A DNA stretch of 64,000 nucleotides from Chloroflexi bacterium 13_1_40CM_65_17. GTDB lineage: Bacteria > Chloroflexota > Dormibacteria > Dormibacterales > Dormibacteraceae. The notes below the pieces were generated by a model. It was not told the DNA's origin. It made no database searches and worked only from the letters and a program-made list of their open reading frames with translations. Location: assembly GCA_001917815.1 (NCBI GenBank), contig MNES01000063.1:23696-87695 (forward strand), read 5' to 3'. The number at the start of each line of letters is the position of its first letter. Position 1 is the first letter of the stretch. This document shows, piece by piece, positions 1 through 64,000 of this stretch. The position numbers and the translations under genes were made by a program.

Positions 1-1158
1 GCGACGGTCCGAGAATTCTGCGCCAAGGAGTTCGCGCCCACCATCGCGGCAAACGACCGGGAAGCCAAGCACGATCCCAAGATCTTCGACAAGCTCGCCT
101 CGATCGGACTGCCGGGCGTGTGCTTCCCGGAGCGCTACGGTGGCCATGGCCTCGACTACCTGGCCCTCGGCCTCGCGTGCGAAGAGCTCGAATATGTCGA
201 TACCACGTATCGCACCGTGCTGTCGGTGCACGTGGGCCTGGTTGGCATGGGGCTTTACACGTGGGCCGACGAAGAGCAGAAGCAGCGTTGGCTAGTGCCC
301 ATGGCCTCCGGCCGGAAGCTCGCCTGTTATGGGCTCACCGAGCCGAACGCGGGCTCGGATGTCGCGTCGATGCAGTCGACCGCACGCCGCACCGGCGACA
401 GATACGTCCTCAACGGGCAGAAAGTGTGGGTCTCCGACGCCGACACCGCCGATTTCCTGCTGGTGTTCGCGAAAACGGATCCGAAGGCCGGGCACCGCGG
501 CGTTTCCGCCTTCATGCTCGATCGCACGGCGTGCGGCAAAAGCCTGAGGACCGAGCCGATCAAGGATCGCCTCGGCATCCGGGCGGGCGACGTCGGGTCG
601 ATTTTCATGACGGATGTCGAGGTGTCCGAGGCCGACCGGATCGGCGACGAGGGTGACGGTTTCAAGATCGCGATGAGCTGCCTCGACAACGGCCGCTACA
701 CGGTCGCCGCCGGCGCCACCGGCACCATCCGCGCCTGCCTCGACGCGTCCGTGAAATACGCTCGCGAGCGGAAGACCTTCGGTCAGGAGATCGGCCGCTA
801 CCAGCTCGTGCAGCAGATGATCGCCCGCATGTCGCGCGATTACGAGATCTGCCGCCTCCTCTATTTCAAGGTGGCGTGGATGAAGAACAAGGGCCTGCGG
901 CACACGCGCGACGTGTCGGTGGCCAAGCAGTACGCGACCGACGCCGCGTTCAATGCCGCCCACGACGCGATCGAGGTGCATGGGGCGTACGGATACTCGG
1001 CCGAGTACCCGGTCGAGCGCTTCCTGCGCAACGCGCGGGCGCCGATCATCTATGAGGGCACTCGCGAGATCCACACCGTCTTGCAGGGCGAGTACGCGCT
1101 CGGCTATCGAGAGGACCGCCCAGTCAAGAAGTCACTACCTCCCTACGAACCAGATTGA
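1..1158 (+). CDS. acyl-CoA dehydrogenase family protein (glutaryl-CoA dehydrogenase-like), 5' truncated by window edge
   Basis: Frame is open from base 1 (ATVREFCAKEFAPTIAANDREAKHDP...); motifs YGLTEPNAGSD, YARERKTFGQEIGRYQLVQQMIA, IIYEGTREIH typical of acyl-CoA dehydrogenases. Confidence 0.93.
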   Translation, partial: ATVREFCAKEFAPTIAANDREAKHDPKIFDKLASIGLPGVCFPERYGGHGLDYLALGLACEELEYVDTTYRTVLSVHVGLVGMGLYTWADEEQKQRWLVPMASGRKLACYGLTEPNAGSDVASMQSTARRTGDRYVLNGQKVWVSDADTADFLLVFAKTDPKAGHRGVSAFMLDRTACGKSLRTEPIKDRLGIRAGDVGSIFMTDVEVSEADRIGDEGDGFKIAMSCLDNGRYTVAAGATGTIRACLDASVKYARERKTFGQEIGRYQLVQQMIARMSRDYEICRLLYFKVAWMKNKGLRHTRDVSVAKQYATDAAFNAAHDAIEVHGAYGYSAEYPVERFLRNARAPIIYEGTREIHTVLQGEYALGYREDRPVKKSLPPYEPD

Positions 1159-2495
1159 TGGCGGTCGCCGTCTCGCGGCGGGAATCCCGCCTGACCCAGC
1201 TCGACTTCATCGTTCTTTCGATCTACTGGGTCGCCATCGGCTATCTGTGGAACAGCCTCGGCGGCCTGATCCTGCCCAACCTCATCGAGCAGCTGGTAGG
1301 CCACGCGCATAAGGGCGTCGCCCTAGGAGTGCTGGAGGGGATCGGATCGTTGATGGCGGTGGTGTGGCAGCCCCTCGTCGGCGCCTATTCGGATCGCACC
1401 CGCACCCGTTTCGGACGCCGGCACCCCTTCATCGTGATCGGCACGCTTGGGGACGTCATATTCCTGATCGGGATCGCGCTGTCCGGCTCGTACTGGCTCG
1501 TGGTCGTCTTCTACTTCCTTCTGCAGACGGCCTCCAACACCGCGCAGGGGCCGTATCAGGGCCTGCTGCCAGACGTCGTGCCGGTGGACCAGCGCGGAAA
1601 CGCGTCCGGCTATTACGGCGTGTCCAACGTGCTGGGCCTCTTGCTGGGGACGGTTGGAGCCGGGTTCATACTCGCGCACGCGGGTCGCGCCGCGGCGATC
1701 CTGAGCATCTGCGTGGTTCTACTCGCCACGATGCTGCCGACCGTGCTGCTGGTCCCAGACCGGGTGCAGTCCAGCCAGACTCAGTTCACCAACGCATGGC
1801 AGGCGATCAGGACGACCTTCACCCGCCCGTTGCGCCACACGAGCTTCCTGTGGCTGGTCGGGTCGCGGCTCCTCATCCTCATGGGGCTGGGCGGGATCCA
1901 GAGCTTCGTTTACTTCTACTTCAGCGATGCGTTCTTCAACCACGATGCCAAGGCGACGACAACAGCCACCTACACGCTGCTGGGGATTGTGATCATCACG
2001 GCGCTGCTGGTCTCGCTCCCGGCAGCACGCCTCTCGGACCGGATCGGCCGGCGGCCGCTCATCGTGGCCGGGGGGCTTCTCGGTGCCGCGGGCATGCTGG
2101 TGCTCGTCTTCAGCCACTACGAGCTATTGCCATCGGCGCTGCTTCAGCCGGTCGCGAGCGCGCTCAACGTGCCGATCCTGGCGGCGCAGGCAACTGTGGT
2201 CGGGATCCTGATCGGGATCGGTTATGGCCTCTTCTTCTCGGTCGACTGGGCCTTCATCCAGGATGTCATCCCGGCCGGTGAAGCCGGGCTTTTCATGGGC
2301 TTCACCAACATCGCCACGGCTGGCGCCGGCATCATCGCCCGATTCGTCGGGGGCTTCCTGCTCGATCCGTTCAACGCCGGACCCAAGCTGCTGGGCCTGC
2401 CCGGCGGGTACCCCGTCATATTCACTGTGTTCTTCATCTGGCTGCTGCTGGGCGGCCTACTCATCCTGAAAGTGCCGGAGATGAAAAAGAAGTGA
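1155..2495 (+). CDS. MFS transporter (GPH/SLC45-like)
   Basis: About 12 hydrophobic segments, SDRTRTRFGRRHPFI and RLSDRIGRRPLIVAGG loops; ATGA overlap with upstream gene. Confidence 0.85.
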   Translation: MMAVAVSRRESRLTQLDFIVLSIYWVAIGYLWNSLGGLILPNLIEQLVGHAHKGVALGVLEGIGSLMAVVWQPLVGAYSDRTRTRFGRRHPFIVIGTLGDVIFLIGIALSGSYWLVVVFYFLLQTASNTAQGPYQGLLPDVVPVDQRGNASGYYGVSNVLGLLLGTVGAGFILAHAGRAAAILSICVVLLATMLPTVLLVPDRVQSSQTQFTNAWQAIRTTFTRPLRHTSFLWLVGSRLLILMGLGGIQSFVYFYFSDAFFNHDAKATTTATYTLLGIVIITALLVSLPAARLSDRIGRRPLIVAGGLLGAAGMLVLVFSHYELLPSALLQPVASALNVPILAAQATVVGILIGIGYGLFFSVDWAFIQDVIPAGEAGLFMGFTNIATAGAGIIARFVGGFLLDPFNAGPKLLGLPGGYPVIFTVFFIWLLLGGLLILKVPEMKKK

Positions 2496-3382
2496 GCAAA
2501 ATCAACCTAGCGGGATTGATGCCGTGGGCGGGCCTCGCTGGAGCTCCACTCGAAACGGCCGACGTCGTTTTGGCCGGGATCCCTTACGACGGCTCTGCCG
2601 TCTATCGCAAAGGCGCCGCCCTCGCCCCGATGCGCATCCGCGATCTGTCTCCGATCATGCCGCCCGTCACCGAAGACGGCCGCCCCTTGGGCGGCATCAA
2701 GGTGCACGACCTGGGCGACCTGGACGTGGGCGCGGAAATCGAGTCCGGCTGGTCGAAGGTCGCCGACCAGCTGGCGGGCGTCCCGCCCACCGCGCTGTTG
2801 ACAGTCCTTGGCGGCGATCACTGCACCGCCATCGCGACGCTTGCCGCCCAGGCGCGGCGGCACCCGGACCTGGCTGTGCTGTGGATTGACGCTCATCCGG
2901 ACCTATGCGACTTCTCGCGCGGCGGCCGCTGGACATGCGGCTGCGCGATGCGCCGCGCCCTGGAGGTCTCCAGCATCGGCCCGGCGCGGGTGGTGATCGC
3001 CGGCGGACGCGACTATGACCCCGAGGAGCTCGAGTTCATCCGTGCCCGCGGCATGCTGTTGGTGTCGGCCTCGGAGCTGGCCGGCGAAAGCGGCTCGGCG
3101 CGCATGGTTGCGGATGCGCTTGACGGCAAGAGTCTCCACGTGTCGTTCGACATCGACGCCCTGGACCCCGCCTTTGCTCCGGGGACCGAAATCCCGTCCG
3201 CCGGCGGCCTGTCGAGCCGGCAGGCGCTCGACTTCCTGCGCATCGCTACAGCGGGATCGAAGCTGGTCGGACTGGATCTAGTCGAGGTGTCACCGCCGTT
3301 CGACAACGGGGACATCACCACGCTCGCCGCTCTGAAGCTGATCTTTGAGTTCTGGGGCATGTTCTGGCATGGAAAGCGCTGA
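2492..3382 (+). CDS. ureohydrolase (arginase/agmatinase family)
   Basis: GGDHCTA, DAHPDL, SFDIDALDPAFAPGTEIPSAGGLS metal-binding motifs; GTG start overlapping MFS stop. Confidence 0.92.
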   Translation: MSKINLAGLMPWAGLAGAPLETADVVLAGIPYDGSAVYRKGAALAPMRIRDLSPIMPPVTEDGRPLGGIKVHDLGDLDVGAEIESGWSKVADQLAGVPPTALLTVLGGDHCTAIATLAAQARRHPDLAVLWIDAHPDLCDFSRGGRWTCGCAMRRALEVSSIGPARVVIAGGRDYDPEELEFIRARGMLLVSASELAGESGSARMVADALDGKSLHVSFDIDALDPAFAPGTEIPSAGGLSSRQALDFLRIATAGSKLVGLDLVEVSPPFDNGDITTLAALKLIFEFWGMFWHGKR

Positions 3383-4511
3383 CGTAGTCATCGCCGGCGG
3401 CGGGATCATTGGCTGCGCCCTTGCCTACCAGCTGAGCAAGCGAAACGTGGATGTCCTCCTTCTCGAGCGTGAGACCCTGGGCTCACAGTCGACCGGCAAG
3501 TGCGCAGGTGGAGTCCGTCAGCAGTTCTCGAGCGAGGGCAACGTCCGCCTCCAGCGGATGTCGGTGGGCATGCTCGAACGATTCCAGGATGAGATCGGAC
3601 ATCCGGCGGACTTCCGCCAGATCGGTTACCTGTTCGTCCTTACGCAGCCACAGCAGGTGGAGGACTTCCGCCACAACATGGAGATGTGGCAGCGCGTCGG
3701 TCTGAACGACGCCCGCTGGGTTGACGCCACAGAGGCCTCGCGGATGGTGCCGATCCTCAACGTCGAGGACGTTCTCGGCTGCACGTTCTGTCCAAGCGAC
3801 GGGATTGCCAGCCCTGCCGACGTGACGTCAGGCTACGCGGCCGCCGCCCGGCGCCTCGGCGCGCGTTTGAAAGAAGGTGTGGCGGTCACCGGCATCGACA
3901 TCGCCTCAGGCAAGGTGCAGGGGGTGCGGACCAGTGCCGGCGACATCGCGACCCGGCTCGTCTTCAACTGTGCGGGCGCGTGGGCGCCGTCGATCGGGCG
4001 AATGGCGGGCCTCGAGATACCCATCCTGCCCTATCGCCGTCACATCGCCGTCACCGGCACCTTCCCGGCCATGCCGCGTACCAATCCGATGACCGTCGAT
4101 TTCCAGACCTCGCTCTACTTTCATCCGGAGGGCGACGGCGTGCTGATCGGCATGAGCGACCGCGAGGAGCCGCCCGGTTTTGCGACTGACGTGAATTGGG
4201 AGTTCCTCGAGAAGATGTTCGCGCAGGCGGCGCGGCGGGCCCCCGCGCTGTCCGCGGCCGGGGTGAAGACGGCGTGGGCCGGTCTATACGAAGTGACGCC
4301 TGACCATCAGGCGATCCTGGGGCCGATGCCGGAGCTGGAAGGGTTCTGGTGCGCGGCGGGCTTCAGCGGCCATGGGTTCATGCAAGCGCCGGCGGCGGCC
4401 CTGCTTCTCACCCAGCAGCTTCTAGATCACACGTCCGAGATCGACATCTCATCTTTTGCGTTCGAACGCTTCGCGCGCGGAGCGCTTGTCAAAGAACGCA
4501 ACGTGATCTGA
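3369..4511 (+). CDS. FAD-dependent oxidoreductase (DadA/sarcosine oxidase beta/glycine oxidase family)
   Basis: N-terminal VVIAGGGIIGCALAYQLSKRNVDVLLLERE FAD motif; C-terminal GFSGHGFMQAPAAALLL; start ATG at 3369 fits better than track start 3345. Confidence 0.9.
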   Translation: MESADVVIAGGGIIGCALAYQLSKRNVDVLLLERETLGSQSTGKCAGGVRQQFSSEGNVRLQRMSVGMLERFQDEIGHPADFRQIGYLFVLTQPQQVEDFRHNMEMWQRVGLNDARWVDATEASRMVPILNVEDVLGCTFCPSDGIASPADVTSGYAAAARRLGARLKEGVAVTGIDIASGKVQGVRTSAGDIATRLVFNCAGAWAPSIGRMAGLEIPILPYRRHIAVTGTFPAMPRTNPMTVDFQTSLYFHPEGDGVLIGMSDREEPPGFATDVNWEFLEKMFAQAARRAPALSAAGVKTAWAGLYEVTPDHQAILGPMPELEGFWCAAGFSGHGFMQAPAAALLLTQQLLDHTSEIDISSFAFERFARGALVKERNVI

Positions 4512-4539
4512 CCTAGTACCCGGGTTGGGGAGGCTCGAG

Positions 4540-4767
4540 CTATCGCTTAAGAACGAGTGCTAGCACGATCAGGCCCAGGCCGCCGACCAGAAGCAGGCCT
4601 GAGCAGCCCGCCTGTACCACGGTGTAGACGATCCCGCCGGTCGCGCCATAGGTGGCCGCGATCTCCGCCCGGCGCCTCCGGGTTCGAATTGCGGCCACGA
4701 TCCCACCGGCGCCGATGAGCACCGCGAACAGCCCCAAACCGATGCCGCCGGCCTCCTGTCCGCTCAC
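4540..4767 (-). CDS. small membrane protein, unknown function
   Basis: 75 aa with two hydrophobic segments; not covered by another plausible gene. Confidence 0.5.
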   Translation of the reverse strand: MSGQEAGGIGLGLFAVLIGAGGIVAAIRTRRRRAEIAATYGATGGIVYTVVQAGCSGLLLVGGLGLIVLALVLKR

Positions 4768-4803
4768 CGGCTTCCAGTATGTGCTCCGTTACGATTGGCA
4801 CCC

Positions 4804-5709
4804 GTGGCGAGGATTCTCCTGTTGGGATCGACCGGTTTTTTCGGCCGTGGCGTCGCTCACAAGCTGATCGATGGCGGCCACCAGCTCCGGGTGCTCGTGC
4901 GCGACCCCATGAAGGCGGCCGCGTTCAAGATCCGGGGCGCACAGGTCGTCGTCGGCGACGCTCTGAACCCGGCAGCGGTGACGCAGGCCGCCCAGGGCGT
5001 CGACCACATCATCAGCCTGGTCGCCGTGCGCCGGAACCGGCCCCAGTCTTACCTGGCGGTCAATGTCGATGGGCCTCGCATCCTCGGTCAGGCGGCCAAG
5101 GCCGCCGGCGTGAAGTCAGTTGTATTAATCAGCGCCATCGGCGCCCGGCCCGATCCCCACTTCAAGTACTTCACGTCGCGCTGGATGGGAGAGCAGGAGC
5201 TGGCCAAGAGCGGCGTAGCGGGCACGATCCTTCGCTTCTCGTTTGTGCTTGCGGAGGATGGCGGTATGCTCGACGACTTCGAACGGGCGATCGTGGGGCC
5301 CTTCGCGGTCATCCCGGGCACCGGCCTGGCCCAGATGCAGCCAATTCTTCGTGAGGACGCCGCGCGCTGCGTGATCGAGACCATCGACAAACCCGAGCTG
5401 CTCGGCAAGATAGTCGAGCTGGGCGGCCCCGAGGTCGTCACGTACGAGGCCATCTTCGACTGGTTCCTCCAGGCCCGGGGGATCAAGAAGCGAAAGCTGA
5501 AGCTTCCGGCCGCGCTCCTCGTCCCTGTGGCGACGGTGATGGAGACCCTGATGGTCAAACCGCCGATCACGCCTGACGAGGTCAACATGATCCAGCTTCC
5601 GAACGTTGCCGAGGGCATCGATTCGGTGAGCGCGCGCTTCGGCTGGCGGCCCACCGCGCCGAGCTCATGGGCGACGAGCCACTGGCAGAAGGCTCCAGCC
5701 CACAAATAG
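4804..5709 (+). CDS. NAD(P)-binding atypical SDR (NDUFA9/NmrA-like)
   Basis: ILLLGSTGFFGRGVAHKLIDGGHQLRVLVRDP Rossmann motif; GTG start at 4804 8 nt after TACGAT. Confidence 0.85.
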   Translation: MARILLLGSTGFFGRGVAHKLIDGGHQLRVLVRDPMKAAAFKIRGAQVVVGDALNPAAVTQAAQGVDHIISLVAVRRNRPQSYLAVNVDGPRILGQAAKAAGVKSVVLISAIGARPDPHFKYFTSRWMGEQELAKSGVAGTILRFSFVLAEDGGMLDDFERAIVGPFAVIPGTGLAQMQPILREDAARCVIETIDKPELLGKIVELGGPEVVTYEAIFDWFLQARGIKKRKLKLPAALLVPVATVMETLMVKPPITPDEVNMIQLPNVAEGIDSVSARFGWRPTAPSSWATSHWQKAPAHK

Positions 5710-6263
5710 GCCCCGCGACGAGCGTCCGCGCTTTCTTCGCGCTTCCCCTGCCCGACTCGGAGCGCATGTCACTGGGTCAGTTCGTCGCAGCCTCTGCCGA
5801 ACGGGCTCCGGAATTCCGCTGGACGCCGGCTGCGAATCTCCACCTGACCCTCCGGTTCGTCGGCCAGGTCGAGCGCTCGGTGGTGGAGGAGGTCGCGGAT
5901 CGGCTGGCCGCGACGTCGCATCCGGCGTTCGATCTCGAGCTGGGCGAGCTCGGGACGTTCAAGCGTGGGCGCCTGGTGCGCGTGGTCTGGCTGGGACTTC
6001 GGTCTGGAGGCGAGGCAGCCAAAACATTGGCCTCCGAGATCGAGGCCGAGTGCGTCAAAGCCGGACTAGAAGCCGAGAAGCGCCGTTTTCGAGCTCATCT
6101 GACCCTGGCCCGGGCACGCTCACGCGATGGCGCCGTGCTCCCTGCGCTGCCCGAACCGCCCCAATTGTGGCCATGGCGCGCGTCCGAACTAGTCCTTTAC
6201 TCGAGTCGGTTAGGTCGGACTGGTTCGGTCTACGAGCCGCTACGAGTCATGCAGCTCGAGTGA
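5667..6263 (+). CDS. thpR: RNA 2',3'-cyclic phosphodiesterase (2H family)
   Basis: Two HxT motifs: LHLTLRFVG and AHLTLARAR. Confidence 0.88.
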   Translation: MGDEPLAEGSSPQIGPATSVRAFFALPLPDSERMSLGQFVAASAERAPEFRWTPAANLHLTLRFVGQVERSVVEEVADRLAATSHPAFDLELGELGTFKRGRLVRVVWLGLRSGGEAAKTLASEIEAECVKAGLEAEKRRFRAHLTLARARSRDGAVLPALPEPPQLWPWRASELVLYSSRLGRTGSVYEPLRVMQLE

Positions 6264-6656
6264 GGCCAGGCCCGCAACCGCGCACGCCAGATCCTGCTCC
6301 GGACGAGCGCCGCTGACGCCAATGGCGCCGATGGTCATGCCGTCCCGGATTATCGGCAGCGAACCCGGACCCGGAATCAACGGCATGCGAACCAGCCGGT
6401 CTACCGCGCTGAAGAATCCCGGCCGGTCCTGCGACATCTCCAGCAGCGACCCCCCGTCTCGCAGGAGCATCGCGGCGCCGACTGCCTTGGCTTCGGCGAT
6501 CTGCGGCGACAGTGGCGGCGCGCCGTCCATGCGGCCCAAGGCGATCAAGTGGCCGCCTTCGTCAACTATCGCCGCGCTGACGTTCACGCCGATCTCCGAG
6601 GCTCTGGCGTGAGCGTTGGCGACCAACTTGTTGGCGTCGTCGAGGCTGATCGGCAT
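6240..6656 (-). CDS. GlcG/HbpS family heme-binding protein (DUF336)
   Basis: ISLDDANKLVANAHARASEIGVNVSAAIVDEGGHLIALGRMDGA; GAIGVSGARPEQDLACA. Confidence 0.88.
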   Translation of the reverse strand: MPISLDDANKLVANAHARASEIGVNVSAAIVDEGGHLIALGRMDGAPPLSPQIAEAKAVGAAMLLRDGGSLLEMSQDRPGFFSAVDRLVRMPLIPGPGSLPIIRDGMTIGAIGVSGARPEQDLACAVAGLASLELHDS

Positions 6657-6676
6657 ATCGGCGAAACTAGTCTCGC

Positions 6677-7444
6677 ATGGAGCTCGACGGTAGAGTCGCG
6701 ATCGTCACCGGCGGGGGCACCGGCATCGGCCGCGCGGTCTGCGTTCGGCTCGCGAAGGCCGGCGCCGCGGGCGTGGTGGTTAACTACTCGCGCTCCGAAG
6801 ACGACGCGACTACGACCGCGCGCGAGCTCGAGTCGCTGGGCGCCACTGCCACCGCGCACCGGGCCGATGTCTCGGACGAATCTCAGGTCGTGGCGATGAT
6901 CGGCGAGGCGGTGAAGCGGTTCGGACGCCTCGACGTCCTGATCAACAATGCCGGCACGACGCAGTTCATCCCGCATTCCAACCTCGAAGCGCTGACCGAT
7001 GAGGTCTGGAACGAGATCCTCAGCGTCAATCTCAAGGGCACCTTCTTCTGCTGCCGCGCGGCGGCGCCCGAGCTGCGCAAGGTGAAGGGAGCGATCGTCA
7101 ACGTCGCGTCCGTCGCCGGACACCGGGCGGCCGGATCGTCGATCGTATACGCCGTCTCGAAGGCGGGCGTGCTGCAGCTGACCCGGGCGCTCGCGCTTGC
7201 GCTTGCTCCGGACGTTCGCGTCAACTCTGTCTCGCCGGGACTGGTGTCCAGCCGCTGGTTCAGCAAGCGGTTCGGCGACGAAGCCGCGAGCGCGCTCGAA
7301 TCCTCGACTGCCGAAAACACGCCGCTGCGAGCGATTCCGACGCCTGACCATGTCGCGCAAGCGGTGATGGCATTCGTCGAAAACGACCTCGTCACCGGCC
7401 AGGATCTGGTCGTCGACGGCGGTCGGATGGTGGAATACGTCTAG
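6677..7444 (+). CDS. SDR family oxidoreductase (FabG-like)
   Basis: VTGGGTGIGRAV, NNAG, YAVSKAG catalytic motif, SPGLV. Confidence 0.92.
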   Translation: MELDGRVAIVTGGGTGIGRAVCVRLAKAGAAGVVVNYSRSEDDATTTARELESLGATATAHRADVSDESQVVAMIGEAVKRFGRLDVLINNAGTTQFIPHSNLEALTDEVWNEILSVNLKGTFFCCRAAAPELRKVKGAIVNVASVAGHRAAGSSIVYAVSKAGVLQLTRALALALAPDVRVNSVSPGLVSSRWFSKRFGDEAASALESSTAENTPLRAIPTPDHVAQAVMAFVENDLVTGQDLVVDGGRMVEYV

Positions 7445-7678
7445 TCCACAGCCCCGCGCCGAAGGCTACCTATGGTGGCCTGGCGGCGAACTGACTTTCG
7501 GGCTTGCGCTCAACTCGGACCGCATCTACTGTTTGCAACGGCCCCGAGGGAAACGTTCGAAAGGGCAGGAACAGGCCGCAAGGCAGGTACCGGCCCTCGA
7601 GAGGCGATCCGTCGGGGTCATTTCTTTTTCCGGCTAACTGCAAGCCGGCTGCCGGCACCGCCGTTACCCTCTAGCGCA

Positions 7679-8884
7679 ATGAAAGTCGCGCGCCGTCCTT
7701 CGGCCACGGCGCACCAGGCGCCGGCGGCGGTCGAGGTCTCGATCGTGATGCCCTGCCTCAACGAGATCGAGACGCTCGCCGTGTGCATCGCCAAGGCTCG
7801 CCAGGCCATCGAGAAGGGCGGCTATTCCGCTGAGATCATCGTCGCCGACAACGGAAGCAGCGACGGCTCCCAGCTCGTGGCACGGAAGCTCGGCGTCAGG
7901 GTTGTCGACGTCTCGAGAAAGGGGTATGGGAGCGCCCTCATCGGGGGCATCGACTCGGCGCAAGGCAAGTACGTGGTGATGGGCGACGCCGATGCGAGCT
8001 ATGACTTCGCCGCCATCGACCCCTTCATCGCCAAGCTGCGCGAGGGCTACGACCTCGTGGTGGGTAATCGATTCATGGGGGGTATAGAGCCCGGCGCCAT
8101 GCCGTGGTCGCACCGATGGGTCGGCAACCCAGGCCTCACGCGCATCAGCCGCATCTTCTTTCACGCCCCTGTCGGCGACACCCACTGCGGGCTGCGGGCG
8201 TTCACAAGGGACGCCTACAAACGGATGCGGCTGCGCTCCAGCGGCATGGAGTTTGCCAGCGAGATGGTTATCAAAGCGTCGTTGAAGGAAATGCGAATTA
8301 CCGAGGTGCCCGTGACACTTCATCCCGATGGGCGTTCGAGGCCGCCACACCTGCGCACATGGCGAGATGGCTGGCGCCACTTACGTTTCATGCTTCTGTT
8401 CAGCCCGCGATGGCTGTTCCTGTATCCGGGGATTGCGCTTTTCGGCTTGGGCCTGGTGGTGGGGGCAGCGCTCGAGACCGGACCCAAAGCGATCGGCCCT
8501 TTCGGCTTTGACATCCATACGCTGCTGCTCGCGGGCTTCTGCTGCCTGATCGGTTACCAGCTGATCGTGTTCGCGGTCTTCACGAAGGTGTTCGCGATGC
8601 GCGAGGGCTTCCATCCCCCAAACCGAGCCTATTCCGAGATGTTCCGTTACGTGAAGCTGGAAACCGGGCTCGCACTAGGGGCGCTGATGTTCGTGCTCGG
8701 GGTGGCCGGCACGGTCCTTGCGGTGCTCAGCTGGGGGGCGGTCGGGTTCGGCGCCCTCGATCCCCGACTCACGATGCGTGAGATCATCCCCGCCGCGGTG
8801 CTGCTGACCCTTGGCGTGCAGACGATTTTCGCGAGCTTCTTCCTCAGCATCCTCGGCATCGATAGCGAAACTGATCCGTCCTGA
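7679..8884 (+). CDS. glycosyltransferase family 2 with C-terminal membrane domain (dolichyl/polyprenyl-phosphate sugar synthase-like)
   Basis: VSIVMPCLNEIETLAVCIAKA, VADNGSSDGS, GDADASYDF; start at ATG 7679 rather than track 7472. Confidence 0.9.
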   Translation: MKVARRPSATAHQAPAAVEVSIVMPCLNEIETLAVCIAKARQAIEKGGYSAEIIVADNGSSDGSQLVARKLGVRVVDVSRKGYGSALIGGIDSAQGKYVVMGDADASYDFAAIDPFIAKLREGYDLVVGNRFMGGIEPGAMPWSHRWVGNPGLTRISRIFFHAPVGDTHCGLRAFTRDAYKRMRLRSSGMEFASEMVIKASLKEMRITEVPVTLHPDGRSRPPHLRTWRDGWRHLRFMLLFSPRWLFLYPGIALFGLGLVVGAALETGPKAIGPFGFDIHTLLLAGFCCLIGYQLIVFAVFTKVFAMREGFHPPNRAYSEMFRYVKLETGLALGALMFVLGVAGTVLAVLSWGAVGFGALDPRLTMREIIPAAVLLTLGVQTIFASFFLSILGIDSETDPS

Positions 8885-8897
8885 CGCGCTGAACGTC

Positions 8898-10676
8898 GTG
8901 CGGCGGCACCCACTGATCCTCGCGTATGTCGCCGCGCTCATACCCGCGCTTGCGATGGCTGTCACGCAGCCTTTGTGGTCCCTCGTGGACGAAGCGCAGC
9001 ACGCCGATTTCATAATCCAGTTGAGTCACGGCGTCTACCCGGCGGCTGACAGAACTCTCATCAGTGCTGAGACGCTGCACGTAACCGAGTCGACCGGCGT
9101 GTTCCGTGCCTTCTATCCAGCGGGCTCTTATCCAACACCCGATCTCTCCGACGTCGGCCTGCCACCTCCCGGGATGAGTGTCCGCGCCAATGCCGCCTGG
9201 ATGAGGAGGCACATGTGGCAGCTTTCGCACGAATCGGTGCAAACGCCGATCTACTACGTGGCGATGGTGCCGGTCTGGTGGGCTGCCGATCGGTTGGGCG
9301 GACCTTTCGCTGCGATCTATGCCCTTCGCATCATCAACGCGCTCATCGTCGCGACCCTGGCGCCGATGGTGGTGGCGGTGGCGCGGATTCTCATTCCGAC
9401 ACGACCTGAGGTAGCGGTGTTGGGGGCGATCCTAGCCATCCTGCTGCCAGGCCTCGACCTGAATGGAACACGGATCAGCAACGATGCCCTTGCGGCCGCC
9501 GCGGGAGGGATTCTGGTGCTCCTGGCGGTGCGGTGGTCTCGAGACGAATGGACGTGGCGGCGGGCCGCGATAGGGGGCCTCGCTCTTGGCGCGGGAATGA
9601 TGGTCAAGATCACGCTGGCTGGGCTGTTCCCCGCGATGGCGCTTTCAGCCCTCTGGCCGATTGCGGGCACCGCGTGGAGCGGCAAGCTCGCCAAGGTTCT
9701 GCTGACGGGTGTAATCGCGGTCGCCTGCCTGGCGCCGTGGTTCCTGGTGAATGTCCAGAATTACGGTGCGCTGACCCCCGGCGCACTCGCCGCCCGGGTG
9801 TCGGACGCGCTGCCTGGGCCCCTGACCGCGTCTTTCGTTGCGCTCGACCTGGCCGTTTTCGTGCTGACCTACTGGACCGGGGAACCGTGGGGAGCCCTAC
9901 CGCTCGCGGCGCCATTGGCCGTCCTTGGCGGGCTGATCGCCCTCATGGCTCCGGTAGGAGTCCTCAAGCTGCTGAGGACCCCCGCGCTATCGGCCGCCCG
10001 CGGTCCGGTCGTGGCAGCAACTCTCGCCGTGCTCGGCATGGTCGCCGTCTCGCTGCTGCTGCCGGTGACTGCGTCCTACGAGTTCGTGGGCCCGGGGCGG
10101 TACGTCTATCCGGCTCTGCCGGCGCTGGCCACTACATGCGCGATCGGAATGTGTGCTGTCTTGGCGAATGCCGTCGCGCGGCGCTCAGCGGCCGCCGCGT
10201 ACGCGGCGCTGGCGGTCATCATCCTGGCTGGGGGTGCTGCCGGCTTGCCTGCCCCGCCAGAACGCGGGTCCGGAGCGCCGGCTTCCGACGCGAGGATCGT
10301 CAGCGTGGGCGCCTCCGGCACGATGCAAGGAATGTCGATCCGAGTCGATAAAGTTGCCTTTGACGCAGGCGCAAGAGCCACGTGGCTCGAGGTGACTGTG
10401 AGCAACTCAGGACCCGAGGAAGCCGAGTGGACCGTACCCCCGATCGTCTTCCGTGGCGACGTCTTCGCCAACGGCGACTACCTGAGGTCGACCCACCTAC
10501 CGGGCGACATCGATGCCGGTCAGACCGTGACCGGTTGGCTTTTCATCCCGATCGATCCGGCCGGCCTCGCTGCAAATGAATCGCTTCACGTACGTTTTCC
10601 CGATGTGACGGCAGATGGCTATCGGACTGTTGGGGACATCGATCTGGAAATCCCCCTGGCGGGCGTCGTGCGATGA
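8898..10676 (+). CDS. polytopic membrane protein, DUF2142/GT-C-like
   Basis: LVDEAQHADFIIQL acidic motif after first TM, about 12 hydrophobic segments, C-terminal soluble beta domain; GTG at 8898 plausible start. Confidence 0.75.
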   Translation: MRRHPLILAYVAALIPALAMAVTQPLWSLVDEAQHADFIIQLSHGVYPAADRTLISAETLHVTESTGVFRAFYPAGSYPTPDLSDVGLPPPGMSVRANAAWMRRHMWQLSHESVQTPIYYVAMVPVWWAADRLGGPFAAIYALRIINALIVATLAPMVVAVARILIPTRPEVAVLGAILAILLPGLDLNGTRISNDALAAAAGGILVLLAVRWSRDEWTWRRAAIGGLALGAGMMVKITLAGLFPAMALSALWPIAGTAWSGKLAKVLLTGVIAVACLAPWFLVNVQNYGALTPGALAARVSDALPGPLTASFVALDLAVFVLTYWTGEPWGALPLAAPLAVLGGLIALMAPVGVLKLLRTPALSAARGPVVAATLAVLGMVAVSLLLPVTASYEFVGPGRYVYPALPALATTCAIGMCAVLANAVARRSAAAAYAALAVIILAGGAAGLPAPPERGSGAPASDARIVSVGASGTMQGMSIRVDKVAFDAGARATWLEVTVSNSGPEEAEWTVPPIVFRGDVFANGDYLRSTHLPGDIDAGQTVTGWLFIPIDPAGLAANESLHVRFPDVTADGYRTVGDIDLEIPLAGVVR

Positions 10677-11623
10677 GTGAATCGACCGACATCGTCACGG
10701 GCGGGGCAGGCTTCATCGGCCGAGCCCTTGTCGGCCAGCTCGCGACACTCGGGCACCGAGTGGTGGTCCTCGACAACCTCTCCCTTCGCGCGAGTCGAGA
10801 GGCGCCGGTGTTGCCGCCCGGCGCGGAGTTGGTACCGGGAGACGTGAGAGACCGCAGCTTTGTTCAGTCCGTGTTGGAGCGCGAGCGGCCCAGCACTCTG
10901 TTCCACCTGGCCGCGATCCATTACATACCCGCTTGTGACGAGGACCCCGCCGGATGCGTGTCTGTGAACACGGCCGGCGGAGCTTCCGTGCTCGAGGCAT
11001 GCACCAGGGTGGAAGCGCCTCCAACCTGCGTAGTTGCCTCTACGGCCGCGGTCTACGCGCCGGCAGAGGCCGCGCACAGGGAAGACGACCTATTGCGACC
11101 AATCGACATCTACGGCCTGAGCAAACTCTGGCTCGAACAGCTCGCCGAGCTCTATGCCAGAAGAAACGGTCTCCGCGTCAGAGTGGCGCGTCTGTTCAAC
11201 GTCTATGGACCTGGAGAAACCAACCCCCACCTCATTCCTTCGCTTGTCGACCAGGCGCTGGCCGGCGGCGTCATCCAGACTGGAAATCTGAGCACTCAGC
11301 GCGACTATGTCCATGTAGGTGACGTCGCGAACGCGCTGGTCGCCCTGGCCACGCCGTCACAAGGTGATGGCATCGTCTGCGTCAACGTGGGCAGCGGGAG
11401 AGCGGTGAGTGGATTGGATGTCGTCGATACGATCGCCCATTCCATGGGACGTAAGCTGGAAATCGCGACCGACGTGTCGCGGCTTCGACCTGTCGACCGC
11501 CCGCGGTTGCTGAGCGACCCACGGCGGGCCGCGGATCTGCTGGGTTGGCGTGCCCGCGTCTCGTTCGAGGATGGCATCGGCGACCTGGTCAGGGAGTCGC
11601 TCGCGGCGGGGGTTCGAATTTGA
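10673..11623 (+). CDS. NAD-dependent epimerase/dehydratase (UDP-glucose 4-epimerase-like)
   Basis: GGAGFIGRALVGQL, LAAIHYIPAC, IYGLSKLWLEQL (YxxxK), RLFNVYGPGE. Confidence 0.9.
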   Translation: MSESTDIVTGGAGFIGRALVGQLATLGHRVVVLDNLSLRASREAPVLPPGAELVPGDVRDRSFVQSVLERERPSTLFHLAAIHYIPACDEDPAGCVSVNTAGGASVLEACTRVEAPPTCVVASTAAVYAPAEAAHREDDLLRPIDIYGLSKLWLEQLAELYARRNGLRVRVARLFNVYGPGETNPHLIPSLVDQALAGGVIQTGNLSTQRDYVHVGDVANALVALATPSQGDGIVCVNVGSGRAVSGLDVVDTIAHSMGRKLEIATDVSRLRPVDRPRLLSDPRRAADLLGWRARVSFEDGIGDLVRESLAAGVRI

Positions 11624-12840
11624 ATCCGACCGCGGCGGACGAATCCTTCCGGGTAGCTGTGTTCACCGACCACTTCTCGCCGCAATCGTCGGGAGGCGTC
11701 GAACACGTGGTGTGGGAGGTTTACCGGCGGCTCGCCGCGCGCAATGTGCGGGTGCTCGTCGTCACTGCAATCGAGCGAGGGTGGAGTTCCTTCGGCGCGG
11801 TTGAGGGTATGCAAGTTCACGCGGTGCGAATCTGGGACCTGTCGCGGGTCGTCGGCGCACAGGTCGGCTTGGCGCCGCGGCTCTTTCGATCTGTTCCGCA
11901 CGTCATCGAAGAATTTCAGCCGCACGTGCTACACGCCAACGGGCTTCATTTCCAGTCAACACTGGCTGCGGCGTTGGCCAATCGCGACCGCCGAAGGCCG
12001 ATGGTCCTCACCAGCCATGTGGGCAAGCTCGATGCCCTCCAGCAGCCGACCCGTGCACTCACCAGAGCCTACGAGGCGTCGCTGGGACGCTACGTCCTCC
12101 GTCGCTGCACGCGCTTCATCGCGATCAGCCGGTCTGTCCGTGAACACCTCGAGGGCCTGGGTATCGAGCCTGATCTGATCGACGATGTTCCCAACGGAGT
12201 CGATCACGAACGTTTCCACGCCCGACAAGAGAGCGCCGAGCGCCTTCCACGTCCACCGCTCCTGATGTTCGTGGGCCGGCATATGCCCAACAAAGGCCCG
12301 CAGGTCTTCGTGGAGGCGCTGGCGCTGCTTCGCGACCAGGGGATCGACTTCAGGGCCGAGCTTCTGAGCTCTGGCCCGCTGCGCCAACGACTCGAACGGA
12401 GGACCAGGGAGCTGAAGCTCGAAAAACTTGTGACCTTCCGCGGTCACGTCCCAGACGTCGCCGCCGAGATGCGGCATGCTGATCTAATCGTGCGACCTTC
12501 GTTCAGCGAAGGTATGCCGCTCAGTCTTCTCGAGGCGATGGCCACGGGCGTCTGCCTCATCGTGAGCGACGTGGCTGGCAACTACGATCTCATCCGCGAT
12601 GGAGAGAACGGCCTTGTATTTCGTGCAGGGCGCGTCGACCTCTTGGCCGATGCCTTGAGGCGTTTGATCGAAGCTCCTGAGCTGCGCCGCTCGCTGGCGT
12701 CGGCGGCGTGGAAGGACTCTCTTGCGTACTCATGGGAGCGATGTGCCAGTGAGACGCTGGACGCGCTCCGGCGTGCTGTCGATGACCACGATGCAACTCA
12801 CCCTGCGCGCATCGTCGCAGACCAGGGGAGCAACCAGTAG
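11620..12840 (+). CDS. glycosyltransferase family 4
   Basis: DHFSPQSSGGVEHVVWE, VPNGVDHERF, FVGRHMPNKGPQVFVEAL, PSFSEGMPLSLLEAMATG; TTG 11620 start overlapping previous stop. Confidence 0.9.
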   Translation: MNPTAADESFRVAVFTDHFSPQSSGGVEHVVWEVYRRLAARNVRVLVVTAIERGWSSFGAVEGMQVHAVRIWDLSRVVGAQVGLAPRLFRSVPHVIEEFQPHVLHANGLHFQSTLAAALANRDRRRPMVLTSHVGKLDALQQPTRALTRAYEASLGRYVLRRCTRFIAISRSVREHLEGLGIEPDLIDDVPNGVDHERFHARQESAERLPRPPLLMFVGRHMPNKGPQVFVEALALLRDQGIDFRAELLSSGPLRQRLERRTRELKLEKLVTFRGHVPDVAAEMRHADLIVRPSFSEGMPLSLLEAMATGVCLIVSDVAGNYDLIRDGENGLVFRAGRVDLLADALRRLIEAPELRRSLASAAWKDSLAYSWERCASETLDALRRAVDDHDATHPARIVADQGSNQ

Positions 12841-12846
12841 GACAGC

Positions 12847-13551
12847 GTGCAGCCTTCATACGACGTGTTGTGGCGGGGCTACTGGGGAGATATGCAACGG
12901 CTTGGACCTGTCCACCGCCACATTCGCGAGGACATCGTCCGGCGCGTGGGCGCGCTAGACGTCAAGAGCGTGCTGGACGTCGGTTGCGGCTCGGGCGAGA
13001 ACCTTGCCGCGCTGGCGACTTTGGGACGCTATGACCTTTCGGGAGTCGATATCTCACCCGAGGGGATCGAGCTGGCTCGTGAGCGCGTTCCGGGCGCAAG
13101 AATGCTGTCGGTTCTCAACGTCCAGGAGCAGGCCTTGCCCGAGCGGTTCGACCTCGTGATGTCCATCCAGGTGGTCGAACACATCGTCGACGACATGGCG
13201 GCGCTCAGGAATATGGCGGCGATGGCGAAGAAATACGTGTTCATCTCCACTCTTGCCGGGCGCATGCGAGCCTCGGAGTTGCTGACAGGCCACGTCCGCA
13301 ACTACTCGGCGGTCGAGCTGACGCGAAAGCTCGAAGTGGCCGGACTGCGCGTGGTCGACGTGCGCGGGTGGGGATTTCCTTTCTACTCACCCGTGTACCG
13401 CACGTTGATCGAGCTGTTGCCTGGCGGCCCGCCGGCGGGCGCCACAGGACCGTTGAGCCGCATCGTCGCACGGGTTCTGTATGAGGTGTATCGGCTCAAC
13501 TGGCCGCGTCGTGGTGATGTGTTGAGCGCGCTGGCCGAGGTGCCCACCTGA
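12847..13551 (+). CDS. class I SAM-dependent methyltransferase
   Basis: VLDVGCGSGENLAAL; FDLVMSIQVVEHIVDD. Confidence 0.88.
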   Translation: MQPSYDVLWRGYWGDMQRLGPVHRHIREDIVRRVGALDVKSVLDVGCGSGENLAALATLGRYDLSGVDISPEGIELARERVPGARMLSVLNVQEQALPERFDLVMSIQVVEHIVDDMAALRNMAAMAKKYVFISTLAGRMRASELLTGHVRNYSAVELTRKLEVAGLRVVDVRGWGFPFYSPVYRTLIELLPGGPPAGATGPLSRIVARVLYEVYRLNWPRRGDVLSALAEVPT

Positions 13552-14381
13552 ACCGGAAGCTGCTCATTCGTTTTCTTCACGAGTACCCGTTCCAGCCGGC
13601 CACGGCGCTGTGGCGCGCGATCGAGGTGGATGAGCTGGTTGCGCACGGCCTGCCCGATGGCCGAGGCCTCGACCTCGGATGTGGCGACGGGCTGCTCACC
13701 CGGATCGTCTTGCAAGAGGTTGGAGGGCGCGAGCTCGTCGGCGTCGACCCGGATCCTGCTGAAGTCGAACAGGCGCGGGCGCTGGGCATCTATGCCGGCG
13801 TCCACGTCGCGGGCGGCGACAAAGTGCCCGAGACCGATGCCAGTTTCGACTGGGCGCTGTCCAACTCGGTGCTGGAGCATATCCCGGACGTCGACCCCGT
13901 GCTTGCCGAGGTCGCGCGTTTGGTCCGACGTGGTGGGAAATTCATATTCAACGTGCCGGGACCGGGCTTCCATGCTTGCCTGCGAGGGCCGTTGATGCCT
14001 GGGGCGTCACGCGAGGAATACTTGCGCCACCTGGACGAGCGCCTCGCCCACCGCCGGTACTGGGGGCCAGCCGAATGGGAGCCGGCATTGGCCCGCCACG
14101 ACATGCGCTTGTCTGACGCCACCGCCTACCTCGATGCAGCGGAGGCGCGGCGCTGGGAATCGATCTCTCGCCTCACCGCCGGGGTCCTGTACGGACTCGC
14201 GGGCCGTCGCCGCCAGCCGATCGAGATTCAGCGCAGGTTGGGCATGCGCAAGAGTGGTCGACGCCTGCCCACCCGACTTGCCGGACCGCTCGCGGCCGTC
14301 CTTGGTGCGGGCTTAAATGGCGGCGCGGTACGAGCCGCCCCCAAACATGGCGCCTGCTTGATCACGGCCGTCAGGCTATAG
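13548..14381 (+). CDS. class I SAM-dependent methyltransferase
   Basis: GLDLGCGDGLLTRIVL, SNSVLEHIPDV; in-frame upstream residues NRKLLIRFLHEYPFQPATALWRAIEVDEL extend the track ORF (13626) to about 13548. Confidence 0.85.
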   Translation: MNRKLLIRFLHEYPFQPATALWRAIEVDELVAHGLPDGRGLDLGCGDGLLTRIVLQEVGGRELVGVDPDPAEVEQARALGIYAGVHVAGGDKVPETDASFDWALSNSVLEHIPDVDPVLAEVARLVRRGGKFIFNVPGPGFHACLRGPLMPGASREEYLRHLDERLAHRRYWGPAEWEPALARHDMRLSDATAYLDAAEARRWESISRLTAGVLYGLAGRRRQPIEIQRRLGMRKSGRRLPTRLAGPLAAVLGAGLNGGAVRAAPKHGACLITAVRL

Positions 14382-14411
14382 CCCGAACCTCCCCCAACCG
14401 CTGAATCAGGA

Positions 14412-17400
14412 TCACGTCGCCAGCGCGAAGTTCTGGGTTCCCCAGCCAGGGAAGCCGAAGGTGCTTGGACCGGACCACTCGCCGGTTCCCCACACCACGC
14501 CGCTGTTCATGGGATCAGGCGAGGCGCCCGCGTAATCGCCCCAACGGCAGGGTGGACCATAGGGTGCAGCGCAGCTTAAGTCGGTGTCCGAGGCGGTGCT
14601 GGTGGCGAGCACGGTCTCTCCGCTGTCCAGCGTGCCGAGCGCGGCAGCGGCGCTGTGACCCTGGCCGGCGATTACCGGCGGCTGCGAAGATCCGCCCCGG
14701 TTATAGAACACCACCGCGTCGTTCCCGGCGATGGACGGAGAGATGGCGCCGTTGAATACGAAGTCGGTTGCATTCGTCACCTGGCCTTGCTGCCGTACTG
14801 CGTGGGTGGCGGGCAACAGCTCATACCAGCGGAGGACCGAGCGGCCGCCCGGGCCATTGATGGTGTGCTGAGTCCAGACGGCCTCGGCGCCGCCCGCTGA
14901 GGGATCGGCGTGAGCAACGGCTTGTGTCAGGCGCCCGTCGAGGCTGTCGATGAGTGACGCGCCGCCCGGCTGCGGCACTCCGGCGGGCACATCGAACGTT
15001 CCGACGGTTAGATCGCCATCCGCTGAAAGCGCCGGCGTGCCCGATCCCTGGCGCACGAGGTGCCAGGTCATGATCTTTGCTTGCGGCCCGTTCGGCGCGA
15101 GAGTGGGGGTGTGGGCGGCGACGATAAAGCCATTCTGCGAAGCGTCCACGGTGTTGGTGGGAACAGGAGTGAACGCCAAGCTCCCGTCAGAGTTCTTGAG
15201 CAGATGATTCGAGTCGGCGAACATGTGGGCGGTCGGGGCCGTGCAGCTCGTGGAACCGGCAGCCGGCTTGGACATCGCGTAGATCTGGGCCGTGACGAAC
15301 GGCTGCGTCGACTTGCTCATGTCGTAAACATTGGCGCCGATGACGATGAAGTTGTCGTCGTGGCCGAGCTTCGGATAATCCGGCAGCATCGATCCGCTCC
15401 CAATCCCGAACTGGCACCAGCCGCTGGTCAGGTTTGTCGGATCAGCCGTCTTCGACCATCCGAACAGCACGTACGAGCTGCTGAAGTTGCTGGTGAATGA
15501 GATCAGGCTGTAAATCCAGCGCCCCGAGCGGGGGTCCCACTGGATGTTGGGGTCGCTGACGTTCAGCGTGCCGGCGCCTGAGAACGAAGCCAGGTCCAAG
15601 CTGCCGACCAGGTTCAGGCTGCGGTCGTAGACGGCGACTGTCGTGTTGATGATCTCAACGTAGTTCGATGGGCCGATCGCCCCAGTGGTGTCCGGTGGCA
15701 CACAGCAGAAGCCTTCGTCCACGGCTGAGATGCCCGGCGCGTCGGTGGCGTGCCAGCCAGGTGCGAGCCTGTAACTCGGGTTGGGCGAAATATGCGCCTC
15801 GTACGACGCTGTGGAGCCGTTTTGCCTGGCGTAGACGTCGAATAGGTACGTCCCGCCGGCCAGGCCGGTCGTGCTCCAGGTCCAGGTGTTGTTGGAGCTG
15901 TAGGCCTGGACCACCGACCAGCCGCCGCCCGGCGCCTGAAACCAGAACTGGTACGTCGGGTTGGGGCAGCCGGTCGCGGTGGCGGTGAACTTCACCGTCG
16001 TTCCGGGCGACTGCGGAGACGCCGGAATCGCGGTTTCGGTGACCGAAGCGCACGCCGGCCCCGCGCTCAACTCGTAGGTGGGATTGGGTGAGATATGAGC
16101 GTCGAAAGTGGCCGTCGAGCTGACATCGCGAGCATAGACGTCGATGGTGTAGGTGCCGGTCGCGAGGCCGCTCGTGCTCCAGCTCCAGATGTTGTTCGAA
16201 CTGTAGGCCTGGGCCACCGACCAGCCGCCGCCCGGCGCCTGGAGCCAGAACTGGAAGGTCGGGTTGGGGCAGCCGGTCGCGCTGGCGGTGAACTTAACCG
16301 TCGCTCCGGGCGATTGCGGCGAGGCGGGAGTCGCCGCTTCGGTCACTGATGTGCATGTCGTCGATGCGGCGTTCAACACATAGGTCGGATTGGGGGAGAG
16401 GTGGGCGTCATACGCAGCCGTCGAGGTGGCGTCGCGCGCGTAGACGTCGAGGGTGTAGGTGCCGGCGCCTAGACCGCTGGTGCTCCAGTTCCACGTGTTG
16501 CTCGCGCTGTACGCCTGGGCCACCGACCAGCCACCGCCCGGCGCCTGGAGCCAGAACTGATAGGTCGGGTTTGGGCAGCCGGTCGCGCCGGCGGCGAACT
16601 TGACTGCCGTCCCCGCTGATTGGGGGGAGGCAGGAGTCGCCGTTTCGGTCACTGTCGCGCATGTCGTCGATGAGGCGGTCAACACATAGGTCGGATTGGG
16701 TGAGATGTGTGCGTCGAAGGCGGCCGTGGAGCTCGCGTCGCGAGCGTAGACGTCAAACGCATAGGTGCCGGCGCCCAGGCCGCTCGTGCTCCAGTTCCAG
16801 ATGTTGTTGGAGCTGTAGGCCTGGGCGACCGACCAGCCGCCGCCCGGTGCCTGGAGCCAGAACTGGTAGAGCGGATTGGGGCAGCCGGTCGCGGTGGCGG
16901 TGAACTTTACTGTCGCCCCAGCCGCCTGCGGCGAGACCGGGTTGGCCGATTCGGTAACCGACGTGCATGTCGGCGCCGCGGCGCCGTTCAGAACGTAGGT
17001 CGGATTCGGCGAGATGTGCGCGTCGTAGGCGGCCGTCGAGCTGGCATCGCGCGCATACACATCGAGGGTGTAGGTACCGGTCGCGACCCCGCTCGTGCTC
17101 CAGTTCCAGGTATTGCTCGAGCTGTAGGCCTGGGTCACCGACCAGCCGCCGCCTGGGGGTAGGAGCCAGAACTGGTAGGTCGGATTGGGGCAGCCCGTCG
17201 CGCTGGCGGTGAACGCGACTGTCGGCCCGGGCGACTGCGGCGAGGCCGGTGTAGCACTCTCGCTCACGGACGTGCAGACGGGGGCCTCCACGGTATAGGT
17301 CGGGGCTGGCGACAGGTACGTGTCGTAGCCGGCGGTCGAGGTGGCGTCTCGGGCGTAGACGTCCTCTGTATATGTGCCCATCGCGATCCCGCTCGTGTTC

Positions 17401-17876
17401 CAGCTCCAGGCGTTGCCGGAGCTGTAGGCCTGGACTACCGTCCATGACCCGCCCGGCGGCAGCAGCCAGAACTGGTATGTCGGATTCGGGCAGCCCGTCG
17501 CGGTGGCCGTGAACGTCACAGTCGTCCCCGGCGGCTGGGGGGACGCCGGGCTTACCGTTTGGGTCACCGACGAGCAGGGAGCGCCGGCGGCGACCACAGC
17601 TTCTGCCTTGAGCGAGTTCGCTTTGACCTCGCGGCTTGCGCCCGATTCGGCTCGCGCCTTGGCTGCCTTGAGGCCGTCCGGGTCGGCAGGGCGGCTCGGC
17701 ATGGAAACCTCGTGGCCATGCTTGGAGGCCGCAGTTGTGTGCAAGACCTCGACTTTTGCGTGGCCGACAGGAAGGAGAAGGCTCTCTGGGCCGGCGAGGA
17801 CTGGTGCCGGAGACAGCACAATCGGGAGGAAGGCGATCGCTGCCGACATCGCCGAGAGGACTCGCTTTCGAGCCAT
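14412..17876 (-). CDS. large secreted repeat protein with C-terminal propeller-like/adhesin-like domain
   Basis: Signal peptide MARKRVLSAMSAAIAFLPIVLSPAPVLA; six ~100-aa repeats; C-terminal PPDTTGAIGPSNYVEIINTTVAVYDRS domain; SD GGAAGGAG upstream of ATG. Confidence 0.85.
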   Translation of the reverse strand: MARKRVLSAMSAAIAFLPIVLSPAPVLAGPESLLLPVGHAKVEVLHTTAASKHGHEVSMPSRPADPDGLKAAKARAESGASREVKANSLKAEAVVAAGAPCSSVTQTVSPASPQPPGTTVTFTATATGCPNPTYQFWLLPPGGSWTVVQAYSSGNAWSWNTSGIAMGTYTEDVYARDATSTAGYDTYLSPAPTYTVEAPVCTSVSESATPASPQSPGPTVAFTASATGCPNPTYQFWLLPPGGGWSVTQAYSSSNTWNWSTSGVATGTYTLDVYARDASSTAAYDAHISPNPTYVLNGAAAPTCTSVTESANPVSPQAAGATVKFTATATGCPNPLYQFWLQAPGGGWSVAQAYSSNNIWNWSTSGLGAGTYAFDVYARDASSTAAFDAHISPNPTYVLTASSTTCATVTETATPASPQSAGTAVKFAAGATGCPNPTYQFWLQAPGGGWSVAQAYSASNTWNWSTSGLGAGTYTLDVYARDATSTAAYDAHLSPNPTYVLNAASTTCTSVTEAATPASPQSPGATVKFTASATGCPNPTFQFWLQAPGGGWSVAQAYSSNNIWSWSTSGLATGTYTIDVYARDVSSTATFDAHISPNPTYELSAGPACASVTETAIPASPQSPGTTVKFTATATGCPNPTYQFWFQAPGGGWSVVQAYSSNNTWTWSTTGLAGGTYLFDVYARQNGSTASYEAHISPNPSYRLAPGWHATDAPGISAVDEGFCCVPPDTTGAIGPSNYVEIINTTVAVYDRSLNLVGSLDLASFSGAGTLNVSDPNIQWDPRSGRWIYSLISFTSNFSSSYVLFGWSKTADPTNLTSGWCQFGIGSGSMLPDYPKLGHDDNFIVIGANVYDMSKSTQPFVTAQIYAMSKPAAGSTSCTAPTAHMFADSNHLLKNSDGSLAFTPVPTNTVDASQNGFIVAAHTPTLAPNGPQAKIMTWHLVRQGSGTPALSADGDLTVGTFDVPAGVPQPGGASLIDSLDGRLTQAVAHADPSAGGAEAVWTQHTINGPGGRSVLRWYELLPATHAVRQQGQVTNATDFVFNGAISPSIAGNDAVVFYNRGGSSQPPVIAGQGHSAAAALGTLDSGETVLATSTASDTDLSCAAPYGPPCRWGDYAGASPDPMNSGVVWGTGEWSGPSTFGFPGWGTQNFALAT
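15760..17576 (-). repeat. six tandem ~303-bp intragenic repeats
   Basis: Six copies of C[TA]xVxExxxPxSPQxxGxxVxFTAxATGCPNPTYQFWLxxPGGxWSVxQAYSSxNxWxWSTSGxxxGTYxxDVYARDxSSTAxxDAHxSPNPTYxL. Confidence 0.95.
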
Positions 17877-17983
17877 GACCTACTCCTTCCTGTTCCGCGA
17901 GCGGCTGTAGCGGGGTAATCATCCAACGATTCACCGCGACAGGATGGTCGTAGACAACCAATTTGGTTTCTCAGGCCGCGGCG

Positions 17984-19261
17984 CTAGTAGATGGGCGTCT
18001 CCGGGGTAACGGCCTCCAGCCATTTGCGGCACGAAGTGAGGAACCGCGCCGCCTTCAGGCCATCCAGCACGCGATGGTCGAAGGAGAAGCAGAGGTACAT
18101 CATTGGCTTGATCCCGATCAATCCGCTCACGGCCACCGGCCGTTCGACGATCGCCTCCATAGTCAGGATGCCGGCCTGGCCGGGATTGATGACCGAGTAG
18201 CTGAACAGCGTGCCGAACGTCCCAGAGTTGTTGACGGTGAACGTCCCACCGCTCAGGTCGTCTGCCTTCAGCTGCTTGGTGCGGGCGCGGCTGGCGACAT
18301 CATTGACCGCGCGAGCGAGGCCCGCGATCGAGAGCCCGTCCGCGCGCCGGATCACGGGCACCACCAGGGTGTCCTCGAGGCCCACCGAGATCCCCAGATT
18401 GATGTCGCGATGGATGATCAGCTCGGTCTCGTTGAAGGTCGAGTTGACCTCCGGATGCTCGCGCAACGCGGAGAGCGTGGCGGCCATCACGTACGGCAGG
18501 TAGGTGAGCGAGAAACCCTCCTGCTTCTGAAAGGCGGCCTTGTTGGCGTTGCGGTTCGCGACCACGCCCGACATGTCGGCTTCCTGCGTCTGCCACGCAT
18601 GGGGGATGGTCGTCTTCGAGCGGACCATGTTCTCGGCGATCAGCCGCCGGACGCGCGTGAGCTGAACGACCTGGTCGCCTTCGGCCGGCGCGGGGGCGGC
18701 CGTTGGCTGCTGTGCGGCCGGTGTGGGAGAAGCTTTGGCCGCGGCCGCGAACTGCTCCACGTCCTTCTTGGTGACGCGTCCGCCGATGCCGGTGCCTTGC
18801 ACTTTCGAGAGGTCGACGCCCAGCTCGGAGGCCTGCATCTGGACCGCTGGCGAGTAGCGGTGCTCGCCGCTCTCGACGACTGGTGCCGGCGCGGGCGGTT
18901 TTGCCGGCTCAGCCCCCTCCCGCGCCTTCGGCGCGGGGGCCCCAGACGTTTCTCCCCGAGGGGGAGAGGGGACCTCGGGCGCCTCCGCCGGCTGCTTGCC
19001 GGCAACCTCGCCGTCGGCGCCGACCTCGACCACCGCGATCTCCGCCCCCGCCTGTACCGTCTGGCCCTCCTTGGCCAGGATCTCGCGCAGGACGCCGCTG
19101 ACCGGCGACGGCACTTCCGCGCTCACCTTGTCGGTGTCGACCTCGAGCAGCGGCTCGAACTCCACCACCTTGTCCCCGGGCTTCACCAGCCAGCGGGAGA
19201 TGGTCCCCTCGTGGACAGACTCGCCGAGCTGTGGCATGACCACGCGCGTCGTCTTCGCCAT
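17984..19261 (-). CDS. 2-oxoacid dehydrogenase dihydrolipoyl acyltransferase (E2)
   Basis: Lipoyl motif EVDTDKVSAEVPSP, E3-binding domain, catalytic FSFDHRVLDGLKAARFL; start MAKTTRVVMPQLGES at 19261. Confidence 0.95.
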   Translation of the reverse strand: MAKTTRVVMPQLGESVHEGTISRWLVKPGDKVVEFEPLLEVDTDKVSAEVPSPVSGVLREILAKEGQTVQAGAEIAVVEVGADGEVAGKQPAEAPEVPSPPRGETSGAPAPKAREGAEPAKPPAPAPVVESGEHRYSPAVQMQASELGVDLSKVQGTGIGGRVTKKDVEQFAAAAKASPTPAAQQPTAAPAPAEGDQVVQLTRVRRLIAENMVRSKTTIPHAWQTQEADMSGVVANRNANKAAFQKQEGFSLTYLPYVMAATLSALREHPEVNSTFNETELIIHRDINLGISVGLEDTLVVPVIRRADGLSIAGLARAVNDVASRARTKQLKADDLSGGTFTVNNSGTFGTLFSYSVINPGQAGILTMEAIVERPVAVSGLIGIKPMMYLCFSFDHRVLDGLKAARFLTSCRKWLEAVTPETPIY

Positions 19262-21342
19262 CAGTAGGCTGCGAGCTCGCGGAGCGCCGCGGCGATCTTC
19301 TCGGGGTTGGGCATGAAGGCCTCCTCCATCGCGGGCGCGTAAGGCATCGCCGGCACGTCGAGACCGCCGAGGCGCTTCACCGGCGCGTCCAACCAGCGCC
19401 ACGCTTCGTCAGCGATAAGCGCCGCCACCTCGGATCCAACCGAGACGCTGAAGTTGTCCTCGTAGAGGACCAGGCTCTTGCCGGTCTTGCGAGCGGAGCC
19501 GATGATCGCCTCCCTGTCCAGCGGATAAACGGTGCGCAGGTCGACGATCTCCACGCTCACGCCCTCGGTCTCGAGGGCCTTGGCCGCCTCCAGGGCGTAG
19601 TGGACCATGAGCCCATAGCAGAACACCGAGATGTCGGTGCCCTCGCGGACCGTGCGCGCCACCTGCAGTGGAATCAAGTACTCGCCCTTCGGTACCGGCT
19701 CTTTGAACATCCGGTAGAGCCGCTTGTGCTCGAAGAAGAGCACCGGATCCGGGTCACGGATCGCAGCCAGCAGGAGGCCCTTCGCCTCATAAGGGGTCGA
19801 CGGGATGACTATCTTCAGACCGGGAGTAGCGAAGCGCGCCTCGATCGACTGCGAGTGATAGAGCGCTCCGTGCGCGTGGCCCCCCATCGGTGCGCGTATG
19901 ACCGCCGGTACCGACCAATCGCCGTCGCTGCGATAGCGAAACTTCGCCATCTCGTTGGTGATCTGGTTGAAGGCCATGTGGGCGAAATCCGTGAACTGGA
20001 TCTCCGCAACGGGCCGCTTGCCGGCGAGCGCGAGACCAAGCGCGACGCCTGCGATCGACGACTCGGCCAGGGGCGTATCGATGACGCGCTCCTCGCCGAA
20101 TCGTTTGCGCAATCCGTCGGTGACCAGGAACACGCCACCCTTCTGGCCGACGTCCTCGCCCATGACCATCACACGCTCGTCGCGCTCCATCTCCTCGGTG
20201 AGGCACGAGCGCAGCGCCGCGACCATGTTCATCTCTTCGGTCTCAACGCCGGCGGGCGGGTCGATCGCATTAGGCACGTCGAGGCCGTAGACGTTCGTGA
20301 GCGCATTCTCAGCGGGAGCGTCCGGCGACTCCATGCCCTGGCGCGTCGCCTCCGTGACCTCGTTCCGAACCCGCTCTTCGAAGGCCTCGACGTCCTTGGC
20401 GGTGAGCACGCCCTCATCGAGCAGGCGCTTCTTGAACTGCTCGAGGCCGTCGTTCTTCGCCAGCTGATCGATCTCCTCCTGGGTGCGATAGCGCCGCTGG
20501 TCGTCCTCCGACGAGTGGGCGCCCAGCCGGTCGACGAGGCACTCGATGAGCGTCGGCCCCTGGCCCGCGCGTGCGCGCGCGACCGCCTCCTTCGCCACGA
20601 AGTAGCAGGTGACCGGGTCGCGGCCGTCGACCGTCACGCCCGGGAATCCATAGCCCGCCGCGCGCTGGGCGGCGCGCTCGATCGCGTACTCCTTGTTGAA
20701 TGGCGTCGAGATCGCGAAGCCGTTGTTCTCGCAGACGAAGATCTCCGGCAGCTTGTAGATGGCGGCGAAGTTGAACGCCTCGTGGGTGTCGCCCTCTGAC
20801 CCGGCGCCCTCGCCGTAATTGGTCATGACGACCTTGTCCGTGCCGTTCATCTTCAGCGCGTACGCGACCCCGGCGCCGTGCACCATCTGGGTTGCCACGG
20901 GTGAGCCGCCGGAGATGATGTTCAGCCGCGTGTCCGAGAAGTGGCCGGGAGTCTGCTTTCCGCCCGACGCCGGGTCAGCCGGCTTGGCGAGCACGGCCAG
21001 CATGAGGTCGAGCGGGGTCACGCCCATCCGCATGCAGAGCACGACGTCGCGGTAGTAGGGCGACACCCAGTCGTACTTCGGTTTCAGCGGCCAGCTCACG
21101 CCGATCTGTGCCGCCTCGTGGCCGGCGCAGGAGATGATGAACGGAGCCCGGCCCTGCCGGTTGAGGACCTGAAATCGGTAGTCGATCTGCCTTCCGAGCA
21201 GGATGTAGTAGAACCACTCCGTCAGGGTCTTCTCGTCGAGGTCGGTGTCGCGCCAAGCGATTGGCTTCTGGAAGTGCCACCCGGGCTTGAATTCCGGCTC
21301 TTCCTCTTTCGCCGACTGCTCTCGCGGTTTGGTTGTCGCCAT
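19261..21342 (-). CDS. 2-oxoacid dehydrogenase E1, fused alpha and beta subunits
   Basis: N-half E1alpha (GEGAGSEGDTHEAFNFAAIYKLPEIFVCENNGFAISTP TPP motif), C-half E1beta (GEDVGQKGGVFLVTDGL, FTDFAHMAFNQITNE, PYAPAMEEAFMP) in one ORF; start MATTKPREQ at 21342. Confidence 0.95.
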   Translation of the reverse strand: MATTKPREQSAKEEEPEFKPGWHFQKPIAWRDTDLDEKTLTEWFYYILLGRQIDYRFQVLNRQGRAPFIISCAGHEAAQIGVSWPLKPKYDWVSPYYRDVVLCMRMGVTPLDLMLAVLAKPADPASGGKQTPGHFSDTRLNIISGGSPVATQMVHGAGVAYALKMNGTDKVVMTNYGEGAGSEGDTHEAFNFAAIYKLPEIFVCENNGFAISTPFNKEYAIERAAQRAAGYGFPGVTVDGRDPVTCYFVAKEAVARARAGQGPTLIECLVDRLGAHSSEDDQRRYRTQEEIDQLAKNDGLEQFKKRLLDEGVLTAKDVEAFEERVRNEVTEATRQGMESPDAPAENALTNVYGLDVPNAIDPPAGVETEEMNMVAALRSCLTEEMERDERVMVMGEDVGQKGGVFLVTDGLRKRFGEERVIDTPLAESSIAGVALGLALAGKRPVAEIQFTDFAHMAFNQITNEMAKFRYRSDGDWSVPAVIRAPMGGHAHGALYHSQSIEARFATPGLKIVIPSTPYEAKGLLLAAIRDPDPVLFFEHKRLYRMFKEPVPKGEYLIPLQVARTVREGTDISVFCYGLMVHYALEAAKALETEGVSVEIVDLRTVYPLDREAIIGSARKTGKSLVLYEDNFSVSVGSEVAALIADEAWRWLDAPVKRLGGLDVPAMPYAPAMEEAFMPNPEKIAAALRELAAY

Positions 21343-22718
21343 TAGATATGGATGGCGTGACCGTCCACAGCCATCGCCGCCTCCATCACCGCCTCGCTGA
21401 GCGTTGGGTGCGGATGGATGTTGCGGCCGAGCTCCCATGCATCGCCCTGGAACAGCTGCGTCAGCGCAGGCTCGGCGATCAGCTCCGTGGCGCTCGGTCC
21501 GACCACATGGGCGCCGAGCAGCCGGCCGGTCTTGGCGTCCGCAACCATTTTCACGAAGCCGCCTGTTTCGCCATGGATGATCGCGCGCCCGAGTGCGGTG
21601 AACGGAAATTTGCCCACCTTCACCTCGTGGCCCTTGGCGCGTGCCTGCTGCTCCGTCAATCCGACCGATGCGATCTGGGGATGAGAGTAGGTGCAGCGGG
21701 TGACGAGGTCCTGATCCATAGGCGCCAGCTGCTGGCCGGCAATGTCCTCCGCAGCGGTTATGCCTTCATGTGACGCCGCGTGGGCGAGGAGGTAGCCTCC
21801 GACCACGTCGCCGATCGCGTGGATCGATTCCGCCGACGTGCGCATCCACTCGTCCACCTTGATGAAGCCGTTGGGATGCGTCTCGACGCCGACCTGCTCG
21901 AGCCCGATGTCCTTGGAGCGCGGCGCTCGTCCCACGGCGACCAGCAGCTGGCGCGCCCACACCTCCCCCTGCTCTGTGTCCACGCTCACGCCGTCGCGCG
22001 CCTTCTTCGCGCCCTTCACGCGCACGCCGACCCGACATTCGATGCCGGCTTTCTTGAATGCGTTGAGCATCTCTTTCGAGATCTCTTCGTCCTCGAGCGG
22101 GACCAGGCGATCGAGCGCCTCGAGCAGTGTGACCTTGACGCCCAGCTGGTTGTACAGGGTCGCGAACTCGACCCCGACCGCGCCGGCGCCGATGATGCAG
22201 ATCGACTCCGGCACCTTCGTGGCCAGTGTGGCGTGGTCCGACGAGATGATGTACTCGCCGTCGAATTCGATTCCCGGCAGTGCCTTCACGACGGAGCCGG
22301 TCGCGACGATGACGTGCGGGGCTTTCACCTGTGTGGCGCCGACATCGATTGTGTTGCGGTCGCGCAGCTTGCCGGCTCCCGCGACGACCTCGATCTTGTT
22401 CTTCTTCATGAGGAACTGGACGCCCTTGTACAGCTGGTTCACCACCGCGTCACGCCGTGTGGCGATGCGCGGGTAGTCGTAGACCACCTTGTCGGCATTG
22501 ACGCCGAACTCAGCGCCCCGGGCTGACACCCGGTGGTACAGCTCCGACGATTCGAGCAGGGCCTTGGTCGGGATGCAGCCAATATGAAGGCACGTGCCGC
22601 CGAGCTTGTCGGACTCCACCAGGGCGACCTTCAGGCCCAGCTGGGAGGCTCGGATCGCGGCCGGATAGCCGCCCATGCCGCCGCCGAGGATCACAACATC
22701 GAAGTCGCTTGCAGCCAT
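21342..22718 (-). CDS. lpdA: dihydrolipoyl dehydrogenase (E3)
   Basis: VVILGGGMGGYPAAIRA, redox-active GGTCLHIGCIPTK, HPHPTLSEAVMEAA. Confidence 0.95.
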   Translation of the reverse strand: MAASDFDVVILGGGMGGYPAAIRASQLGLKVALVESDKLGGTCLHIGCIPTKALLESSELYHRVSARGAEFGVNADKVVYDYPRIATRRDAVVNQLYKGVQFLMKKNKIEVVAGAGKLRDRNTIDVGATQVKAPHVIVATGSVVKALPGIEFDGEYIISSDHATLATKVPESICIIGAGAVGVEFATLYNQLGVKVTLLEALDRLVPLEDEEISKEMLNAFKKAGIECRVGVRVKGAKKARDGVSVDTEQGEVWARQLLVAVGRAPRSKDIGLEQVGVETHPNGFIKVDEWMRTSAESIHAIGDVVGGYLLAHAASHEGITAAEDIAGQQLAPMDQDLVTRCTYSHPQIASVGLTEQQARAKGHEVKVGKFPFTALGRAIIHGETGGFVKMVADAKTGRLLGAHVVGPSATELIAEPALTQLFQGDAWELGRNIHPHPTLSEAVMEAAMAVDGHAIHI

Positions 22719-22742
22719 TGATTTAAGTGTAGAAGTCGCCGC

Positions 22743-24080
22743 TCAAAGCGACTCCGGCGGTCGTACGCAACCGGGTTTGACGAGGTTCTCGCCTGCACGT
22801 TCGAATTCGGCGTCTCGAATCGCCGGCATGCCGGCAACGGGGTCGCCGTATCGATCCACAGCGTGGTAGTAGGCGGGCGGGCTGGTCACCAGGGGCATGA
22901 CGAGGGGATCGACGCTTGCCGTCGGATCGAGGCAAGGATCCGCGCGCTCCACTGCCAAGGCCTGCAGGTCGGCAGCCTCGCGGTGCATCTGTTCGGTCTT
23001 GGCCGCCGCCCACGTATAGAGCAGCGCGCTGCTGCTGAAGCAGGCGAGGAACAGGCAGGCGATCAGCGCGGGGCGCCATGTGCCGCGCCAGGGAAGGTCG
23101 CGGGCCGCATCGGCGAGCAGCAACAGCCAGAACACCGCACCCTCATAGACGTACCGCCCCGCGCCCGACTGCTCGAAACCGATCTGCGCCCGGTTGAGGC
23201 CGAGCACCACATAGAACGCGATCATGGCGGCCGCGATGCCGATGGCGAACGGGTCCGGCCTGCGGCGGAGCCACGTGAAGCCGATAGTGGCCAGGGCGAG
23301 GAGCAGGACCGCAGGGCCGAACAGGCCACCCTCACCGATGAGCCCGGCGACGCTGGCGCCAAGGCCCCACAAAACATAGAGCGGCAGCACCTCGAGATTG
23401 GCCGCGAGTGAAACCGGTTTCGGGGGTGCACCGGCGTGGCCGTAGGCGAGGTACCAGGCGCCGAGCGCGAGCGCAACAGGGGCGAGCCACACCAGCTCCA
23501 TTCGCCTCGCCGGCGTGAGCGCGAGCCGTATCGCGGCGGCGACGAGGAAGAAGAGTCCGATCCCGGAGAACATCAGCGACCCGAAGAGGAGGATCATCGC
23601 AAGCCACATGCGATCGCTCCCCGTCTCGATGAAAAGTAGCGCGCCCAGACCGCACGCGACTGAGCCGACGAACGCGATCTGAAACGCCCACAGCAGGTTC
23701 TCCCAGCCGGCACCCAGCCCAAGTAGAAGGAATGAGGCTCCGATCGCGACCAGGTCTCCGGCGCGGCGGCGCACCACCTCGAACAGCAGCACGACGCTCG
23801 CGGCGTGCAGGAGAAGAAGGACTGTCATGTACGGGAGGTAGCTGCGCATCCCGATGGTGTTGAGCAGCGCGGCGTAGATGAGCCGCGGCAGCATTGTTGG
23901 GTGCTCGTTGTGCGGCTGGAGGTAGTAGGTCCAGCTCGAATCGGACGGGAGTATGAACGCCCATTCGTCGAAGTAGAAATTGAACCCACGCGACAGCCAG
24001 AGGATGGCCGCGCCCACGATCACGGTCGCGGCTGCGACCCACAGCCGTGCACGGGGAATGCGTACTTCTGCTGCCTTCAC
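22743..24080 (-). CDS. polytopic membrane protein, GT-C-like, unknown specificity
   Basis: About 10 hydrophobic segments; GTG 24080 overlaps upstream gene stop (GTGA). Confidence 0.65.
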   Translation of the reverse strand: MKAAEVRIPRARLWVAAATVIVGAAILWLSRGFNFYFDEWAFILPSDSSWTYYLQPHNEHPTMLPRLIYAALLNTIGMRSYLPYMTVLLLLHAASVVLLFEVVRRRAGDLVAIGASFLLLGLGAGWENLLWAFQIAFVGSVACGLGALLFIETGSDRMWLAMILLFGSLMFSGIGLFFLVAAAIRLALTPARRMELVWLAPVALALGAWYLAYGHAGAPPKPVSLAANLEVLPLYVLWGLGASVAGLIGEGGLFGPAVLLLALATIGFTWLRRRPDPFAIGIAAAMIAFYVVLGLNRAQIGFEQSGAGRYVYEGAVFWLLLLADAARDLPWRGTWRPALIACLFLACFSSSALLYTWAAAKTEQMHREAADLQALAVERADPCLDPTASVDPLVMPLVTSPPAYYHAVDRYGDPVAGMPAIRDAEFERAGENLVKPGCVRPPESL

Positions 24081-25114
24081 AATGCAGCCGGCTGCGCGTG
24101 GCGGGCCGAGCTGCGTGGGATTGCGAGCAGCGCGAACCATACAGCCACAGCGATCAGGACCGGCAGCGGTCCCCACGGCCACGCAAGCTCCGCGGTCAGC
24201 GCCACTGCGATGAGCCACGCTCGCTGCCACTGCGCCGGCTCATCGTGAATGAACAGCCAGGCCGCTCCAACCAGGATCGCGAAATCCTGTAGATGCCAAT
24301 ACGTAGCGGAGAGCATCGAGGTGAGCAGGCCCAAAACAATGAGGCGGGCCATACCGGCCCTGCGGTTGGCGTAAGCCGCGGCACCGCCCACTGCGATGAC
24401 TATCACCTCCAGGACGTAGCTCGGGGCTCCGGGGCCGACGATGAACGCCCATGTGAAGTACCGGTTGTTGACCACGCCCTGGGCCTCGGTGAGCAGGCTG
24501 CGGTAGTCGCTCACGCCCTGGGTGCCGACCATCAGCAGCGACACGATCCCCAGTACGGCGATCGTGACCGCCCAGCCCGCCGCGATGCGCCAATGCCCGG
24601 CAACGATAAGGACAAGCGGCACCGCGATCGTAAGCTGTGGCTTGAGGACTGACAGTCCGAGGACGGCTCCCGCCAGGTATGGCCTGCCGGACTCGGCGAG
24701 TCGCCAGCACGCCACGACAGCGAGCAGCACCAGCGTCACCGGCTGGCCGAGGCTCAGGCTGTACTGCACCGGGTACCACGCCATGGCCCCCAGCAGCCAT
24801 GCGATGCGTACCAATCCCGCGCCAGGCGCCGCGAGCCACCAGGCGGCAACCAGCGCGGCCACCGATACCGCCAGCCAGACGAAGAATCCGGCCTGCGGGC
24901 CCACTGCCGTCAGGGGAAGCGCGAGCCATGCCGCCGGCGGCGGGGATAGAAAGCGTTCGCCGTCTCCGAACGGAACCCCGGGACGCATCTGGGAGAAGAG
25001 CTGGTGCTGAAGGCTCAACGCGTAGATGTGGCTCCATCCGTGCTCCAGGCCGATGCGGGCTCCGATGTAAACCAGGGTCAGGTCGTTGTCGAGTGGGTCC
25101 GCCCAGATCGGCAT
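24077..25114 (-). CDS. GT87/DUF2029-like polytopic membrane glycosyltransferase; true start probably upstream of 25114
   Basis: Hydrophobic, N-terminal IWADPLDNDLTLVYIGARIGLEHGWSHIY; in-frame upstream codons encode a further TM segment (AALAWFLFIAAGLTAWRAF). Confidence 0.65.
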   Translation of the reverse strand: MPIWADPLDNDLTLVYIGARIGLEHGWSHIYALSLQHQLFSQMRPGVPFGDGERFLSPPPAAWLALPLTAVGPQAGFFVWLAVSVAALVAAWWLAAPGAGLVRIAWLLGAMAWYPVQYSLSLGQPVTLVLLAVVACWRLAESGRPYLAGAVLGLSVLKPQLTIAVPLVLIVAGHWRIAAGWAVTIAVLGIVSLLMVGTQGVSDYRSLLTEAQGVVNNRYFTWAFIVGPGAPSYVLEVIVIAVGGAAAYANRRAGMARLIVLGLLTSMLSATYWHLQDFAILVGAAWLFIHDEPAQWQRAWLIAVALTAELAWPWGPLPVLIAVAVWFALLAIPRSSARHAQPAAL

Positions 25115-25220
25115 GAAAGCTCTCCACGCGGTGAGGCCTGCGGCGATGAACAGGAACCACGCAAGGGCCGCGATGCCGAGGTTGCGGAGGACCCTGCCGT
25201 CGATCCGCCCGAAGATGTTT

Positions 25221-26339
25221 CTAGATCCGCTCGGCGAGCGGCACCGGTTTTCGCGGCTCGGGTCCGATGTACTCTGACTGCGGGCGGATGAGGCGGTTGT
25301 TCGCTACCTGCTCGAGCACGTGCGCGGTCCAGCCGACGACGCGCGAAACCGCGAACGTCGGTGGAAAGAACTCTTTCGGCAGTCCGATCGCCTGCAGCAC
25401 CCCGGCTGAATAGAACTCGACGTTGGTAGCCTGCGGCCGCTCCGGGTGCTCCTCATGAAGGATCGCGAGCGCCGTCTCCTCGACCTTCGACGCGAGCGCA
25501 TAGAAAGTTGGATTGAGCCGCTCGCACATCGCTTTGAGAATCCTCGCCCGCGGGTCGTAAGTGCGGTAGATGCGATGCCCAAAGCCCATGAATCTCACCT
25601 TTCGCCTGCGGGCCTCACGCATCCACTGCTCTGCGTTTTCCGGGGTGCCGATCTGCTCGAGCTGGTCCATGACCTGCGAGGGCGCGCCTCCGTGGGCAGG
25701 TCCCTTGAGCGCACCTATCGCGCCGACGAGGCACGAAGCCACATCGGAATCCGTCGAAGCGATGACCCGGGCGGTGAAGGTTGATGCGTTCATGCCGTGA
25801 TCTGCCAGCAGCACCAGGTAGGTGTTGAGCGCCCGCACGAGCTCAAGCGGCGCTTCCTTGCCGTTCAGCATGTAGAGGTAGTTCGCGGCGTGCGCGAGGT
25901 CCGCACGCGACTTGACCGGCTCGAGGCCTTGGCGGCGGCGGTGATACGCCGCGAGGATGGTCGGGAACGACGCCGTCGCGTGAATCGCAAGCGGGATCGT
26001 CGGCTTCTCGAGCCTGTGCTCCAGGCCCTGGACCGACACCACGCTTCGCAGCACGTCCATTGGATCGGCGTCGGTTGGCAGGGCGTTCAGCGTCGCGGCT
26101 GCGGCCCGCGTTAGCAATCGTGAGCCCGCGAGCTCCAGCGTGAGCGCGTCGAGCTCTGCCCGGGTCGGCAGGCGGCCGTACCACAAGAGGTGCGCCACCT
26201 CTTCGAAGGACATGTCCTCGGCCAGGTCGGCGATCACATAGCCGCGATAGACGAGGCGCCCATTGGCGCCGTCCACAAGCGAGATCTCGGTCCGTGCCGC
26301 GACGATGCCTTCGAGCCCGGGAACGAATTCGCCGGTCAT
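25221..26339 (-). CDS. citrate synthase family protein (paralog 1)
   Basis: FMGFGHRIYRTYDPRARILK, LADHGMNASTFTARV, GALKGPAHGGA; start MTGEFVPGLEG. Confidence 0.92.
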   Translation of the reverse strand: MTGEFVPGLEGIVAARTEISLVDGANGRLVYRGYVIADLAEDMSFEEVAHLLWYGRLPTRAELDALTLELAGSRLLTRAAAATLNALPTDADPMDVLRSVVSVQGLEHRLEKPTIPLAIHATASFPTILAAYHRRRQGLEPVKSRADLAHAANYLYMLNGKEAPLELVRALNTYLVLLADHGMNASTFTARVIASTDSDVASCLVGAIGALKGPAHGGAPSQVMDQLEQIGTPENAEQWMREARRRKVRFMGFGHRIYRTYDPRARILKAMCERLNPTFYALASKVEETALAILHEEHPERPQATNVEFYSAGVLQAIGLPKEFFPPTFAVSRVVGWTAHVLEQVANNRLIRPQSEYIGPEPRKPVPLAERI

Positions 26340-27454
26340 CGGTCGGCCAGAGGGAGAGGCTTGATGCCCGGTTGCGGCCCCTTCCACAAGGATGCGGGTC
26401 TGATGATGCGGAGGTCGGCCAGCGACTCGAGCACGTGCGCTGTCCAGCCGGCGACGCGCGAGGTCGCGAAGACGCAGGTGAACAGCTCCTTCGGGATGGC
26501 CACGCCCGTCAGCACGACGGAGGCCCAGAAGTCAACGTTGGTCGCGTTCGGGCGCTCCGGGTGCGCCTCGTGAAGGATCTTCAATGCGACTTCCTCGGTG
26601 CGAGCTGCCAGCCGGTACAGGTCCGGAGCCGCGGTCTGGGCGAGCTCCCGCAGGATCTTGGCGCGCGGGTCATAGGTCCGGTATACGCGATGGCCGAAAC
26701 CCGCGAAGCGCCGATGCTCTTCATGGGCCTTCTGCATCCAGGGCTCGACGTTGTCGACGTGCCCGATCTTGTCCAGCATCGTGCGCGCTGCGTACATGGC
26801 CCCGCCGTGCGCCGGCCCCTTCAGCGCACCGATGGCACCGACCACGCACGAGGTGAGGTCGCTCCCTGTGGACGCGATGACACGCGCCGTGAACGTAGAC
26901 GCGTTCAAGCCGTGATCGGCGAGCAGCACGAGGTACGTGTCGAGCCAGTGCACGCGCTCAGCGGAAGGTTCTTTGCCTTCCAGCATCCATAGGAGGTTGG
27001 CTGCATGGCCGAGGTCTTCGCGCGCAGCGATCACTTCGATGCCTTTCGCTCGTCGGTGCGCTGCTGCGACGATGGTCGGTACGACAGCGGTGAGCGCGAT
27101 GGCCTCTTCGAGCGACGGCGTCGTCAGGGTCTTGGTCGCGCCCTGGGCGGAGATGGTGGTCCGCAGAGTGTCCATTGCATCGGTCTGAGCATCCAGCGCT
27201 GACATAGCGCCTCGCGCGCTGTCACTCAGCCGTCGAGCAATCGTCATCTGGCGGCGCAGCGTTTCCAGGGCGATTTTGTTGGGAAGCTGTCCATTCCAAA
27301 GGAGGTATGCGGTCTCCTCGAAATTCGCGACCGGGGCGAGATCCTCGATGAGGTAACCGCCGCGATAGATCAGCCTGCCGTTGGCGCCGTCAACCTCGCT
27401 GACGGCGGTCTCGGCCGCGACGACCCCCTCCAGCCCGGGGCTGAACTCAGGCAC
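26336..27454 (-). CDS. citrate synthase family protein (paralog 2)
   Basis: FAGFGHRVYRTYDPRAKIL, GALKGPAHGGA, NVDFWASV; GTG start 27454, ATGA overlap with downstream paralog. Confidence 0.92.
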   Translation of the reverse strand: MPEFSPGLEGVVAAETAVSEVDGANGRLIYRGGYLIEDLAPVANFEETAYLLWNGQLPNKIALETLRRQMTIARRLSDSARGAMSALDAQTDAMDTLRTTISAQGATKTLTTPSLEEAIALTAVVPTIVAAAHRRAKGIEVIAAREDLGHAANLLWMLEGKEPSAERVHWLDTYLVLLADHGLNASTFTARVIASTGSDLTSCVVGAIGALKGPAHGGAMYAARTMLDKIGHVDNVEPWMQKAHEEHRRFAGFGHRVYRTYDPRAKILRELAQTAAPDLYRLAARTEEVALKILHEAHPERPNATNVDFWASVVLTGVAIPKELFTCVFATSRVAGWTAHVLESLADLRIIRPASLWKGPQPGIKPLPLADR

Positions 27455-27489
27455 GAAGCTTAAGTGTACGGAGCCGTAGAGTGCGACCA

Positions 27490-28104
27490 ATGGCGTTAGG
27501 GAACGCCGGCCGCGAAGCTCGGGCGTTGCGCGTGATGGTGTGGATCGCGTTTGCAATCGTCCTGGGCATCGACATCGCGTACCTGTTGCTGATTGGGGCG
27601 CAGCAGCCATATCCACCGGACGCATTCACGGTGCCATTCGTCGCCGCATTTCTCGTGCTGATGGCGGGGATGCTCGGCCTATCGCTTCTCAATTCCGCAA
27701 CAATCGTTCGTTTGCGTCCAGCCCTTCGGGCCGGCGCCGCTGGGGGACTGCTGGTCATCGGCGTGCTGGCGCTGTTTTCGATCGGACTCCCGCTCATGGT
27801 CGCGGGAGCTCTGGCGACAGGAGCGGCGGTGAGGTCATTGACCGGCCGGCGCCGGACAGCGGTGATGTCCGAGGTTATCGCGGCTGTGTTGGTGCTTGTG
27901 TTTCTCGTCTCCGGTTTCGAGGTTACCGAGCGCCTGATCGTGTGTCCCCCAACCGGCTCGTCGGGCGGCGGCGGGCCTGGTTTCGTATTGGGCGGGTACC
28001 ACTGGGAATGCGTCGACGGCCAGCTGTACATGCACTCTGGCTTCTGCAATTCCGGCAGCGGCACGGTCGATTCGAACTGGAACGTGACCACGATCTGCCA
28101 CTAA
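27490..28104 (+). CDS. membrane protein of unknown function
   Basis: Four hydrophobic segments and C-terminal Cys-containing extracellular tail; ATG 27490 7 nt after TAGAGT. Confidence 0.65.
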   Translation: MALGNAGREARALRVMVWIAFAIVLGIDIAYLLLIGAQQPYPPDAFTVPFVAAFLVLMAGMLGLSLLNSATIVRLRPALRAGAAGGLLVIGVLALFSIGLPLMVAGALATGAAVRSLTGRRRTAVMSEVIAAVLVLVFLVSGFEVTERLIVCPPTGSSGGGGPGFVLGGYHWECVDGQLYMHSGFCNSGSGTVDSNWNVTTICH

Positions 28105-28186
28105 GGCGCCAGGCAACAAATGGTAGGCGTTAGCAGGAAATGCCCTTTACGCACGTTAGGCTTGGTGAACTAACTCGGAGGCAACC

Positions 28187-28387
28187 ATGTCATCTCTACG
28201 TCCTGCAACGCTCATAGCAACGCTGTACCAGCTCATCGGCGGGTCCAAAAGGTCGCCGGTGGAACCGGAAGGCCCAGGCTGCTCGTGCGAGAAGTGCGAG
28301 CAAGCCTGGAACCGGAACCAGGCCCCGAGTCGGGTCCCAGCTCGAGCCAGGGTGAGTGCGGGCCTGCGCCGGAGGGGGCTGGGCTAG
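28187..28387 (+). CDS. small Cys-containing protein, unknown (low confidence)
   Basis: 66 aa; ATG preceded by SD-like CGGAGG at about 28176-28181 and TAGGCT at 28157; GCSCEKCEQAW motif. Confidence 0.4.
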   Translation: MSSLRPATLIATLYQLIGGSKRSPVEPEGPGCSCEKCEQAWNRNQAPSRVPARARVSAGLRRRGLG

Positions 28388-28413
28388 CTGCCCATATCCG
28401 TTACGTTGCCAGG

Positions 28414-28436
28414 GCGGCCGGGTTTAACCCGGCCGC
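28414..28436. terminator. third hairpin/near-palindrome
   Basis: GCGGCCGGG-TTTAA-CCCGGCCGC. Confidence 0.55.
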
Positions 28437-28511
28437 GACTTTGTTTACCTCGTCTGCCAAACGTGGCGAGGAGCAAGCATTCAATAAACCCAAACAGTGG
28501 GAAAGAGAGCA

Positions 28512-28533
28512 GCGCGGCGCCTTCGCGCCGCGC
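28512..28533. terminator. second hairpin of a three-hairpin cluster
   Basis: GCGCGGCGC-CTTC-GCGCCGCGC, 9-bp perfect stem. Confidence 0.6.
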
Positions 28534-28534
28534 G

Positions 28535-28564
28535 ATGAGAGGGAACCGGCAGGTTCCCTCTCAT
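28535..28564 (-). terminator. strong hairpin just after the SUF operon last stop codon
   Basis: ATGAGAGGGAACC-GGCA-GGTTCCCTCTCAT, 13-bp perfect stem, 2 nt from stop codon at 28567. Confidence 0.7.
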
Positions 28565-28566
28565 AC

Positions 28567-28908
28567 CTACACCATCCCCAGTTCCCAGCGCGCTTCCTCG
28601 GACATGCGCTCTGGGGTCCAGACCGGCTCGTAGACGATATCCACACCGGCGTCCGTGACGCCTGGCAGCGTCAGCAGGTGGTCGCGCACGTCAGCCATAA
28701 CGTCTGCCGCCATCGGACAGCCAAGGGCGGTGAGGGTCATTTTGATGTCGACTCGCTCGGGCTTGATCGCTATGTCGTAGATCAGGCCCAGGTCGACGAT
28801 GTTGACCGGGATCTCGGGGTCGTAACACTGCCGCAGCACCTCGATCACGTCCTCGGGCTTGACGGTGGCGTCAGGCGCCACCTGCGTGGTCGGAGCGTTG
28901 TCGCTCAT
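28567..28908 (-). CDS. metal-sulfur cluster assembly factor, MIP18/DUF59 (SufT-like)
   Basis: YDPEIPVNIVDLGLIYDI, LTALGCPMAADV. Confidence 0.92.
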   Translation of the reverse strand: MSDNAPTTQVAPDATVKPEDVIEVLRQCYDPEIPVNIVDLGLIYDIAIKPERVDIKMTLTALGCPMAADVMADVRDHLLTLPGVTDAGVDIVYEPVWTPERMSEEARWELGMV

Positions 28909-29234
28909 GGTGTCTCCAGAGGCAGTCCTGCCTCTTTCCATGCCTTGGTCCCGCCGCGGAAGCTGACGACATCATTGACCCCGAGGGCCACGGCCATCTC
29001 GGCCGCCACTGCCGACCGCTCGCCCACCGCGCATACAAAGATCGTTCGGTCGCGGAACTTCTGGGCGGTCGGATTGGAGAGGATCGTGTTCAACACGACG
29101 TGCCGCGCCCCCGGAAGGTGGCCCTTGTTCCACTCCCAGTCCTCGCGCACGTCCACCACCTCATAGCCCTCATCGATCAGCTTTCGAATCTCATCCAGCT
29201 TCAGGTCGCGGAACGGCGTCACCTGGTTGCTCAT
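28905..29234 (-). CDS. single-domain rhodanese-like sulfurtransferase
   Basis: VVDVREDWEWNKGHLPGA; active-site loop CAVGERS. Confidence 0.9.
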   Translation of the reverse strand: MSNQVTPFRDLKLDEIRKLIDEGYEVVDVREDWEWNKGHLPGARHVVLNTILSNPTAQKFRDRTIFVCAVGERSAVAAEMAVALGVNDVVSFRGGTKAWKEAGLPLETP

Positions 29235-29237
29235 CGG

Positions 29238-29645
29238 TTACTCCTCATCCTCATCATCGGCCAAACCGTACGCGCCGACCTTCAGCACCTTCAACGACAG
29301 CAGGGCGCACTTGATGCGCGCTGGCGAGATCTGGATCCCCAGCTCGCCGAGCACGTCGTTCTTGTCGATCTTCTTCGCCTCGTCGAGCGCGAGGCCCTTG
29401 AGACGCTCGGTCAACAGCGAAGCCGACGCCTGGGAGATCGCGCAGCCGCGGCCATGGAAGCGAACGTCCTCGATCACTCCATCGTTGACGCGGAAGTCCA
29501 TTCCGACCACGTCGCCGCACAGAGGGTTGTCCTCTTCGTGCGAAATGTCGGGGTGCTCAAGGCGCCCGTAATTACGCGGGTTCTTGTAGTGGTCGAGGAT
29601 GTACTCGCGATAAAACTGGTCGTCGGCTGCGGTTCCGCTGCTCAC
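29238..29645 (-). CDS. sufU: Fe-S scaffold/sulfur acceptor SufU
   Basis: NPLCGDVV, HGRGCAISQASASLL, KCALLSL cysteines. Confidence 0.94.
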   Translation of the reverse strand: MSSGTAADDQFYREYILDHYKNPRNYGRLEHPDISHEEDNPLCGDVVGMDFRVNDGVIEDVRFHGRGCAISQASASLLTERLKGLALDEAKKIDKNDVLGELGIQISPARIKCALLSLKVLKVGAYGLADDEDEE

Positions 29646-30868
29646 TTGAAGATCCTCTGGGCCTCTTTGATGGAACCCACCAGCCGGTCGACTTCATCCT
29701 TCTGGGTGTAGACATAAAAGGAAGCGCGAGCGGTGGCGGCCACGCCGAGCCGCGTCATCAGCGGCATCGCGCAATGGTGGCCGGCCCGCAGGCACACCTG
29801 GTCGCGATCGGCGATGGTCGCCAGGTCATGGGGGTGGATGCCTTCCAGCGAGAACGAGATGACGCCGGCGCGCCGGGACGGCGGCGGCCCATAGAGCGTC
29901 AGCCCTTCGATGTCGCTCAAGGCCTCATACGCGTACTCGGTGATCTCTCGCTCGTGCGCCCGAACCGCCTCCATGCCCAGCCCGGATAGATAGTCGACGG
30001 CGGCGCCCAGGCCGATCACCTCGCCGATCGCCTGGGTTCCGGCCTCGAACTTCCACGGCAGGTCGTGATAGGTCGTGCCCTCGATGCGGACGGTTTTGAT
30101 CATGTCGCCGCCCGACTGGAACGGGTCCATCGCCTCGAGCAGCTCGCGGCGGCCGTAAAGGACGCCGGCGCCCGTCGGGCCGAGCATCTTGTGGCCGCTG
30201 AAGGCGTAGAAGTCACAGCCGAGCGCCCGCACGTCGACGCCCTGGTGCGGGGCGCCCTGCGCACCGTCCACGAGCACGGTCGCTCCGGCCGCCTTCGCCG
30301 CGGCGACCATCTCCCGCGCCGGGTTGATGGTGCCCAGCGCGTTCGACACCTGGCTGAAAGCAACGAGTCTCGGTGATCGCTTCAGGAGCTCGTGAAACTG
30401 GTCCTGCCTCAGCTCACCTTTCTCGTCGATGTCCACGTACTCGATCCGGGCGCCGTTGGCGGCGGCGAGGATCTGCCACGGCACGATGTTGGAATGATGG
30501 TCGAGGATCGTGAGCACGATCAGTTCCCCGGCACGCACGTTCTTGCGGCCCCACGCGTAGGCGACGAGGTTGATCGCCTCCGTCGTGCCGCGCGTGTATA
30601 TCACCTCTTTGGTCGACGCGGCATTGATGAAGGCGCGCACCTTTTCGCGCGTGCCTTCGTAGCGCTCGGTCGCCACCTCAGCGATGTGGTAAGCGGCGCG
30701 GTGGATGTTGGAGTTGAAATGCTCGAAGTAGTCCAGCATCGCACCCGTAACCTGGCGCGGCCGCTGCGAGGTGTTGGCCGAGTCGAGGTAGACGATGCCG
30801 GTCTCGAAAATGGGGAAGTCGTTGCGAATTGCGGCGACGTCCAGCCGGCGGGCGCCGTTAGTGCTCAT
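29642..30868 (-). CDS. sufS: cysteine desulfurase SufS
   Basis: YLDSANTSQRP, FSGHKMLGPTGAGVLYGR (PLP Lys), RAGHHCAMP active Cys; start MSTNGARRLDV at 30868. Confidence 0.94.
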   Translation of the reverse strand: MSTNGARRLDVAAIRNDFPIFETGIVYLDSANTSQRPRQVTGAMLDYFEHFNSNIHRAAYHIAEVATERYEGTREKVRAFINAASTKEVIYTRGTTEAINLVAYAWGRKNVRAGELIVLTILDHHSNIVPWQILAAANGARIEYVDIDEKGELRQDQFHELLKRSPRLVAFSQVSNALGTINPAREMVAAAKAAGATVLVDGAQGAPHQGVDVRALGCDFYAFSGHKMLGPTGAGVLYGRRELLEAMDPFQSGGDMIKTVRIEGTTYHDLPWKFEAGTQAIGEVIGLGAAVDYLSGLGMEAVRAHEREITEYAYEALSDIEGLTLYGPPPSRRAGVISFSLEGIHPHDLATIADRDQVCLRAGHHCAMPLMTRLGVAATARASFYVYTQKDEVDRLVGSIKEAQRIFK

Positions 30869-31179
30869 TCCGGCACCTCGACGAAGACGTCCTGGCCTTC
30901 CACCGTCACGGGATAGGTCGTTGCCGGGATGACGGCGGGGAGGCCGGTCACCTTGCCCGTCACCAGGTTGAAACGCGAGCCGTGCTGCGGGCACTCGACG
31001 TCCATGCCCCAGAGCTCCCCCTCGCACAGCGAGAACTCCTCGTGGGTGCAGATGTCGTTCAGGGCGTAGAAGTTTCCGTCCTCGGCATGCGCGAGGCACA
31101 CCGGCGTGGCCCCCACCTCAACCCTCTTCAGTGACTCGACCGGCACGTCTGCGACCGACGCCACCCGAAACCTAGCCAA
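30865..31179 (-). CDS. Rieske-type non-heme ferredoxin (SUF-associated)
   Basis: CTHEEFSLCEG and CPQHGSRFNL Rieske ligands. Confidence 0.93.
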   Translation of the reverse strand: MARFRVASVADVPVESLKRVEVGATPVCLAHAEDGNFYALNDICTHEEFSLCEGELWGMDVECPQHGSRFNLVTGKVTGLPAVIPATTYPVTVEGQDVFVEVPE

Positions 31180-32374
31180 GCCGCGCCTCGAGCTCGGCCT
31201 CGACCAGCGCCCGTGCGTGCTCGAAGGGGATGCGGTCGAGGACGTCGCCGAAGAAGCCCTGGACGATCATCCGCTTGGCCGTGGCCTCGGGGATTCCACG
31301 CGAGCGCAGATAAAACATGGACAGAGGGTCCACTGGCCCCACGGTCGCGCCGTGGGTACAGCGCACATCGTTGTTGTCGATCTCGAGCATCGGGATCGAG
31401 GTCGCCTTCGCGTGATCGGAAAGCACCAGGTTGCGGTTCGCCTGATACGCGTCGGATCGCGCGGCGCCCTTCTCGATTCGGATCAGGCCCGCGTAGACGG
31501 TGCGCGCGACATCCTGCAGCGCGCCCTTGAACAGCAGGTCGGATCGCGTGTTGCCGACCTGGTGGTCCTGCAGCGTGTGGAAGTCGAAGAACTGCTCACC
31601 CGAGGCGAAGTAGATCGCTTTCAGCTCCGCGTCCGCGCCCTGGCCCTGAAGCGTCGCCTCGACGCGCGTCTTCGAGAAACGGGCGCCCAAGGTCACGTTG
31701 AAGAGTCGCAGCGACGCGTCCTTCTGTAGCTCCGCGCGCTGGTCCGCGAAGTGCCACGCGTTGCGACCCCACTTCTGGACCGCGACGTAGCCCACTTGCG
31801 AACCTTCGCCGGCAAAGATTTCGGTGGAGCCGCTTCGGTACCCGATCTCATTGCCGTCTTCGGCGATGTATTCGTCGAGGTAGTTGAAGCGGGCGCCCTT
31901 GCCCGCAACGATCAGCGTGTGAGGCAGCACGCTCGTGCCGCCCTCGTGCGAGAAATGCTGGCCGATCACCGGCTGTTCGATCACCACCCCATCGGGGACG
32001 TAGAGGAAAGTGCCGCCCGTGAAGAAGGCCGCGTGGAGGGCGGTGAACCGGTCCCGGTCGGCGTGCACAAGGGAGAACAGGCGCGGCTCGACCAGGTCCG
32101 GGTGGTCCTGGGCCGCCTGGCGGAGCGGCTTGAGGATCACCCCTGGCGGCAGGGTGGACGGAAGCACCAGCTTCTGTCCGTCCAGGTGCTCCAGCTTTGA
32201 GTACTGCCCCGGGTCAAAGCCGCTGACATCGGTCCTGCGCCACTCCTCGTCGATGCGGCTCGGCGCGGGCAGGCGCTCAAAGGCGTCGAATGACGATCGG
32301 CGGCGCTTGCGAAGCCAGGCGGGTTCGCCATGGAGTGAGGCGATCTCCTCCATGGTTTCGAGAGTGAACGGCAT
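31172..32374 (-). CDS. sufD: Fe-S cluster assembly protein SufD
   Basis: SufBD fold motifs CTHGATVGPVDPLSMFYLRSRGIPEATAKRMIVQGFF. Confidence 0.94.
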   Translation of the reverse strand: MPFTLETMEEIASLHGEPAWLRKRRRSSFDAFERLPAPSRIDEEWRRTDVSGFDPGQYSKLEHLDGQKLVLPSTLPPGVILKPLRQAAQDHPDLVEPRLFSLVHADRDRFTALHAAFFTGGTFLYVPDGVVIEQPVIGQHFSHEGGTSVLPHTLIVAGKGARFNYLDEYIAEDGNEIGYRSGSTEIFAGEGSQVGYVAVQKWGRNAWHFADQRAELQKDASLRLFNVTLGARFSKTRVEATLQGQGADAELKAIYFASGEQFFDFHTLQDHQVGNTRSDLLFKGALQDVARTVYAGLIRIEKGAARSDAYQANRNLVLSDHAKATSIPMLEIDNNDVRCTHGATVGPVDPLSMFYLRSRGIPEATAKRMIVQGFFGDVLDRIPFEHARALVEAELEARLG

Positions 32375-32376
32375 GC

Positions 32377-33785
32377 CTAACCTACCGAGCCCTCCATCTC
32401 GAGCTGGATGAGGCGGTTCAGCTCCACCGCGTACTCGAGCGGGAGCTCCTTGGTGAACGGCTCGATGAAGCCGTTGACGATCATCGTCTCGGCCTCGCTG
32501 CGCGTGATCCCGCGGCTCATCAGGTAGAAGAGCTGCTCGTCGGACACCTTGCTCACCGTCGCCTCGTGCCCCAGGGTCACGTTCTCCGCGTCGACGTCGT
32601 TGTAAGGGTAGGTGTCGGACCGCGATTCATCGTCCAGCAACAGCGCGTCGCACTTGACGAACGACTTGGAGTTGGTCGCGCCCGGATAGATCTTGATGTG
32701 GCCTCGGTACGAAGTGCGCCCACCGGCCTTGGAGATTGACTTCGAAGTGATGGTCGACGTCGTGTTCGGCGCCACGTGGATCATCTTGCCGCCGGCGTCC
32801 TGGTGCTGGCCCTTGCCGGCGAACGCGACCGACAACACGTCGCCCTTTGCGCCGGGCTCCATCAGATAGACGGAGGGGTATTTCATCGTGATTTGCGAGC
32901 CCAGGTTGCCGTCGACCCATTCCATCGTCGCGTCGGCGTATGCCATCGCTCGCTTGGTGACCAGGTTGAAGACGTTGGTCGACCAGTTCTGGATCGTCGT
33001 ATAGCGGCAGCGCGCGTTCTTCTTGACGATGATCTCGACTACCGCGGAGTGCAGCGAGTCAGTGGAGTAGATGGGCGCCGTGCAGCCCTCGATGTAGTGC
33101 ACGAATGAACCCTCGTCGCAGATGATCAGCGTCCGCTCGAACTGGCCCATGTTCTCCGCGTTGATGCGGAAGTAGGCCTGCAGGGGGACGTCGACGCGTA
33201 CGCCCTTCGGCACGTAGATGAACGAGCCTCCCGACCACACCGCGGTGTTGAGGGCGGAGAACTTGTTGTCCGCCGGCGGGATGACGGTGCCGAAATATTC
33301 CTTGAAGAGCTCCGGGTGATCGCGGAGGGCTGAGTCGGTGTCGGTGAAGATCACGCCCTTCGCGGTGAGCTCCTTCTGCAGCGAGTGGTAGACGACCTCC
33401 GACTCGTATTGAGCCGAGACGCCGGCGAGGAACTTCCGCTCGGCCTCGGGCACGCCCAGGCGGTCGTAGGTCTTCTTGATGTCGGGCGGCAGGTCCTCCC
33501 ACGACGTCGACTGCTTGTCCGAGGCCTTGAGGTAATAGAAGATGTTCTCGAAGTCGATCACCGAAAGGTCGGCGCCCCACTTCGGCATCGGCTTCTTGCG
33601 GAAGATCTCCAGCGAGCGGAGCCGCATCTTCGTCATCCACTCCGGCTCTTTCTTCATCCACGAGATCTCCTTGACGATCTCGGGGTTCAGGCCGCGCTTG
33701 GCCTTGAACACGTAGTCCTCGGGGACGAAGAAGCCGTACTTCTCCTTGTAATCGGTGCCGACATCGACTTTGGGTACCGTCGCCA

Positions 33786-33786
<1 letters not shown>
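32377..33786 (-). CDS. sufB: Fe-S cluster assembly protein SufB
   Basis: YEEPEW-like start region, [34 protein letters not shown]. Confidence 0.96.
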
Positions 33787-34572
<786 letters not shown>

Positions 34573-34580
<8 letters not shown>

Positions 34581-35193
34581 CTCTCTTCTGGCTCTCCTTG
34601 ACTTCATAGGTGCAGTCGCTCGCCGCCTCGCGCATCCACGTGGATCGGATAACGGGGGCCCCAAGCAGCCGTTCGTACATCTGCTGCTCGTTCAGGCAGG
34701 GCAGGCCGGTGCGGGCGGCGACGTCCTGGATGGGGCAGTTGCAGTGGCGGATGGCAAGCCCGCCCCCCGGCGCTTCGACCACCTCGGCCATGTGGCCGTG
34801 CTCGGTGGCGAGCTTCGCCAGCTCGCGGACTCTTCCTTCAAAGTCTAGCCCGGCCAGCCTGGGGGCGTACTCGGCCTCGAGGCGGGCGGCGCGGCGCTCG
34901 AAGAAGCGCTTCAGCTGCTCGTCGGACAGGAACTCCACCAGGTCCGTCGCCAGCTCGCGGTGGGCGTGCGGGAAGTGCTCGTAAGCGGCCGGGGCGAGCT
35001 TGTAGACGTTCTCGGGCCGCCCACGCCGGTGCTCCTCGGCCGGCGCGACCGAGGCCAGGCCGTCTGTCTCGAGGGCCTCCATGTGGCGCAGGGCGCCTTG
35101 CTTGGAGATCTCCAGGTGGGCGGCAACCTCGCCCAGCGAGGCGTGCCCCCGAGTCTTGAGGAAGGCGAGGATGGTCTCACGCCTGGAATCCAC
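34573..35193 (-). CDS. sufR: SufR-like DeoR/ArsR-type HTH Fe-S regulator of the suf operon
   Basis: HTH HASLGEVAAHLEISKQGALRHMEALE; C-terminal HCNCPIQDVAARTGLPC cysteine cluster; start GTG 35193 (6 nt after TACAAT) preferred over track ATG 35220. Confidence 0.88.
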
Positions 35194-35211
35194 GAGTTGA
35201 TTGTATGAGTT

Positions 35212-35231
35212 TTTCAACATGGACGTTGAAA
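35212..35231. promoter_or_regulatory. perfect dyad TTTCAAC-N6-GTTGAAA, candidate SufR operator in divergent promoter region
   Basis: 7-bp arms with 6-bp spacer between divergent sufR and 35263 gene. Confidence 0.7.
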
Positions 35232-35262
35232 TACGTCGTGGCGAGCGCTTACTCTCGGGCCC

Positions 35263-36417
35263 ATGCGCACGGTGCTGGTCGGGATCGTCGCCGCTGACAT
35301 GGCCCTGGCCCCCCTAACGGCGAGCGCTGCCGCCGACCCAAGCTGGGAGCAGTGGCAGACGGTGGCCGGCGTCTTCGACTTCGGTGGACCACGAAGCGAT
35401 GGATCCCTGCTGGTCGCCGGGTCGCCCAACCTGTATCTGGCCGACCCCGCGGGTAACCTCGCCCCGTTTGCAAGCGGGCCGGGCGGCTACCACCCGGCGC
35501 CAGGGGCTGAGGCATATGTGGCCGTTTCGCCCGGCCTGCATGTAGGAGCGGCCGGGTGCGATTTCATTCAAGACGAGACCTTTGTGCTCCGCCTGCAGCC
35601 GCCATTCGGTATCGATCGGCTCGCCGCCACGGGCGAGAATGCGGGCAGCTTCGCCACCGTCAGCGGGGTCACCTCGCTCAACGGGATCGCCTTCGACAGC
35701 ACCGGCGCATTCGACCACCGTCTGCTCGCAAGCGGAGGGTCTGGTGGCAAGACCGTCATCGCGGCCGTCGACTGTCGCGGGACCGTTCAGCCGATCACGA
35801 GCTCAGCGCCCGCACTCGAGGGCGGGCTGGCGGTTGCACCGCTAGGGTTCGGCGTTTTCGGAGGCGACCTGATCGCGCCCGACGAAGTGGGCGGAAGCAT
35901 CTACGCGATCGCTCCAGACGGAAAGCTCGCCACGATTTTGAAGCCCTCGCTGCCGACCGGTGGCGACATCGGAGTCGAGAGTCTCGGGTTCGTGCCGACC
36001 GGTTTGTTGAGAGGTGGCATGGTTTATTACGCCGATCGCAAGACGCAAGGAAATCCGCATCCCGGAACGGACAGCGTGCTGCGCCTGCCGTCCTCGGACC
36101 TCGTTGCCGCAGGCGTGCAGGAAGGCGACCTGCTCGTCGCCACAGAGGGTGGCGCCGCGCTGATCGCGGTGCATTGTGCGGATTCGTGCCGCGAGATTCC
36201 TGTGGTCAGCGCGCCGACGACCGCGCACGGCGAGGGTCACATCGTGTTTACGATCAACAAGATCGCACCCAGCCCCACGCCGAGCGCCAAGGCGAGCCCG
36301 AAGCCGGTCGCGCAGCCGGCGAGCTCGAGTCCAAACGTCGGCATTCTGGCGTTGGCCATCGCAGCCGGCGTCGTTGTTTCTGCCATACGGTTCTTCCTTC
36401 GCCGGCGTCGCCGCTGA
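35263..36417 (+). CDS. secreted surface-anchored protein with C-terminal TM, unknown function
   Basis: N-terminal signal-like sequence, C-terminal Pro/Ser-rich linker, TM and RRRRR tail. Confidence 0.75.
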   Translation: MRTVLVGIVAADMALAPLTASAAADPSWEQWQTVAGVFDFGGPRSDGSLLVAGSPNLYLADPAGNLAPFASGPGGYHPAPGAEAYVAVSPGLHVGAAGCDFIQDETFVLRLQPPFGIDRLAATGENAGSFATVSGVTSLNGIAFDSTGAFDHRLLASGGSGGKTVIAAVDCRGTVQPITSSAPALEGGLAVAPLGFGVFGGDLIAPDEVGGSIYAIAPDGKLATILKPSLPTGGDIGVESLGFVPTGLLRGGMVYYADRKTQGNPHPGTDSVLRLPSSDLVAAGVQEGDLLVATEGGAALIAVHCADSCREIPVVSAPTTAHGEGHIVFTINKIAPSPTPSAKASPKPVAQPASSSPNVGILALAIAAGVVVSAIRFFLRRRRR

Positions 36418-36421
36418 TGCT

Positions 36422-36940
36422 GTGAACGAGGATCTCACCGCCCTCGACGATGCGGATCTCGAGCGCCGCGTGGCCGCGGTGCGAGATCGCATGCGGCCGG
36501 TCGAGGAACAGCTGGCGTCGCTGCGCGGGGAGCGCGACCTGCTCCTGACCGAGCGGCGGCGCCGCGAGCGCAATGCGCACCGTGAGTCGCGAGCGGACTT
36601 GAAGGCAGCAATGCGCGAGGGAAAGTTTCCGACCATCGCCGAGCTGGTCGCGGGCAGCCAGGCAGGGGCGCTGGACGCCTACGCGTTCAACCTCAAGACT
36701 GGCGGTGAGGTGCGGCTGGGCTACCCGGGTGCCCGTATGCAGAGCCTCACCTTCACCGACGGCGTCCAGGTCGCCCAGGCCGCCGACCTGGCCGCTGCAG
36801 CACGGCTGTATTCGGCGGGCTGGGACCTGGGCAGCCCCGGGCGCCCTGGTGTCAGGGTCCATTTCCCGGGGACGCGCCAGGAGCGTCTGGTCCCCGTGGA
36901 CGAGGTATTCGCCCGGCCGAAGGACGCAGGCGCTCCGTAA
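36422..36940 (+). CDS. hypothetical protein with N-terminal coiled coil
   Basis: GTG 36422; LERRVAAVRDRMRPVEEQLASLRGERDLLLTERRRR heptads. Confidence 0.65.
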   Translation: MNEDLTALDDADLERRVAAVRDRMRPVEEQLASLRGERDLLLTERRRRERNAHRESRADLKAAMREGKFPTIAELVAGSQAGALDAYAFNLKTGGEVRLGYPGARMQSLTFTDGVQVAQAADLAAAARLYSAGWDLGSPGRPGVRVHFPGTRQERLVPVDEVFARPKDAGAP

Positions 36941-37003
36941 CCCCCGCCCGCCTCCACGCGTTGGGTCGTGCGGGAAACCGTAGAATCTACGCGCTCCCCC
37001 TCC

Positions 37004-39193
37004 ATGGCTCGAAACGTTCCTGAGAAGATCAAAACCAAGGGGGGCCATCGCCCTCGGGCGCGGGTCCACGCAGGCTGGTCGCCGATCGGGCAGCGGCTGC
37101 GCCGAACCGCCCTCCTGCGAGGCCTCGGGGTCTTCGTCGCCGTGGTCCTGGTCGTTGGATTCGCGGTCGACGCATACGCGCAGTCGTTCTTCGACAGCCT
37201 GCCCTCGATCCAGGGCCTCGACAGTTCGTCGTTTGCCGGCGACACGCTGGTCACGGACCGCAACGGCGTGCTCCTCGGGGACGTTGGCAACCACGGCGAC
37301 CACCGCCTGGCCGTGCGGCTCAAGAACGTTTCGCCCGTGATGATCCAGGCCACCGTCGCGATCGAAGACAAGGGTTTCTATACCAACCCCGGTTTCGACA
37401 TCCAGGGCATCATCCGCGCCGTCCTCGACGACATCCGCGCGGGCCACATCGTCGCCGGCGGAAGCACGATCACCCAACAGCTCGCCAAGCAGCAGTTCCT
37501 GACTCCGGACCAGACGATCTCTCGAAAGGTCAAAGAGGTCGCGCTGGCACTTGAGCTGAGCCAGGCCTACTCCAAGGACCAGATCATGGAGCTCTACCTC
37601 AACAAGAGCTTCTACGGCTCGCAGTCATACGGCATCGAGGCCGCTGCCCAAAGCTACTTCCACATATCAGCATCCAAGCTCGACCTCGCGCAGTCGGCGG
37701 TGCTCGCCGGACTGCCACAGGCGCCCACCGAGTGGAACCCGGTGCTGCACCCGGAAGCTGCCAAGCTCCGGCAGACCGAGGTCCTACAGGCCATGCTCCG
37801 CTTGAACTTCATCACACAGGACCAAATGGACACGGCGCTCGCCGAAAAGCTCACATATCAGGCGCCGATCAACACCTTCTTGGCTCCGCACTTCGTCGAC
37901 TTCGTGCTTGAAGAGCTGAGGCAGCTCGGATTCAAGCCTGGTGTTCAGCAGCTGAACGTCAAGACAACGCTCGACTACCCCCTGCAGCAAATGGGCGAGG
38001 GAGTGGTGCAGGCCAACCTTGCCCACTGTCTTGCGCCTCCATCGTGCGATCCGAAAGGGCGCCTGTCCTCTGGTCTGATCGCCGAGAGTCCGACGAACGG
38101 CGAGATCTACGTGATGGTCGGTTCGCCTGACTACAACGCCCCGGGAGGGCAGTTCAACTGGACGACGACGCCACGCAACGTTGGCTCGTCGGTGAAGCCT
38201 TACACCTACGCCGCCGTGATCAACGCGCGCGCGGCCACAGTCGACACGCCGGTATATGACGGGCCGAGCCCCCTCATCTACAAGGACGCGTACAGCACGA
38301 CGAAGTTCTACAACTACGACAGCAGGTCCCACGGCGTCCTGCCTCTTAAGGAGGCGCTGGGCAACTCGCTCAACATCTGTGCCGTCAAGGTCGAGCTGTC
38401 GATCGGCGTGCCGGCAGTGCTTTCCTTCTATCGCAACATCGGCGTCCAGCCCCGCTACATCAATGCAGACGGCAGCTACGACACGCGGGCGCCGGCCGAC
38501 GAGTACGGCCCCAGCGTGACCCTGGGCGGCTACCCGATCACCCTGCTGGAGCATGTCGGTGGCATGGCGACGATCGCAAACCAGGGCGTCTATCACACGC
38601 CGGAAGCGATCCTGCAGGTGACGGATTCCCACAGCCAGGTCCTCTACCGGACGCACGCGGACCAGCGGGCTCGCCAGGCTATCGATCCAGGGGTGGCGTT
38701 CATCATCGCGACAGTCATGGCCGACGACAACAACCGCGCCAAGATCTTCGGCTACAACAGCCCACTCCACTTTCCGGACCGTATCGTGGCCGCGAAGACG
38801 GGCACCTCCGACGACTTCAAGGACGCCGCCACCGTCGGCTTCACGCCGGATCTGGCGGCCGTGCTCTGGATCGGCGACATCCTTGACATCACCCATACGA
38901 TGGTCAGGGGCTCCGACGGAGTGTTCGTCGCCACGCCCGGCTGGCACACCTTCATGTCCAACGCACTCGGTTACATCAAAGCTCCCGGTAACCGCTGGTA
39001 CTCGCCGCCCGCAAACGTGGTGGCCGGCCCCAACAACAGCTGGTACCTGAGCGACACAAAGAACATCCCGCGGCTCCCCGGCGACAACCCGCCGAGCCCG
39101 ACCCCGACGCCCATCAACATCAATGTGCCGCCCGACCCGGGAACCGGTCCGGTTCTGGCGAGCCCCGTCCCGACGCCCTCGCCTCATCCCTAG
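37004..39193 (+). CDS. class A penicillin-binding protein (PBP1A family)
   Basis: GT51: EDKGFYTNPGFD, GGSTITQQLAKQ; transpeptidase SSVKP (SxxK), SLN, KTGTS; start MARNVPEKIK. Confidence 0.93.
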   Translation: MARNVPEKIKTKGGHRPRARVHAGWSPIGQRLRRTALLRGLGVFVAVVLVVGFAVDAYAQSFFDSLPSIQGLDSSSFAGDTLVTDRNGVLLGDVGNHGDHRLAVRLKNVSPVMIQATVAIEDKGFYTNPGFDIQGIIRAVLDDIRAGHIVAGGSTITQQLAKQQFLTPDQTISRKVKEVALALELSQAYSKDQIMELYLNKSFYGSQSYGIEAAAQSYFHISASKLDLAQSAVLAGLPQAPTEWNPVLHPEAAKLRQTEVLQAMLRLNFITQDQMDTALAEKLTYQAPINTFLAPHFVDFVLEELRQLGFKPGVQQLNVKTTLDYPLQQMGEGVVQANLAHCLAPPSCDPKGRLSSGLIAESPTNGEIYVMVGSPDYNAPGGQFNWTTTPRNVGSSVKPYTYAAVINARAATVDTPVYDGPSPLIYKDAYSTTKFYNYDSRSHGVLPLKEALGNSLNICAVKVELSIGVPAVLSFYRNIGVQPRYINADGSYDTRAPADEYGPSVTLGGYPITLLEHVGGMATIANQGVYHTPEAILQVTDSHSQVLYRTHADQRARQAIDPGVAFIIATVMADDNNRAKIFGYNSPLHFPDRIVAAKTGTSDDFKDAATVGFTPDLAAVLWIGDILDITHTMVRGSDGVFVATPGWHTFMSNALGYIKAPGNRWYSPPANVVAGPNNSWYLSDTKNIPRLPGDNPPSPTPTPININVPPDPGTGPVLASPVPTPSPHP

Positions 39194-39202
39194 CCCGAAC
39201 TA

Positions 39203-39222
39203 CGGTCCGTAGAATCGGACCG
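39203..39222 (+). promoter_or_regulatory. dyad CGGTCCG-TAGAAT-CGGACCG embracing candidate -10 box of tig
   Basis: Perfect 7-bp arms flank TAGAAT 9 nt upstream of tig ATG. Confidence 0.6.
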
Positions 39223-39224
39223 CG

Positions 39225-40544
39225 ATGCCTCCATCTCTCTCGGTGACCACCGAGCAGCTGCCCAAGAGCCAGGTGGGCATGACCATCGATGTGCCCGCCG
39301 AGACCGTCGACGCGACGTACGAGCGGGTGCTGAACAGGTTGGCGTCACGCTCCAAGCTGGAGGGATTCAGGCCAGGCCGCGCGCCGCGCGCGCTGGTCGA
39401 GGCCCGGCTCGGCCCCGCCGTCCTTCGCGAAGAGGTGGTCGAGACGATGGTCCCCGAGGTGCTCCGCCAGGCGCTGGAGGAGAAATCCATCAACCCCATC
39501 GACAACCCCGACGTGGAGGTGGTCGAGCTCGAGCGCGGGCGGCCGGCGCGGCTCAAGGCCACGGTCAGCGTGATGCCGGAGGTCACACTCGGGGAGGCGG
39601 CGTCACTGAAAGTGGCCACACCCTCGGTCGAGGTCACCGACGAAATGCTCGAGCGGCGGCTTCAGGCCGTGCGCGAGCCGATGGCGGAGATCACGCCCGT
39701 CGACCGTGAGGCGCGCTCGGGCGACGTCGCGGTGATCGATGTCGAAGTCGAGGCTGATGGTCAGGTCGTGCCCTCTGAGTCGCGACAGGCGATGGAGGCC
39801 GAGCTGAAAGAAGGTGTCCTGCTGCCCGAGCTGCTCGAAACGATTCCCGGCGCCAAGGTGGGCGAGACGCGCTCCGTCACTGTGAAGTTTCCCGATGACT
39901 ACGGCGAGCCAAGGCTTGCCGGCAAGGACGGCACCATCAAGATCACAGTGCAGGGGGTCAAGGAAAAGGTCCTGCCCGACCTCGATGATGCGCTCGCCAA
40001 GCAGCTCAGCGACGGCAAGCATGAGACGGTCGAGGCGTATCGAGGCGCCACGCGCGAACAGCTCGAAGAGTCCGCCAAGGAGCTGGCGCAGCTGGCTCGC
40101 GAGCAGGCGGCTGTCAAGGCGCTGGTCGATGCATCTGAGGTTGATATCCCCGATGCGCTGGTGGAGCGGGAGCTTGCCAGTCACCTCGACTCGCTCGACC
40201 GGAGCCTGCACCGCCAAGGCCTTCGCCTCGATCGTTATCTCGAGTACCTGGGCAAAACCCCCGACCAATGGATTGCGGACGAGAGGCCCGAGGCGGAGGC
40301 GCGCCTCAAGGTCGACCTCGTTCTCGACGAGTTCGCGAAGCGCGAGCACATCGAGCCCACCGAGGAAGAGATCGACCGCTTCATAGACGAACAGGCCGCC
40401 AAGGACGAGGAGCTCAAGGGCCGCCTGGACGAGTTGAAGCGGGGGCCGAACTCGCGCCGCTTCTTTGTCTCTCGGCTGCGCCGTCTGCGAGTCCTGGAGC
40501 GGCTTTCCGAGGTCGCGGGCCACGATGTAGGCGCGCAGACTTGA
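39225..40544 (+). CDS. tig: trigger factor
   Basis: N-terminal ribosome-binding FRPGRAPRALVEARLG, PPIase domain, C-terminal helical domain; upstream of clpP/clpX. Confidence 0.94.
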   Translation: MPPSLSVTTEQLPKSQVGMTIDVPAETVDATYERVLNRLASRSKLEGFRPGRAPRALVEARLGPAVLREEVVETMVPEVLRQALEEKSINPIDNPDVEVVELERGRPARLKATVSVMPEVTLGEAASLKVATPSVEVTDEMLERRLQAVREPMAEITPVDREARSGDVAVIDVEVEADGQVVPSESRQAMEAELKEGVLLPELLETIPGAKVGETRSVTVKFPDDYGEPRLAGKDGTIKITVQGVKEKVLPDLDDALAKQLSDGKHETVEAYRGATREQLEESAKELAQLAREQAAVKALVDASEVDIPDALVERELASHLDSLDRSLHRQGLRLDRYLEYLGKTPDQWIADERPEAEARLKVDLVLDEFAKREHIEPTEEEIDRFIDEQAAKDEELKGRLDELKRGPNSRRFFVSRLRRLRVLERLSEVAGHDVGAQT

Positions 40545-40578
40545 CGGAATCCCCGGAGTCGATGTCTAGAATGGGGTG

Positions 40579-41256
40579 GTGCCTGACATGAACCGAATAC
40601 AGCGCCCGGCCGGCTACCTGGTCCCGATGGTGGTCGAGAACACAGGGCGCGGCGAACGTGCCTTCGACATCTACTCGCGTCTGCTCAAGGACCGCATCGT
40701 CTTCATCGGAACGCCAATCGACGACCAGGTTGCAAACCTGGTGGTGGCGCAGCTCCTGTTCCTGCAGTCCGAGGATCCCGAGAAAGAGATCGCCCTGTAC
40801 ATCAACAGTCCCGGCGGTCAGGTCACTGCAGGCCTGGCGATCTACGACACCATGCAGTACATCCGGCCGCCGGTCTCGACCATCTGCATCGGCATGGCTT
40901 ACTCGATGGCCGCGGTGCTGCTGGCCGGCGGTGCTCACGGTCACCGCTACGCCCTCCCGCATGCCAACATCCTCATCCACCAGCCGTGGGGCGGCATGCA
41001 GGGCCAGGCCACCGACATCCAGATCCACGCCAAGGAAATTCTGCGCACCCGCGAGCAGTTGAACCAGATCCTCGCGCGCCACACCGGCCAGAAGATCGAG
41101 AAGGTCACGCAGGACACCGAGCGCGACTACTTCCTGACCTCAGAGGCGGCGAAGGAGTACGGCTTGATAGACGACATCATCCTGACGCCGACCAAGCCCG
41201 CCGACAAAGAGAAGGAAAAAGAAAGGGAGAAGGAGAAGGTGGCCGCGACCCCATGA
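40579..41256 (+). CDS. clpP: ATP-dependent Clp protease proteolytic subunit
   Basis: [34 protein letters not shown] (Ser), ILIHQPWGG (His), DTERDYF (Asp). Confidence 0.96.
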
Positions 41257-41447
41257 TCTTTCGCAGGAAGGGCAAGAGCGGCGAGGTCAAGAGGCACAAG
41301 CCGACGTGCTCCTTCTGCGGTAAGTTGCAGGGTCAGAGCGGCGTCCGGCTCGTGGCAGGCCCTGGCGTGTTCATCTGCAGCGAGTGCATCAGCCTTGCCA
41401 ACGAGATCCTGTGGGGCCATAATCCCCCGGCGCCTGCATCCTCGTAA
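41253..41447 (+). CDS. free-standing ClpX-type C4 zinc-binding domain protein (64 aa)
   Basis: [38 protein letters not shown] 41253 overlaps clpP stop (ATGA). Confidence 0.88.
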
Positions 41448-41466
41448 TGGATACAGCTGAGGACCA

Positions 41467-42744
41467 ATGAACGAAAGAGAGGACCGACGCCGCTACACGC
41501 GCTGCTCGTTCTGCGGCAAGGGGCAGGACCAGGTTCGCAAGCTGGTCGCCGGTCCCGGAGTGTTCATCTGCGACCAATGCATCGACCTTTGCCAGGAGGT
41601 CCTCGAGGACGATAACCGGTCGGCCGGCACGAAGAAGCAGAAGACCGGCTTCATCCCCAACCCGAAGACGATCTGCGCCGCGCTCGACCAGTACGTGATC
41701 GGGCAGGACCGAGCGAAGAAAGTGCTCTCGGTTCAGGTCTACAACCACTACAAGCGCATCTCAGCATCGAAGTCGGTCGGCGATGTGGAGCTGACGAAGT
41801 CGAACGTTCTGCTCGTCGGGCCCACCGGCTGCGGCAAGACCTACCTCGCGCAGACGCTGGCGAAGATTCTCGACGTCCCGTTCGCGATCGCTGACGCGAC
41901 CAGCCTCACCGAGGCTGGTTACGTAGGCGAGGACGTGGAGAACATCCTGCTGCGTCTGATCCAGGCCGCCGACTTCGACATCAGCCGGGCCGAGCGCGGG
42001 ATCATCTACATCGACGAGATCGATAAGATCGCGCGCAAGTCCGACAACCCGTCGATCACACGCGACGTCAGCGGCGAAGGCGTTCAGCAGGCGCTGCTGA
42101 AGATCCTCGAGGGAACGGTCGCCAACGTTCCGCCACAGGGCGGCCGCAAGCACCCGCACCAGGATTTCATTCAGATCAACACCACCAACATCCTCTTCGT
42201 CTGCGGTGGTGCGTTCGACGGGCTGGAGAAGGTTGTCGAGCAGCGCATTGGCCGGCGTGCCATCGGCTTTGGAGCGCCCCACACCAAGATCGAGCGCAAG
42301 GCGGTTTCTGAAACGCTCAAGCACATGCAGCCTCAGGACCTGCTTAAGTACGGGTTCATCCCCGAGTTCATCGGGCGCCTTCCAATCATCGTGACCCTGC
42401 ACCACCTCGACCAGCAGGACATCGTGCGCATCCTCACCGAGCCGAAGAACGCGCTCGTGAAGCAGTACCAGAAGTTCTTCTCGCTCGACAACGTCGAGCT
42501 TGTGTTCCAGAAAGGGAGCCTCGATGCGATCGCGGAGCTCGCACTCCTGCGCGGCACCGGCGCACGCGCTCTGAAATCGATCATCGAGGAGGCGCTGCTC
42601 AACTCGATGTTCGAGATCCCCTCACGTCCTGAGATCAAGCGCTGCTTGATCTCGGAGCGTTCGATCCGCGAAGCCCTGGAACCCGAGTTCGAGTTCAGCG
42701 AAGAGGGCGACGGGCCGGCCCGACTGGTCGGCGAATCAGCTTAA
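41467..42744 (+). CDS. clpX: ATP-dependent Clp protease ATP-binding subunit ClpX
   Basis: [27 protein letters not shown] zinc finger, [23 protein letters not shown]. Confidence 0.97.
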
Positions 42745-42909
42745 GATTTGAGCATCATGTGCCGCGACGAGAGCGTCCAGGGGTCCCCGCGAACTCTCGG
42801 CGAAGCCGCCGAGTTCGTGGTGCCTGTATCTGTAGCCTCGCCGGCACTGTCGCGCTAAGCGACCGTCAGCCGGCGTCCTCCACCCCCGACCCCTAGACCA
42901 AACACGCCC
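42745..42909 (+). promoter_or_regulatory. structured 5' leader upstream of valS (unclassified)
   Basis: Hairpins GAACTC-t-CGGC-gaa-GCCG-cc-GAGTTC (42791-42816) and CCGGCactGTCGCgctaaGCGACcgtcaGCCGG. Confidence 0.45.
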
Positions 42910-45474
42910 ATGAGCAGAACCATGACCGAGATGCCGAAGTCCTACGACCACAAGGCCACCGAGGCCGGATGGTACGCGCGCTGGGATGAGGCCGGACTCT
43001 TCACGGCCAACGCGAGGAGCCCAAAACCCAAATACACAATCTGCCTGCCTCCTCCGAACATCACCGGCGAGCTTCACATGGGCCATGCGCTCAACCACTC
43101 GCTTCAGGACTTCTGCTCGAGATACAGACGGATGTCCGGGTACGAGGTGCTCTTTCTGCCGGGCATGGACCACGCCGCCATCGCCACTCAGAACGTGATC
43201 GAGAAGCAGCTCGCCGCAGAAGGAATGACGAAGGAGCAGCTCGGCCGCGAGGCGTTCGAGTCTCGCGTCAACGAGTGGTATGTGGAGGTCGGGGACACCA
43301 TCGTGAGGCAGGACCGGATCCTGGGCGCTTCGCTGGATTGGACCCGGCTTCGATTCACGATGGACGAGCGTTACGTGCGATCGGTGATGACCGCATTCGT
43401 CGCTTTCTACGAGCGCGGATGGATCTACCGTGCGCCGCGCATCGTCAACTGGTGCCCACACGACCAATCCGCCATCTCCGACCTCGAGGTGAAGTGGGAA
43501 GAGCATCACGACACGCTTTACTACATCCGCTACCCGATAGAAGGCGGCGGTGAGGTGGTGATCGCGACGGTGCGCCCCGAGACGATGCTCGCCGATACCG
43601 CGGTCGCGGTGAACCCGACGGATCCGCGCTACCGATCGATTGTCGGCAAGACCGCGATCCTTCCGCTGGTCGGAAGAAAGCTGCCGATCGTCGCCGATGA
43701 GGCTGTCGAGAAGGACTTCGGCACCGGAGCGCTCAAGGTCACGCCCGGTCATGACCAGATGGACTACGAAATCGGGCAGCGGCATCACCTCGAGATCGTC
43801 AACGGCATGCATCCCGACGGGCGGATGAACGTGCCCGGGCTGCCGTACGACGGTCTGCCCGCGCTCGAGGCGCGACAGCTCGTCGTTCGCGACCTCAAGT
43901 CGCAGGGATACGTGGTCAAGGAAGAGCCGTACACACACGAGGTCGGCCACTGCGACCGCTGCGACGCGATCATCGAGCCCCTGATCAGCGAGCAGTGGTG
44001 GCTGCGGATGGACAAGATGCGCGACAAGGCGCTCGGCGCCTCGGCCGAGGGCAAGGTGCGATGGCATCCGGAGCGCTACGAGCGGACTTACCTCGATTGG
44101 CTGCACGGCCTACGCGATTGGAACATCGGCCGCCAGCTCTGGCTGGGCCACCGGGTGCCCGTCTACAACTGTGAGAACGGGCATCGGACCGTGGCGGTCG
44201 AGCGTCCCGCTGAATGCACGGAATGCGGGAGCCGTCAGCTCACGCAGGACCCGGACGTGCTTGACACGTGGTTCTCGTCTGCGCTCTGGCCGTTCGCAAC
44301 ACTCGGTTGGCCCGACGAGACCGAGGACCTTCGCGCCTTCTATCCGAATGACATGAACAGCACGGCACGGGAGATCATCAATCTCTGGGTGAGCCGGATG
44401 ATCATGACCGGCCTCGAGTTCATGGGCGAGGTGCCGTTCTCGGATGTGGCAATCCATTGCCAGGTCCAGGCGGCAGACGGGCGGCGGATGTCGAAATCGC
44501 TAGGGACCGGACTCGATCCGCGCCGCCTGATCACCAAGTACGGGGCAGACGCAGTTCGCGCGTGGGCGGCATCGGTTGCGATGTCGAGCCAAGATGTCCG
44601 CTTCGACGAGAGCCGGGTCGAGGGTTATCGCCGTTTCTGCAACAAGCTGTGGAACGCGGAACGGTTGGTGTTGGGGAACATCGGCGACGGCGCGGTCCCG
44701 GCAATTCCCGAAGCCGATGAGCTGGAGCTCATCGAGGACCGCTGGATCCTGTCTCGGCTTGCCTCAGCGCAGCGCGAGGTCACAGACGGCATCGAGGGTT
44801 TCGAATTTCAGGATTCGATCAACGCCGCTTATGGCTGTACATGGAACGAGTTGTGCGATTGGTGGCTCGAGGCGGCGAAGGACCGGCTGAAAGATGGCGA
44901 TAAGACGGCGCAGGCGGTCGCCATCTTCTGCCTGGACAACCTGCTCCGGCTACTGCACCCATTCATGCCATTCGTCACAGAGGACCTCTGGTCCCGATTG
45001 CCGGGCGAGCGCGACTTCATCATGCGCGCGCAGTGGCCTGAGGACCTACACCGTTACGTCGACGGCCAGGCCGAGGTCGAATTCGAGCGATTGATGGACA
45101 CCGTCAACGAAATTCGCTCATATCGCAAGACGATTGCGGGCGCACCGGCCAAGGGAGGAGCGGTGAAGCTGTTCGAGCCCGCGCCACCTGACTGGGTTCG
45201 AGCGCTCACGCTGCTGGGCAGCGTTGCGGCGGTCGATGAGCTGCCGCCGGGAAAATCATTCGGTCTCAGCGCGGGCAGCATAGTGTTCCCGGCAATCGCG
45301 GCAGCGGATCCCATGATCGCCGCGAAGAAAAAGGCCGAACTGCAGAAGGAGCTGGATCGCGTGCAAGCCAAGCTGGACAATCCTGAATTCCGAGCGAAAG
45401 CCCCGGAGTCGGTGATCGCCGAACAGCAATCGAGGGCCGACGAGCTGAGAGCCGCAATCGACCGCCTCGAATAG
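42910..45474 (+). CDS. valS: valyl-tRNA synthetase
   Basis: LPPPNITGELHMGHALNHSLQD, RRMSKSLGTGLDP, C-terminal coiled coil. Confidence 0.94.
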   Translation: MSRTMTEMPKSYDHKATEAGWYARWDEAGLFTANARSPKPKYTICLPPPNITGELHMGHALNHSLQDFCSRYRRMSGYEVLFLPGMDHAAIATQNVIEKQLAAEGMTKEQLGREAFESRVNEWYVEVGDTIVRQDRILGASLDWTRLRFTMDERYVRSVMTAFVAFYERGWIYRAPRIVNWCPHDQSAISDLEVKWEEHHDTLYYIRYPIEGGGEVVIATVRPETMLADTAVAVNPTDPRYRSIVGKTAILPLVGRKLPIVADEAVEKDFGTGALKVTPGHDQMDYEIGQRHHLEIVNGMHPDGRMNVPGLPYDGLPALEARQLVVRDLKSQGYVVKEEPYTHEVGHCDRCDAIIEPLISEQWWLRMDKMRDKALGASAEGKVRWHPERYERTYLDWLHGLRDWNIGRQLWLGHRVPVYNCENGHRTVAVERPAECTECGSRQLTQDPDVLDTWFSSALWPFATLGWPDETEDLRAFYPNDMNSTAREIINLWVSRMIMTGLEFMGEVPFSDVAIHCQVQAADGRRMSKSLGTGLDPRRLITKYGADAVRAWAASVAMSSQDVRFDESRVEGYRRFCNKLWNAERLVLGNIGDGAVPAIPEADELELIEDRWILSRLASAQREVTDGIEGFEFQDSINAAYGCTWNELCDWWLEAAKDRLKDGDKTAQAVAIFCLDNLLRLLHPFMPFVTEDLWSRLPGERDFIMRAQWPEDLHRYVDGQAEVEFERLMDTVNEIRSYRKTIAGAPAKGGAVKLFEPAPPDWVRALTLLGSVAAVDELPPGKSFGLSAGSIVFPAIAAADPMIAAKKKAELQKELDRVQAKLDNPEFRAKAPESVIAEQQSRADELRAAIDRLE

Positions 45475-45495
45475 AGCCTTTACGCTAGCGGGCGC

Positions 45496-47148
45496 ATGCC
45501 CGCGATCGCCCTACTTGCGCCCGTCGCCCTCCTGCTTGCGACCGCGGGTGCGGTCGCGATTTGCGGATCCGCCGGTTGGAAAGTCGACCGGATCGTGCTC
45601 GGGGTAGGATCGCTCGGCGCGATCCTCGTGATCGTCGGCCTGTGGGCGCCGGTCCGATCCTCGCAGGAGCTGAACCTCGGCCAGCTCGGCTTCGGCGCGT
45701 CGTTCGACCTGCGGCTCGACGCCGTGAGCTTCGTCTTCTCGCTCATGGTCCTCGTTCCCGCCTCGATCCTGCTAGCTCTGCAGCCACGCCCGTGGCAGGA
45801 GACCACGGTTGCGGTACTCGGCGTGGCCGCATCGGTGCTGGCGGTGGAGTCGGGCGGAGTCCTGCTGACGGCGCTGGCGGGCGGTGCCGCCGCCACGCTT
45901 GCCGTCGTGCAGCTCGACGTCGAAGACCCCCGAGCGCCTAGACCGGCATGGGGCGTGCTTCTCGCCGCGTGGCTGGCTTTGAGCTGGGTCGGAGCGCTCC
46001 TCCAGGTGCGCAGCGGGACCGCCGTGTACGCGGCTGTGCCGGTCTCGGCTCTGACCGTGCCCGTTTTTGTCCTGATGGCAGCGTCGGCGCTGATCGCCTC
46101 GGGGCTGTTCCCGTGGCGGGGATGGGCTTCCCAGCTGTGGGGCCGGCCCGCCCTGCGTGCGGCCGGGATGACCGTCGCGACCCTGTACCCGCTGGGCTTC
46201 TACCTCCTGGTGCGCGCGTACGAAATCGGCGACGGCCGCTATCCCCACTTCTCGCTGAACGCGATCCTCGCTGCGATTGGGGTGGCGGTCGCGTTCGGAG
46301 CCGCCGCTCGCGCTCAGGCCGCAGCCACCCGCCGCGAGTATCTCGGCGAGGTCATTCCCGGCCTGGGCGGCTTTGCGCTTATGGGGATCGCTCTCGGCAC
46401 CCCGCTCGGCCTGGCCGCCGGTCTGGCGACGCTGGCCGTCGCCGCGGTTGTGGCCGCATGCCTTCCCCTCCTGCCCGATCGCGCCGGTGCCGCGTCGCTG
46501 GTGGCTATCACGGCGGCCGCGGGCTTACCGCCGGCCCTCGCCTTCGGCGTCCGAGTGCTCGACCTGGAGGCGACCTTTGAGGCCGGCAATCTGCTCGGAA
46601 TCATCGGCATCGCGGGGGCGGCGACGTGGATGGTTTCGATCATCGCGGCGGCGCGGGCCATCGGTCTGCCCGCCGGCCGAGGCCACCCGGCAAGCGAGAC
46701 CAAACCCGCAGCCGCCATGGGGCTGGCGGCCGCCACCGTTCTTGCCGGTCCCGCGCTCGGTGTCGTCCTCACTACCCTTGCGCTTCCTGTCCAGGGCGAG
46801 GTGATGCCCGCCTCCGCAGGGGTGCCGATCGGGGGCTTGACATCGGTCGTGACAGTCTCGACCGTGCTGCCTGCCTTGACCCTGCTCGCCCCCGTCCTTG
46901 TGCTGGCGCTCGTGGTCTACATGGCCGCCGGGCCGGCGCCGGTGCGCGCGCAGCCGCGTCCCGCGCTGTTTGCGTTACCGGCGGCACAACAGCTCGGTCG
47001 CCTGCGGGATCAGGTACGCAGCTTTACCGTCCCCGACCAGTACCGATTCCTCGTCGACCTGCGGGCGCTCGAGGCCGCGGCCACCAGAGGTGGGCCGCTG
47101 CTGTGGCTGGCGGCGCTCGTCGCCCTGGCGTTCGCGGTCACCCGCTGA
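45496..47148 (+). CDS. polytopic membrane protein, degenerate proton-translocating NADH dehydrogenase/hydrogenase-4 antiporter-like subunit (NuoL/M-like)
   Basis: FDLRLDAVSFVFSLMVLVPASILLAL resembles NuoL/M N-terminal motif; LFPWRGWASQLWGRPALRAAGMTVATLYPLGFYLLVR resembles PxHxWLPDA...aatmvKaGvyLllR with key residues lost. Confidence 0.6.
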   Translation: MPAIALLAPVALLLATAGAVAICGSAGWKVDRIVLGVGSLGAILVIVGLWAPVRSSQELNLGQLGFGASFDLRLDAVSFVFSLMVLVPASILLALQPRPWQETTVAVLGVAASVLAVESGGVLLTALAGGAAATLAVVQLDVEDPRAPRPAWGVLLAAWLALSWVGALLQVRSGTAVYAAVPVSALTVPVFVLMAASALIASGLFPWRGWASQLWGRPALRAAGMTVATLYPLGFYLLVRAYEIGDGRYPHFSLNAILAAIGVAVAFGAAARAQAAATRREYLGEVIPGLGGFALMGIALGTPLGLAAGLATLAVAAVVAACLPLLPDRAGAASLVAITAAAGLPPALAFGVRVLDLEATFEAGNLLGIIGIAGAATWMVSIIAAARAIGLPAGRGHPASETKPAAAMGLAAATVLAGPALGVVLTTLALPVQGEVMPASAGVPIGGLTSVVTVSTVLPALTLLAPVLVLALVVYMAAGPAPVRAQPRPALFALPAAQQLGRLRDQVRSFTVPDQYRFLVDLRALEAAATRGGPLLWLAALVALAFAVTR

Positions 47149-47179
47149 TCAACTTGCGGATGCCTGCGACCGACCGCTC

Positions 47180-47719
47180 GTGACCGGCGCCGCGGGCTTT
47201 GCCGCCTGGGCCGGCGCGGCGATCATCGTCCTGGCGGACGGACGGCGAGGCCTGGCCGTCGGGATCGCACTGGTCGGCGCTGGATTCACCGTTTTGGCCT
47301 GGTTGGCGGGAGATTGGTTCGGGGGCGCGGCCCTGCTCGTGGGCGTCGCCGTCTGCGCGATCCAGCTGCTGCGCACGGGCCGGCAGGAGTGGGGCTTGAT
47401 GCCACCAGGCTCAACGGCGCGGCTGATCCTGGCCGTGGTCGGCGGCATCCTGTCGCTTTGGGTGGCGGCTTCGGTCACCACCGGCGCCGGCGCCCCCCTG
47501 AAGTTTGCATCCGTGACAGTGCTGAGCTTGCTGGCGGCGCGGCTGCTGCAGGCCCAGAAAGCGGTGCAGGTCCTCACCGCCTCCGCCGGCCTCGCCATCG
47601 CACTGGCCGGAGCATCTGCCCTAGGACGCAGCGTGCCGGGTTTGGTCCCATACCTGGTCGCGGGCGTGATCGCCGCCGGCGTCTCGTTGCTCCCGGTCGC
47701 GGAGTCCCGTGGAGCCTGA
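47180..47719 (+). CDS. small polytopic membrane protein (HyfE/NuoK-like position), unknown
   Basis: 180 aa, about 6 hydrophobic segments, sandwiched between NuoL/M-like and NuoN-like genes. Confidence 0.55.
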   Translation: MTGAAGFAAWAGAAIIVLADGRRGLAVGIALVGAGFTVLAWLAGDWFGGAALLVGVAVCAIQLLRTGRQEWGLMPPGSTARLILAVVGGILSLWVAASVTTGAGAPLKFASVTVLSLLAARLLQAQKAVQVLTASAGLAIALAGASALGRSVPGLVPYLVAGVIAAGVSLLPVAESRGA

Positions 47720-48794
47720 GCTCGCCTTCGCCCTACCCGAGGTGACCCTGTATATCTCGGCGATCAGTCGAGCAGCTCTGCTTGCCGCCGCCGGATCGCT
47801 TGCGCTCATCGTCGTCTTCCCTCCACCCAAAGCAGAGCGCGCCACCCTGTTGATGTGGGGCGTGGCCGGGATCGCCGCCATGGCGGCCATCGCGGCTGCG
47901 CCAAGCCTCGACCTGGTCATCCTTCTCACGCTGGCGATCGCCCTGCTGCATTCGGCGCTCGCCGGGCGTCGCTCGCTGGCGGCCCGACTTCGGGCGCCGG
48001 CCCTGGCGGTCGCGCTGCTCGGCCTTGCACTCGTATTCGCGCGTCTGGAAGGCCCACCGATCCTCGCGGCCTTCGCGGCGGTAGGTCTCGTCGCCGGACT
48101 GGCCGCGGCCCTGGGCGTTCTGCCGTACATCCACGAGTTCGACCCCGACGAGGTGACAGCCGCCTCGCCAATCGTTTGGATGGCCTTTCTCGGACCGGTA
48201 CTTGCCATCGCGGTGATAACGCGAGCGCGTGAGCTAATCCCAACCGCCGCTGCCGCCTTCCAGGCGATGCTGATCGGGCTCGGACTGCTGAACATCCTTT
48301 GGGGCGGCCTTGCCTCCTGGCTCACGGAAAAAGGCACATCTGCCTGGCACTACTCGTTCATGGCGGATTGGGGTCTCGTGCTGTGCGCCTTCGGCGTGCT
48401 GGTCGCCGACGGCCAGTCGGCGGCATTGCTGGTGCTCTACACCATCCTGCTGAGCCGTCTGCCGCTATACCTCTGGTCGCGCCAGCCGCTGCGCGACAGG
48501 GTTCAGACCGAAAAACCCATCAACCTCCTGGCCGCGGCGATGCTGGCGGGTTCGGCTCCGTTTGCGGGATTCGCCGCTCGTGTGCTGCTGCTCCGCGGTG
48601 CCACCCAGCTCTATTGGCCACTGGCGCTGGTGATCGCTATCGGCCTCCTCATGTGGCTGCCGCCGTCGCTCCGGCTGGGACGCAGCCTTGGCCTGCCGCG
48701 TGGCCGGCAGGCGGTGGGCGCCGGCATCGCCCTCGCGCTCAGTGTCGCGATCGGACTGTATCCGCAGCCAATTCTTTCTTTGGCCGGACTATGA
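47709..48794 (+). CDS. polytopic membrane protein, NuoN/HyfF-like degenerate antiporter subunit
   Basis: VLPYIHEFDPDEVTAASPIVWMAFLGP and GGLASWLTEKGTSAWHYSFMADWGLVL align by eye with NuoN channel-helix motifs; overlaps upstream and downstream genes. Confidence 0.6.
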   Translation: MEPELAFALPEVTLYISAISRAALLAAAGSLALIVVFPPPKAERATLLMWGVAGIAAMAAIAAAPSLDLVILLTLAIALLHSALAGRRSLAARLRAPALAVALLGLALVFARLEGPPILAAFAAVGLVAGLAAALGVLPYIHEFDPDEVTAASPIVWMAFLGPVLAIAVITRARELIPTAAAAFQAMLIGLGLLNILWGGLASWLTEKGTSAWHYSFMADWGLVLCAFGVLVADGQSAALLVLYTILLSRLPLYLWSRQPLRDRVQTEKPINLLAAAMLAGSAPFAGFAARVLLLRGATQLYWPLALVIAIGLLMWLPPSLRLGRSLGLPRGRQAVGAGIALALSVAIGLYPQPILSLAGL

Positions 48795-49600
48795 GCAGGA
48801 TCCTCATCCAGCTCGCGACGCATTCGGTGGCGCTGCTGCTGTATCCCGGCCTTGTCACGATCGCTCTGTTCGGCAGCGCGGCCGAAAGCGTATGGGTGCG
48901 CGTCACGGAGCGGCGCTGGGTGCTGCCGGAATTTCCATGGCATCGCCCGTCGGCCGTGCTGACCACGGCAGCCATAGCTTCGATGCTCGCTTGCGTCCAG
49001 CTCGCCGCTCCGTTCAACCCGGTGCCATCGGAGGAGCGCAACCTGATCGTCGCCGCGATCTCGCTTGGAATCATCGTCTGGGCAGAGCTCGCGATTGGCG
49101 CCGAGCTTTTCGGCGAACCAGGCCTGCTCCTGTTGATCCAGTGCTGCTGGTTCGTGGCGGTCCTGGGTCCGGCGGTCGAACCGCAGAGCCTGCGCCCGCA
49201 AGTGCTGGGGGGGGTGTTGGTTCCATCGCTGCTTCCACTCAAGGTCGCGAGCGGAATCCTTTATCTGTTGTGCCTTCCGGCGCTGCTCAAGCTGTGGCCG
49301 GTGCCGGTGCCGGGTGAGAGGCGAGCCACTCGGCGGCTCGACGCGCTGCGTGTGCTCTCGTGGTGGCCATACTGCGGCCTGTTCGCGACGCTCTACTTTC
49401 CGCCGTCGCCGGACGAATTGCTCGGCATCGCGCGATTCATCGGCCTGAGCGTGCTCGTCGCCGCGATCTGCGTGGTCTTGGGTGTGCTCATGAGACGGCG
49501 GGGCGCGGAGCCTGCGCGCGGAATCTATCGAAAGGGCATCGCGCCCTTCGCGGGCCTGGTTCTGGTGCTGGTGGTAGGGACTTCACTGCTTCTTCGCTGA
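48791..49600 (+). CDS. polytopic membrane protein, possibly NuoH/HyfC-like
   Basis: About 8 hydrophobic segments; ATGA overlap with upstream gene. Confidence 0.5.
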   Translation: MSRILIQLATHSVALLLYPGLVTIALFGSAAESVWVRVTERRWVLPEFPWHRPSAVLTTAAIASMLACVQLAAPFNPVPSEERNLIVAAISLGIIVWAELAIGAELFGEPGLLLLIQCCWFVAVLGPAVEPQSLRPQVLGGVLVPSLLPLKVASGILYLLCLPALLKLWPVPVPGERRATRRLDALRVLSWWPYCGLFATLYFPPSPDELLGIARFIGLSVLVAAICVVLGVLMRRRGAEPARGIYRKGIAPFAGLVLVLVVGTSLLLR

Positions 49601-49644
49601 TCAGGGGTACTAACACACTAGGTATGGTGTAAAGCTGTAGAAAG

Positions 49645-49665
49645 CACCCCTACGGGGTGTATGAT
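49645..49665 (+). promoter_or_regulatory. hairpin/dyad CACCCC-TAC-GGGGTG directly followed by TATGAT, upstream of mreB
   Basis: Direct sequence reading. Confidence 0.5.
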
Positions 49666-49717
49666 CCGGGGCGTCCCGCGCTTTGGCTAACCTCTTGCAT
49701 GCGTTCCTGCTACAGCC

Positions 49718-50776
49718 ATGAGCTTGCTGACCTCTGTGTTGGGGATCTGGTCGGCCGACATCGGCATCGACCTCGGGACCGCCAACACCCTGGTGCATGT
49801 CCGCGGACGGGGCATCGTCGTCAACGAGCCTTCGGTGGTGGCGGTGAGCACGCTCACCGGCCAGGTCCTCAGCGTCGGCACCGAGGCGCGCCGAATGCTC
49901 GGGCGGACGCCGGCGGACATCGTTGCGATGCGCCCCCTCCGCGACGGTGTGATCGCGGACTTCGAGCACACCGAGCAGATGATCAGGCACTTCATCGCGC
50001 GGGCACACAACCGCGCGTGGCACATCAGCCACCCTCGAATCGTGATCGGGATTCCATCCGGAGTCACCGAGGTCGAAAAACGCGCCGTCACCGACGCGGC
50101 AACGATGGCGGGGGCGCGCGAAGCGCATCTGATCGAGGAGCCGATGGCGGCTGCAATCGGCTCCGGGCTCCCGATCCAGTCCGCCGCCGGGTCGATGGTC
50201 GTCGACATCGGTGGCGGCACCACCGAGGTTGCGGTCATCTCGCTAGGCGGAATCGTGGCGGCGACCTCGGCGCGGGTGGGCGGCGACGAGATGGACGAGG
50301 CGATCGTCCAATACGTGCGCCGCAACATGGGCCTGCTGATCGGCGAGCGCACCGCCGAAGACATCAAGATCGCCATGGGCTCCGCTTTTCCGATGGCCGA
50401 CGAGCGATCGTTCCTCGTTCGCGGTCGCGACCTCATCACCGGCCTGCCGAAGACCGTGGAGATGACCACCGCCCACGTACGCGAGGCGTTGAGCGGTGTG
50501 CTCATCGACATCGTGCGCGCCGTCCGCTCGACGCTCGACACGACCCCCGCAGAGCTGGTCGAGGACATCATCGAGCGCGGCATGGTTGCCTGCGGCGGAG
50601 GTGCGTTGCTCGCCGGCCTGGACCAGCTCCTCGCGCACGAAACCCTGATGCCGGTCCGCGTTGCCGAGGACCCGCTGACCTGCGTGGTCCGCGGCACCGG
50701 AATCGTCCTCGACGAGATCGACACGCTGAACCGGGTGCTCCTGCGCACGCGGCGCGCGCGAGCACTTCGTTCCTAG
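49718..50776 (+). CDS. mreB: rod shape-determining actin homolog MreB
   Basis: IGIDLGTANTLV, IGIPSGVTEVEKRAV, VVDIGGGTTEVAVIS, CGGGALLAGLD. Confidence 0.96.
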   Translation: MSLLTSVLGIWSADIGIDLGTANTLVHVRGRGIVVNEPSVVAVSTLTGQVLSVGTEARRMLGRTPADIVAMRPLRDGVIADFEHTEQMIRHFIARAHNRAWHISHPRIVIGIPSGVTEVEKRAVTDAATMAGAREAHLIEEPMAAAIGSGLPIQSAAGSMVVDIGGGTTEVAVISLGGIVAATSARVGGDEMDEAIVQYVRRNMGLLIGERTAEDIKIAMGSAFPMADERSFLVRGRDLITGLPKTVEMTTAHVREALSGVLIDIVRAVRSTLDTTPAELVEDIIERGMVACGGGALLAGLDQLLAHETLMPVRVAEDPLTCVVRGTGIVLDEIDTLNRVLLRTRRARALRS

Positions 50777-50780
50777 GCCG

Positions 50781-51596
50781 ATGTATGGGAGGGCCCGGCC
50801 GCGGTCGACGGGTCGATTCCTGGCGCTCGCCGCGGCGATGCTTGCCCTCGCGGTGCTGTCTCAGCAGTCATGGGCGGAGGGTGTCCGCGGCTCCGCGAAA
50901 AGCGCTCTGGCGCCATTGGAGGCTCAGATGATGTCGGTCGCCTCCGCGGTCGAGCACGCAACAGCGATCTTCGGCGACATCGCAAGCCTGCGTGCGCAAA
51001 GCCGGCGCTTGAATGCTGAGAACCAGGACCTCAAGCGCCAGGTAGCCGAGCTGAATGCGGCCGCGCTCGACAACAAGGAGCTGCGGCAGGCGCTGGACTT
51101 CCAGCGCGCATTCGGTCATAAAACCGCGGTCGCCGAGGTCGTCGGTCGCGGCCCCGACGCGTTCAGCCGCACGCTCCAGATCGACCGCGGAACGAATGAT
51201 GGAGTGCGCGCTGGAATGATCGTCGTCAGCGGGGCGGGCCTGGTCGGGCGCGTGCGCGAGACGGGACCTCACGGCGCCATTGTGCAGACGCTCGCCGACC
51301 CGCAGAGCCGCGCCAATGTCTACCTGTCTGGATCCGGGCTGCAGGGGACGATCATCGGCGGCCCGGCGGCGCTACAGCTGCAGCTCGAGCACCGCCTTGG
51401 TGCAACCGCGTCCAAGGGCGAGTGGGCAATCACCAGCGGCATCGGCGGCGGTTATCCCCGTGGTCTGGTGGTCGGCGATGTCACCAGCGTCATACACAGC
51501 GATGCCGCTACCGTCGATACGGCCCTCGTCGATTGGGTCAACGATCCCGCGGCCATGAGCCTCGTCATCGTGGTCATGGATTTCACGCCTGCATGA
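50781..51596 (+). CDS. mreC: rod shape-determining protein MreC
   Basis: N-terminal TM plus coiled coil, AEVVGRGPDAFSRTLQIDRGTNDGVRAGMIVVSGAGLVGRV. Confidence 0.93.
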   Translation: MYGRARPRSTGRFLALAAAMLALAVLSQQSWAEGVRGSAKSALAPLEAQMMSVASAVEHATAIFGDIASLRAQSRRLNAENQDLKRQVAELNAAALDNKELRQALDFQRAFGHKTAVAEVVGRGPDAFSRTLQIDRGTNDGVRAGMIVVSGAGLVGRVRETGPHGAIVQTLADPQSRANVYLSGSGLQGTIIGGPAALQLQLEHRLGATASKGEWAITSGIGGGYPRGLVVGDVTSVIHSDAATVDTALVDWVNDPAAMSLVIVVMDFTPA

Positions 51597-52093
51597 AGGC
51601 AGTGGCCGGCCTGCTCTTCTTGCTGGCGGCGGCGCTGGTCCAGGTCACGTGGGCCTCGCGGCTCGAGGTCGCGGGGGCGTTTCCGAACGTGGTTCTCATC
51701 GCAATCATCGGGTTTACGTGGTCTCAAGGCGTGCGCGCCGGGCTGCTCTGGGCGTGCGTCGGGGGTCTCCTGCTCGACCTCAACGCCCCGGGTCCGCTGG
51801 GCCCGCACGCGCTGGCCCTCCTCGTGAGCGCCTACGTGACCGGCTTCTGGGCCCGCAACCTCGACCGAGAGAGCCCATTGCACCCCGCCGGCGCTGCCGC
51901 GGCCGGCACCGTGCTGTATTCGCTCGTGCTGATCGGCGCTGACACTGTCCTGGGCCTACCCATTCCTGCTTTTCGGACCGCGCTGCAGCTGGTGATTGCG
52001 GCGTCCGTTTACAACGCAGCAGTGATGCCGCTCGCGCTGCTCGCGTTGCGGCGCGTGACCGTCGGTCTTCGCTGGGAGCCGTCGGCCACTTGA
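51593..52093 (+). CDS. mreD: rod shape-determining protein MreD
   Basis: Small polytopic protein between mreC and mrdA, ATGA overlap. Confidence 0.85.
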   Translation: MKAVAGLLFLLAAALVQVTWASRLEVAGAFPNVVLIAIIGFTWSQGVRAGLLWACVGGLLLDLNAPGPLGPHALALLVSAYVTGFWARNLDRESPLHPAGAAAAGTVLYSLVLIGADTVLGLPIPAFRTALQLVIAASVYNAAVMPLALLALRRVTVGLRWEPSAT

Positions 52094-53985
52094 TCGACCC
52101 AGGCCGGTTGATCGAGCTTGGCGGCGCTGCGCCTCGGCCGCGATGGTCGGTGAGGATGGTGGCCGCGGCCGTGCTAGTGGTGCTCCTCGTCGGAGTCCTT
52201 TCGCTGAAGCTCGCGCAGCTGCAGGTCTACGACTCGGCAACGCTCGCTGGGCTTGCCCGGGCCAACACGGTCCATCGCGTCGTCCTCGAAGCCGACCGCG
52301 GGATCATCTACGACCGGCACGCTGTGCCCCTGGTGCAGAACACGCCGGTCTGGAATCTCGAGATCGTGCCCGCTGATCTGCCCGCGGACGCTCGAGGACG
52401 CGCCGCAGAGCTCGCCGCAATCGCAGCGCTCACGGGCCAGCCCGAAGACGGGCTGCACGCGGTGCTCGGAGTCGCCGACCCGTTCACCCCCGCCCGCGTG
52501 GGCCCGGACCTCACCGACGCGCAGGTCCTTGCCTTCAACGAACGCTTGCCGGCTCTCGCAGGCGTGTCGCTTGCTCATCATGCGGTGCGCACGTATGCGG
52601 ATCCCATGACGTTCGGGCACGTCGTCGGATATGTGGGCCCGCTCGACGACGAAGACCTGAAGCGGCTCAGGCCGCGCGGCTACCAGCCCGATGAGGTCGT
52701 CGGCAAGGTCGGTGTGGAGGCCGGCCTGGAATCGATTCTTCGTGGCACCAACGGGTGGGCCGATGTCGAGGTCGACGCGCGGGGGCAGATCGTCAAGACC
52801 ATCGCGATGCAGCCGCCGGTGGCCGGGCACGCGGTGTACCTGACCATCGATGCGTCGCTGCAGAGCGCAACAGCGCAGGCGCTCGCGGCCGGCCTGCAGC
52901 GCGATCACAAAACCGCGGGCGCGTCGGTCGTCATCGATCCGCAGTCGGGCGAGGTGCTCTCGCTGGTCAGCCTGCCTGGTTATGACACCAACCTCTTCAC
53001 GCACGGGATCTCACACGCGGCCTACAACCGCCTGGTCACAGACCCGGACCGGCCCCTGCTCAACCGCGCGATCGCGGGCCAATACGCGCCCGGATCGACT
53101 TTCAAGATGGTGACGGCGACGGCCGGCCTCCAGGAAGGCAAGATCACCGCGCAGACATTGCTCGGCTGCCCGAGCTATCTGTCATACGGCGGCTGGGTCT
53201 ATCACAACTGGGCGAGCTACAACCTCGGCTACATGAATGTCGCCAAGGCACTTGCGGTGTCGTGCGACACCTTCTTCTATCAGGTCGCGGCCATGGTCGG
53301 TGACGTGACGCTTGCGCGGTACGCGCGGGCCTTTGGATTCGGGCAGGCGAAAGCCATCGAGATGCCGGGTGTGCAGCCGGGACTCGTGCCGGATCGAATC
53401 TGGAAGCAGCTGCAATGCGACGCCCCTGACCTCAACTCGGACTCCTGTCGCTGGACGTTGGGCGACACGATCACATTCGGTATCGGCCAGTCGGCCCTGC
53501 TCACGACGCCGCTCAACCAGGCCGTGTATGCCGCCGCGCTTGCCAATGGCGGCCAGGTTCTCCAGCCGACGCTCGTCTATCAGGTGCGCGACGCAGGCGG
53601 TGAGGTGATCTCCACCCACCAAAGGCAAGTGGTCGACAGCGTTCCCGCCTCGCCGGCCAACCTGGAAGCCGTGCGCGAGGGTATGCGCCAGGAGATCAAC
53701 CGCCCGTACAACATGAATTACTGGTTCCGCTCCGCGGGCGTGCCTGCAGACGGCGGCGGCAAGACCGGCACCGCGCAGTGGGGCGGAAGCGGGCTCGACC
53801 TCCCGACTCATGCGTGGTTCGTGTTCTTCGCCCCTTACTCACAGCCCGACGTGGCGTTGTCGGTCTTCGTCGAGCGCGGCGAGCTGTCGGAGGTCGAGGC
53901 GGCGCCGATCGGAGTCCAGATCATGAAATTCTTCAATGGCAGTCGGGCCGCGATTCACACAGCCACCCCCAAAGCTCTGGCATGA
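52090..53985 (+). CDS. mrdA: penicillin-binding protein 2
   Basis: RGIIYDRHAVPLVQN, YAPGSTFKMVTA (SxxK), KTGTAQW. Confidence 0.94.
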   Translation: MIDPGRLIELGGAAPRPRWSVRMVAAAVLVVLLVGVLSLKLAQLQVYDSATLAGLARANTVHRVVLEADRGIIYDRHAVPLVQNTPVWNLEIVPADLPADARGRAAELAAIAALTGQPEDGLHAVLGVADPFTPARVGPDLTDAQVLAFNERLPALAGVSLAHHAVRTYADPMTFGHVVGYVGPLDDEDLKRLRPRGYQPDEVVGKVGVEAGLESILRGTNGWADVEVDARGQIVKTIAMQPPVAGHAVYLTIDASLQSATAQALAAGLQRDHKTAGASVVIDPQSGEVLSLVSLPGYDTNLFTHGISHAAYNRLVTDPDRPLLNRAIAGQYAPGSTFKMVTATAGLQEGKITAQTLLGCPSYLSYGGWVYHNWASYNLGYMNVAKALAVSCDTFFYQVAAMVGDVTLARYARAFGFGQAKAIEMPGVQPGLVPDRIWKQLQCDAPDLNSDSCRWTLGDTITFGIGQSALLTTPLNQAVYAAALANGGQVLQPTLVYQVRDAGGEVISTHQRQVVDSVPASPANLEAVREGMRQEINRPYNMNYWFRSAGVPADGGGKTGTAQWGGSGLDLPTHAWFVFFAPYSQPDVALSVFVERGELSEVEAAPIGVQIMKFFNGSRAAIHTATPKALA

Positions 53986-55094
53986 GAGCGGCCGTGTGGA
54001 ACCGGCTCGACCATCTGCAGCCGCTGCTGGCCGGGATGCTCGTGGCGCTGGGCTTGATGACGGTGTACAGCGCCCGCGCCGACTGGATGCGGCAGCTCGT
54101 CTGGGTGATTCTGGGCGCCGCGGCGTACGCCGCCGCGACCGCGTTCGATTACCGGCGATTGCGCGCGCTCGCGCCCTGGCTCTACCTGGCGATGCTGGCC
54201 ATGCTCATCTCCGTTCGCCTGCTCGGACGGACCACGCTGGGTGCGCAGCGATGGCTGTCCGTCGGCGGCTTTCCCCTCCAGCCTTCTGAGCTGTCCAAGC
54301 TCATGCTGGTGCTGGTCCTGGCCGCATACCTCAGCCGGCTGGATAGGATTTCGTGGCGCGCGTTCATCGCGGCTATCGGCCTCGTGGCCCCGGTCGCGGC
54401 GCTCATCCTCCTCCAGCCCGACCTCGGCACGACCATCGTGGTCGTCGCCGTCGCCATGGGGATGCTGTTCCTCGGCGGCGCGCGAGTCGTCCAGCTCGGT
54501 TCGGTCGCCGCGTGCGCGGTCGTGGTGATTCCCCTGCTGCCGCACCTTCTGCACGGCTACCAGCGGCGGCGTCTCGAGATTTTCCTGAATCCAAACTCCG
54601 ACCCGCTGGGGGCGGGGTACAACCTCCTTCAAGCTCGCATCGCGGTCGGCGCCGGCGGCCTGTTCGGGCAGGGGTGGCTCCACGGCCTGCAGGGGGCGCT
54701 GGGCTTCGTTCCCGAGCGCGCCACCGACTTCGTTTTCGCCGTCTTCGCCGAGCAGTTCGGGCTCCTTGGATCGCTGCTCCTGCTGGCGATCTTCGGCACT
54801 CTTTTGATCCGGCTGCTGCGCTCGGCGGCGGCAGCTCCGGACCGGTTCGGCGCGCTGGTGGCGGCCGGCGTGTTCGTGATGATCTTCGCGCAGGTGGTCG
54901 AGAACGTGGGCATGAACATCGGTCTGCTCCCGATCGCCGGCATTCCCCTGCCACTGATCTCGTACGGGGGATCGGCAACGGTGACCACGCTCGCGGCACT
55001 GGGATTGGTCCAGTCGGTGACGCTGCGCCGGCCCCTGCTGCTCCGACCGCAGGCCGGCTGGTCCGGTAATATCACCGTTCGTGCCCAAGCCTGA
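53982..55094 (+). CDS. rodA: rod shape-determining SEDS protein RodA
   Basis: GAQRWLSVGGFPLQPSELSKL, QPDLGTT, ERATDFVFAVFAEQFGLLG, GIPLPLISYGGSAT. Confidence 0.95.
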   Translation: MRAAVWNRLDHLQPLLAGMLVALGLMTVYSARADWMRQLVWVILGAAAYAAATAFDYRRLRALAPWLYLAMLAMLISVRLLGRTTLGAQRWLSVGGFPLQPSELSKLMLVLVLAAYLSRLDRISWRAFIAAIGLVAPVAALILLQPDLGTTIVVVAVAMGMLFLGGARVVQLGSVAACAVVVIPLLPHLLHGYQRRRLEIFLNPNSDPLGAGYNLLQARIAVGAGGLFGQGWLHGLQGALGFVPERATDFVFAVFAEQFGLLGSLLLLAIFGTLLIRLLRSAAAAPDRFGALVAAGVFVMIFAQVVENVGMNIGLLPIAGIPLPLISYGGSATVTTLAALGLVQSVTLRRPLLLRPQAGWSGNITVRAQA

Positions 55095-55599
55095 GGGATC
55101 GCTGTCGGCTGTCGTCGTCAGCGGCGGAAAGCAGTACCGCGTAGCACCGGGAGACAAAATCCTGGTCGACCGCCTCGCCGCCGAGCCCGGCTCGTCGGTA
55201 AAGCTGGATCGCGTCCTGCTCGTGCGCGACGGTTCCGACATCAAGGTCGGAGCGCCCGCGATCGACGGAATCGCCGTCGATGCGAAGGTGCTCGCGCACA
55301 GCCGCGGCCCGCGGATCGAGACCCTGCGCTACAAATCCAAGAAGCGCGTGCGCGTGCACCGGGGCGGCCGCGCGGACTATACGGCCCTGGAGATCCTCGC
55401 CGTGGGCGGGCTCAAGGTGGCCACAGGCACGGAAAGCGAAATCGAGCCTGCGAAAGCCAAGGCAGCGTCGGGGCGCAAGGCAAAGACCGCGAAGCCCACC
55501 GCGAAGGCGGCCATCAACGCCAAGGTCGAAACGGAGGCGAAGGCTGCCGAAGAGAAGCCCAAGCGCGCCGCACGCAAATCGAAGAAGGACACCGAATAA
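55081..55599 (+). CDS. rplU: 50S ribosomal protein bL21 with Lys/Ala-rich C-terminal extension
   Basis: SAVVVSGGKQYRVAPGDKILVDRL, VRVHRGGRADYTALEI. Confidence 0.92.
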   Translation: MPKPEGSLSAVVVSGGKQYRVAPGDKILVDRLAAEPGSSVKLDRVLLVRDGSDIKVGAPAIDGIAVDAKVLAHSRGPRIETLRYKSKKRVRVHRGGRADYTALEILAVGGLKVATGTESEIEPAKAKAASGRKAKTAKPTAKAAINAKVETEAKAAEEKPKRAARKSKKDTE

Positions 55600-55854
55600 A
55601 TGGCACATAAGAAGGGCGGCGGCTCGTCCCGCAACGGTCGCGACTCCCAGCCGAAGATGCTGGGCGTGAAGATCTACGCCGGCCAGACCGTTGACGCGGG
55701 CGCAATCTTGGTTCGGCAGCGTGGGACCAGGATCAACCCGGGCACAGGGGTCGGCCTCGGCCGCGACCACACGCTTTTCGCCCTCGTGCCGGGCGAGGTG
55801 CGATACGAGCGGGTGGGCAAGGACGGCCGGCGCGTCAGCGTCGTCGCGCAGTAG
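55600..55854 (+). CDS. rpmA: 50S ribosomal protein bL27
   Basis: [48 protein letters not shown]. Confidence 0.97.
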
Positions 55855-55876
55855 CCACGGCACCAGCCGGCGCAGG

Positions 55877-57112
55877 GAGTTCGTCGATTCGGCGCGAGTA
55901 GTCCTGCGCGCCGGGCATGGCGGGCGCGGTTCGGCCTCCTTTCGCCGCGAGCCTTTCATCCCCCACGGCGGTCCTGACGGCGGCGACGGTGGCCAGGGCG
56001 GTGCGATCCACGTGAAGGCGACGACCCAACTGACGGACCTGTCCGCGTACAAGCGTCAGGCACGCTGGGAAGCCGAGGCCGGCGCCAACGGCGCCGGCGG
56101 GCGCAAGACCGGCCGAAACGGCGCAGACCTCGTGCTCGAGGTACCGGTGGGGACGCTGGTCCTCGACGAGGAGGGGGGCCTGATCGCCGACCTTGCGCTT
56201 CCGGGCGCCCGCACAGTGGTCGCCCGCGGGGGCGCCGGCGGCCGCGGCAACGTCCACTTCAAGAGCTCGCGACAGCACGCTCCCGATTACGCCGAACCGG
56301 GGCTCAAGGGCGACGAGCTCACTGTGACCTTCGACCTCAAGCTGATCGCCGACGTCGGCCTGGTCGGGCCACCAAACGTGGGCAAGTCATCGCTGCTCGC
56401 ATCGCTCACAGCCGCGCGCCCGGATGTCGGGAACTACGCGTTCACCACCCTCGACCCTGCCCTCGGGGTGGCCGAATCAAGGGCAGGACGCTTCGTGATC
56501 GCAGAAATTCCGGGGCTGGTGGAGGGTGCATCGCGTGGCGCGGGCCTGGGACACCGCTTCCTGCGACATGCCGAGCGGACACGCGTTCTCGTTTATGTGG
56601 TGGATGGGTCGACTCCCGATCCGTGGCAGGGTCTCGAGAATGTGATCGGGGAGGTCGCACGTTTTTCTCCAGAGCTCGCCAGGCGCCCGTATCTCGTCGC
56701 GGTCAACAAGCTCGACCTCGAGGAGACCCAGCGGCTGCGCAAACGTTCTCGTCGCAAAGGCGTGCACTTCATCTCCGCGACGACAGGTGAAGGCTTGCCG
56801 CAGCTGCTCGACGCGATGGTCACCGCGCTGGCGAGCGCTCCGGAGCCGATGGCGCCGGCTCGGCCCGCAACGATAAAGCTGACCCCAGCCGCCTCAGATC
56901 TGGCCGTCGAACGCAGGGACTGGGGATTTGAGGTGACCGGCAGTCGGGTCGAGCACCTCGTCTCCCACACCAATCTCGAATCCGCCGGTTCCCTGGATCG
57001 TTTCCAGGCCCAGCTCGACCGCCTGGGGGTCAATACGGCACTGGAGGCGGCCGGAGTGGAGGACGGCGACACCGTCCGCATCGGCGGCGTGGAGTTCGAG
57101 TACCGGCCATGA
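55877..57112 (+). CDS. obgE: GTPase ObgE/CgtA; start codon unresolved
   Basis: VDSARVVLRAGHGGRGSASFRREPF Obg domain, GPPNVGKSSLL, ADVGLVG, C-terminal OCT domain; no ATG/GTG/TTG in frame near expected N-terminus. Confidence 0.92.
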   Translation, partial: EFVDSARVVLRAGHGGRGSASFRREPFIPHGGPDGGDGGQGGAIHVKATTQLTDLSAYKRQARWEAEAGANGAGGRKTGRNGADLVLEVPVGTLVLDEEGGLIADLALPGARTVVARGGAGGRGNVHFKSSRQHAPDYAEPGLKGDELTVTFDLKLIADVGLVGPPNVGKSSLLASLTAARPDVGNYAFTTLDPALGVAESRAGRFVIAEIPGLVEGASRGAGLGHRFLRHAERTRVLVYVVDGSTPDPWQGLENVIGEVARFSPELARRPYLVAVNKLDLEETQRLRKRSRRKGVHFISATTGEGLPQLLDAMVTALASAPEPMAPARPATIKLTPAASDLAVERRDWGFEVTGSRVEHLVSHTNLESAGSLDRFQAQLDRLGVNTALEAAGVEDGDTVRIGGVEFEYRP

Positions 57113-57717
57113 GCTCCAACGCCAAACGCGTCGGTGTGCTGGGTGGCACGTTCGATCCCATTCACGAGGGTCACATTGCGGCTGCAAAAGCCGCCGTCGA
57201 ATGCGCGCGGCTCGATCGGGTCATTTTCGTGCCCACCGGGCAGCCGCCTCATCGACCTCCGGCAGCCACCGGTCCTGAGCACCGGCTCGAGATGACCAGG
57301 CTCGCGATCGCCGGCGACCGACGTTTCGACGTGTCCGATGTCGAGCTGCGGCGCCCCGGCGCGTCGTTCACGTCCGACACGCTGCGTGAGCTGCGCGAGC
57401 TCTATCCGAGTGATGAGCTTTTCCTGATCCTCGGCTGGGACGCAGCAAAACTGTTCACGACATGGCATGAGCCTGACAAGGTGCGCGCGCTGGCGACCAT
57501 CGTGCTCGTTGCGCGGCCTGGCAGCGGGTCGCCGCAGCCCGCAGACCTCGAGGCTTCGGGCCTCGAAGGCGATGGCGTGATCGTGTGTCTCGAGCACACG
57601 CCCGACATCTCGGCGAGCGCGATCCGCCAGGACATCAAGCACGGACGACCCATCACGGGCAAGGTTCCACCGGCCGTCGAGCAGTACATCGCGGCCCATG
57701 ATCTGTACGTTGAGTAA
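57109..57717 (+). CDS. nadD: nicotinate-nucleotide adenylyltransferase
   Basis: GVLGGTFDPIHEGHIAAA, ISASAIRQDIKHGRP. Confidence 0.95.
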   Translation: MSSNAKRVGVLGGTFDPIHEGHIAAAKAAVECARLDRVIFVPTGQPPHRPPAATGPEHRLEMTRLAIAGDRRFDVSDVELRRPGASFTSDTLRELRELYPSDELFLILGWDAAKLFTTWHEPDKVRALATIVLVARPGSGSPQPADLEASGLEGDGVIVCLEHTPDISASAIRQDIKHGRPITGKVPPAVEQYIAAHDLYVE

Positions 57718-58105
57718 GGTCACGCCCGCGCGCGCCGGGCGGCCGACCCCCTTACAGCTGGCGCGACTGCTGCGCGGAGCCGCCGTCGACAAGAAAGCCT
57801 GGGACGCTGTGGTCATGGACGTCCGTGACAAGACCTCGGTCGCCGATTACTTCGTCGTCTGCGAGGGGGAGACCGATCGCCAGGTGCGGGCCATCGCTGA
57901 CGCGATGGTCGATGCAGCCAAGGACCGGCAGCTCAGGCCGCTGGCCGTGGACGGTTACGACGATGCAACCTGGATCCTGCTCGACTTCGACTCCGTGCTG
58001 GCCCACGTTTTCCTGCCGGGTGAGCGTTCCTACTACGACCTAGAGAGCCTTTGGGGCCGCGCGGATAAGAGGCGCCGAAGATCAGGGGCCCCCGCGAAAT
58101 CGTAG
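57698..58105 (+). CDS. rsfS: ribosomal silencing factor RsfS
   Basis: VVMDVRDKTSVADYFVVCEGETDRQVRAIADA, HVFLPGERSYYDLESLW. Confidence 0.94.
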   Translation: MICTLSKVTPARAGRPTPLQLARLLRGAAVDKKAWDAVVMDVRDKTSVADYFVVCEGETDRQVRAIADAMVDAAKDRQLRPLAVDGYDDATWILLDFDSVLAHVFLPGERSYYDLESLWGRADKRRRRSGAPAKS

Positions 58106-58153
58106 TTTTCGTGGGGACATAAAAGCTCTATAGCGGCCTAGGATTGGTGGGCC

Positions 58154-58516
58154 ATGGCGCATCCCGCAAGCAATCGAGGGAGCTCCCATGGGCCGCAACC
58201 CTCGTTCGGCGACCTCGACAAGCCGCTGTACACGATCAGCGTGGCGGCCGAGATCCTGGAGACCCATCCCCGGACGCTCATGCTCTACGAGGACGCGGGT
58301 CTCATTGAGCCATTTCGCACCTCGACCAACCGGCGGCGGTACTCGCAGCGCGACATCAGCAAGGTCCAGGTCATTCAGCACCTGACGCGCGAAAAGGGCG
58401 TCACGCTGGCGGGTGTCAGGCACATCCTCAGCCTGTTCGAAACCATGAAACGTCATCGGGTCGAACCGCCTGCGGACCTCAGGGAAGTCTTCGACCGGTA
58501 CTCCCAAATCATCTAA
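58154..58516 (+). CDS. MerR family transcriptional regulator (HspR-like)
   Basis: YTISVAAEILETHPRTLMLYEDAGLIEPFRTSTNRRRYSQRDISKV. Confidence 0.9.
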   Translation: MAHPASNRGSSHGPQPSFGDLDKPLYTISVAAEILETHPRTLMLYEDAGLIEPFRTSTNRRRYSQRDISKVQVIQHLTREKGVTLAGVRHILSLFETMKRHRVEPPADLREVFDRYSQII

Positions 58517-58537
58517 ACAGAGCCAAGTGGAGTTTTA

Positions 58538-58556
58538 GGCCGGATTTATTCCGGCC
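58538..58556. terminator. hairpin GGCCGGA-TTTAT-TCCGGCC downstream of MerR gene
   Basis: 7-bp perfect stem 21 nt after stop. Confidence 0.6.
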
Positions 58557-58614
58557 GTCTCCTGGCGCGCCACCTTCCAAACGCCTCCGACACGCCATGA
58601 CACGGAGGGGGTTC

Positions 58615-58640
58615 CACGGGGGAGGCCTGCCTCCCCCGTG
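58615..58640. terminator. bidirectional hairpin between convergent MerR and tadC genes
   Basis: CACGGGGGAGGC-CT-GCCTCCCCCGTG 12-bp perfect arms. Confidence 0.65.
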
Positions 58641-58644
58641 CTTC

Positions 58645-59535
58645 CTAATGCAGACTCTTGACGATCTGGATGATGGCGGGTCCGAGCAGCACGATCCAGA
58701 GCACCGGGAAGATGCAGCCGACCATCGGGAAGACCATCCTGGACGAGGCCTGAGCCGCGCGCTCCTGGGCGGTCTGGCGCTGTCGCCGGCGCATCTCGGT
58801 CGCCTGGACCCGCAACAGTCGCGCGATGGGTACGCCCATCTGGTCTGATTGCACGATCGATTCGACCAGATGATGCAGGTCTGCCACCCCAGTCGTCTCC
58901 GCCATGTGCTCTAGCGCGGTCATGCGGGGCCGGCCAAGCCTGATCTCGCGCAGGACCTTGCCGATCTCGTCGCCAAGCGCGTTGTGGAACCGCTCGGTGA
59001 TGCTCAGCAGACCTTCGTCGAGACTCATGCCGGACTCCACCACGAGCGTCAGGAGGTCGGTCGCCTCGGCCAGCGACCGCTCGATCTGGCGGCGCCGCTG
59101 CGAGATTCGTTGGTTCAGCCACAGGCTGGGCGCCAGGTAGCCGACGAAAGCCGCGACGGCTCCACCGGCGGGCGCCAGCAGCAGCGGCGGTATGGATAGT
59201 CGAAGAAGGAGGCCGATGGTGAGCCCGGCGACGGCGAAGAGGGCCGCGACACTGTAGCGCACGGCCTGAAACCCGGCTGGGGTCAGGTTGCCTGGGTCAC
59301 CCGCGCGGCTCAACTTTTGACGCAGAGGTCCGGTCGCGTGTGCGGGCATGCGTGAAGCCAGCGGCCGGGCCAGAACCTCGAGCTGCTTGAGCCAGGTCGT
59401 GCGCACCGGCGGTGCGGCCCATGCCCCGTTGGTGGCGGTGACCGGTTTGGTCTGGTCGATGGCAATGAAGTAGGCAGCGACCACGATCCCGCAGATGACT
59501 CCTGCGGTGATCGCAATCATGAAAGTGGTAGACAT
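58645..59535 (-). CDS. type II secretion F-domain protein TadC
   Basis: T2SF helices; SMLEEGLL-like MSLDEGLLSITERF, LVESIVQSDQMGVPIARLLRVQATEMRRRRQ-type motif. Confidence 0.9.
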   Translation of the reverse strand: MSTTFMIAITAGVICGIVVAAYFIAIDQTKPVTATNGAWAAPPVRTTWLKQLEVLARPLASRMPAHATGPLRQKLSRAGDPGNLTPAGFQAVRYSVAALFAVAGLTIGLLLRLSIPPLLLAPAGGAVAAFVGYLAPSLWLNQRISQRRRQIERSLAEATDLLTLVVESGMSLDEGLLSITERFHNALGDEIGKVLREIRLGRPRMTALEHMAETTGVADLHHLVESIVQSDQMGVPIARLLRVQATEMRRRQRQTAQERAAQASSRMVFPMVGCIFPVLWIVLLGPAIIQIVKSLH

Positions 59536-59542
59536 GACCCGC

Positions 59543-60487
59543 TTACGACTGCAGCGCGGTCATGCGCCGGATGAGAAGGTTGCCCACGAGGATCAAAAAG
59601 CCCGCCACCCCGAGCAGGACATAGCCGACGAAAGTGCTGGTCATGGGGGCGAAATAGCCGGGCACGAACACGTACAGGCCGAGCGCGAGCAGGATCGGCA
59701 GGCCGGTGATGATGCTTGCGGACGCCCTCGATTGGGCAGTCAGCACGCTCATATCGCGCTTGGTCTGCACGCGGTCTCGAAGCGTGTCGGAGATGTTGTC
59801 GAGGACCTCGGCCAGGTTGCCGCCGACGCGCGTGTGCAGAAGGATCGCCGTGACGATGAACTCGAGGTCCGGGCTGTTGATGCGGAGAAGAAGCGCGCTC
59901 AGAGCGTCCTCGACCGACGTGCCCAGCGTGATCTCGGTCGCCACGCGCTCGAACTCGGTGGAAACCGGCGGCTGGGACTTGGTGGCCACCGTCTCGATGG
60001 CGCGGTCGATGGCGTAGCCCGTCTTGAGCGAGTTCGACAGCAGCTGGAGCATCCCGCCCAGCTGCTCGTTGAACATGTTCTGGCGCCGCCGCTGGAGGTA
60101 GCTGACGACCAGCGGTGGGATCACGAAGCCCACGGCTGCGATGACGATCGGACCGATCGAGAAGCCGAAGCGGAACAGTCCGATCAAGGCGCCCAGCGCC
60201 ACCGCTCCCATCCGGATCAGCAGGTATTCAGCGGGCGTGATGTTAAGGCCGGCGCGGGCGAGATCCTCGCTAAGAGTGGGACGGCCGCGCACGGTGCGCC
60301 TGAGGCTCAGGTTGTCGGCGGCCGGGCGCAACAGTCTTTCCACCAGCTCGCGCGGGGTCGCCCGAGGTGGTCGCGCGGTGTCCGTCGCGCTGGTGCGCTC
60401 CTTGCGGATCCGGTCGAGGCTCCAGAAGAACACGGCGATCGCGGCCGCCATGGGCAGCGCGACAGCGAGGAGGGTGATGAGGTCCAT
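59543..60487 (-). CDS. type II secretion F-domain protein TadB
   Basis: LLSNSLKTGYAIDRAIETV, RVGGNLAEVLDNISDTLRDR; start MDLITLLAVAL. Confidence 0.9.
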   Translation of the reverse strand: MDLITLLAVALPMAAAIAVFFWSLDRIRKERTSATDTARPPRATPRELVERLLRPAADNLSLRRTVRGRPTLSEDLARAGLNITPAEYLLIRMGAVALGALIGLFRFGFSIGPIVIAAVGFVIPPLVVSYLQRRRQNMFNEQLGGMLQLLSNSLKTGYAIDRAIETVATKSQPPVSTEFERVATEITLGTSVEDALSALLLRINSPDLEFIVTAILLHTRVGGNLAEVLDNISDTLRDRVQTKRDMSVLTAQSRASASIITGLPILLALGLYVFVPGYFAPMTSTFVGYVLLGVAGFLILVGNLLIRRMTALQS

Positions 60488-60494
60488 CGAATCT

Positions 60495-61259
60495 CTAGAA
60501 CAGCGTGGGGTACGCCTTCTGCACGGCTTGCAGGGTGACCCCCTGGGCCGCATCGACGCTGGGACAGGCGGGGTCCTTGGACTGGTTGGTGGATTGCAAG
60601 TAGTCGTGGAAAGACTCGAGCGAATACTTCAGAGCGGCGTACGTCAAGAACCAGGTGATGATCTCGGCCTGGCATTGGGTCACGACCACCGTCAGGCTGG
60701 TGGCGGCAGAGTTGGTGCTTGCCGAGCTCGTGCCGACCTTGATCACGTGCAGGTTGGTGAAGATCGTCTTGGATGCGACCTTGGCATTCGTCGACACGGT
60801 AGCGATCACGGAGATGTAATCGCCTGGCTGGATGTAGTCCGCGACCCCTTGCTGCTCGCTCGTGGGGATGGTCAGAGCGACGTAGCCGGACGGGATCGGC
60901 AGGTACTCCGATTGTGACCCCAGCGCTTGGCTCGGCTTGACCACCTCGTTCGAAGTGATCGCCTGGCCCGAGAGGATCGTTACCAATGGGACCATGCCCT
61001 GGACATTGGAGACCCTGTCGAAGAAGACGGGCGGGTAATTGGCCAGCACGGGCACCCTTTTGATTTCGAGGGCATCGGCGGCGATCGGGAGGCGGGGCTG
61101 GAGGTCCTGGGTCGCGACGACTACTGACTGCATCGGGACGCTGCTTCCCGTACTTGCGTTGAGTGCCACAAGCACGAAGGCCCCGATCACGACCAGGGCG
61201 AGAACGATGCCCAGCAGGGTGAACGGGCGCCTGGAGGTAAGGCCCCTAAAAATGCTCAA
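60495..61259 (-). CDS. Flp pilus assembly protein CpaB/RcpC (SAF domain)
   Basis: VVVATQDLQPRLPIAADALEIKRVP, GQAITSNEVV, VALTIPTSEQQGVADYIQPGDYISVI; TTG start 61259. Confidence 0.88.
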   Translation of the reverse strand: MSIFRGLTSRRPFTLLGIVLALVVIGAFVLVALNASTGSSVPMQSVVVATQDLQPRLPIAADALEIKRVPVLANYPPVFFDRVSNVQGMVPLVTILSGQAITSNEVVKPSQALGSQSEYLPIPSGYVALTIPTSEQQGVADYIQPGDYISVIATVSTNAKVASKTIFTNLHVIKVGTSSASTNSAATSLTVVVTQCQAEIITWFLTYAALKYSLESFHDYLQSTNQSKDPACPSVDAAQGVTLQAVQKAYPTLF

Positions 61260-61289
61260 GGCCGACCCATCATAGGCAAGATATCCGCG

Positions 61290-61868
61290 GTGCCGTCGCT
61301 CTTAAGGCCTACTGATCGTTCCTCCCAGAACCGCCAACACGGGCAGTCGATGGTCGAGTTCGCCCTGTCGTCCGTGGTCCTGCTCTTGATCGTTGGAGGG
61401 CTGATCGACATCGGTCGGTCCGTGTATATCTCCGAGGTGCTCTCCAGCGCCGCACGGGAGGGGGCCCGCCATGGAGCCTGGTTCGACGCGCCCAACTTGA
61501 CGCACCCGTATCTCTATGACGCCCAGATCAAGGCCGAGGTCGACATCGAGCTGGCGACGATCTCGCTGCCGGCCTCGATCCTCAAGAACCCGGGGACGAC
61601 CTGCCCGAACCCGACGGACGGAAATGCGTATCACAACCCGCCGTACGCCAGCTCAGCGTATCCAGCGACCGCAAACCAGCCCTGGCTCTACATCTGCTAC
61701 GACAACACTCCGGGGGTCGATTTCACGGCCCCACCCGGCGGCCAGAGCCAGCAGGACGTCAACGTGATCATCCTTTACTCATATGGGCCGCTGACTCCGC
61801 TGATATCCGGGCAGTTCGGCAACTTTCGCGTCGCCGCCAACGAGCACATCACCGTTCAGGGCCCATGA
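61290..61868 (+). CDS. TadE-like pilus assembly protein
   Basis: GQSMVEFALSSVVLLLIVGGLIDIGRSVY TadE helix. Confidence 0.88.
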   Translation: MPSLLRPTDRSSQNRQHGQSMVEFALSSVVLLLIVGGLIDIGRSVYISEVLSSAAREGARHGAWFDAPNLTHPYLYDAQIKAEVDIELATISLPASILKNPGTTCPNPTDGNAYHNPPYASSAYPATANQPWLYICYDNTPGVDFTAPPGGQSQQDVNVIILYSYGPLTPLISGQFGNFRVAANEHITVQGP

Positions 61869-62416
61869 GATCGCACAAGCCGAGACTCGCGGGCCAGACA
61901 TCGCAGGCGCTGATCGAGTTCGCGCTGATCTCGCCTGTGCTCTTGCTACTGCTCTTCGGAATCATCGACATCGGCCGAGCCGTCTTCTATTACGACACGC
62001 TTGGTCACGCCGCGCGCGAAGGTGCGCGCGCCGCGGTGCAGGCCTCGATCCAATTGCCGAGCAACGCAGATGTACTGACCTCCGTCAGTTCGCAGATGGC
62101 CGGCGTCCCAGTTACAGAGCCGTGTCCGCAGGGTCCGATCACGAGCGCGACTCCGCCCAACAATGCGGCCTGGCTCTATGTGACCGAGCCCAATCCGCCG
62201 GCATCGGTCGAGGCCAATCCACCGATGAACGCACCCGGAGGCGAGTATTCCGCTTCCGCTGCCGGGGGCTGCAGCGCCGTCAACCCCGCTTCAGGAAACG
62301 CCCCTCTGCAGGTGACCATCCGCCTCAACCTGATCCTCATCACTCCGGTGATAGCGCAGGCCACCGCAAATCGCATCTTGATCACGGCTTCGGCAATCTT
62401 CCGGACTGAGTATTGA
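61865..62416 (+). CDS. TadE-like pilus assembly protein
   Basis: SQALIEFALISPVLLLLLFGIIDIGRAVFYYDTLGHAAREGARAAV; ATGA overlaps. Confidence 0.88.
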   Translation: MRSHKPRLAGQTSQALIEFALISPVLLLLLFGIIDIGRAVFYYDTLGHAAREGARAAVQASIQLPSNADVLTSVSSQMAGVPVTEPCPQGPITSATPPNNAAWLYVTEPNPPASVEANPPMNAPGGEYSASAAGGCSAVNPASGNAPLQVTIRLNLILITPVIAQATANRILITASAIFRTEY

Positions 62417-64000
62417 TGACACGCGGACGGCGATATCAGCGCGGCCAGGCGATCGTCCTGATAGCCATCATGCTGGCGGTCGTGGTGGGCATGGGTGCTC
62501 TTGCCATTGACGGGTCACGTGCCTATGCACTGCGCCGGGACCTGCAGGCGGCTGTGGACGCCGCCGCGCTTGCGGCGGGAGACAATTTTCAGCAGACCGG
62601 GAGCTATACGTCAGCCGAGCAGGCGGCGACCACGCAGCGCCCGGCGCCCCGCCGCTGACCATCACGTGCACGTACTCCGACGGCACCGTGGTCCAGCAGG
62701 TGGTGAGAGCTCTGGGTCCGGCGGGCAGCCTATTCACCATCACCGGGTCCAGGTCGCTTGTGCTCCAGTTCGCTCGAATCCTCACCAACGGCACCACTCC
62801 TCGGCTGTCCGCTTATGCCGCCGGCAGCGTAAACAACCTTCTGTATCAGCCGACTCTTGCAGCCCTGAGCCGGGCTGGGTGCGGCGGCGTACCCGGAACC
62901 GCGATCTCGGTTACCAGCGGGGGCACGCTGACTGTCGTTGGTGACATGGTGTCGAGTGGGGCGATCTCAATCGCAGGCTCGGCTAACGTCGCGGGAGACG
63001 TGTACGCACGCTGCCAGCCGGTTGTTCCCGGCGTCTCGAGCATGTGCTACCCGAGCGGCAACAACACCCCCTGCACGTTTCCTGATGTGGCGGGCCTCAC
63101 CAAGAGTGGATATAACTTCGTCGACCCCAACTATCCACCGCCGGCGGTGGTCGGCAGCGCCCAGCCCAAACCAGGGAACAACGTGATCCTATCGGCGGGC
63201 ACTTATGCGGTGGATCCGGCATTCAACGCGGGCACGTGCTATTTCCTCGCCGGCGGCGTCTACAAGTGGATGGGCGGCTACACGAACAACAACGCCTTCG
63301 TTTCCAACGAGCTCAGGCCGCCTGATGAGCCCAGGGTTGGCGACAACACCAAATTGGCCAGCCACCAACTCTGGAACGTCGACGGCGCGAGCTGCTCTGG
63401 CTCTGCGCAGGTGACCAGCATGGGAGGACCAAACCCCGTCCCCAACGGCCAATGGTCCTTCGTGCTGACGTCGACGAGGACCGCAACCTATAACGGCTTG
63501 AGCTACACCCGCGAGAGCGCTCCATCGGTGTGTTACACCGCTAACGCCCAGGGCAGCAACCGGAACATTCAGATCGTAGTCAGCAACGTTCCCGGTGCTA
63601 CGGCTTACAACATCTACGCCGGGCCCAGCGGCTCCTGCAACGGACCCTTTGGCCTGGCTGCCACCCTTGCGGTCAGTGGAACCCCCCAGAACAACAACAC
63701 AGGCTCCTGCCCCGCGTTTACGGGCTCTTCGTGCAGTCTCGGCCATGAATCGATCACCCTCGACAGCGGCAATCTCGGACCTCCATTCGCGCCCAACGGT
63801 GCCGCGCCTCCTGGCGTAAACGGGTCTTATCCCCCCGCCGGACAAACGTCTCCCCTCAAGAACAACCTACCCAACGAGAACGCGGAGCGCGCGGCCCCGC
63901 CTGCGGGCGACAGGGCCAACGAGAACCAATGTGACACCGTGGCCGGCGCTCTTGCCACGTGCCCGGGTCCGATCACTCCCGGTGCGGTGGCCTTCTACAT
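62413..64000 (+). pseudogene. TadG-like Flp pilus/surface protein, interrupted by an apparent frameshift near 62630-62656 and truncated by right window edge
   Basis: 62413-62658 encodes GQAIVLIAIMLAVVVGMGALAIDGSRAYALRRDLQAAVDAAALAAGD; frame beginning at codon 62658 (TITCTYSDGTVVQQVVRALGPAG...) has no stop through 64000. Confidence 0.8.

Follow-up and report, generated by a model that had tools for sequence, protein, structure and literature searches.

The closest described systems to the locus reported here are the membrane arm of complex I (NuoL/M/N, NuoH, NuoJ/K), hydrogenase-4/formate hydrogenlyase (HyfB-HyfC-HyfE-HyfF), the Mrp (CPA3) Na+/H+ antiporters, and the DAB2 and MpsAB systems. 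Complex I is usually considered to have evolved by the joining of antiporter modules and hydrogenase modules; Mrp antiporters are not known to have an H-like subunit. In the antiporter subunits of complex I, the proton wire is carried by an ion-pair Glu/Lys together with a middle Lys (PMC11496545, PMC9271201). A NuoL-like protein is described as working without a redox arm in DAB2, where it drives CO2 hydration (PMC13144422), and in MpsAB (PMC6689103).

The window (the whole stretch of 64,000 nucleotides that was analysed) contains, between valS and mreB, a cassette of four co-directional plus-strand ORFs of 550, 179, 361 and 269 aa (Table 1). ORF1 and ORF2 are separated by 31 bp, while ORF2 and ORF3 overlap by 11 bp and ORF3 and ORF4 by 4 bp (ATGA). 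Coding scores are positive for all four, their reading frames are intact in relatives, and dN/dS values of 0.06–0.27 across the four genes indicate purifying selection; chance or spurious ORFs are ruled out by the coding score, dN/dS and synteny. The coordinates, coding scores and dN/dS thus support the sequence-only reading, which had described four adjacent membrane-protein genes at this position. Its further statement, that the cassette has no NiFe, Fe-S, NADH or Mrp-type companion gene, agrees with the gene content found, which includes no redox, NiFe, Fe-S or Mrp-type gene within the cassette. Apparent natural fusions of ORF1 with ORF2 and of ORF3 with ORF4 in one related locus (L043) are artefacts of runs of N.

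Table 1. Features of the cassette, its neighbours and a second cassette (positions are those of the window)
Feature	Position	Strand	Description	Evidence or remark
valS	42910..45474	+	constant upstream neighbour of the cassette	
ORF1	45496..47148	+	ATG start, 550 aa, NuoL/M/N-type membrane protein	HHalign, residue table
ORF1 Gly130	45883..45885	+	aligned to TM5 Glu	alignment columns
ORF1 Ala201	46096..46098	+	aligned to NuoL TM7 Lys (..AKSAQLPLHTW..)	
ORF1 Pro232	46189..46191	+	TM8 site, that of the NuoM/N middle Lys	
ORF1 Arg353	46552..46554	+	aligned to TM12 Lys (NuoL K399)	
ORF2	47180..47719	+	GTG start, 179 aa, conserved membrane protein, 7 predicted helices	structure model
ORF3	47709..48794	+	GTG start, 361 aa, NuoN-type, shortened N-terminus	HHalign
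ORF3 Pro163	48195..48197	+	TM8 middle-Lys site	invariant in f1, f2, f4
ORF3 Arg291	48579..48581	+	TM12 Lys site (NuoN K395)	invariant in f1, f2, f4
ORF4	48791..49600	+	ATG start, 269 aa, predicted NuoH/ND1/HyfC-type fold	AlphaFold2 and PDB fold matches
mreB-mreC-mreD-pbp2-rodA	49718..55094	+	adjoins the cassette here	neighbourhood not conserved
J-K-L-M-N cassette	own contig (C79, locus L035)		second cassette	L, M and N recognisable by Pfam PF00361

The cassette resembles each of the described systems in part. It shares antiporter-type proteins (ORF1 and ORF3) and a predicted NuoH-fold protein (ORF4) with the complex I membrane arm, but has no NuoB/CD/E/F/G/I, has lost the TM5 Glu, TM7 Lys and TM8 Lys, and has an ORF2 that does not match NuoK. 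As in hydrogenase-4, there are L-type and H-type proteins and a small subunit ahead of an N-type one; unlike hydrogenase-4, the cassette lacks HyfG, HyfI and any further catalytic or Fe-S subunit, its ORF2 does not match HyfE, and its gene order differs, with the H-type protein last. Redox-free NuoL/N-like subunits are also characteristic of the Mrp antiporters, and the best PDB sequence match of ORF1 is to MrpA (7d3u_A, E 0.004); however, the cassette includes an H-like subunit, has lost the ion-pair residues, and contains no protein with a Pfam match to MrpB/E/F/G or to the DabA type (zinc, carbonic-anhydrase-like). DAB2 and MpsAB likewise use a NuoL-like protein without a redox arm, but no DabA-type partner was found in the cassette, whose four membrane proteins include H-like and N-like types. 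We found no earlier description of such a cassette in the literature searched.

Pfam returned no family above cut-off for any of the four proteins, so the resemblance to complex I noted earlier cannot stem from a database label. Direct searches of Pfam, PHROGs and PDB sequences gave only faint matches, and in NCBIfam ORF3 alone matched, weakly, NdhD/NuoM (E 1e-5). Profile comparisons (HHalign) extended to four Dormibacteria families (f1 to f4, f1 being that of the window) matched ORF1 to NuoL with P 96.4 (E 1.4e-9), and with P 98.2 (E 3.8e-14) when its f2, f3 and f4 orthologues were added. ORF3 matched NuoN with P 97 (E 9e-11), and with P 98.1 (E 1.1e-13) as a combined-family profile, while all 28 control comparisons with unrelated membrane families gave P ≤ 2.3. 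By homology, ORF1 is a complex-I antiporter-type protein and ORF3 a NuoN-type member of the antiporter-fold family, in agreement with the NuoL/M/HyfB and NuoN/HyfF patterns originally read by eye. The ORF3 profile additionally yields weak yet widespread matches to antiporter-type frames of about 500 aa across Chloroflexota.

Alignment of the f1 proteins to NuoL and NuoN indicated that the TM5 Glu/TM7 Lys ion pair is absent from both ORF1 and ORF3, that Pro occupies the TM8 Lys site and that the TM12 Lys is replaced by Arg. At the TM5 site of ORF1, 5/5 f2 orthologues have Glu, those of f3 and f4 have Gln, and f1 has lost the residue; the TM8 site of ORF1 is Pro in almost all families. In ORF3, the TM5 Glu is gone in f1 and the TM7 Lys is replaced by Ala134. 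Degeneration of the canonical residues, as first proposed, therefore stands for both proteins, but one site in ORF1 had been misassigned: TLYPLGFYLLVR, called the TM7 Lys site, corresponds to the TM8 site, and the true TM7 site is ALIASGLFPWRGW, in which Lys is replaced by Ala. We infer that the cassette no longer pumps protons via the canonical Glu/Lys-Lys-Lys relay; it would have come down from an ancestor within Dormibacteria in which ORF1 retained the TM5 Glu.

The AlphaFold2 model of ORF4 (pLDDT 84.3, pTM 0.85) matched NuoH/ND1/MbsM-type chains in 50/50 of the PDB matches listed, with a best E of 2.5e-4, a probability of 1.00, and TM-scores of about 0.6–0.68 for the best matches. By sequence, ORF4 has no HHalign match to NuoH profiles (P about 2 or less), and its f2 and f4 orthologues have little in common beyond an N-terminal Y-P motif. 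On the evidence of the predicted model, ORF4 has a NuoH/ND1/HyfC-type fold, as the sequence-only reading had suggested with reserve. Its placement of ORF2 as HyfE/NuoK-like fared differently: HHalign gave P ≤ 0.3 for ORF2 as NuoK or HyfE (0.1–0.3 for HyfE), against P 91 in the positive control of HyfE with NuoK, and no match to NuoH. The ORF2 model has seven helices (pLDDT 87.9) and no significant match among PDB folds (Foldseek); its comparison with the orphan NuoJ was faint (P 16).

An orthologous cassette follows valS in three of the families (f1, f2 and f4) and is intact and syntenic in nearly all of their genomes, while f3 has a reduced version comprising ORF1 and one other gene. HHalign comparisons of each protein with its counterparts across families gave P 98.7 for ORF1, 95 for ORF2, 98 for ORF3 and 43 for ORF4, and the ORF2 profile is present in 84/110 genomes of the class. 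The state of the cassette is thus class-wide, which rules out strain-specific degeneration. No Q-module genes (NuoB, NuoCD, NuoI) lie near the cassette in the f1–f4 loci read, nor do NiFe large or small subunits occur in the cassette or the neighbourhoods read, so that in none of the families examined does the locus include a redox partner. A divergent redox module 3′ of the cassette in f2, f3 and f4 was considered and rejected: the extra genes there appear to encode Maf and secreted repeat proteins (sequences read by eye rather than by family search). In f3, another small protein also follows the cassette, as judged by reading the sequences.

Elsewhere in the same Dormibacteria genomes lies a second orphan cassette, J-K-L-M-N, which is redox-free, conserved across the class (including f3), preceded by mnmA and ThiS, and devoid of an H-like subunit; in f1, Lys is replaced by Arg in its L and M proteins. 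Each f1 genome carries one strong 49-kDa (NuoD) gene, and the more complete f1 genomes tested carry one NADHdh gene, except for G015, which has a second match and a hydrogenase-4-like cluster. That genome apart, these single genes imply that the ORF1–ORF4 cassette has no dedicated Q-module.

With no electron-handling partners, most proton-pumping residues lost and selection still acting, the role of the cassette is probably other than respiration. We put at about even chances the reading that it encodes a redox-free complex descended from a complex I-superfamily membrane arm, with a function that we infer from these features. In the mechanism that we favor, ORF1 (L-like), ORF3 (N-like), ORF4 (H-like) and the seven-helix ORF2 would form one membrane assembly, in which ORF4 would be the former docking subunit and ORF1 and ORF3 the antiporter-fold bodies; this assembly would not be electron-driven, and would serve either as a conduit, passive or gated, or as a partner with a structural role. 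The repurposed antiporter-like complex envisaged from the sequence is consistent with the antiporter homology, the NuoH fold, the residue loss and the missing redox partner, but its NuoK/HyfE component and its link to mre are not supported. Retention of a membrane arm with its H-type subunit, an altered proton relay and no redox module, across a class of uncultured soil bacteria, makes it possible to examine in nature the roles of the antiporter and NuoH folds in the absence of electrons, as well as the repurposing of a redox-driven pump.

It is possible, if unlikely, that ORF4 has kept its binding to the quinone/hydrophilic module of the one complex I in the cell, the cassette being an alternative membrane arm for that redox arm in a non-pumping or low-yield form of complex I. 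Its NuoH-type fold and the single NuoD/49-kDa gene of f1 genomes, which could be shared in trans, are compatible with this, but ORF4 has diverged beyond any NuoH profile and, between f2 and f4, to little more than its N-terminal motif. Furthermore, the 49-kDa gene and NuoH are both missing from one genome (G043, 91% complete), which has just two PF00361 genes and keeps both cassettes. That gap may be an assembly gap, since its congener G385 has a 49-kDa gene, and we accordingly give G043 less weight as a sign that the cassette is independent of complex I. Equally doubtful is that the cassette encodes a minimal cation transporter of the Mrp kind, or a device driven by ions, with a rearranged ion path that includes the conserved TM12 Arg. 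The DAB2 and MpsAB precedents, the invariance of that Arg in ORF3 and the TM5 Glu retained in f2 ORF1 favor such a device; the absence of MrpB/E/F/G or DabA-type matches for the four proteins and the loss of the proton-wire residues in f1 argue against it.

We consider it very improbable that the cassette is a decaying relic of an old complex I/hydrogenase-4 cluster: the lost residues, the reduced f3 version and the gradient at the TM5 site from Glu to Gln to loss would fit, but the low dN/dS of all four genes and their intact, syntenic state in nearly all f1, f2 and f4 genomes would not. Scarcely credible is an envelope module coupled to the mre/rod system, as had been proposed from the adjoining mreB: the mreBCD-pbp2-rodA block is missing behind the cassette in 18/31 readable f1 loci and in f2–f4 loci, whereas the cassette keeps its place next to valS. 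The mre adjacency is incidental.

Within the preferred reading of a redox-free complex, the most evident candidate partner would be the J-K-L-M-N cassette, which lacks the H-type subunit that the ORF1–ORF4 cassette has. The two are linked only by co-occurrence and complementary content, and their partnership is a hypothesis. We offer only tentatively, as a somewhat unlikely extension, that Dormibacteria might run an electron-independent complex-I-type machine from these two unlinked cassettes, with proton-path lysines changed to Arg, Pro or Ala; an old pump architecture would then serve a new, electron-independent job. In mirror-tree comparisons, the partial r of ORF1, ORF3 and ORF4 was 0.55–0.70 with the orphan M protein and 0.44–0.56 with rplU, as against 0.62 between the orphan M protein and rplU.

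The four genes ORF1-ORF4 of the window (G000:C52:23696-87695; source genome 2.5 Mb, 84% complete) make up a conserved set that is under selection and contains no redox gene; its L-, N- and H-like membrane proteins have changed ion-path residues. None of them matches a Pfam family above cut-off; ORF3 gives a weak NdhD/NuoM match in NCBIfam (E 1e-5), and two of 32 ORF3 relatives match PF00361, at best with E 4e-5. All four genes are under purifying selection (dN/dS 0.06-0.27, congener comparison). The genomes compared are mostly or all metagenome-assembled.

Coordinates of the cassettes and other features discussed
Feature	Location	Strand	Size or remark
ORF1-ORF4	between valS (end 45474) and mreB (start 49718)	+	550, 179, 361, 269 aa
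mreBCD-pbp2-rodA	window 49718-55094		
J-K-L-M-N cassette	L035:6749-12385 (own genome, contig C79)		no H-type subunit, no redox genes
Double-zinc-ribbon membrane protein	L242:11818-12300 (similar in L239-L246)		~155 aa
Membrane protein of f3	L243:13362-14930		~520 aa
Membrane protein of f3	L240:11416-12936		~520 aa
Canonical Dormibacteria NuoL	L168:8524-10446 (G007)		

In HHalign comparisons with NuoL/M/N/H/J/K sets from Chloroflexota genomes, the best partner of ORF1 was NuoL (P 96.4, E 1.4e-9, ~420 columns) and that of ORF3 was NuoN (P 96.8-97.0, ~400 columns). With class orthologues added to the profiles these values became P 98.2 and P 98.1. As a control, seven unrelated protein families of these genomes, most of them membrane proteins, were compared with the profiles as well, and none of the 28 comparisons exceeded P 2.3. 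The results support the sequence-only reading of ORF1 as NuoL/M-type and ORF3 as NuoN-type. The AlphaFold2 model of ORF4 (30 sequences; pLDDT 84.3, pTM 0.85) was compared with the PDB using Foldseek, and the best 50 matches were all NuoH/ND1/MbsM-type chains (lowest E 2.5e-4, prob 1.00; the top matches have a TM of about 0.6-0.68). Because the modeled fold matches these chains while sequence profiles miss the likeness (P about 2 or less against NuoH-type), ORF4 is a very diverged H-type protein, in agreement with its suggested NuoH/HyfC-like identity. A NuoK/HyfE identity for ORF2 was not borne out: no match was obtained, while a HyfE/NuoK positive control reached P 91. The ORF2 model (pLDDT 87.9, seven helices) had no significant match among PDB folds, and a faint colinear match was observed to the orphan NuoJ (P 16).

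In complex I antiporter subunits the ion pair is located on TM5 and TM7, and the distal site on TM12. The path comprises a Glu/Lys ion pair, a Lys in the middle and a Lys or Glu at the distal end (PMC9271201, PMC11496545). In f1 (the family of the window genome), the alignment places a small residue at the TM5 Glu site of ORF1; the TM7 Lys (..AKSAQLPLHTW..) is replaced by Ala201 (..LIASGLFPWRGW..), Pro232 occupies the TM8 site, and Arg353 stands in for the TM12 Lys. The corresponding Lys positions of ORF3 (TM7, TM8 and TM12) are Ala134, Pro163 and Arg291, the latter two invariant across f1 and two other Dormibacteria families, f2 and f4. The loss of ion-path residues proposed earlier therefore stands for both proteins; the segment then taken for the TM7 Lys, TLYPLGFYLLVR, is instead the TM8 site. 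The TM5 residue of ORF1 shows a gradient, with Glu in 5/5 f2 sequences, Gln in both f3 and f4, and loss in f1, but few independent lineages underlie it. Near the ORF1 TM7 site an Arg is seen in f2-f4, where the alignment is uncertain.

At the expected position of the TM5 Glu (GWEgvG), the NuoL of the canonical Dormibacteria operon (G007) has GWAMVG, and the conserved columns of the NuoL set from Chloroflexota do not include a TM5 Glu.

No redox partner is present in the cassette, as the sequence-only reading had it, and none is present among the neighbouring genes in f1-f4. It is unlikely that a dedicated redox arm is encoded elsewhere in the genome, since in f1 genomes the only strong PF00346 (49-kDa) gene is the canonical one, and those tested have a single strong PF00146 gene, except G015 with two; G015 and G025 each also have an extra, weaker PF00346 match. 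The NuoH of the window genome itself was not found, presumably owing to an assembly gap. It is possible that the cassette shares the canonical redox arm. The only three PF00361 genes above cut-off in the window genome all belong to a second redox-free cassette, J-K-L-M-N, which is flanked by ABC exporters and a penicillin-binding protein. This set is conserved across Dormibacteria: f1 has it, as do the loci read in f2, f3 and f4. In f1, Arg takes the place of Lys at TM7 in L and M, and at TM8 in M as well; f2/f3 versions are mixed. The M gene of this second cassette was found in every f1 genome of the searched set that carries ORF1-ORF4. We suggest that ORF1-ORF4 would have lost pumping by the canonical relay and would run independently of electrons, serving as a conduit or a structural assembly, perhaps together with J-K-L-M-N; we give such a non-canonical, electron-independent assembly an even chance at best.

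One f2 genome, G043 (91% complete; L253, L249), keeps both orphan cassettes with no detectable 49-kDa or NuoH genes; its congener G385 has a 49-kDa gene, so the lack may be an assembly gap.

ORF3 was present in 34 of 36 f1 relatives searched (G035 had none, and G002, 71% complete, an insignificant match), and the order valS-ORF1-ORF2-ORF3-ORF4 is conserved in f1 wherever the contig permits. Among the 31 f1 loci with a legible gene after ORF4, window counted, 13 continue into mreBCD-pbp2-rodA and 18 into rplU without that block; because of these 18, the mre neighbourhood offers no functional clue, and the envelope link drawn from it is not supported. The block is patchy between ORF4 and rplU among close relatives, and its presence differs even inside one genus (L050 versus L054).

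Profiles built from f1 had no strong match beyond f1. In f2 and f4 the valS-rplU slot holds four hydrophobic genes that match those of f1 in size, then Maf and a gene for a secreted repeat protein; in f3 it holds a two-gene version. When f2/f4 profiles were compared with those of f1, each ORF paired with its own counterpart (P 98.7, 95.1, 98.2 and 43 for ORF1 to ORF4), and the f3 gene hit ORF1 at P 97.9. Combined profiles detect ORF2 in 84 of the 110 genomes of the class, with f3 unrepresented, and ORF3 matches of E <1e-27 were confined to f1, f2 and f4. Outside the class, the ORF3 profile gave weak matches to ~500-aa antiporter-type frames (E 1e-12 to 1e-4); the cassette was not found outside Dormibacteria in the 399 phylum genomes searched.

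A double-zinc-ribbon membrane protein lies between valS and the cassette in f2 and f3 and is absent from f1 and from the f4 loci read. In f3 a ~520-aa membrane protein replaces ORF2-ORF4; the C-terminal portion of this protein resembles ORF3 weakly (E 1.8e-6), so it may be a fusion or reduced version.
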